From the NCBI GenBank assembly GCA_036250195.1, contig JAVHZZ010000005.1:69251505-69315504 (forward strand): a stretch of DNA of 64,000 bases. Direction: 5' to 3'. The first letter of the stretch is position 1; each line of letters starts with the position of its first letter. This stretch comes from Mixophyes australis (taxonomy: Eukaryota > Chordata > Amphibia > Anura > Limnodynastidae). Shown piece by piece: positions 1 through 64,000 of the stretch. The translations under genes and the position numbers were made by a program. Under the pieces are notes generated by a model, which searched no databases, was not told where the DNA came from, and was given only the letters and a program-made list of their open reading frames with translations.

Positions 1-2440
1 CTTATTGGAAAACGATCGAAATACTTTAATAATTGATAGATAGATAGAATCTTGGTATTTTGAACCTCCGATTTTTTTGTGTACAGAGATACAGTTATAC
101 AGTATCTTTTTCTATAAGAAAGTTATCTTTATTGTGAAAAACAGTTATAAGTATTTTTTAATGAAATGTTTAAACTAAAATAAGTAAAATATTCTGGAAG
201 CTAAATAAAATGAAAACAAAAGAAATAATCTAATGGCTATATCTCATGCAATATATTCAGCCCAATGCACTGAGCCACAAATTATCCTCATATATAGGTC
301 GCATAAATCCCATGTGCTGTACTGCATATTTATGTGTTAACCCGTACCGCGGAAATGTGCATTAAAGCTTCACACAAAGCATTAAGAAACAGTAAAACAC
401 GGTTAATCCATCCACTCAGGTGTGATACATATTTGCAAACTTATTTCTACTAACTTGCTTTTAAGAATTAATTAAATAATTTATTTCTATCCAATGTATT
501 ATACATTACCTTAAAGGTTATGTGACTTTGCTGCTTTTTAAATAAAATAAGAAACTAAGCAAAGTCAGGAAGTGTATTTTTTTTAACAACAAATCCTATT
601 ATTTGTATCAAGTTGGAAATTAAACTTCACTAACCTTGTATACTGCTTTTTATTCTTTTTTTATATTCCTATGTTTTATTTTAAAACAAAAACGCTATTC
701 TCTTTTTACAGCTAACTAGCAACACTTAACTGGATAAGTTACATGTTAATGATAACTAACTGACCAAGATGAGACAGCTGGCAGGACAGAAGCACCTGCC
801 TTTTTATAAAGTATAAATGAACAAGCCATGAATAAATATATTATGGGTTTTTTTACAGATAAGGTTCAATAACTGTGTATATTTGTTTAGCATTGACAAG
901 AAGAAAAAAGAAAATGTAGTTCAAAGTTTAAATCTAAATCAAAGTTAGTGTAACAAGGGTTTTCTATTGATTCTTTTTGGAACATTTTCTGAACAAATAA
1001 AAATGGTTCAATGTTTTCCTTAAATTTAGCTCTTTCTAGAAAGCAAAAATGAATACATTAATCAACATTGCAGGAAAGAACAGTTTCTCAATTTAATACA
1101 GTTGGTACAATGTTAGTGTTTGATTTTGTAATTCATTAGTAAACTGTTTCAGTTTTACCATAGTACATTTATGTATGTTTTATATTTTTATACTTAATCA
1201 TGATGATCCTCTGGTGCCCCCTTCTGGGGAATTTGTAGAGTTTCACTTTCCCAGGTTAAACACATTTACACAGGAAAAATTTATCAACATAGAGAGCTAA
1301 GTGCATTGTCTCATATATTACAATAATTTTAACAGGACTACTTTATGTTTTTTTTGTAATGATTGCAGGTGCTTATGGAATGCTAGCTGCTTTTCATGCA
1401 AAACCACCAGCAGTCTCATTTTTCAGGGAATAGTCATTTACTGAGTGCAAATTTTGAATAGCCAATTGAGTTAGTGGTGTGACGGCAGTGAATTCAAATG
1501 AAAGTAAACCGCACTGGGTAAGCCCAGTATCCTAGTGTAAGTATTACATTTTTTATAGTCACAATTAGACTAATAACTAAACCAACGGACAAAATGGTAG
1601 AAATACATTCTCTTGCACTGGGATAGGTGCACCTTCACATAAATAACTTAAACAATACAGTTGGGAAGAGAAAGAATATGTGAACTGGGGCACTCAGAGA
1701 GCAAAGGGAACAAATATTCATAAAACTTTCAATCTTTATTAGATATCAAGACAATTAGCGAAATATTAAAACAAAAACACAAAATGAAATAATGAATGTA
1801 CTGAAATTAATGTACACATACTGTTAAAACTAGCGACAAAATGCTAGACTGTGCCATTTTTAGGTTTACAATCTTAAAAGTCAGTGAATATTGTGTTGGT
1901 TGTTATAGATTTTATTTAATATATAGGTAACGAATTTTTAACAACCAATCATTTATTTTCATAACGTAGATTGATGCCTCTATTCAAATGCAAGTCATCT
2001 CTTTTACTTGCAATGTAATGAGATCTAATTAGTGGGGAAGATCTTATAAAGTGTTCACTAATAATGTCACTACAATGTAAATAAAGAAGTATTGGGCCAC
2101 ATAAGCTAATAATGTCAATAAGAAACCCCACTATATTGCTTAAAGTCTCCCGCTCAAAAAATTGCCTATTCAGTTTGGATAATAATATTGTTACACTCAG
2201 AAAATATAGCGCTGATTATACCGCTGTTGCATCTGATGCCTGACATGCGGAATCATAGCTGAGAATATTTATATCATTGGTGAGTAATATCATGCTCAGA
2301 GACTTGAAATGGATGAATACACTGACTACAAGTTTGGTTAGGCATCTCAAGCCTATCTCGCGAGATAACTTAAGGTAGTACTGAATTTGTATCTAGTTAT
2401 TTAAATCGCTAATCTGATCTATAGCTAAATATTCAATTAG
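1..2440. other. AT-rich intergenic DNA, nothing recognised
   Basis: No open reading frame of convincing composition, no splice-flanked exon and no transposon family I recognise. The stretch is AT-rich with scattered homopolymers. Old decayed repeats could be hidden here. Confidence 0.5.
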
Positions 2441-2454
2441 AGTAGAGGCACCCA

Positions 2455-2925
2455 GGCCTGGGTGCCACCACCACAGCCACATTACAACCCCCCCCAGACA
2501 CATCCTACCCCCACAGGCACACCATAAGTCCCCCAGACACATAATAAGTCCCCCCAGACACATAATAAGCCCCCCCAGTAGACACATCATAAGCCCCCAC
2601 AGCAGACACATCATAACACCCCCCACAACCCCAGCCCAGCTCACTTACCTAACTTGAGCCAGAACTCCTCCTCCTTGTCCTCTCTGCTGCTGGGACAGTG
2701 TGTGATGTCACACGCTGTTCAGGGACTGGAAGCTGTTGACTCCTGTCAGCTCGCTCGCTCCCTCCCCCTTAACATTACCCACACATCCAATCCGCAATTG
2801 CGAGCTAGCGCCACCTGCTGGTGATTTTTTTCTTTTTATAAAAATTACGAGACTGCCGGGCCCGGGCCCCCCAAGCAGTCCGGGCCCCGGTAATTTGTAC
2901 CTGCTCCCCCCCTCTTGGCACCCCG
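2455..2925 (-). mobile_element. Minisatellite-bearing hAT-like element, inverted copy
   Basis: Read on the minus strand this starts with a GC-rich segment (GAGCAGGTACAAATTACC followed by runs of GGGCCCGG) that matches the beginning of the element at 36324 (GCGGGTACATTTTACCC, then GGGCCCGG runs). A unique domain follows with a small palindrome around TGATGTCA at about 2695-2720, then GTAAGT (plus-strand ACTTAC at 2643-2648), then at once a tandem array of about 22-bp units. The order of parts is the same as in the copies at 23677 and 36324. I do not see a clear target duplication, so the ends are approximate. Confidence 0.6.
2480..2640 (-). repeat. Short G-rich minisatellite, about 22-bp unit
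   Basis: Six to seven imperfect copies of a unit that reads GGGGGCTTATGATGTGTCT on the minus strand, with 5 to 8 G per unit. It starts directly after the GTAAGT motif of the host element. A minus-strand open frame through it (2393-2644) is an artefact of the repeat. Confidence 0.8.
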
Positions 2926-3144
2926 GGATATGGTTTATGAAGTTTTCAAAGTGTTTTTATGATTCATTTTATGATATTTTGTCGTACAATTAGGTAGCTT
3001 AATTGTAGCCTCGAAAAGTTTGGTCGGATAACGAGAGTCATGCACTCACAAACAAATGTAGGACATTCAAGTACACCCTGAAAGCTCTTTAGGCACTCAA
3101 AATGTGTTTGCATATGAGGTGGAAAAGTGAAAACTTGAATAGAT

Positions 3145-3292
3145 TGTAAGCTTGCGAACAGGGCCCTCTTACCTTTCTGTATGTATTACCCAGTATTATT
3201 TTATTACTGTTTGTTCTCAATTGTAAAGCACTACAGAATCTGCTGGCACTATATAAATAAATGTTGATGACGATAATGATGATGAATATATG
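3145..3292 (+). repeat. LINE/SINE 3' tail fragment
   Basis: Contains the module GATTGTAAGCT, then GGGCCCTCTTACC, then CACTATATAAATAAATG and a GATGAT-rich end. The same 3' module is seen at 31970-32073 at the end of a SINE and in diverged form at 16060-16290 and 45740-45800. It is the kind of tail shared between a LINE and the SINEs it mobilises. Confidence 0.6.
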
Positions 3293-3294
3293 TT

Positions 3295-4320
3295 CTTGGA
3301 CCCTACAATTGGATCAAGCCTTGAGTAAGCATATTTGTTATGGCTATAAGAAGTAGCTGAGTATATTCTGATGATGTTTTAATAGCATGAAAAAAAGGTT
3401 CAGAGCTATGTCTAAAATATAAAACACTCTCCACCTTCTAATATCCCTAAGATGTGACATAAGTAATAAGGATAAAATAATGGGAATCAAGATGATAGAG
3501 TTGAAGTATGAGGAAGAATGAGGAGGGAATTTGAGAATGAGTATAAAACTATCTTGGAATAATATCCGATTTACAGACAGTTACTTTATTGAAGATTATA
3601 TGAACATAATGCATCAATCTGAAACCATGACACACTGCATTTATGCAAGCGTAGGACACATAGTTATATATATTCACTGAACCATTTAACAACTTCCATT
3701 CATTAACTTAAATTGGCCTGAGATATTGCTTTGAAACAAGAGAAAGCTAACCGGCTGCACAGTTGAGTAATAAATCGTCAAGGCTTACTGCAGTTTCAAG
3801 CTGTTTCTAAAAAAAACTTGCCAGATGTGATTAGGTAGCACATAATTTCCTATAAGAAATATAAATATATATACACGTAAGCTTCACTATGTGGTGACTA
3901 AGCGACAAATATAAATGCGTTCTAAAGTTGTACAGCCACTCTATAGTTGGCCTTTAATATCTCATACTTTCATTTTGCTAGACAGATTTGCAATACTAAG
4001 GATAAGCCCTGACAACAACTGTGTTCTTTTGTATCATGTAAGGCATTTATGTTGCCATGCAGATGGTACCCTGAGCAGTATGGGATTAACAGAGCGCAGG
4101 CTTATTTCTTTTCTATTTTGCTTCCAAATATTGCCTAATGCTGTTTTAGCTGCTGTCCATCCAGCCTATTTAAGGCTATTTGAGTGTGGATTATAAACCA
4201 GTCCTTTGTTTCATGTATGCCTCCATACTTGAGAGATGAGTGCATTTGATCATTTTCAGTGCTAAAGCATAGGTGTTAGTGTAGGACTTGCAGAGTGTCA
4301 TTTTTTTTTTTGCGCAAGAT
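3295..4320. other. Intergenic DNA, nothing recognised
   Basis: No coding exon, RNA gene or repeat family recognised. Confidence 0.4.
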
Positions 4321-4329
4321 ATTTTTTTC

Positions 4330-4905
4330 TTGCCTGTACCTCACAAATCCCATTAGTCTGAGGATGGGATGGAGTAGTTCGGATGGGATGTACCCCAACT
4401 CTTTTCCAACATAATTTGGAGTACCTCCCCTGAAACTAAGTCCCTTGATCTGTTACCACCTGGCATGGGAAGCCTACATGACTAAAGTTATCCGTGAGTG
4501 CTTAAGCAACATGCTTGGCATCTATGGATGACAATGCCACAGCCTCCAGATACATAGTTACAAAGTCCACAACAGTAAGTACACACCGCTTCCCAGTCCT
4601 GCTGGGTTTCTTCAATGAGTCAATGATATCCATGTATATACGGAATGGCTCACCGATAATGGGTATATCCTGAAGGGGTACGCGGCGAGGTGGACCCCCA
4701 AAACATTGGCATACCTCAGACATGGCCAGGCAATGCCTAACATCCTGGTTGATTCTTGCGTGAGTGTCATTATGGGGCCAATATGGGGAGGGAATTCCCA
4801 CCTTGGTGTGAATCGCAGCATATTCAGAAATAACCAAACTTTCTTACAACTGCCATATCTCCTCTCTCCACAAGTCATAGCTTCCCACGCAATTGCATAT
4901 GAAAT
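4330..4905 (-). pseudogene. Ty3/gypsy LTR retrotransposon integrase fragment
   Basis: Minus-strand frames encode a decayed retrotransposon integrase. A zinc-binding-like part (DVRHCLAMSEVCQC) is followed by the core start (YMDIIDSLKKPSRTGKRC, then LTVVDF) and, below 4500 in another frame, VGFPCQVVTDQGT. The last is the usual block around the second catalytic aspartate, here followed by a stop. Frame changes between 4878 and 4500 and the internal stop show it is dead. No LTRs or reverse transcriptase were found next to it, so it is a fragment of the pol region. The family call rests on these motifs; the clade within gypsy is not determined. Confidence 0.75.
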
Positions 4906-4909
4906 ATGA

Positions 4910-6405
4910 CATTATTAGGTCCAATATTCAGGAAGATGTGTGATTACTATAGTTTCCTTATGACTGTAGTATTTAAGTTTGACATACGTCTTAGGACTAA
5001 TTCCACTGATTGTACACACACGCAGACATTGATGCCAGTATGAATTATGAACATTACTTTTTTATGTATTTTCCTTTCCTATATGAAACATAAAGACTTC
5101 AGGGCCACATTTGCTGTACCATACATTATCTTCCATGCTGAGTTAATATTATACCAGAGACAACTCATCCGGCTGATTATGACACCCCCTGCTATGTGGC
5201 AGGGTACTGTCACTAAACAGTCCCCAGGTTTTGAAGATGATTAACACTATATTAACCCCTTCTGCACTTGGCCACAGTGCGTTACAGCAATGCATCTTTT
5301 ATATTTTGATCCTTGATTATGTTGTGACTATGAAAGCCAACACAATATGCAGTATTTTATATTGAGAGAATCAAGTTAAAAACAAATTACATACAATGGC
5401 ATGAAACAGAAGGTAATGATGGCCCTAACCAAATGAGCTTAAATGTAATGTTCATGAAACGCTATAATGCTAAGATATGTAACCAGTTAGAGAATAGAGA
5501 ATATGATTGCAAGCATTTATGTTGCCCTCTAAATGAAAAAGAAGATAGAAAACTAAAGTGTAGCAGATGATGTATAGAAAAAATAATTACTAAAAGAAAA
5601 TGTCCTTCAAATTGTACAAGACTAGGGGATTGTAGAAATCATTTTATAGGCCTGTGATCTAATTATGATTTTAAGATTGATGATTGACAGTCATATGATT
5701 TACAATTTTGCTTAGCTTTTAGTTTATGGATTAGTAAGTTTCTTTAAAAAAACAACAAACTAGATTATATAAATTGTGACTTTGCTTACATATGTGTTTA
5801 TATGGATGTATCACTTCTGCCAAATTATAATATAATAAGACCATGTGATAATGTCAGAGAGCATTTCCTTACTGTCAAAACTCCATGTCAGTATATGTTT
5901 CTCTTACTGATGCATCAGTTGTGTTAAAAACAAAAAAACAAAAAAAGTTTGAAAACCCAGAATCCAAATTATGTTCTGTGTGATATTTCTATGATAATTG
6001 GTAAAACAAAACAACCTCAAGGGGAAAATAACAGGCTCAATGAGGATGGACAAAAGAACAAATGGGTAAAACACAGATGCATATAGGGAAAATGGGCACA
6101 AATTAGGGGAAAATGGGATACAATGAAGTCTAAAATACAAAAGCAGGGAATTATGAGAGGTTGCAGCACAGTATCACAAAGAGAGGACATCTACAACTGT
6201 GAAGGACAGTGCACATAGTAAAATATCTAAATAAGCAGTGCCTCAACCCTCCCATCTAACACCACCCTACCCCTCTCATTTCATTTTCTTTTTAAATAAA
6301 TGGTTAAAATGAGTATTAATAATATAAAGTGAATTGCACATTTTATAAAGTCGATAAAAAGCATGCAAATTATGTAGACGATTACTTTTATATCATTAGT
6401 ATTCA
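4910..6405. other. Intergenic DNA, nothing recognised
   Basis: AT-rich sequence without a supported gene or repeat family. Confidence 0.4.
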
Positions 6406-6628
6406 TTTGTTGTTTTTTTTTCTTTATTTTTTTTACTTTCCATTTTTACTTAGCAATAGTGGTTTACAAACAGGAATTGAAAACAGAATAACAAAAAATA
6501 TCAGTCATAATCACAAAAAAAGCATATTAAAGAAAACGAGTAAACAGAACAAAATATAATACAGATTTAATATGTCACAAGGGTGAAGGAGGGAGGGGGT
6601 GAAGGGTGGGTGATCATCACATATAGGG

Positions 6629-7300
6629 CATGATTCATAAAGGAACGTAAAATCCTATATGTGCTGTTTTTTGCATAAAATCTCTCTGCCCATGCCCAGA
6701 ATCAGACCATACACCAGTGAACGCAGCAACATCCAATTCATCTTCGAGCGCAAAATACAAAGTACCTTTACTACAGGCTACGATTTCATTGGCGGAATGT
6801 GGAGGGGACTGGGTGTATGCACATAGTCAATGTACAGTAAGGGCCTGCCAAGCTCGAGCACACACAACAACTTCCAATTCAAGCTTTGGGAATCATGTTT
6901 TTCTGTTGTATCACTTGCACCAGCTACAGGTTCGGTGTAAGTGCAAATTACTAGTGATGACAGTCGCGTATCCATGCTAGAACATGTAATCAGGAGCAAT
7001 TGTAAAAATGTATTTTATGTACAGTAAACATTTATAAAATTCTAATAAAGGTATTTTATGGAGAAAAAAAGTATTTATTTTATAATATTTTGTTATTATT
7101 GACTATATTACTAACAGGTGACATTAATTATTTTTTTTTCATGTGCCTTATTTTAGGACTTTATATGCCACATATGTATTGGACATAACCTGCAGTGTCT
7201 GATAGAGCAGAGCACACCTAGACCCATATTCATCAACAGACGTATCTTTGCAAACCCTCCTTTTTGAATACGGGGGTGCATATGCCCAATTTATGTGCTT
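6629..7300. mobile_element. About 650-bp MITE, copy A
   Basis: Begins GGGCATGATTCATAAAGG and shares interior blocks with copies at 14907 and 54997, such as TGCCCATGCCCAGA, CCAGTGAACGCA and GTACAGTAAGG. The far end (ACCCATATTCATCAACAG) is diverged. It lies inside the L1 at 6410-10560, so it inserted after it. It has no coding capacity. Confidence 0.65.
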
Positions 7301-7850
7301 TTTCAGGGGGTTATTGAAAGGTGTTGTTTGCAAGTCTCCTTGGTCTTGGCAATGAATTATAAGGAATGAGAGTACTTTATAAGGGCGGTTCTGTATGTCT
7401 TTGGTATGCCCCACATAAATAAGGTTGTGAGCAAGTTAACAGTAGTTGTACTCCATGTCCACCCAGGAGAGAGACCGGAGGAGCAAAAGAGGCCACACTT
7501 TTACTAAGAACTGTGACTTTCTTGAGGAGTACCAGTTTGACCATGGGAGACCTGTTGTTCCAAATAAATTTTGAATAGTGTATAGTTCAGAAAGCGGCAC
7601 TCTGATTGGGAGGGTCTGAAAGAAATAAAGAAGCTCATGGAGGGCATTCATTTTTATGGCAATTATTTTGCTCAACAACGATATAATTAGGGAGCGCTAG
7701 GTAAATAGATCTTATTTGATTTTGGCAAAAAAGGCCAGGGTGTTTCTCCTGGTATAGGCACTCATAGGAGCTGTTGATATAAACACCTAGATAATTTATC
7801 CTCTTTTTTTGCCATGTAAAATTTAATGGAGACGTAATGTTTTGACTTTC

Positions 7851-7872
7851 GTCGGGGGGGGGGGGGGGGGGG
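7851..7872 (+). repeat. G homopolymer run
   Basis: About 20 consecutive G bases interrupted by the line break only. Likely a length-unstable tract and a possible assembly weak point. Confidence 0.9.
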
Positions 7873-10599
7873 TGAGAAGTAGAGCTGCTGATTTTGCAAT
7901 ATTCATTTTGTAGCCTGAGAGGGTGCTATAGCATTCCATGATACTAAAGATTTTAGAAGTGAGTTAGCAAAATGTCATCTGTAAAATGGATAGTTTGCTT
8001 TCCACTAAACTTTTATACACTTTGTATATTTGGGATGGCCATGATCATACTACGTCTCCCTTGGTGAGTGCTGTTTCTGATTGATATGGAATCAGAAAGA
8101 GAACCATTGACCATAATCCTTGCCGAGGATTAAGAGTATAGTGTATCTATGACTGTTAAAAAGTTTTCAGAGAGGTAATAATTCATTAAGGTGTGAGAGA
8201 TAAATTGGCATGATATCCTAGAAATATCCTAGATAGTGTAGAGATAAAATAATTGGGTAGGTTATCCTTGTATTTACAATATGAATAAGGTCAATAGTTT
8301 TCCTTGTGTTATCTTGCTTGTCTACCAGAGATAAAGCCCATCTGGTCATAGGGGGTCAGGGAACGGAGCAATGAGTTGAGTCCGTTTGCAAGGATTTTAC
8401 CATAGTTTAATGTAGTTGTTGAGTAGGGAAACTGTGTGGTAGCTTGCGCAGCTGTGAATGTCTTTCCTTTCTTTGTGAATAAGGGTAATCCTAGCCTTCA
8501 GGGAATCTCTAGACCATGGGTGCCCTTTAAAAATAGAATTAAATAGGGTGCAGAGATGAGGGACAAGAATAACCATAAATGTTTTATAATAAGCACCCGA
8601 GAAGCCATTTGGGCCTGGAGCCCTGCCAGCTTACTGATTTTTCACTAGACAGAAGATTACAGTTGAGATTTTAGCCTGGAGTTTAGTGACAACTTTAACT
8701 TTTTGGCCTTATTGCCCTTTTCATGATAACACTGATTCAGCCATTTCAACTTTTGGGCCTCTTGGAGTGATAGAAGGAGGTAAAGCTCACCCCAAACTGA
8801 GATTATTTCTGGAGAATGTTAGGGTCTGGTTTTAATTTGTGTTGCAATTCTAGCTTCTGAAGGGAATCTGTTATTCAAAGTGCTTTGACAAGTCTCTCCT
8901 TTTTGGATTTGGAAGCTACTGCTATTAGGTATCTTCTGATGACTGCATTATGAGTGTCCCAGAGGGTCATTGGAGAGATATCAGAGGTATCATTTGACTC
9001 AAAAAATTCAGGCAGGAGGGATTTAAGTTAAACAACTGTGTTACGGTCGTGGAGTAGGGATTTATATAGTCTACATGTTATTTTACAATGTCAAAGTGCT
9101 AAAGAGGAAAGGTCAGGTGGAACTGGGGCATAATCTGACCATGTGATGAAATAAACTTGGGAGTTGACTGAGCATGTTTATTCTAAGGTAGATATTCTGG
9201 ATGGGAGAATAGAAGTAGTAGTCTCTGGCAAGGTGGTAAGAGATCCTCCATGCCTCATGCAGTTTCTGATGTTTTAAAAAAAATGCTGAATGCCTTATCA
9301 TTTATGGTATCTCTCCAGTCGGGCAATGTGCCTAGGGGTGGGTAACTCTGTCTAAGCTAGGGGTAAGGATGACATTGACATCACCTCTCATAATAAACAT
9401 TTTCTGCCTAACCTGCAACAGAAAGTTGCCTAGTTTTTTAAAATAAAAAAAGGGACAACAGAAAAATATTAACACAACGATACATTCAAATTAAAATTCG
9501 GTAGAATCTCAGGTTTGGCTGTAAGAGAGGATGGTCCAAGATAGGAGATCTCTCATGTCATCAGTTCCAAGTCTGACATGATCAATTGAGATCTATGAGT
9601 AACAACGTAAGAAACAGCAATTAAGCACACTTTAGAGGAGGAGTGGCCTCTCTGTGGGTCTCTGTCACAGTAGTTAGAGAACCAAATATAGAAAGTTACA
9701 GTGTATATTGTAATAAAGAGAGGAGGGTCATGAGGCAAGGGCTGTCAAGAGAACCCCGATGATTAGTAGATCTGGAGACTGTGGACCATTCTCTTCTTTG
9801 TGGTCTTGGTACAGAAAAGTGGAGGGCTGGGCCGACTTCAGAGGAATTCCCAAGGTTAGACTAACTCTTTTAAGCAATTTGTGGGCTTCAGAGCTTACTC
9901 AGAGTTGGCGACAGTTCTCATCTTGTGGCCAGTAGTTGGGGACAGATCCTGAAATATCCATAGGGTGTGGCCTTTGTATGTTAGAGATTGTAGTTTTCTG
10001 TCCTCACAAAGGAATACTTCTTTAGCTGTGTAAAATTGAAGACATGATATGACACATCTAAATTAATTCTGATTTTGTGACCTTGGCTTAAGAGCTTTGC
10101 GAGCCCTATCCAGTAGCAAATGTTCTTCTGGTATTTCAGGCAATAGTTGCAAGAAGAGTTTCTTGAAATATGGGTCCAAATGAGAAAGCGCAACAGTTTG
10201 GGGTTCCCTTTTGTCTTCAGATTGTTCCTTCTTGCTTGGTTATCCATGTCTTTCTGGTGATATAGTTTATTTCCGATTTATATAATATTGTCTACAATAC
10301 TAATTTGTGAGGTTTCTATGTCTACCATCAGTTTCTTTACTTGGTCAGTTCGGTCATTTCAGTTTGGGCAGAACGGTTTGAACTTCTGCATGAACCAATG
10401 ATTTGAGCTCTTTCATTTCCTTTAAGAGATTTAGAAAGTTCCTTCTGGCGATGGGGGCTAAATCATCTTCCTCAGACTGAGTCAACAGAAGATTGTTGGG
10501 AGCCCGCTCCATCAACCCTAGTGTCTGGGTTTGTTTACCTTGCAAAATATTGAGGAAGGCCTTTGGAATGTGATTTTCTGCCTTTAGGCATATTGTAGG

Positions 10600-13440
10600 A
10601 AATAATAGATACCTGTCTGAAGATAGAAATAAAGGTGCATATTATAGTCCAGAACTTGTTTGATGAATATTTGTGAATCCTATGACCAATAGAAGGAGAC
10701 ATCATAGAAAGGTTGTTATGAAAGTGGAATAGTTTAATCTCCTCCCCCTGCCAACATATTATTATTGATTAAACCATGCAGGATTTCAATTTCTAAAAAT
10801 ACAAAATGGGAGACTTTGGTTTTACTTTGTTTTTGGGTTTTTTTGCGAGACCCAAGGAATAGAAGGGTACACAGTTCAAAATAAGAACCCTTGGTGGAAG
10901 CAGATATATGCAAATTAGGTAGGTGTATATAGATTATTGAAATTAAGAGGTGTGTTCTTCAGATGAACAGCAGGTGGCAACAGAGCGCACAGTAGATGAA
11001 TATGCACATAATTGTAGTTGAGACAGGATTTTTCAATCAGAGCAGGTGCTGCAATAAGACTTTTATAAGGCCCAAAATCAAAGCAAGAATATATATAGTA
11101 GAATAGTACAGGACACTGTAGGCATCAGATTCAACAGCTTGTGGACTGATATTGTACTGTGTCTCCTATTGGCAAAAACTTTAAAATGTGTCTATTACAG
11201 TGGTTTTGTAGGAAGATAGTAAGGACCCAGGCAGAGATATTAACGTATCTTTATCTCTTCCCACAGGTAAATTCGGGATTGGGTAGAATGCTGATGTATG
11301 TGCCCAAGAGCTACAACACTAGGCTCTCAAGTTAAGGCAAGATGACTAGAGGTGTCTTCTAGTGCAGTCAGATACATGCTTTCCTGTGATATATACATGG
11401 CTATCACTCTGCCTAGTGGCGATCATTGTTTTGCTACCTGTGAACAGACCACAGTCTGTATTCCTGCTGTTCTGCTGTATAGACAGTTTTTTTAGCCTAC
11501 AGTTATCACAGTCTGTATTCCTGCACAGCAAGGATACAGAGGACAGTTCTTCAGAGGGAGACACATCTACAGGTTAGCTCAGACTTGATAGAAGGCAAGA
11601 TGCAGAGAACAACCAGCTGAACCCTAAAACTCTCACTTGAACTTGGTGCTCTGCATCCTCATGGTGGCCACCAACGTCTCTGTTCACTTCGAGTACTGGG
11701 TCTGATGCTATAATCCCAGCTGAAAACAAATCTACTTGCTTTTCATTCCTCCAAGGACTAAAGTAATCACAGTTTCCTCTTTGCTGCTCAGTATGTGTCA
11801 TGACTGACGCGTTTGGTCTAGAAACACAACTTTTTCAAAGCCAAACTTGCACCACATACTGAGTTGCGTGTACCTTAAGATGCATGCATCCTAAAAATAG
11901 AGCACATAGATATCATCATCAACTCATAAACTTCAAACTGACTTATGGATGAGCAAAGATATGCCTCATAAAAGGCCTATATGCTTACATGTATCCCAAA
12001 ACAGGACACATCTGAAATGGATGAGATTATCTTACATATGCATGCCCTTACTGTCCTGCATTTGTGCACATGAACACACTCACATGCAGTGCAACAAATT
12101 TTATGCAAAAACACAAGTTACAATGCAGATACTTACATGCAATTCATGAAGCCGTCATAGCGTTCAGTGATATCATGCTGGCACAAACTGTTATATGATT
12201 GATGCCACTTATTGTGTTACCATTATGATGGCATCAGTTTTGTTGTCATTTGCCATCCAATATAATATTACCAATAATGTCCCCAGCTCTGGTACCATAT
12301 ATATATATATATGTGCTCTTTGTTTTGGTGATATCAGTTATCAATACTGTCATCAATTATGTCAATGTCAATGATGTCATCCAGTGTTATGTCAACAACT
12401 GTGTCATCAAGGGTATCACCACTCAGAGTTATTCAGTGTTGGCTTCCAATGTGATAAATGATAATTTTAACACACTTTTTTACAAAACAGACTAAACCAT
12501 AAATACATAACCAAAGTTTCTGAGTTGCACAATGTTTTTTTTGGTTTTTTTCTAGCCATTATCTGAAAAGGTGCATTTACTCTAGGAAATACTCTGTTTA
12601 ACGTAAGGACATAGTTCAAAACAAGGAAGTAAGAAAGCAAGGAACATCTTTACCATTTTCTTCCTCTTTTAGTTTCTGTAAAATGTTGTGATTTCTTTTT
12701 GTACTTTTGTGGGTGTTTCTGTCAAATCTATTTTTCAAATATTACTTTGTAGTTGCAAGAAGCTTATAACACTGCTGTATTTGCAAATTGTAGTAATAAA
12801 CTCAAATTACATGAAGGAGTTATAGTTAACTAATAATCAGTCTATAGTTGGATGTATTTGCATTGAAAATATACACGTAACAATGTGTGTTGCAAAAAAG
12901 ACACAAATAGGTGTATATACTGATTTGCACTTAAAATATATAGTATGTTAAATGCATAGTTCATAGCATAGTGTGTCAAATGCATCTACATATGTCTAAA
13001 AAAAACATCAAGAAACGCACTTTAAGTGCGTCATCAACTTCATGATGATGACTGGTGGTTTAATGTGTAATTTTTTAAAAAAAATAGCAAATAAATAAAA
13101 AATACTTCAGCTCCGTCCCAATGCCCTGCAATAAAGAGAGGTTTTTAACTGGGACATACATATTATTATATAGAAATATTTCTGTTTTAAATAAATATTT
13201 CTGTTTGGAGGTAATAAGGCAACATTCCTTGTTTTAAAACTCCAGATTTAATTGTCAGGACTTCCAGAAGGCCAATTAGCATGTTTCCTAGTGTTATTTT
13301 GTTTTAACCCATTTTATTTCTGTCTTGTAAACATATACTTTACATCCTGTATGTAAATGTCAAAACTGATATTTTGCACCAGGGGGCATTGATTAACCAT
13401 TGAAATTACTGTGATGGGGCTGGAAAATTATAAGATGAAG
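10600..13440. other. Intergenic DNA, little recognised
   Basis: Possible L1 5' leader above 10560. Around 11450-11525 a 17-bp direct repeat (CACAGTCTGTATTCCTG) occurs twice. A short AT microsatellite lies at 12296-12312, and GTCATCAA-like motifs recur at 12330-12420. No gene is supported. Confidence 0.4.
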
Positions 13441-13458
13441 GTAGATCAGGCTCTAGTC

Positions 13459-13652
13459 CAGAGTTTCCAAAACCCAGTCCTCAGGGTCTCCTAACAGTGC
13501 TGGTTTTCCAGGTCACATGTTAAATGATTAGTCCCATCTGTGGTTCTGTCACAATGTGTCAATCAGTAATGAATACAACTATGCTCCAGTAAGGAGGTAT
13601 GTAAAACCTGCACCGTTAGGGGGCCCTGAGGACTGGGTTTGGTAAACACCAG
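13459..13652. mobile_element. hAT-type MITE, copy 1 of 3
   Basis: Foldback element of about 194 bp with inverted ends CAGAGTTTCCAAAACCCAGT and, read backwards from the other end, CTGGTGTTTACCAAACCC. The target duplication is diverged. It belongs to the same family as the next two copies. Confidence 0.75.
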
Positions 13653-13785
13653 GCTAAACAGAAGTATTAGTATGTCAGGGACTGTGGTAATGATGTGACA
13701 CAAAAGGTTTTCATTTTTACACTCATGACAGAATAACCTGCAGTCCTTTTGGATGCTTCCCTTCTGCTTTCTCAAACCTCTAGAT

Positions 13786-13952
13786 CAGTGTTTCTCAACT
13801 CCAGTCCTCAAGTCCCACTAACAGTGCAGGATTGCCAGGTGACCAGTGAAATAATTATTAGTATTAGTAATGAATACACCTGTGCTCCAGCAAGGAGCTA
13901 TGGAAAACATGTACTGATAGAGGGTCCTAAGGACTGGAGTTGAGAAACACTG
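13786..13952. mobile_element. hAT-type MITE, copy 2 of 3
   Basis: 167-bp foldback element with inverted ends CAGTGTTTCTCAACTCCAGT. It is flanked by an exact 8-bp target duplication CTCTAGAT at 13778-13785 and 13953-13960. CAG-starting ends and an 8-bp duplication are the hallmark of hAT transposition. Confidence 0.92.
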
Positions 13953-13974
13953 CTCTAGATAGAATAGCTTAAGT

Positions 13975-14167
13975 CAGGGTTTCCCAAACACAGTCCTCAG
14001 GGCTCCCCAACAGTGCAGGTTTTCCGGATCACGTGTGACAAAATTAGGACCACCTGTGGATCTGTTACAATGTGTCAGTCAGTAATGAATACACCTGTGC
14101 TCCAGCAAGGAGATATGGAAAACCTGCACTGTTGGGGAGCCCTGAGGACTGTGTTTGGGAAACCCTG
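13975..14167. mobile_element. hAT-type MITE, copy 3 of 3
   Basis: 193-bp foldback element with inverted ends CAGGGTTTCCCAAACACAGT, flanked by the exact 8-bp duplication GCTTAAGT at 13967-13974 and 14168-14175. It lies only 22 bp from copy 2. Confidence 0.93.
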
Positions 14168-14179
14168 GCTTAAGTGGTA

Positions 14180-14900
14180 GCTCAACATGTAGCTGGTAAG
14201 TTGCAGAAAACATATTACATTAATATGTTAAAAGCTTATCACACCCTATAATCCTCTATACTGATGTTATGTAGCTTACCAGAGAAGGGACCAGACTGCT
14301 GGACTTGGTAGGTAATGCCAGGAATAATTGGCAGATATCCAAATAATGACCAACTGTCCCCGAAGCAGAGAACTCAATTATATGATGTTCTTTCCCTACC
14401 TAAGGTAGTTTTACAGCAAAGCCATTAAAAAACACTTTACCCATATATCCTGTGGACACTGGGACCAGCCACCCTTCAGGCAAGTAACTTTACAATGTGA
14501 CCCAAGAAATAATAACATTTAGCAGCCCCTGGGCATCCTCATGTAATACATACCGTCTGCCGGATTATGTCATGTTTAGGATCTGCTGGGTAATAAACAA
14601 AATATATTCCATATTATAGAACTATAAAACCTGACAGGCCAGATCTGACAAACAGAAAGTTATACAAAGGCATCTGCAAAGCTCAAATCTGCACATACTT
14701 GTTCATCAATGTTGTAGGGCCCAGATTTTAACAATACATTAATAAATAAACAACATATAAACATCAATAAACAATACTAAATAAATGACAGCTAGAATCT
14801 GATTGGTTGCTATAGGCAACGTCTCCACTTTTTCAAACCCGCAGTTTAGTAAATCTAGCCCTAGATGTGATCCAGGTGTCCAGAGGGAGTCCAGATGCAG
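14180..14900. other. Intergenic DNA, nothing recognised
   Basis: No supported gene or repeat family. The stretch GATTGGTTGCTATAGGCAAC near 14798-14820 is a motif seen in many amphibian MITEs, but no element boundary was found. Confidence 0.4.
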
Positions 14901-14906
14901 TCCAGG

Positions 14907-15623
14907 GACCTGATTCATCTTTGGATATAAGTCCCATTATGTGCTTTGTCTTGCCTAAAAATGCTCTGCGCATGCTCAGATACAGACTTTAAGCCAGTGA
15001 ACGCAATTGCAGCCAATTCATGTCCAAAAGCAAATGACTCATTCGACTGCTTATGACTTGAAGGGCAGAATGGGGGTGGAGAGGGGAAGACACTTGTAGG
15101 CAATGTACAGTAAGGATGTACCGAGGTCGAGCATGTGCACATTTGTTCGTTTCAAGAGCTGGGCATCTCTTAGGTGAACTTTTTTGGTGTAAGTGCTGAC
15201 TGATAGTGATGACTGACATGTAGTCATGCCAGAATATGTGTTTGTATGTAAGAGAAGCTATAAAAATGCATTTATGTACAGTATGCATTAAGAAAATCCT
15301 GATTTATGTATTTCATGTAAAACAATGTTAACATATATTTTTATTAATGATTATAGCATTAACAGTTGTAAATTAATTTTATCTTGATATTATCTTTACT
15401 TGATATTGCACCTATGTATGTGCGTATCCTGCAGTCTGTTCTGTCTGTCTGCATTCAGCAAGTAACATATAGCCAGAGTGTACTTAAACCCATTTTCAAA
15501 TGGAAATGTTTCTTAAGATTCGTACTTAATTGATTACAGCGTATGTGTGTGCAAGCTACATCTGTTTTTTGTTTTTGTAAATGCAAGTTGCATTCACATT
15601 GCATTCGAAGATGAATCAGGCCC
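14907..15623. mobile_element. About 710-bp MITE, copy B
   Basis: Inverted ends CCTGATTCATCTT at 14909 and its reverse complement (AAGATGAATCAGG) ending at 15620. The interior is shared with copies A and C (CATGCTCAGA, CCAGTGAACGCA, GTGCTGACTGATAGT). Non-coding. It is the most complete of the three copies. Confidence 0.8.
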
Positions 15624-16054
15624 TAGGTGTCCAAATCCGTTTCAGATGTCCTCAGGGAACACAGACCTGTTTTAGGGTGCCCAGGTATTTGCCTTTGTTA
15701 CTACATCTACTCTTAGACCCAGTCAGAAGAGCCATTAGGGACCTACCAAAGTCTTTGAGTCCTACTTCAAGTACCCACCAGGTGTCAAGAACTGGTCCAT
15801 ATCCACTACATGTGTGAGTAACCCTTAATATCTTGCACAACCCATCTGAACTAGAGGTCTGGCCTTGGAGTGCTTTAATAAAGCTGGAATAAATTTATCA
15901 TTGTTGGAACTACTCCAATCATCGTCATCTTTTATATCAGATTATTCTTCTTAACCATCCTGCTCAACCAACCATTCTGCTCATCCTCCATTGACCCCTC
16001 TTCTCTCTCCCCTTTGATTCACTGGCTCCCTTTTGTGCCTGACTTTGTTTACCC

Positions 16055-16295
16055 TCCCTTAGGATGTAAGCTCGAATGAGCAGGGCCCTCTTCCCACCAG
16101 TCTCCATACCTGTTCTTCTGCTCCGTCTCTACTGTATCTGCCCTCCCGGAGTTTCTGAAGTACTGGTACTTTGTGTTTATTGTTCTGTACTGTTCTACCC
16201 TGTATAGTCTACTGTATAGTCTACTGTTTGTACTGTGTGCGGCGCTGCGGAAACCTTGTGGCGCCCTACAAATAAATGATAATAATAATAATAAC
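16055..16295 (+). repeat. LINE 3' end fragment (CR1/L2-like tail)
   Basis: Starts near GGATGTAAGCTCGAATGAGC, runs through GGGCCCTCTTCCC and ends GGCGCCCTACAAATAAATG followed by an ATA-rich tail. The same tail appears at 45740-45800 (GGCGCCCAACAAATAAATG). Confidence 0.7.
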
Positions 16296-16855
16296 AACCA
16301 CATTAAGGGAGATATTCAGTGTAACCAATCAACTTTATACAACAACTGTTCTAGTGGTATTAAATACTACCCGCTGCTACTTCATCTCCATTTCTCAGAC
16401 CACAAGCTCATAGTCATTCTATAATTTCAACATTGTCCTCAGTTTCATATTTCAGTTATTGTTTGTATTTACATTATATTAGTCACTTTAGGGTATGTTT
16501 GTAGGTCATAATGTGAATACTGCCAGTGTTAGAGCCACCCCTAAATCTCAGTGATTGCATGCTAAAAGTGAGGTCTTTTTTATTGATGCCTGTTATGATA
16601 TCATATGCTAACATCTAGTTATCATTGTTTCTGTGAGTTGTGGTTTTTTCATCTTCAAGATTTATGCTCATATATGTACCATGTCACTTGATCATCATGC
16701 AAATGTTTTCATCTTCATATAAGTCCAGTCTAGTCCTTATATTAGTCTGAAACAGTAACCTAAACCACTTTAAAACATATGAGGGTTAACTCTTTTTTTT
16801 TAACTATTATCCATAGATTTTCTGGCTTTTCAGACCTCTTAATAAATGTACCAAG

Positions 16856-17477
16856 TGTCACACTTTTCACTAGGAATATCACTGACTGGTATTTATGCTA
16901 CTAACCTGAGAGGTGCGGAGTCTAACACACCAATGGTGTTCACCAGGGACCCCCGCAAGGAGGTTTGGCTTTGCTGCGTGGGATGTGCAGGTCGCGGTTC
17001 TCCCAGGAAGTCACCAGTGCAGCGAATGGAGGGTAGTCAGACAGGCCAAGTCGAAACCAAGCAAGCGAGGTACCACGGAGAGAAGACAAGAATAGTCAGG
17101 GATGGTCCAAAGGTCAATTCCAGTGCGGGCAGCGAAGTACAGGGGAGATCCGGGAGAGAGGTCAAACAAGCCAAGGAGTCTATACACAGGAGATCAGGAA
17201 CATTAATAGTAATATAAATGCTGGAGCTGGATGGAACCAATACTCTGGCACCCTAATGGTGCCAGAGTGAAGTTTAAATAGGGGCAGACAGGAAGCCTTA
17301 GGGAGGAAGTTCTCAGCTGATCGCCGGGAAGCATCTGGGTTGCCTAGCAACCGAAGCGGCGCATCGCGCATGCGCGAGCTCTGCGATCACGTGATCGCGT
17401 AGGCAACGGGACGTCTATTCCGGGCAGAGGGTGTCCGTCTCCGGCAGCCAGCGGAGGTGCGGAGATGGCACTTGACA
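16856..17477. mobile_element. Solo LTR of a gypsy-type retrotransposon
   Basis: 622-bp segment beginning TGTCACACTT and ending GCACTTGACA, so it has short TGTCA/TGACA inverted ends. It is flanked by an exact 5-bp duplication CCAAG at 16851-16855 and 17478-17482. It lies alone without internal retrotransposon coding sequence, as expected after LTR-LTR recombination. TG...CA ends and a 5-bp duplication fit Ty3/gypsy or an endogenous retrovirus. The GC-rich distal third resembles other frog LTRs. Open frames inside it are spurious. Confidence 0.88.
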
Positions 17478-17495
17478 CCAAGTGTCTTATCTGTT

Positions 17496-17945
17496 CAGGG
17501 CTGGATTAACAATGGCCCTGATGGGGTTACAGCCCCAGGCCTCTCCACAGAAATAGCCCAAAACCAGCCAGGAGTAAAAAAAAAAAAAATTCTAGTAATG
17601 ACACCTGGCATTGGGAGGGTGGCAGGGGACAGTCCTGTCATTGGAAAGCAACAGGCAGTGAATCACGAGACTGCCTGTTGCTGAGTGGGGTGGGGGCTAC
17701 ATCTACAGAAGCTATGTGTGACTCGTGCTGTGTGACTCATGCTGTACCAACTTCCACCCAATCCCAGACAGAGGTCAGTGGCATTCAACACAACAGGTAG
17801 GAACAATTTATTTTTAACAGGGGATATATGACAACAGGGGATATGTGACATCAGGCCCAACAGGCGATATGTGACAAGAGGGGATATGTGAAAACAGACC
17901 CAACAAGGGATATGTGAAAATATAATATGCATGTGTCAATGTGTT
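17496..17945 (+). mobile_element. Minisatellite-bearing hAT-like element, 5' part
   Basis: Begins CAGGGCTGGATTAA, the same kind of end as the element at 23677-29386 (CAGAGCTGGATTAA on its far side). A unique domain of about 300 bp leads to AACAGGTAGGAAC at about 17793-17804, a donor-like motif, and then directly to a short array of GGGGATATGTGACAACAGG-type units up to about 17925. The same structure is found at 22423. The 3' end is missing; a Tc1 fragment follows. Confidence 0.7.
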
Positions 17946-18343
17946 ACTGTTGGCATGACACAGGACTGATGGAAGCACTCACCTTTCCTTCTCCTTACAA
18001 GCGTTTTCCAGATGCCCCAATCTGAAAGGAGCTTCATCAGAGAAAATTACTTTACCCTAGTCCTCAGCAGTCCAATCCCTGTACCCTTTGCAGAATATCA
18101 GTCTGTCCCTGATGTTTTTCCTGGAGAGAAGTGGCTTCTTTGCTTGCCTTCTTGACACCAAGCCATCCTCAAAAATTCTTTGCCCCACTGTGCGTGCACA
18201 TGCACTCATATCTGCCTGCTGCCATTCCTAAGCAAGTTCTGCACTGGTGGTGCCCCGATCTCACAGCGGAATCAACTTTAGGAGACAGTCCTGGCACTTG
18301 CTGGATGTACTTGGGCGCCCTGAAGCCTTCTTCACAACTATTG
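17939..18343 (-). pseudogene. Tc1-like transposase fragment
   Basis: Nearly collinear with the Tc1 copy at 61718-62093 (shared GGCATGACACAGG at the left, CTTCTTCACAACTATTGAA at the right). It covers the middle of the transposase on the minus strand. Stops and loss of both ends make it a remnant. An L2 fragment abuts its right edge. Confidence 0.75.
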
Positions 18344-19400
18344 AATGGGAGGATGTGATGAGAGTGGAAGAGAGATGCAGATATTGTGCAGAACAGAGGT
18401 GTCGAGTTTGGATACATTTTGAGACAAGTGAGGAGATGTATGTTGGTGCAATTTTGCTGATGGTCTTGTATGTTAGAAGAATTTTATACTGGATTTGTTG
18501 GAATACAGGCAACTCATGTAGAGACTGACAGAGTGGTTCAGCAGAGGAAGGACGATTTTCAAGGAAAATCAATCTAGCCGCTGCGTCCAAAATAGATTGT
18601 AGTGATTTGAGTCTGATTTTGGGAAGATCAGTAAGAAGGGAATTGCAATAGTCGATGCAAGAGATGATAAGTGCATGAATTAAAGTTTTTGCAGTGTCCT
18701 GTGTGAGACATGTATGTTTTTTGGAAATGTTTTTTAGATGTATGCTGCATGATGTAAAAATAGAGTTGATATGGGGAACAAAGGATAGTTGCGAGTCAAG
18801 GATTACACCTAGGCAGCGAGCTCTCAGGGTGGCATTTATGGTTGTGTTATCAACAGAAATATAAATGTCAGGCAAGACACTTTTGTTGGTGGGTGGGAAT
18901 ATTATTAATTCTGTTTTTAAAAAATTGAGTTTGAGTTGGCGAGAGGACATCCAAGATGAAATGGCAAAAAGGCAAGTCAGTAACGCAAGACACAGATGGT
19001 GAGAGGTCAGGTGAGGATAGATAGATTTGTTTATCATCTGCAAAGAGATGATACTGAAATCCAAAGGTGCGTATTAGTTTTCCAAGAGAAGCGGTGTAGA
19101 TAGAGAATAGCAGAAGACCTAGATCTGAGCCTTGTGGTAGTCCAACTGATAAAGGAAGCGGAACGGTGGTGGATCCAGAGAAATTCTCAGTGTCTTGAAG
19201 ACCCAGGGATTGTAACGCTTGTATGAGGAGATAGTGGTCACATGCAGCAGAGAGATCCAGGAGAATTATAAGATAGTAATGGTCTTTAATTTTAGCTGTG
19301 ATCAAATCATTGGCAACCTTGGCAGTCTCTGTGGAATGTTGACAGCAAAAGCCTGACTGAAGAGGATCCAACAGGTTGTTTGCAGAAAGAAAGCGTATGA
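18344..19400 (-). pseudogene. L2/CR1-type LINE reverse transcriptase fragment
   Basis: Two minus-strand frames make up a reverse transcriptase. The upstream frame reads [20 protein letters not shown], then the catalytic FADD (codons at 19033-19044). The downstream frame reads [15 protein letters not shown], then LGVILDSQLSF and, distally, ARLIFL and QYKILLTYKTISK. These blocks and their order are those of the L2/CR1 branch of non-LTR retrotransposons. Residues between [10 protein letters not shown] and the GLPQGS block look shortened, and a frame change near 18900 breaks it. The same family returns at 63520-64000. Confidence 0.85.
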
Positions 19401-20465
19401 TCAATATAGGTACATACAGGGTTTTTATATATATATTTATACTTAGATTCAAGTTCAGTTGTTTTATTAATTTTCTTACATTTTCTTCAGCACCCTGTAC
19501 TTTGTTCAATGTTAAAAAATTAGCATTTTTTGTGTATTTTTCTGTTTAAGAACTTTACAAATACCCTACGCTGGCTTGAATTATTTCTAAAATACAGTAC
19601 AGCTTTGAAATGGAGATGATAGACATGCCAAACTCCACTTCTGCTTTGGCCCCTATCATGAAGTGGTTCAAGTGGCATGTACATTTTTCAGAGGGAGCAG
19701 GTACAAATAGAGGGACATCTTCCTCCTCTTACACCCACTCGCTCCTGGCTTTACCTGATTCCCCCAGGAGGATTAGTGGTTCCCCCCACTGCATCTTTTG
19801 GACGTTCTATGTTTCTGTAATGCGCATTGCAATGTTTTTTTGTTTTGTTGTGTCTTTTCTATACTTAGAATGTGTGGATTTATATTTGTTGTAATACTCA
19901 TTAAGCAACCAGACCCCCCCCTTTGTGAGGGGTTCCACCCTATATTCCCCCCTTGTTGTTTCCCCTCCTTTTTTTCTGTACCCCAAATATTTTGCAAAAA
20001 CGTTAATAAAAATTATTGATGAAACAAAAAAAGCACTTTATAAATAAAAAAATTAAATAATCAACCATTGTAGTTTTGTCTAAAATGGTCAAAAAATAAC
20101 ATACCTTTACCTCTCAACTGTCCCGATTCCAACAGGATAGTCCTGATTTTAGTGCTTGTCCCAGCATGAGGAGCAGCTGGGATGTATTTCCACTCTTTAC
20201 TTTATATACATGCTGTGTGAACCAGTTGGTGCTGCACTCTTTATATAAGGGAGGATGGGAGGGAAAAGTAGGTGGCTTGAGGGAAGTGCAAGCTATGCCC
20301 TCTATGGTGCTGGCCACACCCACACATATCTGGCACAACCCACACTTCACTGGCCACACCTCCAGTGGGACGGCACTTCTCGCAATCGGCCCTTTATATT
20401 TTTCAGCCCCAGGCCCATGTGGCCCTTCATCTGGCCTTGTATCTTTTTCACCTGGTATGTAATTA
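19395..20465 (+). repeat. Interspersed repeat, copy 1, with an L1 insertion
   Basis: Matches 23405-23676 plus 29387-29760. Shared blocks are GATCAATATAGGTACAT, TACTTTGTTCAATGTTAAAA, ATAATCAACCATTG, ATAACATACCTTTACC and CAACTGTCCCGATTCCA. In this copy an L1 3' end interrupts the repeat at 19565-20030. In the other copy a 5.7-kb element interrupts it at a different place. The family itself is not identified. Confidence 0.75.
19565..20032 (+). mobile_element. L1 3' end, 5'-truncated
   Basis: Ends with GTTAATAAAAATTATTGATG and an A-rich tail (AAACAAAAAAAG), like an L1 3' end. The flanks read AACTTTACAAATA and CACTTTATAAATA, an imperfect target duplication of about 12 bp. The sister repeat at 23590 lacks this insert. 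Confidence 0.7.
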
Positions 20466-20469
20466 CCAC

Positions 20470-22420
20470 CGATTTGTTTTGCGAGTTGGGTAGGGGTTTC
20501 ATATCAATACCTGGTAGACATTGCCAATAACTACAATCCCAGTGAGCAAGATTCTGACTTGAATGAAGGCCCTGCATCACAGAAGAGATGAGATCTATAC
20601 AAAATTGGAACATAACCCAACCCTGTTACGTGCAGGTACCAGGGGCTACACAGTTCATAATCTAACTTTTATTAATGTAGATCTGCTAGAGTACAATAAA
20701 ACATCACCCACAGACTTTAATGTTCAAAATGGTGGAAGTATCATGGCAGAATTCTTTATCAAGATTTTTTTCTTGTTAGTAAAGAACATCTCAGACATAA
20801 GAGTACCCATGTTTCTATTTAGGTATACCTTTAAATAAATCTGACAGCTACAATGTTACTCAAAGACTAAGAAAGAAAAAGGAAAAAAGGCAGGGCATAG
20901 TTGATCAACAATTGATACAGCATATAAATAATTTAAGTTTTTTTTTATATACCTATTTCTTCTCTATTTGTTTTTAAGGTTAGTTACAATATTGAAATAT
21001 TGCTGAATTTAATTACTTTGCTCCAGAATTTGAAAAGCACCAATCCAGTCTTCTGAGTTTCCTGATGACAGACAATTTGCCTAGTTTTGAAAACAGAAGG
21101 CATACGGCTTATAGCAAATTAGTTCAGAGTTCTAATTTTTATGCATTTATCATTTATTCCGTTATTCTTACAGTGCTTCCATTTCAGAAAGTCTGTTAAA
21201 TTTCAACAATGCTCTCTTATCTGTGTGTCTGAGTGATTGCATTTTACAGAACTGTTTAGTGCACATTGTGAGTCAACGCAAGACAGAATTCAATAGCCTG
21301 TACTGAGACTTCCCAATAATGGGTTTTTTGAAAGATGAAAAGGCTGGAGAAGCATTGATTCAAGTTCACTTCAAATCTGACTTCAACGGGGAACTTCTAT
21401 TCACTCAGCAATAACAAACTGGCAATAGGAATGAAGCTTTTTTTTATTTAGTCCTCATTTTGATTTTGCAGACAAAGCTGTCTGAACAATGTTATTTTTC
21501 CCAGCAGTGGAATTGGGTAGAAAATTTTGGCTGAAGGAAAATAAATGAATGTGCCAATATGCCTACTGAGGAATAAGCTTCACACAATTATAAACAGCAG
21601 TATACAAAATCAAAACGGCAAAATAGAAAAGCTTTGCTCATATTTGTTTTCCTCTTGATGTATAAACATTTTGAAAAAAACCAATACCAATTTATCTTGC
21701 ATGGTTTACACCCTAGGTTTGCTCTCCATGAAGATTATGGGAAGCGTTAATGTAACAGCTGTCAGTGACTGAGTGGTGTATTATTCTTAAAGAAATGCCA
21801 AACAGCAAACAAACAGATTTCACTCTTATAAGACACAGATGTAACAAAAATAGCAAACTCTATAAATTCTGCACACTTCAAAGGCAGATATTATGGGGAA
21901 ATACAAAATAATTTTGTTGGTACTTGACCTGAGAGTAAAATACTGGTTCTTGCTAGTATAATTTTCTTTTTGAAAGCACGTACAGGGGGCAGAGGCATAA
22001 AAACCAATCATTGAGCCCCATAGCAATATCCTGGGGATGGTTGTCGATAATATATATCTACTTATAGCTTCAGAAACCCCAACAGAGGAGTGCTCCAGGG
22101 AGGATGGACTGCTATTGCAGTAGTTATAGCCCCATGCAGGGGAGCTGTGTGTCTGGAGTCCCTTCTCCAGACCGTAAATACTGAATGGACCATTTAAAGA
22201 ATAAGAGGAAAATTTGTCACACAAGCATTTCTAACCCTTCCAATGGCGCCTCTGCAAAGTAATATAATCTGAAGACTTTTGCAGGGCCAATATTTATACA
22301 TACTACAATCATAGTCTTTGTTTAGTTTATAAATGTTAACATTATAAAATATACATACATATAGAACATGGAATGCAAACATGGAAGAGGGAGGGAGAGA
22401 GAGAGAGAAGGAGAGAAAGA
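20470..22420. other. Intergenic DNA, nothing recognised
   Basis: AT-rich sequence, no gene or repeat family recognised. A GA-rich tract precedes the element at 22423. Confidence 0.4.
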
Positions 22421-22422
22421 GG

Positions 22423-22960
22423 CAGGGCTGGATTAACAATGGGCCTGATAGGGCTGCAGCCCCCGGCCTCTCCACAGAAATAAGCCCAGGCCAGCCAAGA
22501 GGTAAAAACATTTTTTTATTTTTTTTTGGGAGGGCACCTGGCACAGGGAGGGGGGTTTGGGGCAATGAGCGGGGTGATGATGCGGATCTGGTTGCCAGGG
22601 GGTGGTCCTGTCGTTAGAGAGCAACAGCCAATCACAGCCTGTTGTTGAGTGGGGTGGGGGCTGCGCCTACAGAGGCTGTATGTGATTTGTGCTGTGCGAT
22701 TCGTGCTGTACCAACTTTCACCCAGTACCAGTCGGAGTTCAGTGGCTTTCAACAAAACAGGTAGGAACAATTTCATTTTATAGGGGATATGTGACAACAG
22801 GCCCAACAGGGCATATGTGTCAACAGGGGATATGTGACTACAAGCCCAACAGGGGATATGTGACAACAGGAGATATGTGGCAATAGAGGATATGTGACAA
22901 CAGGCCCAACAGGGAATATGTAAATATTTAAAAATATAATATGCATGTGTGAATGGCCCG
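22423..22960 (+). mobile_element. Minisatellite-bearing hAT-like element, second copy of this subgroup
   Basis: Close relative of the element at 17496. It begins CAGGGCTGGATTAACAATGG, carries the same unique domain, the same AACAGGTAGGAAC donor-like motif (GTAGGA at 22761-22766), and then an array of GGGGATATGTGACAACAGG units with AGGCCCAAC spacers to about 22920. Both copies stop after ATAATATGCATGTGT. Confidence 0.75.
22783..22925 (+). repeat. Minisatellite, about 26-bp unit
   Basis: Imperfect units built from GGGGATATGTGACAACAGG and CCCAACA, about five to six copies. The homologous array at 17819-17925 has fewer. Confidence 0.8.
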
Positions 22961-23236
22961 TGTGTATTATCATAGAGATCAGTACCTTTTCTTACAACTT
23001 TTTCAATGGAGATTATACACCGGTGCCAGTGACAGGTAACTGTGTTTGACAATTTGAAGTCTGCTCAGATGTATGAATACTTGAAGAAAGAATATTTATA
23101 TATAACAAATTTTATACATTCCCCTTTGGCCATTTGAGGTGTCAGGAGGTATAAAAATAACCAACAGCTGATAATCACATTCTCACACATTAACTGTACA
23201 GTATGTATAAAAATCATATTTTGCTCCCTGTATTGG

Positions 23237-23366
23237 GTGGCGTCCTCATGGCTGCCCTCTGTATTGTGTGGCTGTAACAAGGGTGCTATGTATTGTATGG
23301 TGGTCACAAAGGTGCTATGTATTGTGTTGCGGTCACAAGGGTGCTGTGTATTGTGTGGTGATCACT
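23237..23366 (+). repeat. Tandem repeat, about 29-bp unit
   Basis: Four imperfect copies of a unit containing GCTATGTATTGTATGG and GGTCACAA, followed by an AT microsatellite. Confidence 0.75.
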
Positions 23367-23370
23367 ATAT

Positions 23371-23372
<2 letters not shown>

Positions 23373-23405
<33 letters not shown>

Positions 23406-23432
23406 GAGATCAATATAGATACATTTAATAGT

Positions 23433-23481
<49 letters not shown>
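23373..23481. repeat. Two AT dinucleotide microsatellites
   Basis: (AT)n at 23373-23402 and 23440-23481, separated by a short unique piece belonging to the repeat copy that starts near 23405. Confidence 0.95.
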
Positions 23482-23483
<2 letters not shown>

Positions 23484-23676
23484 TACATAGATTCAAGTTT
23501 TATTGTTGTATTTATTTTTCTTAAGTTCTCAGCACCTTGTACTTTGTTCAATGTTAAAAACCTGAAAATGAGTACTTTTTATGTATATTTATTGTTAAAG
23601 CACTTTAGAAGTAAAAATAATCAACCATTGTTTGTATTTTTGTCTTCAATGATCAATAAAATAACATACCTTTACC
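23405..23676 (+). repeat. Interspersed repeat, copy 2, left part
   Basis: Left part of the repeat also seen at 19395-20465. It is cut at ATAACATACCTTTACC by the 5.7-kb element and resumes at 29387. It lacks the L1 insert of copy 1. Confidence 0.75.
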
Positions 23677-23708
23677 CATATCCGGATTAAGGGGGGGGGC
23701 ACAGGAGG

Positions 23709-23819
23709 CCCCCACCGCCATTAAGGAAAAAAAAAAAAATCAGTAGAGGTTATGCGCGCGGCATAACCTCTACTGATTTTTTTTTGATTTTTTTTTTCCT
23801 TAATGGTGGCGGCGGGCCA
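23709..23819. repeat. Foldback (inverted repeat) inside the 5.7-kb element
   Basis: The arms carry CCGCCATTAAGGAAA plus an A-run and ATCAGTAGAGGTTATGC, and meet at a GCGCG centre. The right arm has a small T-run length difference. A stem of about 50 bp can form. Confidence 0.9.
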
Positions 23820-24072
23820 TCGGAGAGAGGGGGAGGGTTGCGGTCAGGTTCGGGGCTCCCTGCGTAGGTGGGGGGAGCAGGATAGTGAAAAAAAATAAAA
23901 AATAGATACTACTCACCTCATCGCAGCGCTGGCGTCCCTCCTCTCTGCACTGTTACCACTGAATGACAGGCGTGACGTCATCAAGTCACGCCTGTCATTC
24001 AGTGAGGAGCAGCGCGGAGAGGACCAGGAAAGAAACAGGAGGACAGAAGAGAAGAAAGAAGCTACAAGAAAG

Positions 24073-24078
24073 GTAAGT
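24073..24078 (+). promoter_or_regulatory. Splice-donor-like GTAAGT before the minisatellite
   Basis: AAAG followed by GTAAGT, with the first minisatellite unit starting within about 10-25 bases. The same motif sits at 36719-36724 and, inverted, at 2643-2648. Whether it is used for splicing is not known. Confidence 0.55.
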
Positions 24079-24083
24079 AAAAA

Positions 24084-27000
24084 AAAAGGGAATAACGAAG
24101 AAAGGGACACTATGTAGGAAAAAGGGGGAGAAGAAAGGGACACTATGTAGGAAAAAGGGGGAGAAGAAAGGGACACTATGTAGGAAAAAGGGGGAGAAGA
24201 AAGGGACACTATGTAGGAAAAAGGGGGAGAAGAAAGGGACACTATGTAGCAAAAAGGGGTGAAGAAAGGGACACTATGGAGGAAAAAGGGGGAGAAGAAA
24301 GGGACACTATGTAGGAAAAAGGGGGAGAAGAAAGGGACACTATGTAGGAAAAAGGGGGAGAAGAAAGGGACACTATGTAGGAAAAAGGGGGAGAAGAAAG
24401 GGACACTATGTAGAAAAAAGGGTGAGAAGAAAGGGACACTATGTAGCAAAAAGGGGGAGAAGAAAGGGCCAGTATGGAGGAAAAAGGGGGAGAAGAAAGG
24501 GACACTATGTAGGAAAAAGGGGGAGAAGAAAGGGACACTATGTAGGAAAAAGGGGGAGAAGAAAGGGACACTATGTAGGAAAAAGGGGGAGAAGGGACAC
24601 TATGTAGGAAAAAGGGGGAGAAGAAAGGGACACTATGTAGGAAAAAGGGGGAGAAGAAAGGGACACTATGTAGGAAAAAGGGGGAGAAGAAAGGGACACT
24701 ATGTAGGAAAAAGGGGGAGAAGAAAGGGGCACTATGTAGGAAAAAGGGGGAGAAGAAAGGGACATTATGTAGCAAAAAGGGGGAGAAGAAAGGGCCAGTA
24801 TGGAGGAAAAAGGGGTAGAAGAAAGGGACACTATGTAGCAAAAAGGGGGAGAAGGGACACTATGTAGCAAAAAGGGAGACAAGAAAGGGACAGTATGGAG
24901 GAAAAAGGGGGACAAGAAAGGGACACTATGTAGGAAAAAGGGGGAGAAGAAAGTGACACTATGTAGGAAAAAGGGGGAGAAAAAAAGGGACACTATGTAG
25001 GAAAAAGGGGGACAAGAAAGGGACACTATGTAGGAAAAAGGGGGAGAAGAAAGGGACACTATGTAAGAAAAAGGGGGAGAAGAAAGGGACACTATGTAGG
25101 AAAAAGGGGGATAAGGGACACTATGTAGGAAAAAGGGGGAGAAGAAAGGGACACTATGTAGGAAAAAGGGGGAGAAGAAAGGGACACTATGTAGGAAAAA
25201 GGGGGAGAAGAAAGGGACACTATGTAGGAAAAAGGGGGAGAAGAAAGGGACACTATGTAGGAAAAAGGGGGAGAAGAAAGGGACACTATGTAGGAAAAAG
25301 GGGGAGAAGAAAGGGACACTATGTAGGAAAAAGGGGGAGAAGAAAGGGACACTATGTAGGAAAAAGGGGGAGAAGAAAGGGCCAGTATGGAGGAAAAAGG
25401 GGGAGAAAGAAGGGACACTATGTAGGAAAAAGGGGGAGAAGAAAGGGACACTATGTAGGAAAAAGGGGGAGAAGAAAGGGACACTATGTAGGAAAAAGGG
25501 GAAGAAGAAAGGGACACTATGGAGGAAAAAGGGGGAGAAGAAAGGGACACTATGTAGGAAAAAGGGGGAGAAGAAAGGGACACTATGTAGGAAAAAGGGG
25601 GAGAAGAAAGGGACACTATGTAGGAAAAAGGGGGAGAAGAAAGGGACACTATGTAGCAAAAAGGGGGAGAAGGGACACTATGTAGGAAAAAAAGGAGAAG
25701 AAAGGCACACTATGTAGGAAAAAAGGAAAAGAAAGGCACACTATGTAGGAAAAAGGGGGAGAATAAAGGGACACTATGTAGGAAAAAAGGAGAAGAAAGG
25801 GACACTATGTAGGAAAAAGGGGGAGAATAAAGGGACACTATGTAGGAAAAAGGGGGAGAAGAAAGGGACACTATGTAGGAAAAAGGGGGAGAAGAAAGGA
25901 ACACTATGTAGGAAAAGGGGAGAAGAAAGGGACACTATGTAGGAAAAAGGGGGAGAAGAAAGGGACAGTATGGAGGAAAAAGGGGGAGAAGAAAGGGACA
26001 CTATGTAGGAAAAAGGGGGAGAAGAGAGGCACACTATGGAGGAAAAAGGGGAAGAGAGGCACAGTAAGGAAAAAGGGGGAGAAGAGAGGCACAGTAAGGA
26101 AAAAAGGGGGAGAGTAGAGGCACAGTAAGAAAAAAGTGGGAGAAGAGAAGCACAGTAAGGAAAAAAGGGGGAGAAGAGAAGCACAGTAAGGAAAAAAGGG
26201 GGAGAAGAGAAGCACAGTAAGGTCAAAGGGGGGAGAAGAGAGGCACAGTAAGGAAAAAAGGGGGAGAAGAAAGGGACACTATGTAGGAAAAAGGGGGAGA
26301 AGAAAGGGACACTATGTAGGAAAAAGGGGGAGAAGAAAGGGACACTATGTAGGAAAAAGGGGGAGAAGAAAGGGACACTATGTAGAAAAAAGGGTGAGAA
26401 GAAAGGGACACTATGTAGCAAAAAGGGGGAGAAGAAAGGGCCAGTATGGAGGAAAAAGGGGGAGAAGAAAGGGACACTATGTAGGAAAAAGGGGGAGAAG
26501 AAAGGGACACTATGTAGGAAAAAGGGGGAGAAGAAAGGGACACTATGTAGGAAAAAGGGGGAGAAGGGACACTATGTAGGAAAAAGGGGGAGAAGAAAGG
26601 GACACTATGTAGGAAAAAGGGGGAGAAGAAAGGGACACTATGTAGGAAAAAGGGGGAGAAGAAAGGGACACTATGTAGGAAAAAGGGGGAGAAGAAAGGG
26701 GCACTATGTAGGAAAAAGGGGGAGAAGAAAGGGACATTATGTAGCAAAAAGGGGGAGAAGAAAGGGCCAGTATGGAGGAAAAAGGGGTAGAAGAAAGGGA
26801 CACTATGTAGCAAAAAGGGGGAGAAGGGACACTATGTAGCAAAAAGGGAGACAAGAAAGGGACAGTATGGAGGAAAAAGGGGGACAAGAAAGGGACACTA
26901 TGTAGGAAAAAGGGGGAGAAGAAAGTGACACTATGTAGGAAAAAGGGGGAGAAAAAAAGGGACACTATGTAGGAAAAAGGGGGACAAGAAAGGGACACTA

Positions 27001-28409
27001 TGTAGGAAAAAGGGGGAGAAGAAAGGGACACTATGTAAGAAAAAGGGGGAGAAGAAAGGGACACTATGTAGGAAAAAGGGGGATAAGGGACACTATGTAG
27101 GAAAAAGGGGGAGAAGAAAGGGACACTATGTAGGAAAAAGGGGGAGAAGAAAGGGACACTATGTAGGAAAAAGGGGGAGAAGAAAGGGACACTATGTAGG
27201 AAAAAGGGGGAGAAGAAAGGGACACTATGTAGGAAAAAGGGGGAGAAGAAAGGGACACTATGTAGGAAAAAGGGGGAGAAGAAAGGGACACTATGTAGGA
27301 AAAAGGGGGAGAAGAAAGGGACACTATGTAGGAAAAAGGGGGAGAAGAAAGGGACACTATGTAGGAAAAAGGGGGAGAAGAAAGGGACACTATGTAGGAA
27401 AAAGGGGGAGAAGAAAGGGACACTATGTAGGAAAAAGGGGGAGAAGAAAGGGACACTATGTAGGAAAAAGGGGGAGAAGGGCCAGTATGGAGGAAAAAGG
27501 GGGAGAAAGAAGGGACACTATGTAGGAAAAAGGGGGAGAAGAAAGGGACACTATGTAGGAAAAAGGGGGAGAAGAAAGGGACACTATGTAGGAAAAAGGG
27601 GAAGAAGAAAGGGACACTATGGAGGAAAAAGGGGGAGAAGAAAGGGACACTATGTAGGAAAAAGGGGGAGAAGAAAGGGACACTATGTAGGAAAAAGGGG
27701 GAGAAGAAAGGGACACTATGTAGGAAAAAGGGGGAGAAGAAAGGGACACTATGTAGCAAAAAGGGGGAGAAGGGACACTATGTAGGAAAAAAGGAGAAGA
27801 AAGGCACACTATGTAGGAAAAAAGGAAAAGAAAGGCACACTATGTAGGAAAAAGGGGGAGAATAAAGGGACACTATGTAGGAAAAAAGGAGAAGAAAGGG
27901 ACACTATGTAGGAAAAAGGGGGAGAATAAAGGGACACTATGTAGGAAAAAGGGGGAGAAGAAAGGGACACTATGTAGGAAAAAGGGGGAGAAGAAAGGAA
28001 CACTATGTAGGAAAAGGGGAGAAGAAAGGGACACTATGTAGGAAAAAGGGGGAGAAGAAAGGGACAGTATGGAGGAAAAAGGGGGAGAAGAAAGGGACAC
28101 TATGTAGGAAAAAGGGGGAGAAGAGAGGCACACTATGGAGGAAAAAGGGGAAGAGAGGCACAGTAAGGAAAAAGGGGGAGAAGAGAGGCACAGTAAGGAA
28201 AAAAGGGGGAGAGTAGAGGCACAGTAAGAAAAAAGTGGGAGAAGAGAAGCACAGTAAGGAAAAAAGGGGGAGAAGAGAAGCACAGTAAGGAAAAAAGGGG
28301 GAGAAGAGAAGCACAGTAAGGTCAAAAGGGGGAGAAGAGAGGCACAGTAAGGAAAAAAGGGGGAGAAGAGAGGCACAGTAAGGAAAAAGGGGGAGAAGAG
28401 AGGCACAAT
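24084..28409 (+). repeat. 4.3-kb minisatellite, 33-bp unit, with a 2-kb higher-order duplication
   Basis: About 130 unit lengths of a 33-bp unit (AGGAAAAAGGGGGAGAAGAA, then AGGGACACTATGT). Variant units mark position: GGCCAGTATGG, TAGCAAAA, AGGGGTAGAAG, GATAAGGG and GGCACAGTAAGG types. The order of variants from about 24282 to 26266 is repeated from about 26254 to 28366 with an offset of 1972 bp, changing to 2100 bp after about 25120/27092. This shows a block duplication followed by gain of four units in the second block. Because 33 is a multiple of three and the unit lacks stops in several frames, long frames up to 362 codons occur on both strands. They encode only 11-residue repeats and are not genes. 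Confidence 0.97.
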
Positions 28410-28410
28410 A

Positions 28411-28890
28411 GTGGGAACAATTAATTAATTTAAGATGGGGTGGTTTGGGCGCTACTGAATGTGGGGGTAAGTTTGGGGAGAATGAGGTCCCTTTATTAAA
28501 ATGTGCCTATGAATTATTTAATGGTAGTGACGGTTGCGGGAAATAGGTATATTTCTGAAATGTAAATACTATTAATTTATTGCTGGGGCTGTTTGTAGGG
28601 AGGGAAATAGGTTTATTTATTAAATGTGAATACTATTATTTTAATGTTGGGGCTGGAGGAAGGCCTAATTATTAATCATGGGTGGTACTGATTTAACACC
28701 GGGGGTGGCTGTAATTTTCTAAATGTACCCATTTTTTTTCCCCAAGTAGGGCCCCTAACATTCCAGGATCCAGACAAGTCGCAACTAAAGAAACCTGCAG
28801 CACAGGTGGTGAAAGTGAGAAGAACAGGTAGGAGAGAGCAGCAAAGTCTGTGAAATGTTGTGATTCTAGTGGGACAATCCCAATTTTTGG
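28411..28890 (+). repeat. 3' domain of the minisatellite element family
   Basis: Matches 37616-38050 closely (TTAAGATGGGGTGGTTTGGG, then AAATAGGTTTATTTATTAAA, then ATTCCAGGATCC). It contains an acceptor-like tract (T-rich run, then CCCCAAGTAGGG near 28735-28750), a GATCC-containing exon-like stretch and AACAGGTAGGAG at about 28823-28834. Confidence 0.8.
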
Positions 28891-28959
28891 TGACCGTTCA
28901 ATGGTGTACACAACAATGCAGGTTTTTTTGTCTGTAGGAGGGTGGACTGGCCATGCCCA

Positions 28960-29205
28960 ATGATGCATTATCAATGGTATTTTAATTTGCGGTATCATTG
29001 CTAGTTTTAATGTGCATTATAAATTTTATTTTTAAAGTTCGGTATCATTGCTAGTTTTAGCGTGTGGTATCATTGCTAGTTTTAGTGTACGTTATCAATG
29101 GTATTTTTAATGTATGATATCATTGCTAGTTTTAATGTGTGGTGTCAATACCCATTTTAATGTGGTGTTTTGATGATTGTTTTAATGTACAGTATTTTAG
29201 TTTGT
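28960..29205 (+). repeat. Tandem repeat, about 30-bp unit
   Basis: Six to eight imperfect copies of GGTATCATTGCTAGTTTTAA with variable spacers, in the right part of the 5.7-kb element. It also follows a GTAGGAG motif, at some distance. Confidence 0.8.
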
Positions 29206-29386
29206 GGAAGCAATGATTTTTGTTATGCAGACAACCTAAGCGAGCCCTCTGGGAGAGCTGTAAGTGTCATACTGTGGGCTGTAGGTGATGTAATGCAGGA
29301 TGTGTCACTATGCTCTTAATTTTAGATCTCTAGGGGCCCCCCTGTCTTAAGTGCCCCGGGCCCCCCGAAGCCTTAATCCAGCTCTG

Positions 29387-29760
29387 CTTTTACCTTTCAA
29401 CTGTTCCGATTCCATCAGAATAGTCCTGATTTTAGGGGTCTATCCTGATCAGTCAGGAGCTTGTCCCAACATGAGGGACAGCTGGGACGTTTCCATTCTT
29501 CACTTTACATACATATTGTGTGGACTAGTTAGTGGTGCACTGTTTATAAAAGGGAAGATGGAAGGGAGATGTAGGTGGTTGGAGGGAAGTGCAAGCTATG
29601 CCCTCCATAGTAATGGTCATGCCCACACACAGCTGGCCACACCCACACATCACTGACCACACCTCTGGTGGAAGGGCACTTCTCACAACAGGTCCTTTAT
29701 AATTTTCAGACCCATGTGGCCCTTAATCTGTTAGTGGAGAGAAGGAGAGGGATAGGGAGG
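29387..29760 (+). repeat. Interspersed repeat, copy 2, right part
   Basis: Continues the repeat of 23405-23676 after the 5.7-kb insertion. It matches 20105-20465 (CAACTGTTCCGATTCCATCA, AGGGACAGCTGGGA, GTGCAAGCTATGCCCTCCAT). Confidence 0.75.
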
Positions 29761-29769
29761 GAGGGAGAG

Positions 29770-30465
29770 AGTATAAGGCATTCACAGGTCTTCTTCTGTG
29801 AGTGCAAGCAGTACAAACAAGTTGCATACATTAACTTTGCTTCACCCATACAGTTTATTGTTCTTTCTATAAAGGTTGGCATTAGATTCTGTTAACTTTT
29901 ATTTTGTCAATCTTTTAACATTGTTATTAGCTAGAGTTTTCTATTAGTCCCATATACTTCAAATTTTCCTTCTGATGATATAAGTGCTTGCACACCAGTA
30001 TAACAAGCCCTAAAAGGTTTAGGAAAATTTAATTTAGCATTGATTACTACTATGATACTGCGTATCTTTTCCAAGAACAAGAAAGCTAGGGCAATGATGT
30101 ACAGTGATGAAGGTGACTATCACCAGCACTCTTTAGCTGCTCCTGACTGGCTGATTGCATTGCCATGGCAATATTTGTATTACCTAATTGAAATTTCCAT
30201 TTGATTTACTGCAGGAAAGAAGATTTCCATTGGACAGACGTGAAGGTGTTTTACTTAATTATATTTTATACTGGAAATGTGACTTTCACATTTATTAATA
30301 ACTGTGAAGGCACTATTCTCTCTTCTGTATATGAAACTTCATTAAATTGTTGTGTTGTGTATAAATAGGGTAATACAACTTTAGAATTTACAACTACTAG
30401 ACTTAAATTAATTTAACATAGACAAAAACAGTAATTTATCATTAACAAATGTATTACAATGGCTC
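29770..30465. other. Intergenic DNA 3' of EFHB, nothing recognised
   Basis: No gene or repeat recognised downstream of the EFHB polyadenylation signal. Confidence 0.4.
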
Positions 30466-30470
30466 ATCAG

Positions 30471-30476
30471 TTTATT
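30471..30476 (-). promoter_or_regulatory. EFHB: Candidate EFHB polyadenylation signal AATAAA
   Basis: AATAAA on the minus strand, starting 27 bases after the EFHB stop codon. If used, the 3' untranslated region is very short. Further AATAAA-like sites exist within a few hundred bases. Confidence 0.5.
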
Positions 30477-30503
30477 TTCAATTTAAGTGAATGACATTTC
30501 AAT

Positions 30504-30671
30504 TCAAGAAAGTAAATCTACATTGGAGTTTGCCTGCATATCATCAAGCAGATTTCTTATTGTTTCAAGAGAAACTTCTCCTTTTGGATGGATCTTTGAA
30601 GCCATGCGCCACAGTTCTTCAAAAGTGTTATCTGGAATATTAACACCAGTATTGCGTAGTATCTTTGTAAT
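30504..30671 (-). CDS. EFHB: EFHB last coding exon
   Basis: Acceptor TTTTTTAG precedes ATTACAAAG; the exon starts in phase 0. It encodes 55 residues beginning ITKILRNTGVNIPD, with the block FEELWRMASKIHPKGEVSLE, and ends at TGA (30504-30506). It continues directly from the phase-0 end of the exon at 39449. This is a degenerate EF-hand-like helix pair without metal ligands. Confidence 0.92.
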   Translation of the reverse strand: MTKILRNTGVNIPDNTFEELWRMASKIHPKGEVSLETIRNLLDDMQANSNVDLLS

Positions 30672-33600
30672 CTAAAAAATAAGATAATTTTTCACATGCT
30701 TTAATATTTAAAATATTTCTGGAGACTTCCTATATATAACTGGGCTGTATTTATAATTCACATTGGGCCAGTGTCTTTAGTTTATTGAAGAATAAGACAA
30801 ATATGAATGCCATACCCAAAGGCCCATACATGGCTTCTTAGATTGAGAGCAGAGAGAGTATCATAAGTAAGTGTATCATATTTCGGTTTCTTCAACTCGC
30901 GGGAGTTCGGCGAGATGACAGCTAAAATTTAAAGCGGCGCTGCCTTGTAAAGGGAAACTTGCCTTTACAAGGCCGCGCCGCTTTAAATTTTAGCTGTCAT
31001 CTCGCCGAACTCCCGCGAGTTGAAGAAACCTGAGTATGATACATTTACCCCCGGATCTATGTACAATTTAGCTACAAATATCTGGATTCTATAGGGCCCA
31101 AGTATTATTTGCTCACGGTCTGCCTTTTACTCCACTCCTGATTAACATCTATTCAACCAACTATTGATTGGGGTGGCCGGGCACTCTGTATTCACATATT
31201 GGCCACTTTGTTTAAAAAATACTATAATGATCCTCTGACTCTCTACATGTATGTATTTTTAGTTTACCAAAGCAAATTTTATATTGTTTGTTTGACAAAT
31301 GGAGCTTTCCTTTGGTAGCAAGTTCAGAATACATTTTTTTGTAAAAGATGGTAGATCTCTGTGTACACGTAAAGATATTAAAAAGAGTATGGTTTTAAGT
31401 GCTAGAATAAGCAAATGTGCACCTTGGCCAAACCATGCTGTGCTGCAGGGAAGAATGTTTAAAAGGTGTGGGCAGATTAGGAGTTGGAAGGGGGGCACGC
31501 AATAGTTTATTAATAGAGGAAATCACTGTGATGTCAATGAAAGGTGATACTTGTGGGATACAATATACAATATCAATACACCTGATGTGGTTTGGAATTT
31601 GCCAATTGCTAAATCTGCCAGTAGCAGTGACAATCATGGGGTAAATGTATTAAACTGTGAATTTTGATGATATTCGGCCACTTTGCATGGGAGATTTAAA
31701 ATGGCAATGTCTTTAAAGGCAAAACTTGCCGTTATAGACATACGGGCAGCACGGTGGCTTAGTGGTTAGCACTTTTACCTCACAGCACTAGGGTCATGGG
31801 TTCAATTCCCGACCATGGTCTTATCTGTGTGTAGTTTATATGTTCTCCCCGTGTTTGCGTGGGTTTCCTCCGGGTGCTCCGGTTTCGTCACTCCAAAAAC
31901 ATACTAGTAGGTTAATTGGCTGCAATTAAAATGCCTTTAGTCTCTCTGTCTGTGTGTGTGTATGATTGGGGATTTAGATTGTAAGCTCCAATGGGGCAGG
32001 GACTGATGTGAATGAGTTCTCTGTACAGCACTGCAGAATTAGTGGCGCTATATAAATAAATAGATGATGATGTAAGATATTGCCATTTTAAATGTCCCCT
32101 GCAAAGTCACCAAATATCGGCGACTTGCAAAATCTGCAGTTTAATACACTTACCCCCTGGACTGCTTGTGTATGGTGTCTCTCAAGCAATTTAGTTAGGA
32201 AACCTACACGCAAGGAAACTCTCTTATATTTAGTTCTCACAAATCAAGGCATTATGTCCAGGGGAGAAAACATAAGTTCTAGTTACCATTAGAGATGCTC
32301 AGGCTCGGTTCCACGGAAAACGAACACACCCGAACTTAGGGAATCCGAGTACCAAGCCGAGTCAGCTCGGTACTGTTGCGCTTTTTCGGATTCGAAAATC
32401 AGGCAAAACGTCATTGTGACGTCGTCGGATCTCGGGAGTTTTGGAATCTATAAATACAGCCCTCCACGGCGATCTAGTGCCATTTGAGGGAGGGATACAG
32501 AAGGGGTAGCATAGAGTGTAGAGCAGTTGGGCAGGCAAAGTTAGAGAATTGAAAGAGGAGGGTGGTAGCAGTGTTAAACAAAGTAATCAGTGACATTCAG
32601 GAGAGCTCCATAGCTCCAGTGTTAAATCTCATTGCAGAAGCAGACCAAGAAGAAGACTACTAGTAGTTTACAACAATTGACTGTTAAACAATCCTTTGCA
32701 AGAGGCAGTAAGTATGAAAGCTGTCACCCAGTCGCAAAGCGGATCACAGGCGCCATGGCGACTATGCTCGTATTAGATCTGCGTCCAATATCCACTATTA
32801 ATGCAGTTGGTTTTAGACAGTTACTTGAGATCTTATGTTCTCGTTACCAAATTCCATCATGACACCATTTCAGTAGAAAAGCTATTCCTCACCTCTACCA
32901 GAAGGTTCGTAAAAATGTTATTATTGAGCTGTAAAATGCCATTTTACCCACTGTACACTTAACCACAGATATGTGGACAAGCGAAACTGAGCAAACTAAA
33001 GATTATATGACTGTGACAGCCCACTGAGTTGTCGATTCACCTTCACCAGCAGGAACAGCAGCAGCATGTATCTAAGTACGTCACATTTGTCAGAGGCAGG
33101 CTACTCTGTGTATAACCGGCTTAACTAAGAGGCATACAGCTGACAATCTGTTACAAAAACGAAGGGATGTCATTGCAACATGGCTTATCCCGCTTGGACT
33201 CTCCTCAGGATATGTAATTTCTGATAGGCCACCAATATTGTCAGAGCATTACAGCTGGGTGAATTCCATCACATTCCCTGTTTTGCTCACACAATAAACT
33301 TGGTGGTGCAGAGCTTTTTAAAAAATGACAGGGACGTGCAGGAGATGCTGTCTGTGGCCCGTAAAATATCTGGACATTTCCGGCATTCGGCAACAGCATT
33401 TAGGAGATTGCAGCAGCTACAAGAGCAATTTAATGTGCCTTGCCACCAACTGTAGCAAGAGATGGTGACAAGCTGGAATTCCACCCTGTATATGCTTCTG
33501 AGGATGGAGGAACAGCAAAAAGCCATCCACGCTTACTCCACAAGCCATGACATTTGGAAAGGAGGGGGGATGTATTTTAGTCAAGTGTAGTGGAGAATAT

Positions 33601-36600
33601 TTTCCGTGTTGTGCAAGGTGCTGAAACCATTCAAAGTAGTCACCTTTAAAGTGAGTTCAGGCATTACTGGCTTGAGCCAAGTGATTCCCTTAATTAGACT
33701 TTTGGAAAAGCAGCTTGGGAAACTGAAGGAGGAGATGAAACAAAGCCATTCCGCTAATTATGTTGGACTTGTAGATTAAGTACTTTATTCACTTCGCCAG
33801 GATCAGAGAGTTATCAAAATCTTGAAATTAGGATCACTACATTTTGGCGACTGTGCTTGATCCTCGGTTTAAGACCTATGTCTTCCTTTTTATCCAACTG
33901 ACCCAGATCTGAAAAGATGCAAGGAGCTCCTGGTGAGCAAGATGACAGCTCAAGTGTAACTTGACAGGGCGGCGTCTCCTCCTTCAGTTTCTCACTCAAC
34001 TACTGCTAGGAAAAACCTTCGCTTTCCCAAGACACCCAGAAATGATGCAGATGACTCTGCACCAAATTTTGACATCTGGTCTAAAAGAATTGACAAAAAA
34101 ATGCGACAACTCTGCCGTAACTCCACCTGAAGTAGGCAAAAAAAAAACAGAATCTGCAGAGCTTTCTTGTTAAAATCTTCAACAAGGAAGGGGTACTAGG
34201 CCTCAATTTGTTCAGGAGACACATCAAGGCCCCTCAACTAAGTCACATAAACTCAAGTCATTCAAGTCCTGAAACAGAAAAATCGGTCCGTTCTTGAGAG
34301 AGGACCACCTGGACTCCCTTCCCCCGGCTCCTGAACAAACTTAGGCCAGCCTCAGCCTAAGAAATCCTGAGTATCAAGCTTACGCTCAAAATCTGGGATG
34401 ATATCAATGTGTAATTTAAAGTATCAACATGCCCCTCACACCTTACTCCACTCTGATGTCACCCAATGTTCCCAAAGTTTTTTCTCCATTTTCTCAAAGT
34501 AGACATTAAACATTTTAGAAGAATTTGCCTCATTTACCTTGTGGACTTACAAGAGCAATACGGATTTGTGCAAACTACCTTTTCTCCAAATTTTCTTATT
34601 AAAAACTTTGTTCAAACACAGATGAAAACATCTAAATTAAGACAGCTAACTCAGTTTGAGCATAGCTGTACTCGATAAATTATAAATGTATGATTTCTAT
34701 AGTTTACAATTTGGTTCTATGCCCAGAACTTCAGTTAACTGAACCACATAAAACCCTTTGGGAAAGAGACTTAAACATCACAGTAGATGGAAAAGACTGG
34801 GATTGCATCAGACAAAGAGCAGTTAAAGTATTAATTTTTGTGGTACTAAAAGAAAATGCTTTCAAAATATATACCAGATATTACTTTTCAGGCTCCACAA
34901 TATGTACCCCCAAACTTTGCTGGAGAAACCATGGGGACATTAGGATATGTATGTATATCTGGTGGAATTATTTTCTAATAGCTCAGTTTTGAAGTATGAT
35001 GATTAACTTAATCAAATAAGAAATGTTTAGATATCAGCTGAACCATTAATCTTACTTCTCAATAGGTGTTATGGCTGGTGGTACTGGCATGAACTCCCAG
35101 AACAGATAGAAGAGGTCTTCATCTTTAGCAACCGTCTTTCCCGTAGTGCTAGATACGCTCACAGGTACTTGGATGCCCCCAGGTCTTAAACTCAGCACAG
35201 AGGGAGCTTGTGTACAGAAACAGTAGCTTAATAGTTGGGAGAAGATACTAAAGTTCAGGAGACAAAACGGAATCAGGCAACCAACTGTGATCCGGTAAAC
35301 AGACAGAGGTCAGGGCAACAGGCCAACGAGCAGAATATGGTAAACAGACAGAGGTCAGGGCAAGAGGCAAATGAGCAGAATCCGATAAACAGGCAAGGGT
35401 CACAACAGGTATCAATCAGAATAACATGCATATCCACAAGGAGCAGGTCAACAAGTGAGGTAACAGAATCTATAACTGGCAGGGAGGCTAAGCCCTCCCT
35501 TCCTTATATACTTAGAAAGGCCAATCAGAAACAGGATGGTACAGCAGTAGTAGTCAGCCTCAGGAGGCTGTTAATTAATTTTGCTACTTTGCGCACACGC
35601 CCGGCTGTCCCTTAAGCCGAGACGTGTGTCTTAGCAACAGGACATCGCGGCCGTTGCCTTGGCGATGGCCGGGGGAATTAGGAAGTGACATCTCGGTAGT
35701 CATGTAGACGGCCGGGACGTGGCCTGGCTCCAACATGGAGTCGCGGCAGCTTGAGCCACGTAACAATAGGTTGGTGAAATCACTTAGCAAACATCTAGAT
35801 AAGCTCAATACTCATATAAATAATGTGAGAATACTCTTCATAGTGAGGTAATGGAAGAAACAAGCCCCCCAATATAGGAAGCCTTAATGAACTGAATGTG
35901 GATTGTCTCCTCAATGGAGTACTTCTCTGGTGTGCTTTATAATAGTGGATTTGCCTTTCACAATGTGTAGAGCCATTGGAACCAGTACAATAACTTCTTT
36001 CCCCCCCTGGAACGTCAAAATTAATCTAAATCCACCAACACTACCTTTACCTTTCATCACTTACATCCCCTTCCCTGCTAAGTCCCCTTTCCTCCTTTGT
36101 GCCATTTCTTTTTATACATCAAAAATTATCAGCTTCCACAACTACTAAACATTATATGGTTACATATCTATCTAGTCTCTCATCATTTGTTAGACTCCAG
36201 GTGCTGTATTAACATTGTGTCTGTATGATAAAGTGTTTGTTTATACTTGATTGGCATTTTCCATAATAGATGAAAAAGAAATTAAGTCAACAGGTCCAGA
36301 TAGTATACAAATCCATGAATACTCAGGGCCGCTGAGAGGAGGGGGGAGCGGGTACATTTTACCCGGGCCCAGGCTTGCCAGGGGGCCCGGGCCGGGCCCT
36401 CGGTTCTAATTTTGAATTTTTCTTTGTTTTTTTTTATCTTGCGTCTTTTTTAGGTATTTATTTATTTTTTCCGCGGTGGGGAGGAGGGGGTTGCGGTTCA
36501 TTGGTGGGGGGAGCTGGAACAATAAAACAAAAAAAAAATACTCACGTGACCGCGGCGCCGCGTCCCTCCTCTCCTCTTCTCTATTCACACTGACTGTCGG

Positions 36601-39600
36601 GCGTGACGTCATAAAGTCACGCCCGTCAGTCAGTGAGGAGCGCCGGACAAGACAGAACAAGAAGAAAGAAGAGAAGACAGAAGAGAAGAGAAGAGAAAAA
36701 GAAAGAAGCTGACAGGAGGTAAGTAAAGAAACGGAGAGGCATGGGGAAGAAAGGGGCAGTGCTATAAAGAAGGGGGAGTAAAAAAACGGGGGAGAGAGGC
36801 TGAGAATAAATAAAAAAGGGGAGAGAAACAATAAATAAAAAAGGGGAGAGAAACAATAAATAAAAAAGTGGAGAGAAACAGAATAAATAAAAAAAGTAGA
36901 GAGAAACATAGAATAAATAAAAAAGGGGAGAGAAAAAATAAATAAAAAAGTGGAGAGAAACAGAATAAATAAAAAAGGGGAGAGAAACATAGAATAAATA
37001 AAAAAGGGGAGAGAAACAATAAATAAAAAAGGGGAGAGAAACAGAATAAATAAAAAAGGGGAGAGAAGCACAGAATAAATAAAAAAGGGGAGAGAAACAT
37101 AGAATAAATAAAAAAGTGGAGAGAAGCACAAAATAAATAAAAAAGGGGAGAGAAACAGTATAAATAAAAAGGGGAGAGAAGCACAGAGTTAAAATAAAAA
37201 GGGAGAGAAACAGAATAAATAAAAAAGTGGAGAGAAGCACAGAATAAATAAAAAAGGGGAGAGAAACATAGAATAAATAAAAAAGTGGAGAGAAGCACAA
37301 AATAAATAAAAAAGGGGAGAGAAACAGTATAAATAAAAAGGGGAGAGAAGCACAGAGTTAAAATAAAAAGGGGAGAGAAACAGAATAAATAAAAAAGTGG
37401 AGAGAAGCACAGAATAAATAAAAAAGGGGAGAGAAACATAGAATAAATAAAAAAGTGGAGAGAAGCACAAAATAAATAAAAAAGGGGAGAGAAACAGTAT
37501 AAATAAAAAGGGGAGAGAAGCACAGAGTTAAAATAAAAAGGGAGAGAAACAGAATAAATAAAAAAGGGGAGAGAAGCACAGAGTTAAAAAAAAAAAAGGG
37601 GAGAGGCACATTTAATAGTGGGGACTATTAATTTAAGATGGGGTGGTTTGGGGGCTATTGAATATGGGGGTGAGTTTAGGGAGAATGAGGTATATTTATT
37701 AAATGTGACTATGAATTTATTAATGGCAGTGATGGTTGTGGGAAATAGGTATTGGTAGGCTGTTTGCAGGAAGGGAAATAGGTTTATTTATTAAATGTGA
37801 ATACTATTATTTTAATGTTGGGGCTAGAGGAAGGCCTAATTATTAATCGTGGGTGCTATTGATTTAACGCCGGGGCTGGCTGTAATTTTCTAAATGTAGC
37901 CATTTTTTTTCCCAAATAGGTCCTCCAACATTTCAGGATCCGGACAAGCCGCAACTAAAGAAAGCAGCAGTCACAGGTGGTGAAAGTGAGAAGAACAGGT
38001 AGGAGAGAGCAGCAAAGTGTGTGAAATGTTGTGATTCTAGTAGGGACAATGGCAATTTTTGGTGAGTGTCGTGCCCAATGTAAGGTGCAGGCCAAGACTG
38101 AACTTTGTGTACACACTGCATTCTTTGTACACTACACTGTGGTGCTAGATGTCTTAAAAGTCAGGAGTGCTGGGACATATGTGACGCTCTGGTGAATTCA
38201 GGACCTAGTGATTTTGATGTGCTAGCCACGCCCCAACAGCACATTTCCGCGCCCCAAATGTATGACCACACCCCTAAAATATTTTGCATCGACGTTAGGC
38301 TAGCCACTCCCCAACGGCGCATTGCCACGCCCCTGAATGTATGACCACACCCTTGAATTTTTTTGCGCCGCCTTAGGGCTTACTCAACTATAAGGGGGGC
38401 CCCATGAATTTGTTGTACCCAGGCCCTGAATTCCTCCTGGCAGCCGTGTGAATACTACTGGTATTTTTAACCAATTGCTTACAGCTATAATTTCAGGTGA
38501 CTGGAGAATGGCAAATGTAGTTTCACTAAACAAAAAAGGCAGTAGGGAAAAATATGATTACAATATACTTGTGAGTCTCACAGGGAAATTAATGAAATAA
38601 ATAATTGTTAACTATTTAGAGTCAAACAAGAGGTATGAATTTACTGCTGGGAGATCACATATTAAACAAATTAAATGTTTTTTGTATGTTTTGTTTTTTG
38701 CTTAAACAAAATTTGTAAACAAAGTGTTGAATCAGGGTGTATCAAAAGTTATAGCTTATTTCAATTTTAGCAATGTATTTGAAACCACAGAAGGGGTACA
38801 AAAATGCATGGTGATTTATAGAAGAGATAGATGAATGGAATAAAGTATGTAATCTAATGATCACAAAAATCCAAAAGCAAACTATAGACAACAACATCAG
38901 AGGCAAGGGATGTTGGGAGTATTCATTACAGGTGGTAAGAAGGTAAGAACTAGTGTAATCATGCAGTGGGAGAAGCCAGTATAATATTTGCTTGCATATA
39001 AAGATACAATATATTAGTAACTGAAATAAAACAACACAACAAAGCAAAGAATAAACACATAACAAAATAGTAGACAAGACAGATCTGTAGGTTCGAGGGT
39101 CTAAGGTTTCAGCAAGTTTTCTACCTTCAAATTCTTCAAGTTTCTTTATGTTTCTATTATGAGGCCCAGTATAAACTATATCTATTAGTACTGCACTAGA
39201 CCTTGCTTTACAAGTACTAAAGGTGAAGTAATTGGCAGACATTTAGGGACATATTTATCAAAGGGTGTAAAGCCCTAAATTATTAAATTAAAACATTAAA
39301 ATATTGAAACATTAATTAATTCTGAATGTCACATCACTTTTGATAAAACTACTACTCTACTACTGATTATAGAAACAAAAACATAATTTACATGACATTA
39401 TCATACTATCAAAATGTTTAAAACCTCATTTATTATTTTGTGTATTACCTCTTCCTTTGGACGTGATTTGGAAATATCTCTTTTGTACACCATGTGTTGA
39501 GTAAATATGGATGGCCATAATAAAGCAAAGGCATTAGGCCCATCTCCATAAGTATTTCTGTCGCTGACTCTCTGAAAGCGAGGAGGGGCAATATCTGTTC

Positions 39601-42600
39601 GAACAGTAGGTATGCCATAGGTCCGATAATCTGACAAAAAGAATGAAACTTAATTAAAGACTTCCTTTTGTGACATCTGTCAATAACCTGTTTTGGGCTG
39701 GGTACACACTACAGAATTTTCAATGCAATATGTTATCTACAACAATTTTACTAACGACCGAAAAAAAAAAAGTCCTGATCAGCATGCCGTTCCATGCATA
39801 CACTATATACACGTTTTAAAAGATTTACCCTCTGCTCTTCAACTGTCAAAACCATCAGCTGAGAAGATCATAACTCTGTAAACTGTATGGAGATCCTGAT
39901 TGTGAGTGCATACACACTGCAGGATTGGAAGGATGTCGGTCCATAGCAGAACGAGATTTATATTTCTGCTGAACAATTAAATCCAATGATGGTTGGTGCT
40001 TTTGGAACGACTATTGTTCATCGTCTAAGTGTACACACTAATGCAATATCAGGCTGAATCGTTTATATAGTGATTGGCTCTCTAATTGGTTGAAAACACT
40101 GTATTGTATCCTAAGGCTGGGTACACACTTTATCATCAGTCATTTATCATTTGATTGGCCCGATATTACGGTACTGTGTACCCTGGAAAGATGAACGATC
40201 ATCGTTCCAAAGCACAGATCATCGTTGATGTGATTGGTCGTTCTGTTTAAAATATGTCGTTCAGCTATGAACAATGTCGGTCCAAATCTGCAGTGTGTAT
40301 GCACTCTGCCACAACTGGAAGGACATTTCAGCAGCCATCACCTGTCACGGAGTTCCTGCGGGGCAGATGAGGACGCTGTTAATTCATCATTTTTGCTGTA
40401 TTGATCAGCTCAGCAAAAATTCCATAATTTGGCTGGAACTGGAATATTATTATAGTCTAATGTAGAAGTACTGCAGCAGCTGCAGGAAACGGCCTTGGTG
40501 CGTTTCCTGACTGTGCATTCAGTAGAAAAAACTGATCACCGGCATCACTAGTCAGCCACACTTTAAGGGAAAATACAGTTTTCATGAATTTCCGAAGGTG
40601 ACACAATGTATTTATTGCATTTGTTCCTCTTTCATGTTTCATCACAATGGTCTAAAGGTGCAGCCAGTGGCCACAGTGAACCTGAGTGGAATACCTTCTT
40701 GCCGCAGTTAGAAATCATTTCAGGGAGAAGCAGCAGCTGTAAGCTCGGTTCAAACAGTCCTCAGGAGGGATAAAACACTGGACTAAAGCTGTATGAATGA
40801 AATTCAATTTTAAATTAAACTAATGAGTATCTCCTTTCATTCATTCATTTCATTCATACTGCTTTAGTGCAGTGTTGTATCCCTCCTGGGGACTGTTCGA
40901 ACCAAGCTTGCAGCTGCCACATCTCCATGAAATGATTGCTTAAATTAAATGTGAATGCTCCCAACAGCCAATCTGATTAACAGGACTTAAAAAATAGACA
41001 CTCATTTGGCATAGCGTTGACACATGATTCATGACTGCCGCTTACACCTGAGCCTCAGCCAGACACAAGGAGCTCCTCTTTTCACTTGTTAACTGTCCCA
41101 GAGATCACACACATTTAATTGGTATATGACATGCCAAGCTGATAATGTAAAACTAGGAAGATGATAATAACGTTAGTTGAATAAATCAGGGGTTAATAAA
41201 TAAGTGGGACCAATATTCCTATAGAGGAGAGATACGAATATGACATCTCATTTGCAGACTATCACAAACAGCCCCATGAGAACAGGCTGAATAATAGCTT
41301 GCAGTGTTGCAAACATCCACACTGCAGACAGTCCAACAGGACTGAAATAGATCCCACTTTACCCAGGATATATAAGAGAACTCCTCTTATTTCTAAATGC
41401 TGTGTGTTACAATGTCTAATTGGGAACATGTACTAATATCATTAATGTAACAGCCTAGGATAGTTTGTATCCAAACTAAACAGTGAGTAGCAAATGTAAG
41501 AATGGGTAATAACAAGTTACAGCCTGAGCTCATGAAGCGTATCGAAACGAATCCCAACTCACCCTTGATGGGTGCCATGCGATACAAAATACAACTGTGA
41601 ACATAAATTATCATGTACTAACTGGAGGGTTCAAGATAAGCTGCATCTGAACTAAGCAGTGATCGGAAAATACAGCGTAGAGTAATATACATAAATTATT
41701 ATGCATTAATGTAAGAGATTGAGATAAGCTTCATTTGAATTAAGAAGTGAGTGATTAGTACAGAGCACACACTGCTCGGGTGAATGAGTGTAATTCAAAC
41801 AGACACCTTCTCTCGAGGAATAACAGGATTGTGTAAAATCATATTTGAATGGGATATCTGACATTATGCAGTGTGAATACATGATTTAACTTGGACACAT
41901 GCTGATTGAATATATGACATTAATTAGACCTCAGATATCTACACCTTCATGTAAGACTTGACCCACATGTCATAGTTATTACAGAGCAGTAGAGGCAGTA
42001 TAATTCAGTTTGTGATTCAATGAGGTGACATTGTTGGACCAGATCTTGGAGCAGATGAAGAGCACAGATCTGAAGGTAAATCGTGTGTAGTGTGTACACA
42101 TAATTCGGCATGCTGAGCGGGACTTTCCCCCCCCCCTTATCATTGGTAAATTGTTAATCATTAGAATTTCCTTACAGTGTGTACCTAGCCTTATAAACAA
42201 AGCAGCAAATTAAGTTTTCTTGCATGCATGCACAGGCATAAATGTATGCCCTGTGAAATAGACTACATGCTTAACTACCATTTGGCATTGTTCATGGGTC
42301 TGATACTTGACCCCCTTATCACTATCGCTGACAGACAGGGAGTTGGGGATCCAGTGATGACAGTGCATGGCTGTTATTATGGTGGCATGGGAATCCTGGT
42401 CTCCCTGCACAAATGCAGTAGCAATCTCATCATACAATGCTCTCACTATCACTGTGATCTTATTTCAGTGCAAAAATGTAGTAGGATGTACTGTAAGTTA
42501 CTGACATTCCATCAATTACAGATTATTTCACACATTGATAATATTTTTCATGTTATGTTTCTAAAATAAAAACAAAAAAACAAACAAAATACCTCACTGA

Positions 42601-45600
42601 GTGCACCAGGACACAGAACTGGGAACTGTACTTACCAGGAGAACTTGGCCCGCCAACAACTGCCTTGATCCTAGAAGATGATGTTTGGTAAAAGTCTGGT
42701 GCTTCATTTCCTTTTGAAAGAGTTTTGGGTGTTTTCTCTAAACCTTCAAGGTACACTGAAGATTCTTCCTCTTTAACGTTTAATGAAGAGTCTGTACTTT
42801 TATCCATATGTTTAATTCCTGCAAGACATTTATTATTAACATTGCCCATAGCCAAAATTATTGTCATTGGGATATATCACTCATTTCACAAGTGGCTGGT
42901 GACTATGAATTTATGACCTAGGACTTTATCACAAGAAATATGTGTAATAACTTGTGAAATAACTGACAATCTTTAAATTTAGAAATATATCCATGTATTC
43001 AACAACATAAACATATTATGAAATTACTAAAATAATAGTATCTCTAAGGAGCCTAGAAGACTTGATAACTGCTCTTTATTTTTTTGCTGAATAAGCAATA
43101 TTCATTTGTTCATACAAGGAAAATCATAATCTGGTGTGATTCACCAGTAAATAATAACCCCAAAGTGCAATGCATTCACAAATTCGACATTGACTAGTCA
43201 ACACATTTAAAGCAAGTAAATTATTCCGGGCTCTGCTCATGTCTTATCACATAATTAGTTAGAAAGAACATGAAGACCACCAACTGAAAAATACAAAGCA
43301 TGCATGAGGACACAGAGAGGCTTGTAGCTGACTTGAAGGTATATTAACACTCTGATACACAGGGTAATAGGAGAACATGCAGGTCTGGGAGCACATATTG
43401 GAAATTGATAGGGATACACAAGACTGGAATACAGAGGATGTCATTTACAAAGAGCAACATAAAGAACTTGAAACACAGAAGAGCCAGGAGCATCTTGTGG
43501 GCAAAGAGGGGAAGTAAGGACTAGGGGAACTTAGTGGATTAAAAGGGGAAAGAAGGTTTGTTAACACAGAGCAGAGAAACAGCTGAATAAATTGAATGTA
43601 TGAACTTTGTCAAAATGTAAACCATCAACATGGAAAAATAAAGATTGCCGTTATTAGTTTGTCAGACAGACTTACCTTGTGTTTTTATATTTTCTCTCAA
43701 TTTTCCAATCGGCATTTTACCTTTCCAATTCAGAAAGTTTGCAAACTCTATGAAGTTAATCAAGCCATCTTTGTCTACATCACAGTATTCAATTAAAGAA
43801 TCCAAGAGATCAGGATCCAGAGTAAGGCCAAACTGAAGACATGTCCTTTCTAACTCTTCCTTATCTATTTTTCCATCACCATTCTAGAAAAAAAATCAAG
43901 AGGTGAAATCAATGGAAATGAATGGCAATTACTTTTTAAAAATGCCATTCGATAGACATTTTTTTTATATGGTCTCTTCTTTGACCTGTGATGGGGTGAG
44001 TGGTGAAGAAAAATCATACCTGTGGTCAGGAGGTTTCATTCATTTAGTTCTGTAGGGTATGAATATGTATGGTGTATGGTACGTAAAAAGGTTTGAGAGG
44101 GTCATTTTTTATTAATTCAATTTTGTTTAGACTCAATTTTAATGATTGTTTACCTGGGCCCAGTACAAATGCCATTTTTGTCCCTTTATTAAAGTGGCCT
44201 ATATGACTCCTGGGACATGTGTATTTTGTCCAAACAGATTGATTTAAAACTCCATATGCAGTTGTTGTTTTTAACCTTTACTTATCTCCATAGGCCACTT
44301 GCACTTATATAGTGACTAGGGTGATTGGGTCACGGCTCCCATCACCAGGCTGCCCTGCACCCTGCTCGGCATCAAAAGGTAGGATAGAGTTCACAGCACC
44401 AGGCTGAGGGCCGGCACTCTGTCCTGGCCCCCATCCAGTGAGGCAGGCTAGAACTGCAGTACTAGCCAATGGGCTATTTTCTATAAAGTATTTAAATCTG
44501 TTTAAAATAGTAACTTTTCAAATAACATTTTTATTTTCTTATAGCCACAATGCTCAACTTTCTTCTTAATCTGCTGGAATGTCTGATGACACTTCCCTTA
44601 TTAGAGTTCCCATTGCTGAATGAATTCTAATTTCATAAAAACTAAGACAATTTTCTCATGTTATAAATCTCTATTTTTTTATTACTGCATTATTTAAAGT
44701 GATTATTTAGTACTGTTTTAGTTAGAAACAAGTTCTTATTATGTATGTATAATATTAATTTACATTGTAAAGCCTGTAAAAAAAAGAAATGTAAAAATAT
44801 GATGCATTACAATTACTACAGCAGCCAACCTTGTCATAATGCCTAAAAGCTTCCAGTAATGAGTCAAAATTACAATGGTTCGCTTTCTTCAAGTGTTGCT
44901 GAGCAGCTGCCAGGATGGCTCTGTGCCTATCCTTACCGCGCAGAAAGTCTTTGGGTGCTCTGTTGTGAAGAAGATCTCCCACTCCTGGAAGGAAAGAAAG
45001 AATATTCATTTTATTTGGATTTAACAACCAAACATTGTGTTTCATTCCAGCATGTGCTATAATGAATACAATTTATACAGGGCTTTTTAAAAAAATAGAA
45101 AAACAACTTTTACTGAACCATTGTTGAAGGTGATAATGTGGTTAGCTTGTTAAAAAAAATCCAGGAACAATTATTTAATTTATATAAGAAAAAAAATTCT
45201 CTGAATCAATGGTACTCAACCTTTTACTGGGAGCCAAGTCAGTGTGTCATCATTCTGTGATCCTGAGTGTTGTGATATCGTTCTGGAATCCAAAGTGTCA
45301 CAAGTGTCAGTGTGTCATCATTCTGGGATCCCAAGTGTCAGTGTGCCATGGTTCTTGGATATCAAGTGTCAGTGTGCCATCCCCAAGATATAAGTACTGA
45401 TAATCTTGCCATTGGCTCATGCCCGTTTTTCACCAAAATTGATGTTGAAAAACAGGCAGCTCTTCTGATTAGAGTAAATCCTCCCCTTTTGGGCCTTTTC
45501 ATAGTGATTTGTATATTACAGAATAAGCAAGTTCATCCAAACAGTTTATGTTGCAGGTTAGCCTGTGATTGCATGGTGATGCCTTCTGATTATCTGACAA

Positions 45601-48600
45601 ACTTAGATTGTTTTTAGTCATTTATATAGAAGATAGATAGTAGATAGGTTGCAATAGGGACCTAACAATCTGCTTGAACTGATATTGTATTATAGTTATA
45701 TCAGTCCAGTTAAATAGGGGAAGAAGATATACATCCGTATTATGTAAGGCGCTGCGAAAACCCTGTGGCGCCCAACAAATAAATGATAATAATAAAATAA
45801 TAATAATGAATAAACTCTTAGTTGGTTTCTTTAGACTCCAACGGGCATTGTCTTTGATTATGGTTATGTTACCAGCATTGTACTAATGTGCTCAACTTTG
45901 ATTATCATGTATGTTTTCAGCTCAGTAGACTATATGCACTTTAATGATGTAACTATTATGTGTTAGACTTCCACACTTGTGACAACAGATTTGACATTAT
46001 GCAGGCTGCTTTTAGAGCCATCTAAAAAGTTGTGTTTACTATAACATATACAAGCGGACTTGCACTTTTTTCCGAAAGTAAACAGACTTTTCTGCAAATG
46101 GAATCAGTGAAACCAAGGTGCGTCCCTTTACATTCACAAAATGGGTGCAAGTGAATAAAACCATTTGAGAAAGTGTAGCCAGGACAATTAAGACCACTAT
46201 TTATGTGAAAACAAAAGAAAAGATAGTATGGCGCTCTGAAACAAACAATATATAATATGTCAGCATATACATAAGTAGGAGAATTTTGTGTACAATATAG
46301 CTGTATTGGGATAAGCTCTTCTGCCAACGTCAAGGCATCTCCTGTTGTTGAGCCCTTAGCAAGTTTAGCTTTTTGCAATTGGTTATGGTGTTGTGATCTC
46401 CATGGTAATCCAGGCCAACAGTAAGTAGACACAGTGCTGACAGAGCAGATTATGGATAGAGATGTTTTATGACATAAGTAGAAATGTCATTATTCATAAG
46501 GGAAGTGGAACAGTTATATTATGCTGAAATCTATGATATCATAGAGATCTCCTGCATTAGGCAAAGATTCTACATTAAACCATAGTCTTCATAATTTTCA
46601 ATGGGGACTGTGGTGTGGGCCAACTTAACAAGCTCCAAAAAGCCTAGCTGTTCGAAGATTGACCCCGGTGGCATTAGCCTTTTAACCCAATGGAGAGAGC
46701 ATCGCAGTCGAGGGATGTTTATATCCCTCTCCAGAGCATTCCTGCTCTCTCCTCTTGTAACTACCTACTGTAAAATGGCTTAGCGCATGCACAGTAAAGA
46801 TCTCCGGTGCAGAACCCAGAGTTGTTAGGTAAGGAAAGTCATCCCTGGAAAAGATGATTTTTTTTTATAAATGGCTGTGAAATATCATCCCTTAGCATTT
46901 CGATAAGTGATGATATTTAATAGAGGGCATATCCGGCTATTAATAAATAGGCCTCAATGTCATTTGCTCGCTTGAGTGAACTATAGTACTAACGATACAT
47001 TGATAGGAAAAGCATCAAATGCACAAACATATATTTTTTTTTTTTCAAAAAAGTTCGTTACCATATTTTTCTGTTTGGAGAAAAATACCAAAAGTATGGT
47101 CAGCGGGAACTTTCATAGTATCTGCAATCCTATGAGAGATATACATCATAAATTTAGTGGTTACACAGCTACAAAATACTGCATTATAACAAAACATTTC
47201 TGCTTCTCAAAGGCAAAGAAAGTGAAATATTTCATAATTGTCAGAAATAAAGTGATTATCAATTCCACTGAATCTATGTTATATAATTTGTATAAATTAA
47301 AGCTTTTAAACATTAAATATTTTTGTCTTGTTTCAGAAACAAATGAACATTACACTATATAGTTGAGAAAAAAAAGTGTTACAACTTGGCATTTAATCAG
47401 AGTTAAATAAATGTGAGATATGAGAAAGAAAAAGTATATTATAAAAAACATAACAATTGATTCATGAGCAGGCAAAGTTTCACATTAGCAATATTCAGCT
47501 ACACTTCTGCAAAATTAATAGGAAAATGTGTACAGATATAGGATTTATTTTCCAGAATGTTTGTAATTTAGGTGTTTCTAAATAAAGTTTTTATGAGGTA
47601 ATTTAGAGCAAAATGCCAATCTTCTTCTCTCGTTTTCAAGACCTTCTGTGTAATGTATTCTTTTTAATGGTTTGTGGTAACTTCTCAAACTAAGATTAAT
47701 GTCAAACATTCCTCCTTCTTCCCTGCATAAGCCCATACTTGCCAACCCTCCCAGAATGTCCGGGAGACTCATGAAATCCGGGTCAGTCTCCTGGACTCCT
47801 GGGAGAGCAGGCAAGTCTCCCGCATCCCGCAAATGCCTGGCCAAAATAACGCGATTGACCACACCCCGCCCCTCCCGCCCTCTATTCACACCCCTCTCCC
47901 AGACTGGACTGCACTGCCTGAAAGTAGGCAAGTATGCATAAGCCCTGACATTTGTGAATGTGTGTATTTAACAACAATTGAGCAACAGGAAATTTAAAAT
48001 AGAGGAATGGGGATGAGATGTTTCAAGAGAAGGCTGCACATGACTGGACCAAAGCCATGGTTGGCAAAACCTCTCAAATTCCACACAAATCATGACAACT
48101 GTATTGGTGCATTTAAAAAACAAAGCAATATACTGTCATTTTCAAATGAAATACTGTTCATGTATCATCCCTTAAAAGTTTTCATTTGTAATAATTTTCT
48201 ATTTCACTCTTAAATTCTTGTAACACACCCAGTTTGGTATCATTTCACACAAAAATAAATTATATTACTTTGTCATAGTTGTCTAAATTTTAAAAGTAGG
48301 TAAAAAAGAGGTTAAACAATGAATTTGCTTTTAACAGTGTAGATAATTTGTTGGTCAAAGTAGGCAGGTATTATTTAAGAAGAGATTAAGCAATAATAAT
48401 CTTGCTGTGATTGCTGGTGCACAAAGTTGCAGCACACATTTTCGTTTTATCCCAATTTGTCCATCTATTCCATGTAATGTGTGGCCCACTCGCTACTGAT
48501 AAACACCAGTGATCAGACAAGCAAGCTCTTCATCTTAGCAACTCCCCATTCCTATATGAGAGACAGATACTAACCTCCAGGACTTGTGCACAAGTTCAAA

Positions 48601-51600
48601 GGTGTTTATCAGTAAGAGGAACGGGGCACCAGACATCCAGATGCCAACATACAGCAAAGTCCAAGTGCAGAGACACTGGAGCAAAGTCATGGTAAGATCA
48701 GGTTCAACAACCATCAAACACACACTGTACCAATGCAGTATTCAGAAGCAAGGTCAGGGTCAGGAGAGGCCACTAACTATCAGACTTATACAATAGAGTA
48801 GTCCACATCCAAGGCCAAGGGGAAGACAAGACGTTAACAAGGTCAGTAGATAGGCAAAGTCAATGCACCAGGAAATAAAATGGAGAGCAAGCAACTTAAG
48901 AAGTTATCATGGGCATGGGCACTCAATGTGTGCTGAGTCTCATGTAGTTGCCATGCACCTGGAAAAATTACTGCACATCTCAGTATTAGAGATGCCGGGG
49001 CTCGAGCCCACTTGAACTTCGCTGATCCGAGTACCGAGCGAGCCGGAAGTGAAAACGAGGCAAAACAACATTGTTGTGTTGTCGGATCTCGCAAGTTTTC
49101 GAATCTATAAGTATCACCCTCCACGGATATCCGGCTCCATTTCACAGAGAGACACAGAAGGGGTAGCAGGGTTGTTGGCAGTCTCCAATACAGTTGGGCA
49201 GCATCCTTAGTGAAAGACAAAGAAGAAAGGTGGCAGTGCTCTTAGCAATCTCCAGTGACATTGTACTGTGTCATAGCACACCCAGAAATAGGAGAGGTAG
49301 TAGTTTGCAGTGCTGAAAGACACATTATAGGGCTGGAAGTGTGATTAAAAGTCTCCAGTGACATTGTACTGGGCCATAGCTCACCCAGAAACAGAAGAGG
49401 TGACATTTTTCAGTGCTGAAAGACACATTATAGGCACTGTACACTTAACCACAGATATGTGGACAAGCGGAACTGGGCAAACTAAAGATTATATGACTGT
49501 GACAGCCCACTGGGTTGGTGATCCGCCTTCAACAGCAGGAACAGCAGCAGCATGTATCCAACTATGTTACATTTTTCAGAGGCAGGTTACTCTATGTATC
49601 AATGGCTTCACTAAGACAGCTGACAATCTGTTACAAAAACTAAGGGATGTCATTGCAACATGGCTTATCCCGCTTGGACTCTCCTCAGGATATGTAATTT
49701 CTGATAGCGTCACAAATATTGTGAGAGCATTACAGCTGGGTGAATTCCATCACATTCCCTGTTTTGCTCACGCAGTAAAAAATCTTGACATTTCCTCCAT
49801 TCTGCAACAGCATGTAGGAGATTGCAGCAGCTACAAGAATAATTTAATATGCCCTGCCACCAACTAAAGCAAGAGGTGGCAACAAGGTGAAATTTCACCC
49901 TGTATATGCTTCTGAGGATGGAGGAACAGCGAAAAGTCATCCACGCTTACTCCACAAGCCATGACATTGGAAAAGGAGGGGGAATGTATTTTACTTAAGT
50001 GCAGCGGAGATAACTTTCCTTGTTGTGCAAGGTGCTGAAATCATTCGAAGTAGTCACCTGTAGAGTGAGTTCAGGCATTGCTGGCTTGAGCCAAGTGATT
50101 CCCTTAATTAGAGTTTTGGAAAAGCAGCTTGAGAAACTGAAGGAGGAGATGAAACAAAGACATTCTGCTAATTATGTTGGACTTGTAGATTAAGTACTTT
50201 ATTTGCTTCACCAGGATCCAAGAGTTATCAAAATTTTGAAATCGGATCACTACATTTTGGTGACTGTGCTTGATCCTATGTTTAAGAGCTATGTCTTCTC
50301 TTTGTCTCCAACTGACCCAGATCTCAAGAGATGAAAGGAGCTCCTGGTGAGCAACATGACAGCTCAAGAGTTACGTGACAGGACAAAGATTCCTCCTTCA
50401 GTTTCTTAGTCAACTGCTGCTAGGAAAAAAGCTTTCCCAAGAGATCCAGGGATGATGCAGATGACTCAGCACAATATTTTGACGTCTGGTCTAAAAGAAT
50501 TGACAAAAAACCGTGAAACCTCTACTGTAACTCCACCTGATCCTACTATCAACATCCAAAGGCACGCCAGACAGTCCCTTTACATACTGTGACAAAAAAA
50601 GGCAATTTGGAGCCCCATGTACCAACTCGCTTTGTAATACTTAAGCTGCTCATCTTCCATTGTTTCTCAAAAAGAGTTTTCAGCACAGCCGGGAACCTTG
50701 TCAGCGATCGGCTTAGGTGGCTACTTCCTAAAAATGTGGAAAAGATGATGTTCATCAAAATGAACTACAATTTCCATGAGGAAGGCCTTTATCGCCAATT
50801 ACTTTAAAGTACAGAGACTTCTGTAATGGTGGAATCCAGCGGGGATGAATTAATATTGTGTGAGGATGATGTACACACTGATGAGGGTGAGGATGATGAC
50901 AACATCTTGCCGCTGTAGAGTTAATTAACAGCACAGTTAGCTTAGGTGTGTTAAGACCATCTTCAGCTTGTTTTGTGGGGGCCCAAACAAAACAAGCACT
51001 TCAGCCACAAAAGTGGCACTCCTTGTGGCTGAAGTGCTTGGTTTGTTAAAATGTGCATGTTTTATTTAAAATCTAACATAAGGGTGGGTGAGAGGGCCCA
51101 AGGACAATTCCATCTTGCACTGTTTGACATTTTCATAAAACCTAATTATAAAACGTGGGTGCTATTGATTTAACACTGGGACTGGTTGAAATTTTCTAAC
51201 TTTTATGTACCCATTTTGTTTCCAAATAGGGCCTCCAATATTCCAGGATCCAGACAACCAGCAAATGAGCTAAAGTAACCATCAGCCACAAGTGGTGAAA
51301 GTGACAAGAACAGTTAGGAGAGAGCAGGACAGTCTGTCAACTGTCCTGAATCTGGTGGGACAGTGCTCAGCGAAGTGAAACGTGCATTGGTTTCACTGAT
51401 GCACCCTAACTATGTCCACTTAAAATCATGAATAATAAGAATTAGATCACCCGATGATTCCTGCATATTTGAGCAGACGATCAGTGTATTTAGAGAGACT
51501 GATAATCAGGGAGAGACTCTCCCAGTGCCTTTTAGCGCTGAGATATCTGTAGAGGTCCCGATAATTAACTTTTAGTGATCAGGATGATCTATACTTTTGG

Positions 51601-53208
51601 ATCGCTGTCTCAAACGGTCACCTCAAGTGTCTCCAAAAGTAAATTTTTGCAGCTATGGCTAAAAACTTCATTTTTGGTTTCAAAAGTCCACAGTACTTTA
51701 TTCCAAAATGTTATATATAGGTGGCAGCAGGAATCTGGAGCCGAACAACCAGGCGGATGGACGATTGACATGATTCCTGGTCATGTGATCGGTGTGATAA
51801 TGAATCACAATAAAGTTTGCTTACGGTAACACATTTTTACTAGCATGATGGCCATCTGCCCTCATAGCAATGGAGAGAGGAGCTAGTTTTTACAGTTTGT
51901 AACAAGAAAATATATACTTTACTTTAATAAAATTACCCTGTTCTAAAAATTACCCTTTATGTCTCCATTAGGTACTACATAGGTTATTTTTTTTACTGGT
52001 TAGGCTACTTAGAAATATATCAGTACAGCTGGCCATATATCTACCTCAATCTTTGAAAAAGTATACATATGTAATATCTCAATACTGCAAGGTAGTTTCA
52101 GGGGCTATTGGGTAAAAGTAGCTATGAGAAGAATTTAGGAAAAATCTTTTTTTTTAAATTATGCCTGTTTTTCCTAATGCAAATAAATAAAATAAAAATA
52201 CATTTATTTCCAATATGTTACCAAATAAAAGCCCTATCTCTTCTGAAAATAAATAAATAAAGCAATATACAAGTCATTTAGTTAGACTTAGAAACTAGAA
52301 ACATATTCCATGCATTAAAAGTTGCTATTAATTCCCATTTATAATGCAACAACTAATGATCTAATAACTAATGATTGCTATTGAACAAGACTTTGATTTT
52401 GATGATTACTGGTTTGTACTTGTTATTTATACTATGTGCAGTATCCTGTGTTAAAATGTAGAAGAAAAAAAATAAAAATGTTTTACCCAATTTATTCCAC
52501 CATCCAATCTGACGTCATATATATTTACATCTAAAATAAAATATATGCAAAACATTACACACTTGAACTGCACACCATTATTACTGATAAATGCTTTTGG
52601 TACCCAAGTTAGAAACGGAATTTTGAAGAATGCTATAACAGATGCTATTACTTTTTGTAGCGGCACTTAATGTTTGAGTTCAGTGAAATCCCCCCCCCCC
52701 AAAAAAAAAATCAAGCAGAGTTTAAATGCTGAAAACAACAGACATGGTTATAAAAGTGTCTTTTGATATCATTTCACTTTGTACATTTCTGTTCAGAGAC
52801 ACAACTCAAACACGTATCCCAGCAACCGATGTCTGGGCCACAGGAATGCTTTGCAATTTGCATTGAAGGTATGAAACAATTACAGAATATGTTTTCAACT
52901 GTTGTGTGATATTGCCCACTACAGGCTGGCTAATTTATAAGCTAGTTTAAAGGGAAGCCATAAGTGAAAATACAACTGGATTTGGTGTCACACATGGATG
53001 TGTAGGGTGCAGTAGTAAATAAGTATGTCAGATGCAAAAGAGAACATATTGTAGATAATAAATAAAAACAGTCTGCAATTTCTTTGGCAAATTTATTATG
53101 TTTTCAAACATCTATGTTTTCCGTATATATAATACCTGTAAACTTAACCCTAATGGCCACTCTGGGCCTGACTCAAACACAAAACACCTTTTGCTTATTG
53201 ATAGATAA

Positions 53209-53239
<31 letters not shown>

Positions 53240-53247
53240 TTATAGAT

Positions 53248-53293
<46 letters not shown>

Positions 53294-53923
53294 AAAAAGA
53301 AAAAGATATGTTTATGTCGCTGCATACTAACGGCCATGGTGTATACCGCTCCGTGATTGGCTGGTGCTGTAATCCCGTCGTGCGCCGCTGGAAGGTCGGC
53401 TGAATGGCGGCTCCTTAATAACATCTGACAGAGGAGAGGAGACTAAAGGCTGACAGTTATGTATCCAGTCGTGTGACCCGTTTGTGACCAGATGAAGGAT
53501 ATCTACGTACACAAAGCTTAAAAGTTTTGCTATCTGGTACGCATACATCTGCATAAGTGTGTCCTGGGTGTTTAATATATGGAAATTCTGCGAGTTCACC
53601 CACTGTGACTCTGTTTGAGAATAAGCTGTAACTTGTATTCTACATCTACACATTGGATGTTATATTACAGTTTTTGTTTCCTGGTTTCCTCTCCACTGGT
53701 GTTTCCGGTCCTACTGTGGGTTCTTGTGTGATCCCAATATTATATCAACATACTACACTATTGTGCGCCTCCTCCTCCATTTTTCTTTTATAGGTTATTT
53801 CCATGCTACACCGCTTGGTAAGGAGGATTGGCAGCCGCCTGCACATGGGAAGTGTCTACTGAAAAGAATATAGACTCTATACTGGACTATTGGTGATTTG
53901 TTACAAGCGCCAATCTTGTATTT

Positions 53924-53972
<49 letters not shown>

Positions 53973-56900
53973 ATGAATGGCCGAAGTCACTCTTCAATAT
54001 CAAGTTACTTTAAACTATAGTTTTTCTTAGCCAGCTCTAGGTATACTAGGTGGAGGAACACGTGCTAGCAGCGCACACACACACACACTTCCCATTAGAC
54101 AAGCACTACAGTGTGCCACATTCTATAATGTTGCTTTAAGTGTTATCTGCAGCATGATACTGAATATTGGTGGTACTTACGGGTCCAGAGCCTTCCCAAG
54201 TTGATGATGGGATCGCTCGTGAAAATCATCAAATCTTTTAGAAACAATGTTAGTTCCTTCATTCCTACAAAATTAATATCACACATTACAAGTGCTGATT
54301 TCCAGAAAATAATGTTTAGTTACTGTTACCTAAATTAATTCATTATAGAAAAATAAAAAGGGGTTACAAGAGAAAATGAAGTATATAACAATCATTTTAT
54401 TTATGACCTATGTAAAAATATGAACAACAATAATAAGTAAAAATGTTTTCATTGAAAAGCTTGAACTTTTGATTTAGTTAGATTTAGCATTTGAACCATG
54501 ATAGTTCATAATTACTCAATGTTAGATATCATAAATTAAAGAAAACATTACTTTCATCAATTCAATACCACCATTGTGCAGGCAAGGAAAACACTGTTCA
54601 GTTTCTCTTAAATTGGATAAATTATTTTCTTATACTTCATTGTCTAAAAAAGATAATTGAAACAGAAGGGTCTATGAATTAGGACAAATATGGAGCAAAG
54701 GTTGATGCATTTCTACTCTTTCCTCCATATTTGCCTTCCGATGCTGACCTCCTCCCGGGGGATGTACGCAGAGAAGTCAGGATGAGCGGAGGGCGCACAC
54801 GCATGGAAATTAGATTATTACCATGAGTGTTTGTTGTGCTGCTTTCCCCCTTCCTCCATGCGTTAAAACACTCCAACACCTCAAAAAAAAGGAGCACTAG
54901 GGCTCTATGTACTTTAGTAAATAGAGCCCCTAAAGTTTGTTACTAAAAAGGCGTGTTTCAATTAAAAAGTGTTGTGCACAGTGACTTGTGCACTTTGGGC
55001 CTGATTTATTAAGTAACGTATTTCCCGATACATGCCGTATTTTGAATAAAATTGCTCTGCACATGCCCAGAAACTTATTATACCACAGAGAACGCAAGTG
55101 CATGCAATTCCTCTTCGAACGCAACTTCCAACAGCCTATGATTTCAAGGGCAGAATGGGGGAGGGAAGAGCCGTATGCACGTAGCCAAATGTCCAGCTAA
55201 GGTGCGCCAAGGTTGGGCGCACACACATTCATCCGATTGAAGCTCAGGGCATCTCTTAGGTACATGATCTTTAGCCGTTTTAATTGCACCAGCTACAGGG
55301 CAGGCGTAAGTGCTGACTGATAGTTATGATAGTCACCTATGCATGCCACAACATGTTTTTGCAATGAAGACCAAATGTAAAAATGCATTTTATGTATAGT
55401 AGGCATTAATAACATCCTGATAAATGTATTTTCTAGTGGGAAAAAAGAATGTTTTTAATGTATTTTTTAATGACTATTTTATTAACAGGTATTAATGTTT
55501 TTAATACTTTCTTTTATCTGTGCATTCTGATGGGACTTTGTACTGTACATATGCATGTGCATATGTAGTTGTGTTTTGTATCTGTCTGCATACTGTAAGT
55601 GCAGTATAAACAGAGCGTACTTAGAACCGTATTGAACAAAGAACATTTCTTCAGATCCGCTTGCAATTGAATACTGGCATACCTGTATGCAATTTCCGTC
55701 CAAGTTACGAAAAAATGCAATGCTGATGCTCTTTCTATCCAGGAGACAGCATGAAATATAACAGTGCACAATATACATATAAATTGTAGAGACTGACTCA
55801 TGGTTGCTTCCAGGCGATTTCCTCCTATGTCACAGCTCCACTGCTTCACAAGTGAAGAGGAGGATAAGAAGAAACAATCCAGAAGCAAGTATGAGTTTTG
55901 TCTGCAGCTGACATTTGGAATTTGCATATAGTGAGCAGAGATATTTTATGCTTCCTCTTGGACTGAGCTTTGATCATTTTTAGGACATACAAAATTTACA
56001 AGGTCCTATGTAAAACGACACTTAGCTCAATCATGACAGGTCTCTTTACAGTGAAGAAACAGCATACCTCCCAAATGTCCTGATTTAAGCGGGACAGTCC
56101 CGATTTGTCAGCTTTGTCCCAATCGGTGGAAAAGTTGGGGGAGATTCTGTGCACTGCTATCCTGCATGGCAGAGCAGCTGTGAACAGGTTCTATGCACAC
56201 TGGTGCACATGGCAACAAAGGGGTTTGGAGGGGAGGAAAGAATGTCACTTCAAAGGGCTAGCCAGGCCCCCGGGGGTGTTGCCCCGTTAACATTGGACGT
56301 GATCCCATCCCATCCCGCTATCAGAGATACCAATGTTACCAATGTAACAAAACAACTAACGAAGCTGGAATGCAGTCACTTTATTAAATAAAACTCCACC
56401 AAAAATGAAAAGTGTTGTGTTGAGTGGAGCTGATGGAGTTCATATAGAAATCAATAGCATACTTACCCCAGATGTGATATTTGCCGGATCCGCTAAGATT
56501 CTCCATGGCTCTAACAATCTCATGCATCACTTCAAATGGGAAGTTATAGGGGAGGGACATCAACGCCTGTTCAGCGTTTTTGAAATAGGCTAAGTGTTAA
56601 GAGTAAAGAGAAGGTACCAACCTGGGACCATTTGAGTGTGGAAATCTGATGGATCTGACAAACAGCACATCCAAGATAAGTATTTTTTTGGGTTTATTAA
56701 CTATCTCAACTTCATGCAAAACAAAATTTTTACTTGTGGGGGATCATTTCAGCCATCCATGATTCTGACTGCTGCCTTTGTTACATTTGTGTGTTTGGAG
56801 ATGCCCCGCTTGGTACGGCAAACTATTGTGGAGCTAGGGGACATAACTGTCTATCCAGGCGATATAGTTTTATATACTTTTATTGCCATTTTGGCAGAAA

Positions 56901-59900
56901 TTACCACAATTTTATAATTTTCTTCTATAAATTGTTGAGTAAAGTATTAAATGCTAAGATTTATTGTCTACATAGCAATACTGTGTAAACAAAAACAGTA
57001 GCTGTCCAGCAATGTAGTGTCAAATAATTGATTGTGAATCAATGACAAAGGGGTAGGATGATTTGGTTGATTTTAACTAAACTGGCCTGACATTGCCACA
57101 TGTATAGAATCCCACAGACCAACAATTATTGCAGCAATAAAATAAAAATTAACTTCTATATATACATGTATGCATTCATCTGCCGTTCTGCACACAGCTG
57201 TAGACTCCTTCTGTGCATTTTTTAAATAGTGGTTTGTTTGTTTTTCCATTTGAAAACATCAACACACCCACATGCACACAGTGACCGGCAACTACAGTAA
57301 CCACAACCACAGCAATCTGATTTACTTCTATCTTGGGAATCAGCAGTAACAACTACCAGATGATGCTATGTTCAAGCAGTGGAGAATAAGCCCAAGGAGG
57401 TGCAAGCAAATCACACTTTGTACATGGAATTATGCGCTGATTTGCTGTTTGTAGTAAATGAACTTGTATGTATTGGTTATTATTTCAAAATCTCAATGTC
57501 TTGGATATTTGCAGTGATTTATTACAACATTATGTGACATTTCCACTTTTCCTCACCACACACCCTGTTCTCATTGCAGAGGCTCAATTTATTCAGCAAC
57601 CCATTCTTGCAAAGCAAAGGATGGTTCCAGGGAAGAACCCGTCATTGGACAGGTACAGGAAAGGGAGGGGGGGTTAAAAGGATGTTTCCAGTTTTCAAGA
57701 TAAAAAATACAAATATACATTTGTTTAAATGGTTTTGACTGGTGAAGAATAGCAGGCACCTTACCATTTTCATTTTCGTTTGGCTACTACCACTAGGTAG
57801 CAGTGTTCCAAGTAGATGATTATTTTTTAATCTATCTCATAAGGGCAAGATTTATACTAGGCCACATTGTTTAGATAGAAAAGATAGCACCTCATTTATG
57901 ACATGATGCATATGATGTGCAGTAGAAAAATCCTGGTTTTGCTGTGCACTAAGATGTTCTGTCCTGTGCACTTTATGGAACTTGCCTACTCTCCACTCTG
58001 GGACACGCCTTTGCAAACTAGAAGTACGTTTAGGTTTCAAGAGAGGTGTAAAATCATAAAGGATGCACAGTGATGAAGTTCCATCAAACATCCAACCTCC
58101 TACCACTTTAAAACTATCCCTTTCATTAAATAAAATATTTCTCCAAAATTACTGCTTAGCTAGGCCTCACTTAGGGCTGAAAATAATCATAAAAGTGAGG
58201 GGGCTTCAGGACTGCCGTTACATCACTTTTGTGCATTTGAAGCTTTGTTTTACATTGAGTAAAGTGTGCCTAGAAATGTGCTTCAGGAAGTTCAAAAGCA
58301 TACATCCCAATCGTCCCAATTTATGTGGGACTGTACTGATTTTGGGACTGATTTTGGGACCCTGCCCATCCATGTGTCACATTTTCCCATCTCTTGACAT
58401 GTTTGCCCCAAGGTTGGAAAGTTGGGAGGTATGTCTCATTCACTGTTGCTCTGTATTAGCACTATTGTCACTGATGCATGCAGCAATTAATGGCTGTTTT
58501 GAGAAGAGAGGATTAAGGGGCAGCATCCTGTCCCAAGTCAAGGAGCTGAAATGTTGGGAAGTTATACAACAGAAAGGTGCAAATTGAGTATCGTTAAAAG
58601 TACAGAGCAATGCTCAGAGCTGGTGCAAAACTCAAGTCTTTTTAAAGGCTGTAAGAAACTGTGTGTACCTCAACAAACATTGCTGTCTTGCTCTGTAAAC
58701 CTATGAGTTTTTGCAAAACTCTAGGTGCACTTGCATAAATTAAGTCAAATGAAACTTAACACGAAGGTCTTGCACTGTGGTTTGCTCATTTTGCACTAAG
58801 GCTAAAATGCCTATTTATTTTAATGAATATATAAAACAAATATAATAAAGTACATAAAACCCACATCTAAACAACTTCAAATCCATTAATTCAATGATAC
58901 AAAACAAACCTACATTTTCATTTCATGAAGCCATCGAAAGGATCGTGCAACATTTCTGCCATCATTGAAGTGAGGGGTTTCAATTCCAAACCTTCTGTCT
59001 TTTTTGGTTTTTGTCCAATCATATTTTCTGTCTCTTATTTCACCTAAGATTTAAGCAACCACTTGGTTATCAAATTGATCATCTAAAATAGCAGCCGTAA
59101 AATAGTATCAAAATGTTCATAAAAATTCCAATATGGTCTTTCGATCAAGATTTCCACTAGAACAAACAAGGAATAATTTTCTGAGCATTTATTTTGGGTG
59201 CACTTTACAGTTGTCCTTTTGTCAACTGATGTATGTAACATTTAATCACATTTATGACATATTTTAACTTTTAACTTATTCAAAAAACCCAAAGGGTTCA
59301 GTGCAGTGAAGATGTCTAACTAAAAGCACACTAAATTTATTTAGTTGTATTTCCTATGATATTTGTCTAATGGAAATATTAGACCATAAATATAATAATT
59401 TTCCTGTATGAGGGATTTTGAGCTTTTTAACTTGGGGAACCACCAAGCACCGAGTCTGGTACCACAATGCTCAGTGTAATATTTGTTGATAGCAGTCCAC
59501 CTTCCTCATGAGATATAAATGTTATACATGTTCTACTCTAGTTATTCTTATAAGATTGATATATATTATCACTACCGATTTTAGACTGGTAACAACTATA
59601 TCTATTTAGATATTGTGTGGTTGTCTGGGAAACAAGGAAAAAGGTTTCTCTTGGTAATAATAGTGGCTATCACTCACCCTCCTATACTGCCATATAGATG
59701 GGAAATGAAGTGAAGTGGATTATAGCTCATATTCTTCACAGTATCATGTGCTCTGACTACTTTTACCTCATTGGTTCAACCTCTCCCCGCCCCCCCCCCC
59801 CCCCCCTCACTCTTACCCTACCTCCTTTTCATATTCCTTATATTATTTTTTCCCAATAACATTCCTGAAAAAAAGAGCATAACCTTAACAATTCTTACAT

Positions 59901-62900
59901 TCTTAAAGAACTGACATAGAATTTAAACAGGACACTCATTTCTTATTACAGAATTATTTCAGTTTTGGAAATATGGAATAACTCATTGCCTTTTATTATT
60001 AATTAAATAAAAGAAAGTCTAAAGGCACCTGCATATACTTATATAAGTAAACATGTACCTTTTCAGGAGAGTGAAAGCTACAATGATTCAGAAGGGCATT
60101 TCTTATTCATAAGGGGGCAATTATTTAATCAATCCAATACAATTATTTCATCAATTATATTAGCAAACATCTATTTATTTAATGACAAACCGGTTATATG
60201 TCTGAGCTCACTGGTACTCTGTTACCCTAGGACTCACACACAGAGTTTTAGGTATTTATCGCATATATTCTATGTTTGGCGCTAGGAAGGAGATGGAGAC
60301 TTACAAAGGGACAGCAGACAGGACAGCACTAGGGCAAAGCAAGAAGAAGGACCACAGAGCAAAAGAACACAGGAGGCTCCAGCTAGAAAGATAAGTGGAA
60401 GGATCTGGAAAAGTATTTTACTAAGAACTCCACAAAAATGTGGATACAAAAATGTAATATACTTTCAAATTTTAAAATCAGTTGCTTCAAATCAGAAGTT
60501 ATTAACCTTACATTATCAAATAAATATGTTCTACAAATCCAACTTATTTTTTTACTTTCAGTGCCAACAATTGCCTTCTAGAGATGGTTATTGCCAGAGA
60601 TCGTACTCAGACATTTAATCTAAACTCTTTCACACCCCTATAATCGCTAACCACTGGAACCATCCAGGTCTGTCTTGGAGTGAAAACATTTATGCTATTA
60701 AGATGAACGTTTTAGCCAGAATAAACAAATTTGTTTCAAGAGCTACCTGTTGCCATTCCCAAATCCGTCTTTGGTACACTAAAGCATTTGTATGGGGGGG
60801 GATAACAAATCTTGCACTAGTTATGACACAATATTTTGACTAAAGTTCATAGAGAAATGCAAGTATCTCATCTGGAACATTACTACCAATGCCAAGCAGT
60901 ATATTGGAATGGAATTGTCTACATGTAAACCATGGATATAACTTGAAAGATATTCTGATAAGCCCCTTCACATTATCCCACAGATACAATTTGGTAATAG
61001 GTCACAATAAATGCAACAATATCAAAATACATCCAACAACAGGTCCAACTTCACAGCTGTACTGCTCTTTAATGAGAGCAGGCCTGAATGTTTCCTTTGG
61101 TTTCCCCCACACTTCAAAATTGTTGGAAAAGCAATAGGGTAATATATAAAATTAAAGTAATTTTACAGTCATTGAAGAGTTTCTTCTTTAGGTACCTACT
61201 GCAATAGAATCCTTGATACAGGAAGGTTACTGGTCAAATCAATTTATATCAGTAATGTATAAACATATTCATATTATAGAGAGTGTTGTTTTTAAGACAG
61301 CCATGAAAGGATGGCAAAGGATTTAAGTTACTATTGATCTCCTAAACACTAGATAACTGATTTTAATTGTACAGTCATGGCCAAATGTTTTGAGAATTTG
61401 TGGGTTTTTGTTTGTCCACCCACCACTTGAGGATGGACCACCAGATCTCACTAGGATTAAAGTCTGGGGAGTTTCCTGGCCATGGACCCAAAATTTCGAT
61501 GTTTTGATCCCGAAGTCACTTAGTTTTGGCAAGGTGCTCCATCATGCTAGAAAAGAGATTGTTTGTCGCCAAATTGTTCTTGGATGATTGGGAGAAGTTG
61601 CTATTGGAGGATGTTTTGGTACCAATTCTTTATTCATGTTTGTGTTCTTAGGCAAAATTATGAGTGAGCCCACTCCCTTGGCTGAGAAGCAACCCCACAC
61701 ATGAATGAACTCAGCATGCTTTACTGTTGGCATGACACAGGGCTGATAGTAACACTCACCTTTCCTTTCTTTGGACAAGTGTGTTCCCAGATGCCTCGAA
61801 AATTGTGAAAGGGGATTCATCAAAGAAAATGACTTTACCCCAGTCCTCAGCAGTCCAATCCCTCTACCTTTTGCAGAATATCAGTATGTCCCTGATGTTG
61901 TTTCCTGGAGAGTAGTGGCTTCTTTGCTAGCCTTCTTGAAACCAGGCCATCCTCCAAAAGTCTTTGTCTCACTGTGCATGCAGATGCACTCACACCTGCC
62001 TGTTGCCATTCCTGAGCAAGCTCTGCACTGGTGGTGCCCCGATCCTGCAGCTGAATCTTAGGCACCCTTAAGCCTTCTTCACAACTATTGAACCTCTCTC
62101 CTTGAAGTTCATGATGATTCAATAAATGGTTAATTTAGGTGTAATCTTACAAGCAGCAATGTCCTTGCCTGTGAAGCCCTTTTTGTGCACAGCAATGATG
62201 ACTGCACAGGTGTCCTTGCTGATAACCATGGTTAACAGAAGAAGAACAATGATTTCAAGCACCACCCTCCTTTTAAAGCTTCCAGTCTGTTATTCTAACT
62301 CAATCAGCATGACAGAGTGATCTCTAGCCTTGTCCTCGTCAATATTCTCACCTGTGTTAACGAGAGAATCACTAACCTGATGTCAGCTGGTCCTTTTATA
62401 GCAGGGCTGAAATGCAGTGGAAATGTTGTTTTTGGAAAAAAAGGGATGAAGTATTAAAATTTACTATTTTAAGAAAATGATAGGATTGCTGATTAGTTAA
62501 ATTCTGACCCTGCTAGGCGACATTAATTTTGCAGGCATACAAGCACTTGTGTTTCAGACATCTTCCTAACACACCAAAATAAATTATACCCACATTATGA
62601 AAAAGTGCCAAAATTTCATGCACTCAAGAATGGTTTAAGCAAGTGGAGGATTATAGATGAAGGTTCTCACATTATTACAAATATTGGTGACAAATATGTA
62701 ATTATTTTGAACAATTTTCTGGAATTTTGGGAGAAGATAAGAATATAATGTTAATGCACAAACACCTTTGAATCCATGAAGGTTTCACAACATCTAATGT
62801 AACGTACTTATCATATGCATCCAAAAGAACAAAATATGAATTATAGATTATGTAATACTACTACAGATAATTTCTAACTCTCTCCATTCCTCTCCTGATC

Positions 62901-63480
62901 CCAATTCATCCCATCTATACCCGTATCTCTTTCTACCTCCTTTGTTTTCTTTCTCTCCTACTGTTAATCTTTAAAATATAAAATGTTGCTACTATATGTG
63001 TATAATGATTCTGATGCATTTATGCACATGCTGGTATCACGTTCATCCAATATTGAATGTAACTCAATTGAATCTTTCTTCCGCTTGTACTGAATATGCT
63101 ATACTATATATGTGCATTTGTTTATTTGACTTAAAATAAACAGAAGATTAAAAAAATAATTTATCATAATGCTACTATATTGCAAATTTGAATGGAAAAA
63201 TAAATTTTCTTTGGTAACCATGAATTTTTGTCAGTCAGTATTTATATTTTCAACTTTATGTATTTTTTCTATAATGTAATTATACTAATGAAGAAATATA
63301 ATGCCATGTGCAAATCTCCTGGATTTGCTTTAATGAATCTCCTACTTGTAAAATATATTACATACTCACCAACATCATAATCATTATGTGTAACCACATA
63401 AATGTTGTGTCCATTGCGTGATTCTTCCTCTATCTCTTGCAAGGTTTTAGAAGGATTAATAAGCACACTTGCTGAAAAAC
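30504..63480 (-). CDS. EFHB: EFHB (EF-hand domain family member B), 3' half of the gene
   Basis: Minus-strand host gene running off the right edge. Eight coding exons found here give 1221 coding bases (about 406 residues), compared with about 830 residues for the full mammalian protein, so roughly the C-terminal half is present. The protein is known in vertebrates as an axonemal protein (CFAP21) bound inside doublet microtubules of cilia and flagella, and it has also been linked to store-operated calcium entry. Diagnostic blocks in order: NPSKTLQEIEEE, HNDYDVG, RSFRWLHEMKM, IVSKRFDDF, GVGDLLHNRAPKDFLRGKDR, two EF-hand loops, FANFLNWKGKMP, RTYGIPTVRTDIAPPR and the C-terminal GEVSLETIRNLLDD. 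Splice phases agree between all neighbouring exons except 54181-54264 to 44830-44984, where one short exon is not located. Introns hold many transposons. Confidence 0.93.
30866..31050. repeat. Foldback MITE with a near-perfect 146-bp palindrome
   Basis: Arms 30885-30940 and 30975-31030 are perfect 56-bp inverted repeats beginning GGTTTCTTCAACTCGCGG. The inner part (CCTTGTAAAGG and CCTTTACAAGG) extends the stem to almost 70 bp around a small GAAACTTG loop. Outer ends (GTGTATCAT on the left, ATGATACATTTACCCCC on the right) are diverged TIRs. Lies 3' of EFHB intron material between the last two exons. Confidence 0.92.
31638..32156. mobile_element. Foldback MITE split by a SINE
   Basis: Ends GGGGTAAATGTATTAAACTG at 31638-31657 and its reverse complement with one mismatch at 32137-32156. 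Inner arms share TTTAAAATGGCAAT. The two arms are separated by the SINE at 31743-32073, which therefore inserted into the MITE. Confidence 0.88.
31743..32073 (+). mobile_element. tRNA-derived SINE (V-SINE/HE1 type)
   Basis: The 5' part resembles a tRNA, with an A box TGGCTTAGTGG at 31755-31765 and a B box GGTTCAATTCC at 31799-31809. A conserved core follows (GTTCTCCCCGTGTTTGCGTG, GGGTTTCCTCCGGGTGCTCC), as known in fish and amphibian V-SINE/HE1 elements. It ends with a LINE-like tail GATTGTAAGCTCC to CTATATAAATAAATAGATG. Intact promoter boxes suggest a fairly young copy. Confidence 0.88.
32288..34430 (+). pseudogene. hAT transposon copy 1 with decayed transposase
   Basis: Starts AGAGATGCTCAGGCTCGG; a leader with GTGACGTCGTCGG and TATAAATA precedes the coding region. 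Transposase traces on the plus strand: VAKRITGAMATMLVLDLRPI, then FRQLLEILCSRYQIPS, then after a stop HLTTDMWTSETEQTKDYMTV and ATWLIPLGLSSGYVISD. These are the DDE-region blocks of hAT transposases of the ZBED-like type. Several stops and frameshifts show it is dead. No matching far inverted end was found, so the right edge is approximate. Confidence 0.8.
34440..35060. other. EFHB intron, nothing recognised
   Basis: A plus-strand open frame at 34690-34992 has L1-like wording in places (PHKTLWERDLNITVDGKDW), which may be a small L1 ORF2 remnant. Support is weak. Confidence 0.35.
35067..35765. mobile_element. Solo LTR of a gypsy-type retrotransposon
   Basis: 699-bp segment starting TGTTATGGCT and ending CCACGTAACA, with TGTTA/TAACA inverted ends, flanked by the exact 5-bp duplication ATAGG at 35062-35066 and 35766-35770. 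Inside, a 45-bp tandem repeat (GTAAACAGACAGAGGTCAGG units) lies at about 35295-35395. No internal coding region is present. The plus-strand open frame with a 15-residue repeat is a by-product of this array. Confidence 0.9.
36255..36323 (+). pseudogene. CR1-like LINE fragment, left of the insertion
   Basis: Reads EIKSTGPDSIQIHE in the plus frame, comparable to the KSPGPDGI block of CR1-type reverse transcriptases. It is continued after the 2.1-kb insertion at 38457. Confidence 0.6.
36324..38448 (+). mobile_element. 2.1-kb hAT-like element with a minisatellite
   Basis: Starts CAGGGCCGCTGAGAGG and ends GGCAGCCGTG. It is flanked by an exact 8-bp duplication TGAATACT at 36316-36323 and 38449-38456, which fits hAT. 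Internal order equals that of the element at 23677: GC-rich end, domain with palindrome at 36589-36634 around TGACGTCA (one mismatch in 19-bp arms), GTAAGT at 36719-36724, minisatellite, then the 3' domain matching 28411-28890. No transposase. Inserted into a CR1-like LINE fragment. Confidence 0.88.
36779..37612 (+). repeat. Minisatellite, 27-29-bp unit, with a 170-bp higher-order repeat
   Basis: Units of GGGGAGAGAAACAGAATAAA plus a T-A-rich end, alternating with GCACAG variants. From about 37156 a block of six units recurs with starts at 37156, 37325 and 37495, a period of 169-170 bp. Minus-strand frames up to 253 codons (FSPLFYLF repeats) are artefacts. Confidence 0.95.
38457..38840 (+). 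pseudogene. CR1-like LINE fragment, right of the insertion
   Basis: Plus-strand frames give DWRMANVVSLNKKGSREKYD, then LVSLTGKLMK and, further on, AYFNFSNVFETT. These match the order of blocks in CR1-type reverse transcriptase (DW..ANV..FKKG, SLT...GK, LDFSKAFDT). Stops and frameshifts abound. Confidence 0.65.
39449..39630 (-). CDS. EFHB: EFHB exon, penultimate
   Basis: Acceptor TTTTTGTCAG and donor GAG/GTAATAC. 182 bp; two bases complete a split codon, and the exon ends in phase 0. It encodes YRTYGIPTVRTDIAPPRFQR, then SDRNTYGDGPNAFALLWPSI and ends RPKEE. The proline-rich RTDI.PPR stretch is a signature of the family. Confidence 0.95.
39696..40050. repeat. Terminal-repeat-related DNA transposon fragment
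   Basis: Begins GGCTGGGTACACACTACAG, the same end as the element at 40112. Ends near GTGTACACACTAATGC. Probably a separate short copy. Confidence 0.5.
40112..42193. mobile_element. 2.1-kb non-autonomous DNA transposon
   Basis: Left end TAAGGCTGGGTACACAC at 40112; right end GTGTGTACCTAGCCTTA at 42177-42193, the reverse complement with one mismatch. No coding capacity seen. It holds a large internal foldback at 40709-40938. The superfamily is not determined; the flanks allow a TA or TTA duplication. Confidence 0.65.
40709..40938. repeat. Large imperfect foldback
   Basis: Arms of about 85-90 bp pairing AAATCATTTC through CAAACAGTCCTCAGGAGGGA and GTATGAATGAAA with their complements (TTTCATTCATAC, CCCTCCTGGGGACTGTTCG, GAAATGATT). 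Confidence 0.85.
42636..42818 (-). CDS. EFHB: EFHB exon with low-complexity linker
   Basis: Acceptor TTGCAG, donor CCTG/GTAAGTAC. 183 bp, phase 1 in and phase 1 out. It encodes GIKHMDKSTDSSLNVKEEES, a polar linker, then the more conserved DFYQTSSSRIKAVVGG. The linker is the least conserved part of the protein family. Confidence 0.92.
43676..43883 (-). CDS. EFHB: EFHB exon encoding the EF-hand pair
   Basis: Acceptor TTTCTAG, donor CAAG/GTAAGTC. 208 bp, enters in phase 0 and leaves one base. It starts inside the first EF-hand loop: NGDGKIDKEE completes DK from the previous exon to give D-N-D-K-D-E ligands at loop positions 1, 3, 5, 7, 9 and 12. The second loop DVDKDGLINFIE lies at 43746-43781 and is also canonical. 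FANFLNWKGKMP follows. Both loops look able to bind calcium. Confidence 0.96.
44830..44984 (-). CDS. EFHB: EFHB exon upstream of the EF-hands
   Basis: Acceptor CCTTCCAG, donor AAG/GTTGGC. 155 bp; two bases complete a split glycine codon, and the exon ends in phase 0. It encodes VGDLLHNRAPKDFLRGKDRH, then AILAAAQQHLKKANHCNFDS and the start of the first EF-hand loop (HYDK). Strongly family-specific. Confidence 0.95.
45230..45385 (+). repeat. Tandem repeat, about 31-36-bp unit
   Basis: Three to four imperfect units containing CAGTGTGTCATCATTCTGGG and CCAAGTGT. The flank AATGGTACTCAACCTTTTAC is typical of a hAT MITE end, so the array may lie in one. Confidence 0.75.
45735..45812 (+). repeat. LINE 3' tail fragment
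   Basis: GGCGCTGCGAAAACCCTGTG, then GGCGCCCAACAAATAAATG and an AT-rich tail. Same family as 16055-16295. Confidence 0.65.
45815..47725. other. EFHB intron, nothing recognised
   Basis: I searched this stretch on the minus strand for the EFHB exon predicted by phase and did not find a convincing one. Confidence 0.35.
47734..47936. mobile_element. 203-bp hAT-like MITE
   Basis: Ends CATACTTGCC and GGCAAGTATG (perfect 10-bp inverted ends) flanked by the exact 8-bp duplication CATAAGCC at 47726-47733 and 47937-47944. The interior has the motif GTCCGGGAGACT and is GC-rich. Confidence 0.9.
48535..48985. repeat. LTR-like sequence, broken by a hAT insertion
   Basis: Wording such as CAAGGTCAGGGTCAGGAG and GGTCAGTAGATAGGCAAAG resembles the two solo LTRs of this window. 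The right side is cut by the hAT copy at 48989. I could not define its ends. Confidence 0.4.
48989..50935 (+). pseudogene. hAT transposon copy 2 with decayed transposase
   Basis: Sister of the copy at 32288 (shared leader: AGAGATGCCGGGGCTCGAGC, CGGATCTCGCAAGTTTTCGA, CACAGAAGGGGTAGCA). A 169-codon plus frame at 49358-49867 carries HLTTDMWTSGTGQTKDYMTV and ATWLIPLGLSSGYVISDSVT. Near 50676-50790 a further frame gives the hAT C-terminal dimerisation block FSTAGNLVSDRLRWLLPKNV. Stops and missing pieces elsewhere make it inactive. The N-terminal half of the transposase is lost relative to copy 1. The right end is not defined. Confidence 0.82.
50992..51047. repeat. Hairpin at the hAT 3' side
   Basis: Arms AAGCACTTCAGCCACAA and TTGTGGCTGAAGTGCTT are perfect 17-bp inverted repeats around a loop of about 13 bases. 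Confidence 0.9.
51127..51380 (+). repeat. Lone 3' domain of the minisatellite element family
   Basis: Homologous to 28660-28890 and 37825-38050: CCTAATTATAAAACGTGGGT, GCTATTGATTTAACACTGGG, TTCCAGGATCCAGACAA, AGTGGTGAAAGTGACAAGAA. No 5' domain or minisatellite is present here; it abuts the hAT copy 2 remnant. Confidence 0.8.
51390..53195. other. EFHB intron, mostly unrecognised
   Basis: A minus-strand frame at 52451-52666 reads WVPKAFISNNGVQFKC, which faintly resembles the DNG.QF block of retroelement integrases. Otherwise nothing is supported. Confidence 0.35.
53200..53291. repeat. GATA tetranucleotide and AT dinucleotide microsatellites
   Basis: (GATA)n-like tract at about 53200-53240 and (AT)n at 53250-53291. 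Confidence 0.95.
53930..53969. repeat. AT dinucleotide microsatellite
   Basis: Run of A followed by (TA)n to 53969. Confidence 0.95.
54181..54264 (-). CDS. EFHB: EFHB exon
   Basis: Acceptor TTGTAG, donor CCC/GTAAGTACC. 84 bp; one base completes a split methionine codon, and two bases remain at the end. It encodes NEGTNIVSKRFDDFHERSHH, then QLGKALDP. IVSK..DDF and LGK.LDP are family blocks. Confidence 0.93.
54997..55700. mobile_element. About 700-bp MITE, copy C
   Basis: Begins GGGCCTGATTTATTAAGTAA. Shares CTCTGCACATGCCCAGA, AGAACGCAAGTGCATGCAAT and GTGCTGACTGATAGT with copies A and B. The right end is diverged. Confidence 0.7.
55705..56460. other. EFHB intron with a small repeat fragment
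   Basis: At 56062-56110 the CTCCCAAATGTCCTGATT and GCGGGACAGTCCCGATT wording resembles the repeat family seen at 20105 and 29393. Nothing else recognised. Confidence 0.4.
56467..56589 (-). CDS. Orphan exon, not compatible with EFHB
   Basis: 123-bp minus-strand open segment between a good acceptor (pyrimidine-rich stretch ending AACACTTAG) and a strong donor (TGGG/GTAAGTATG). It encodes 40 full codons: YFKNAEQALMSLPYNFPFEV, then MHEIVRAMENLSGSGKYHIW. It enters with two bases of a codon and leaves one, so it is symmetric. It lies in an EFHB intron, but inserting it between EFHB exons 58914 and 54264 gives a stop after six codons. I do not recognise the protein. It may be an exon of another gene, a captured gene fragment, or a decoy exon. 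Confidence 0.45.
56595..58910. other. EFHB intron, nothing recognised
   Basis: A plus-strand frame at 56636-56917 has no family match I know. At 58300-58440 the CCCAATCGTCCCAATTTATG wording suggests another old copy of the repeat seen at 20105. Confidence 0.35.
58914..59043 (-). CDS. EFHB: EFHB exon
   Basis: Acceptor AATCTTAG, donor AAAAT/GTAGGT. 130 bp; two bases complete a glycine codon, and two bases (AT) are left over. It encodes EIRDRKYDWTKTKKDRRFGI, then ETPHFNDGRNVARSFRWLHE and MK. The donor four bases further on would leave an in-frame stop, so the AT/GTAGGT site is chosen; it also gives the phase needed by the next exon. Confidence 0.93.
59050..60530. other. EFHB intron, nothing recognised
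   Basis: Holds a C homopolymer of about 18 bases at 59788-59807 and AT-rich sequence that may include an L1 3' end. No gene supported. Confidence 0.4.
60540..61371 (+). pseudogene. L1 ORF2 fragment, left of a Tc1 insertion
   Basis: Plus-strand frames give NHWNHPGLSWSENIYAIKMN, then QIRLWYTKAFVWGG, and later YLIWNITTNAKQYIG. These resemble the distal ORF2 region of L1 elements (WN, W..RI..IKMN, FVW). Stops and frameshifts abound. An L1-like A/T-rich 3' end appears after the Tc1 element. Confidence 0.6.
61372..62500 (-). mobile_element. Tc1-like transposon with dead transposase
   Basis: The left end is CAGTCATGGCCAAATGTTTT after a TA at 61370-61371, as in Tc1 elements. Minus-strand transposase traces run from about 62220 down to 61400: AVHKKGFTGKDIAACKI (first HTH), SAELAQEWQQAGVSASACTV and RLLEDGLVSRRLAKKPLL (second HTH), FIHVWGCFSAKGVGSL (DDE region), NIDK-type block NMNKE, and HDGAPC around the second aspartate. 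Stops and a loss in the PWP.SPDLNPIE block make it inactive. The right inverted end was not recognised; the right limit is approximate. Confidence 0.82.
62720..63160 (+). mobile_element. Probable L1 3' end, right of the Tc1 insertion
   Basis: A pyrimidine-rich stretch (62880-62960) is followed by AAATAAACAGAAGATTAAAA at the end, as in L1 3' untranslated regions. LEFWEKI near 62730 would fit the end of ORF2. Likely the same L1 as 60540-61371. Confidence 0.45.
63370..63480 (-). CDS. EFHB: EFHB exon, most upstream one in the window
   Basis: Acceptor TTGAATTTAG, donor GTTG/GTGAGTATG. 111 bp, phase 1 in and out. It encodes FSASVLINPSKTLQEIEEES, then RNGHNIYVVTHNDYDVG. The preceding exons lie beyond the right edge. 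Confidence 0.93.
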
Positions 63481-63519
63481 CTAAATTCAAAACAAGAAAA
63501 AGATTCTTTAATTAATTTA

Positions 63520-64000
63520 GATTTTAGAGCGCATGAATTAAAGTTCTTGCAGTGTTCTGTGTGAGATATGTACGTTTTTTTTGGAAATGTTTTTTAGATG
63601 TATGCTGCATAATGTAAATATAGAATTGATGTGAAGAACAAAGGATAGTTGTGAGTCAAGGATTACACCTAGGCAGCGAGCTTGCGGGGTGGGATTTATG
63701 TTATCAACAGAAATAGAAAAGTCAGGCAAAACGCTTTTGTTGGTGGGTGGGAATATTATTAATTCTGTTTTTAAAAAATTGAGTTTGAGTTGGCGAGAGG
63801 ACAGCCAAATGAAATGGCAGAAAGACAGTAATGCAAGACACAGATGGTGAGAGATCAAAGGGGATAGATATATTTGTGTATTATCTGCATAGAGATGATA
63901 CTGAACTCAAAAGGAGCGTATTAGTTTTCCAAGAGAAGTGGTGTAGATAGAGAATAGCAGAGGACCTAGGACTGTCCTTGTGGTAGTCCATCTGATGATA
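63520..64000 (-). pseudogene. L2/CR1-type LINE reverse transcriptase fragment, second copy
   Basis: About 90 percent like 18660-19130 by eye, same strand. Frame gives [20 protein letters not shown] and RCLGVILDSQLSFVLHINSI. It runs off the right edge and lacks its 3' end at 63520, so it inserted or was trimmed separately. Confidence 0.85.

Follow-up and report, generated by a model that had tools for sequence, protein, structure and literature searches.

Tandem arrays inside transposons are already known. In DINE-1, a Helitron-related element of Drosophila, tandem repeats fill an internal site that lies between conserved blocks, and the repeats occupying this one site are non-homologous; as the element is described by Yang and Barbash 2008 (PMC2374699), more than 80% of copies are TT-flanked and the unit changes between species. 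In Xenopus, reviews (PMC9659126, PMC12628747) describe the Xmix MITE with its Xstir repeats (Hikosaka and Kawahara 2004), which are lineage-specific tandem repeats that may come from internal sequence, with the terminal inverted repeat (TIR) given as the source region in one review table (PMC9659126 / PMC12628747). The same reviews describe miDNA4 of Xenopus tropicalis (Scalvenzi and Pollet 2014), a MITE of Tc1/mariner type whose internal satellite has one motif in variable copy number, and for which capture of a pre-existing repeat has been proposed. Galileo, of the P superfamily, is a DNA transposon with tandem repeat expansion (PMC4168063), and the BrickBuilt MITE of Porphyromonas gingivalis combines a leader, a minisatellite and a tail in one mobile element (PMC4596501).

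The window analysed here (the whole stretch of 64,000 nucleotides) contains five array-bearing loci, E1 to E5. As far as the published descriptions go, DINE-1 and the E4/E5 elements both hold differing tandem repeats at one internal site; the original prediction named no described family with this behaviour, and DINE-1 is one with a similar habit. Unlike DINE-1 as described, E4 and E5 are hAT-type elements with an 8-bp target-site duplication (TSD); a single genome holds several unit classes, and some intermediate forms linking units can be traced. Helitrons, including DINE-1, are not known to produce a TSD, and that of Tc1/mariner elements is TA. By its description, Xmix resembles E4/E5 as a frog transposon bearing tandem repeats; miDNA4, as reviewed, is likewise a transposon with an internal tandem repeat, from which E4 and E5 differ in having an 8-bp TSD rather than TA. 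Galileo differs in that its repeats are reported within the terminal inverted repeats and in a single copy in D. willistoni (PMC4168063), and BrickBuilt in being bacterial, with a 23-nt unit at 19 places in a genome (PMC4596501). Among the papers listed by full-text searches of an open-licence library, none dealt, by its title or abstract opening, with minisatellites inside frog hAT elements. The case described here is a hAT-type transposon with several inherited unit classes in one genome.

The E4 and E5 elements

Members of the hAT superfamily have short terminal inverted repeats starting CA(G)..(C)TG. E5 (36324..38448, + strand), a non-autonomous element and the sister of E4, has the ends CAGGGCCGCCGAGAGG and CCTCTTGGCAGCCCTG, of CAGGG..CCCTG form, and is flanked on both sides by the TSD TGAATACT (36316-36323 and 38449-38456, 8/8 identical); its boundaries are common to other copies. 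Both ends were found in 16 other E5 copies, with 14 of 30 loci yielding no pair, and the TSD matches at 8/8 positions in 12 of these, at 7/8 in three and at 2/8 in one. E4 (23677..29386, + strand), also non-autonomous, has the ends CATATCCGGATTAAGG and CCTTAATCCAGCTCTG and a TSD that is 7/8 identical, cctttacc on the left (23669..23676, + strand) and cttttacc on the right (29387-29394). It is nested inside E3, and the flanks joined across it match empty sites in E3-family copies (L040, L045, L047 and L058 are the best four matches listed). By their 8-bp TSDs and terminal repeats, E4 and E5 are hAT-type. They also share MITE traits, being non-coding, with TIRs and a high copy number (5661 matches to the E4/E5 palindrome pattern genome-wide). 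The few-hundred-bp length of MITEs is exceeded by E5 (1387-1926 bp in 16 copies, 2.1 kb in the window) and by the window copy of E4 (5.7 kb). Inspection by eye of the short open frames listed for E4 and E5, the longest of 117 aa, showed none resembling a transposase.

The E4 palindrome (23957..24004, delimited by eye) has 20-bp arms around gtcatcaa and includes TGACGTCA. A splice-donor-like AG/GTAAGTAA, located by motif search (24071..24080, + strand) and present in 20/20 additional E4 copies, precedes a minisatellite of 33 bp x 133 (24097..28407, + strand). Further downstream, an acceptor-like AG behind a pyrimidine tract, a 78-nt exon-like block and a second donor-like CAG/GTAGGA (28748..28829, + strand) are followed by a second array of 25-bp units (28969..29195, + strand), which is also found in L004, L005 and L008. 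In E5, the palindrome with TGACGTCA (36588..36635) and the donor-like AG/GTAAGTAA from the motif search (36717..36726, + strand; exact GTAAGT in 27/30 E5 copies) precede a leader of degenerate units (36722..36788, + strand) and a minisatellite of 25/27/29-bp units (36789..37605, + strand). The leader possibly includes a unit like type A of E4, whose score was reached by 8/500 single-base shuffles. Homologous to the downstream part of E4 are an acceptor-like AG, a 79-nt exon-like block and a second donor-like site (37918..38000, + strand).

The window E4 array consists of type A units followed by type b units, and this A-then-b block occurs twice. All seven complete E4 arrays start with A and finish in a run of b. 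However, b-like units are dispersed among A units in L003, in L006 and in 14/19 open E4 arrays, so that the A-then-b order is a tendency with noise. Self-alignment reveals a tandem duplication of a block of about 1.97 kb (24301..28349, + strand): between 24301-26250 and 26273-28349, 1948/1949 aligned bases are identical (one mismatch) in three aligned blocks, and the second copy is about 128 bases longer than the first. Over 23755-24082, the window element itself differs by 3.4% from the majority of seven others, and its first 78 bases are rearranged and 49% different from other copies. A near-perfect block copy in an element this far from its relatives points to growth of the array in place, unless the duplication is an assembly error.

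Three families with a common layout

The layout originally ascribed to E1-E5 is common to all of them: each has a GC-rich end and a unique 5' domain, and then a GTAAGT or GTAGGA that resembles a splice donor and leads into a tandem array. The motif AGGTAAGTRA occurs three times in the window, against a mean of 0.37 in shuffles (at least three in 2/100 shuffles), once each in E1, E4 and E5, and the order of palindrome, donor and array is the same in these three. The proposal that the loci form one hAT-like group holds for the ends of E4 and E5, which are of hAT type, and fails for the five together: profiles searched against the window loci (nhmmer) rule out a single family and separate three unrelated ones, namely the sisters E4 and E5, E2 with E3, and E1. 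The E4-E5 match is 3.7e-44 and the E3-E2 match 5.9e-91, whereas the E1-E5 match (3.7e-9) is confined to 87 terminal bp. Outside this terminus, the profile search found no convincing similarity between the 5' domains of E1 and E4/E5; nor was any found between those of E3 and E4/E5, with an E3-E4 comparison of 0.005 at best. The array units of the E1, E3 and E4/E5 families are no more similar than shuffles. As judged from these comparisons, E2/E3 and E1 are separate families, each with its own arrays, and the layout recurs in three families despite unrelated 5' domains and dissimilar units. The unit does differ between families, as predicted, but not at every locus, since the 17- and 26-bp spacings in E2 and E3 belong to one compound unit.

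E3, previously taken to end at 22960, reaches 23676 (left part 22423..23676, + strand), where E4 interrupts it, and resumes at 29395 (right part 29395..29735, + strand, with a right end placed approximately, by eye). Its donor-like CAG/GTAGGA (GT at 22761) is followed by a first array of 17/26/43 bp (22782-22921, + strand) and a second of 29 bp (23260-23365, + strand). E2 (provisional limits 17496..17945, + strand; array 17816-17917) is an E3-family copy that matches E3 at 69% over 491 bp. E1 (provisional limits 2455..2925, - strand), the third family, has its donor-like site at 2641-2650 and an array of about 20-bp units at 2467-2625.

A fourth hAT family (L145-L147) has a 1009-codon open transposase frame with BED and hAT-dimer domains. 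Its 100-bp array stops some 10 bases before the start codon; the copy number is 19.2, 14.2 and 15.2 in three elements that are about 99% identical to one another. This family was rejected as a partner of E1-E5, as none of the E1, E3, E4 and E5 profiles matched its sequence convincingly. With 150 of the genome's 26085 first-look hAT-dimer candidates scored and one family inspected, no autonomous partner of E4/E5 was found, nor did a transcript come to light.

Inheritance and divergence of the arrays

The repeat had been predicted not to be inherited as a unit, but apparently to arise anew beside the same motif. Forty places were scored per family, of which 12 (E4), 10 (E5), 10 (E3) and 24 (E1) fell outside the count. 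The family unit is kept in 104/104 inspected copies (E4 28/28, E5 30/30, E3 30/30, E1 16/16, partly by eye; the first three counts include the window's own copies L001, L009 and L039), and such constancy inside families is one of the outcomes that the original prediction had itself named as telling against it. The edges of E5 arrays are conserved, with one unit type standing first in 24/30 arrays and never elsewhere, and another next to last in 24/28 closed arrays. Units differ about as much inside one locus as across loci of the same family (0.082/0.100, 0.152/0.165 and 0.28/0.297, leaving out loci with fewer than four units, 2/30 for E5 and 14/31 for the E3 family). On these results, a new origin of the array in each copy was rejected: each transposition copies the array along with the element.

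Across the E4/E5 group as a whole, units are diverse. In a blind sample of 40 copies picked by palindrome alone (the first 41 in order of 100 exact places listed, all on C1, minus L002), 39 have an array following the donor-like site, and the units of these arrays fall into about a dozen classes. Different units behind the same flanks, as had been anticipated, are thus real, but they follow the flanks, which argues for divergence by descent rather than new origin. Unit difference correlates with flank difference in the 40 blind copies (Mantel r 0.50) and in 78 copies (r 0.65), with 0/999 permutations in each case. Unit distance grows with flank distance, and past about 15% flank distance it lies at 0.27-0.33, approaching the shuffled null of 0.36, so that linking the most distant units depends on intermediate forms. 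With gaps ignored, unit distance exceeds flank distance in all bins; with flank gaps counted, it is clearly greater only in the closest bin (0.115 vs 0.041). One copy that lacks an array, L143, is included in the first of these tables and excluded from the second. A unit changing two to three times faster than its flanks was discarded, as counting flank gaps removes most of the excess.

Within E4, the score of A against b units was reached by 0/500 single-base and 0/1000 doublet shuffles. The link between E4 b and E5 units is modest (0/500 and 5/1000), and direct homology of E4 A and E5 units without the b bridge was rejected (145/500 and 435/1000). On these scores, the E4 and E5 units are connected via the second unit type, b, of the E4 arrays.

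Origin of the arrays

In the E4/E5 group, a single inherited minisatellite has probably diversified by descent and by turnover inside the array while being carried by a hAT-type transposon. The ancestor would already have had a purine- and G-rich minisatellite right behind an AG/GTAAGT donor-like site, in what may have been the first intron of a transposase gene that has since lost its coding part. The array would gain, lose and homogenise units via tandem duplication within it, as one recent block shows if the assembly is correct; slippage, unequal exchange or gap repair may be the general route. A variant that filled a progenitor's array may then have become the unit of its subfamily, so that unit and flank diverged jointly. 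E4 would have spread type A, the unit nearer to the donor where A units precede b units, and E5 a b-like unit. The sister groups thus appear to have gained their own repeats, though the inherited array drifted in each.

It is very improbable that unrelated minisatellites are seeded over and over, in single copies, by the motif behind the donor. The relative position of the array is indeed the same in three families whose 5' domains are unrelated and whose units are dissimilar, and about a dozen classes of unit stand behind one flank, but the retention of the family unit in 104/104 copies, the conserved E5 edge units and the tracking of flank distance by unit distance largely refute the copy-level version. 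That the arrays are artefacts of assembly, or inflated by misassembly, is less credible still: the E4 block copy is nearly perfect, yet arrays of differing lengths stand between intact flanks at numerous independent sites, and E5 arrays sit in elements with TSDs. Descent of all five loci from one array-bearing hAT ancestor, with arrays and 5' domains diverged beyond recognition, seems unlikely. It would fit the terminus of about 87 bp common to E1 and E5, the same palindrome, donor and array order in E1, E4 and E5, and the fall of unit similarity to near null; against this, the 5' domains of E3 and E1 have no convincing likeness to E4/E5 beyond the E1 terminus, and units are not similar above shuffles.

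A possible, if doubtful, alternative is convergence among families, with tandem arrays prone to form, and then to be kept, in one hot spot, the 5' non-coding part of hAT elements. The basis might, equally tentatively, be transcription of this part together with a G-rich sense strand, so that slippage and repair are favoured by R-loops or by G-rich structures. GC skew is positive behind the donor in 40/40 blind E4/E5-group, 16/16 E1 and 27/30 E3 copies, and the fourth hAT family, with its open transposase frame, also has an array, just before the start codon. However, the blind copies owe their common skew to shared ancestry and are therefore not independent, and there are three or four families only, all taken from a single window and a single list of transposases. 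Somewhat more speculative is the extension to a general minisatellite nursery, in which unrelated hAT families would each have grown their own array in this G-skewed 5' non-coding part. If true, this would cover E1, E2/E3, E4/E5 and the family with the 1009-codon frame, and the units of each array would go on drifting as its transposon disperses it genome-wide.

Under the inherited-array history preferred here for E4/E5, the thousands of palindrome copies (about 5,600) and the approximately twelve unit classes seen in 39 sampled arrays are replicate records of minisatellite change, in which the transposon flanks provide a built-in reference clock for changes of unit, length and order. Questions about minisatellite turnover, such as slippage versus unequal exchange, or change in place versus at transposition, become testable. 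Dispersed minisatellites can spread by DNA transposon instead of arising on the spot.

Family relationships and boundaries of the elements

At all five window loci (E1 to E5), a donor-like GTAAGT or GTAGGA is followed by a tandem array (5/5), as the original prediction had it. The motif AGGTAAGTRA occurs three times in the 64-kb window, in E1, E4 and E5 (shuffle mean 0.37; at least three in 2 of 100 shuffles). The accompanying claim of a single five-member group does not hold. When 5'-domain profiles are compared with the window loci, E4 (23677-29386) matches E5 (36324-38448) at 3.7e-44 and E3 matches E2 at 5.9e-91; the E3-E4 match is 0.005 at best, and that of E1 with E5 (3.7e-9) is confined to the terminal 87 bp. 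Pairwise BLAST of the loci is consistent with these results, and the five loci constitute three families: E4 with E5, E2 with E3, and E1. E4 and E5 also align in their 3' domains, from the array end through the acceptor-like tract and exon-like block to the second donor-like site.

Window E5 is flanked on both sides by TGAATACT, and among 16 other E5 copies with both ends located by script, the 8-bp duplication is perfect in 12, carries one mismatch in three and fails in one. These duplications, together with copy termini of CAGGGCCGCCGAGAGG and CCTCTTGGCAGCCCTG, make E5 an hAT-type element. E4 is flanked by cctttacc and cttttacc; its flanks, when joined, align unbroken to E3-family copies (the best four being L040, L045, L047 and L058), and E4 therefore lies inside E3, interrupting its left part (22423-23676) from its right part (from 29395 to about 29735, the right end placed by eye).

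Several local features accompany these elements. The first 78 bases of the window E4 copy (23677-23754) are rearranged, differ by 49% from the majority of seven others and hold an inverted copy of adjacent sequence. A second E4 array (25 bp; 28969-29195) is located 3' of the second donor-like site, and is also present in copies L004, L005 and L008. At approximately 30886-31044, a long near-perfect palindrome around aactcgcgggagttcggcgagatgacagctaaaatttaaagcggcg resembles, by eye, a small palindromic element. Four E3-family copies (L042, L043, L050 and L055) occur within 235 kb (G000:C8:122160924-122395132), all with left flank tatatact, which suggests segmental duplication of one insertion. 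In the E3 family, a stretch past a second 29-bp array (2352-2559 of copy L067, minus strand) resembles a Tc1-type transposase fragment. Five E1 copies (L073, L075, L076, L078 and L084) have in common, with small differences, a nested palindromic insert, GAGGCGCTCAAAAACCCTTAAA .. TTTAAGGGTTTTTGAGCGCCTC, downstream of the array (by eye).

Constancy of the array unit within families

The 3.13-Gb genome containing the window was searched with the 5' domains of four element types (for E4, the 5' domain and only a few array bases; for E5, the 5' domain and leader), and the sequence after the donor-like site was then read. Because scoring was limited to the 40 best places for each query, these samples are biased toward close relatives. 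The unit is kept in 8/8 E4 copies plus 20/20 further copies, in 30/30 E5 copies, in 30/30 E3 copies (whose arrays range from just one or two units up to about 91, those too short for TRF being read by eye) and in 16/16 E1 copies (by eye). Given this constancy, the proposal that the repeat arises anew in each copy is not borne out.

Mean unit differences within and between loci are 0.082 and 0.100 for E4 (8 loci), 0.152 and 0.165 for E5 (28 of 30 loci), and 0.28 and 0.297 for the E3 family (17 of 31 loci); most variants are therefore shared. Long homogenised arrays occur in two E3 copies (L051 and L059), and the commonest L059 unit is absent from all 16 other E3-family loci compared. In E5, where 27 of 30 copies have an exact GTAAGT donor and the donor-to-3'-flank distance is 146-1275 bp (28 closed arrays), a GGCTGAG-type unit occupies array position 1 in 24 of 30 copies, occurs at no other position and is absent in six. 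Of the 28 closed arrays, 24 have a GAGTTAA-type unit in the next-to-last position, two have it last, one has it third from last and one lacks it; many arrays contain it at additional interior positions.

Judging from unit similarity, the E4 and E5 arrays most probably represent one old common array. The E4 33-bp array has two unit types, A and b, and all seven complete arrays (window, L003-L006, L008 and L086) have A units at the start and a run of b at the end; in the window copy, the A-then-b block is present twice. In L003, L006 and 14 of the 19 open arrays among the further E4 copies, units resembling b occur interspersed with A; these assignments come from a two-way classifier that forces intermediate units into A or b. 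The A-b similarity is reached by 0/500 single-base and 0/1000 doublet shuffles, and that between b and E5 units by 0/500 and 5/1000. Direct A-E5 similarity is at shuffle level (145/500 and 435/1000), and 8/500 shuffles score as high as the A-like unit of the E5 leader. Units of E1 and E3 do not resemble the others beyond doublet shuffles (score reached by 164 to 959 of 1000), their lowest single-base count being 26/500, for E3-E5.

Unit divergence in a palindrome-based sample

A second sampling route, following the 5'-domain searches, used only the palindrome of the E4/E5 5' domain. Genome-wide, 2818 + 2843 = 5661 places match GTGACGTCATNAAGTCACGC when up to two mismatches are allowed (the pattern is nearly palindromic, and a few places might count on both strands); read backwards, it occurs at 25. 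The blind sample comprises the first 41 in order among 100 listed places, minus one already sampled, leaving 40; drawn from exact matches on C1, it is biased to intact palindromes. An array is present past the donor-like region in 39 of these, and the remaining copy (L143) has the leader with no array within the fetched stretch. A coarse sorter assigned 33 copies as E5-like, four as E4-like and three as other, because the units have a common GAGAGAGG.ACAG-like core. By 7-mer sharing, the 39 arrays form 12 clusters, with E4 as a thirteenth, although the cut is arbitrary and supports roughly a dozen unit classes, no finer: L106 stands apart because it contains a foreign insert, and units that differ are placed together for L107 and L119 and again for L125, L126 and L137. 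Example units are AGGAAAAAGGGGAGAGAGGCACAGTA, GAGAGGCACAGAGGAGGAAAA and AAAAAAAGTGGGAGAGAGGAACAGAGGAGG.

Array and flank differences are correlated, with a Mantel r of 0.65 over 78 copies and of 0.50 over the 40 blind copies (0/999 permutations each). Across the five main flank bins of the 39 blind arrays, mean unit distance is 0.115, 0.208, 0.259, 0.270 and 0.291, with mean flank distances of 0.020, 0.074, 0.127, 0.170 and 0.252 when gaps are ignored and 0.041, 0.181, 0.215, 0.275 and 0.362 when they are counted. Shuffled units differ by 0.36; the unit therefore diverges with its flank and then saturates. Faster divergence of the unit than of the flank is clear only for the closest copies, where consensus noise may explain part of it.

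Array growth, element layout and precedents

In the window E4 array, 24301-26250 and 26273-28349 align in three blocks with 1948/1949 bases identical, and the second copy is longer by about 128 bases. The E4 copy itself, compared over 23755-24082, differs by 3.4% from the majority of the seven others, which range from 2.2 to 5.6%. Barring an assembly error, the duplication therefore postdates the insertion by a wide margin and points to growth in place. Fast length change is also shown by a young, unrelated BED-type hAT family, in which three elements about 99% alike carry a 100-bp unit 19.2, 14.2 and 15.2 times (L145 1501-3421, L146 1240-2660 and L147 662-2182) just upstream of the transposase start. 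Its open frame, which measures 1009 codons from stop to stop and has this length at 25 of 150 scored places, encodes a BED zinc finger and an hAT dimerisation domain (996 aa examined). A second ~100-bp array follows the transposase.

The layout runs from the palindrome (E1, E4, E5) through AG|GTAAGT to the array, beyond which E4 and E5 have an acceptor-like tract, an exon-like block and a second donor-like site. These motifs suggest a lost transposase gene, in whose first intron the array would sit. The sequence TGACGTCA is a CREB/ATF site. Downstream of the donor, 40/40 blind, 16/16 E1 and 27/30 E3 copies have positive GC skew, copies of one family not being independent; R-loops are favoured by GC skew. 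In the L145-L147 family the array stops about 10 bases upstream of the start codon, which makes transcription-linked array instability possible. Repeats may also be gained or lost by gap repair following hAT excision.

A transposon with an internal tandem repeat is a known kind of system, and Xenopus MITEs carrying internal satellites have already been described, as outlined in two reviews (PMC9659126, PMC12628747). In DINE-1 of Drosophila (PMC2374699), tandem repeats that are not homologous fill a single internal site. Relative to these precedents, the elements analyzed here differ in being of hAT type, in the number of unit classes within a single genome, and in having intermediates that are partly traceable.
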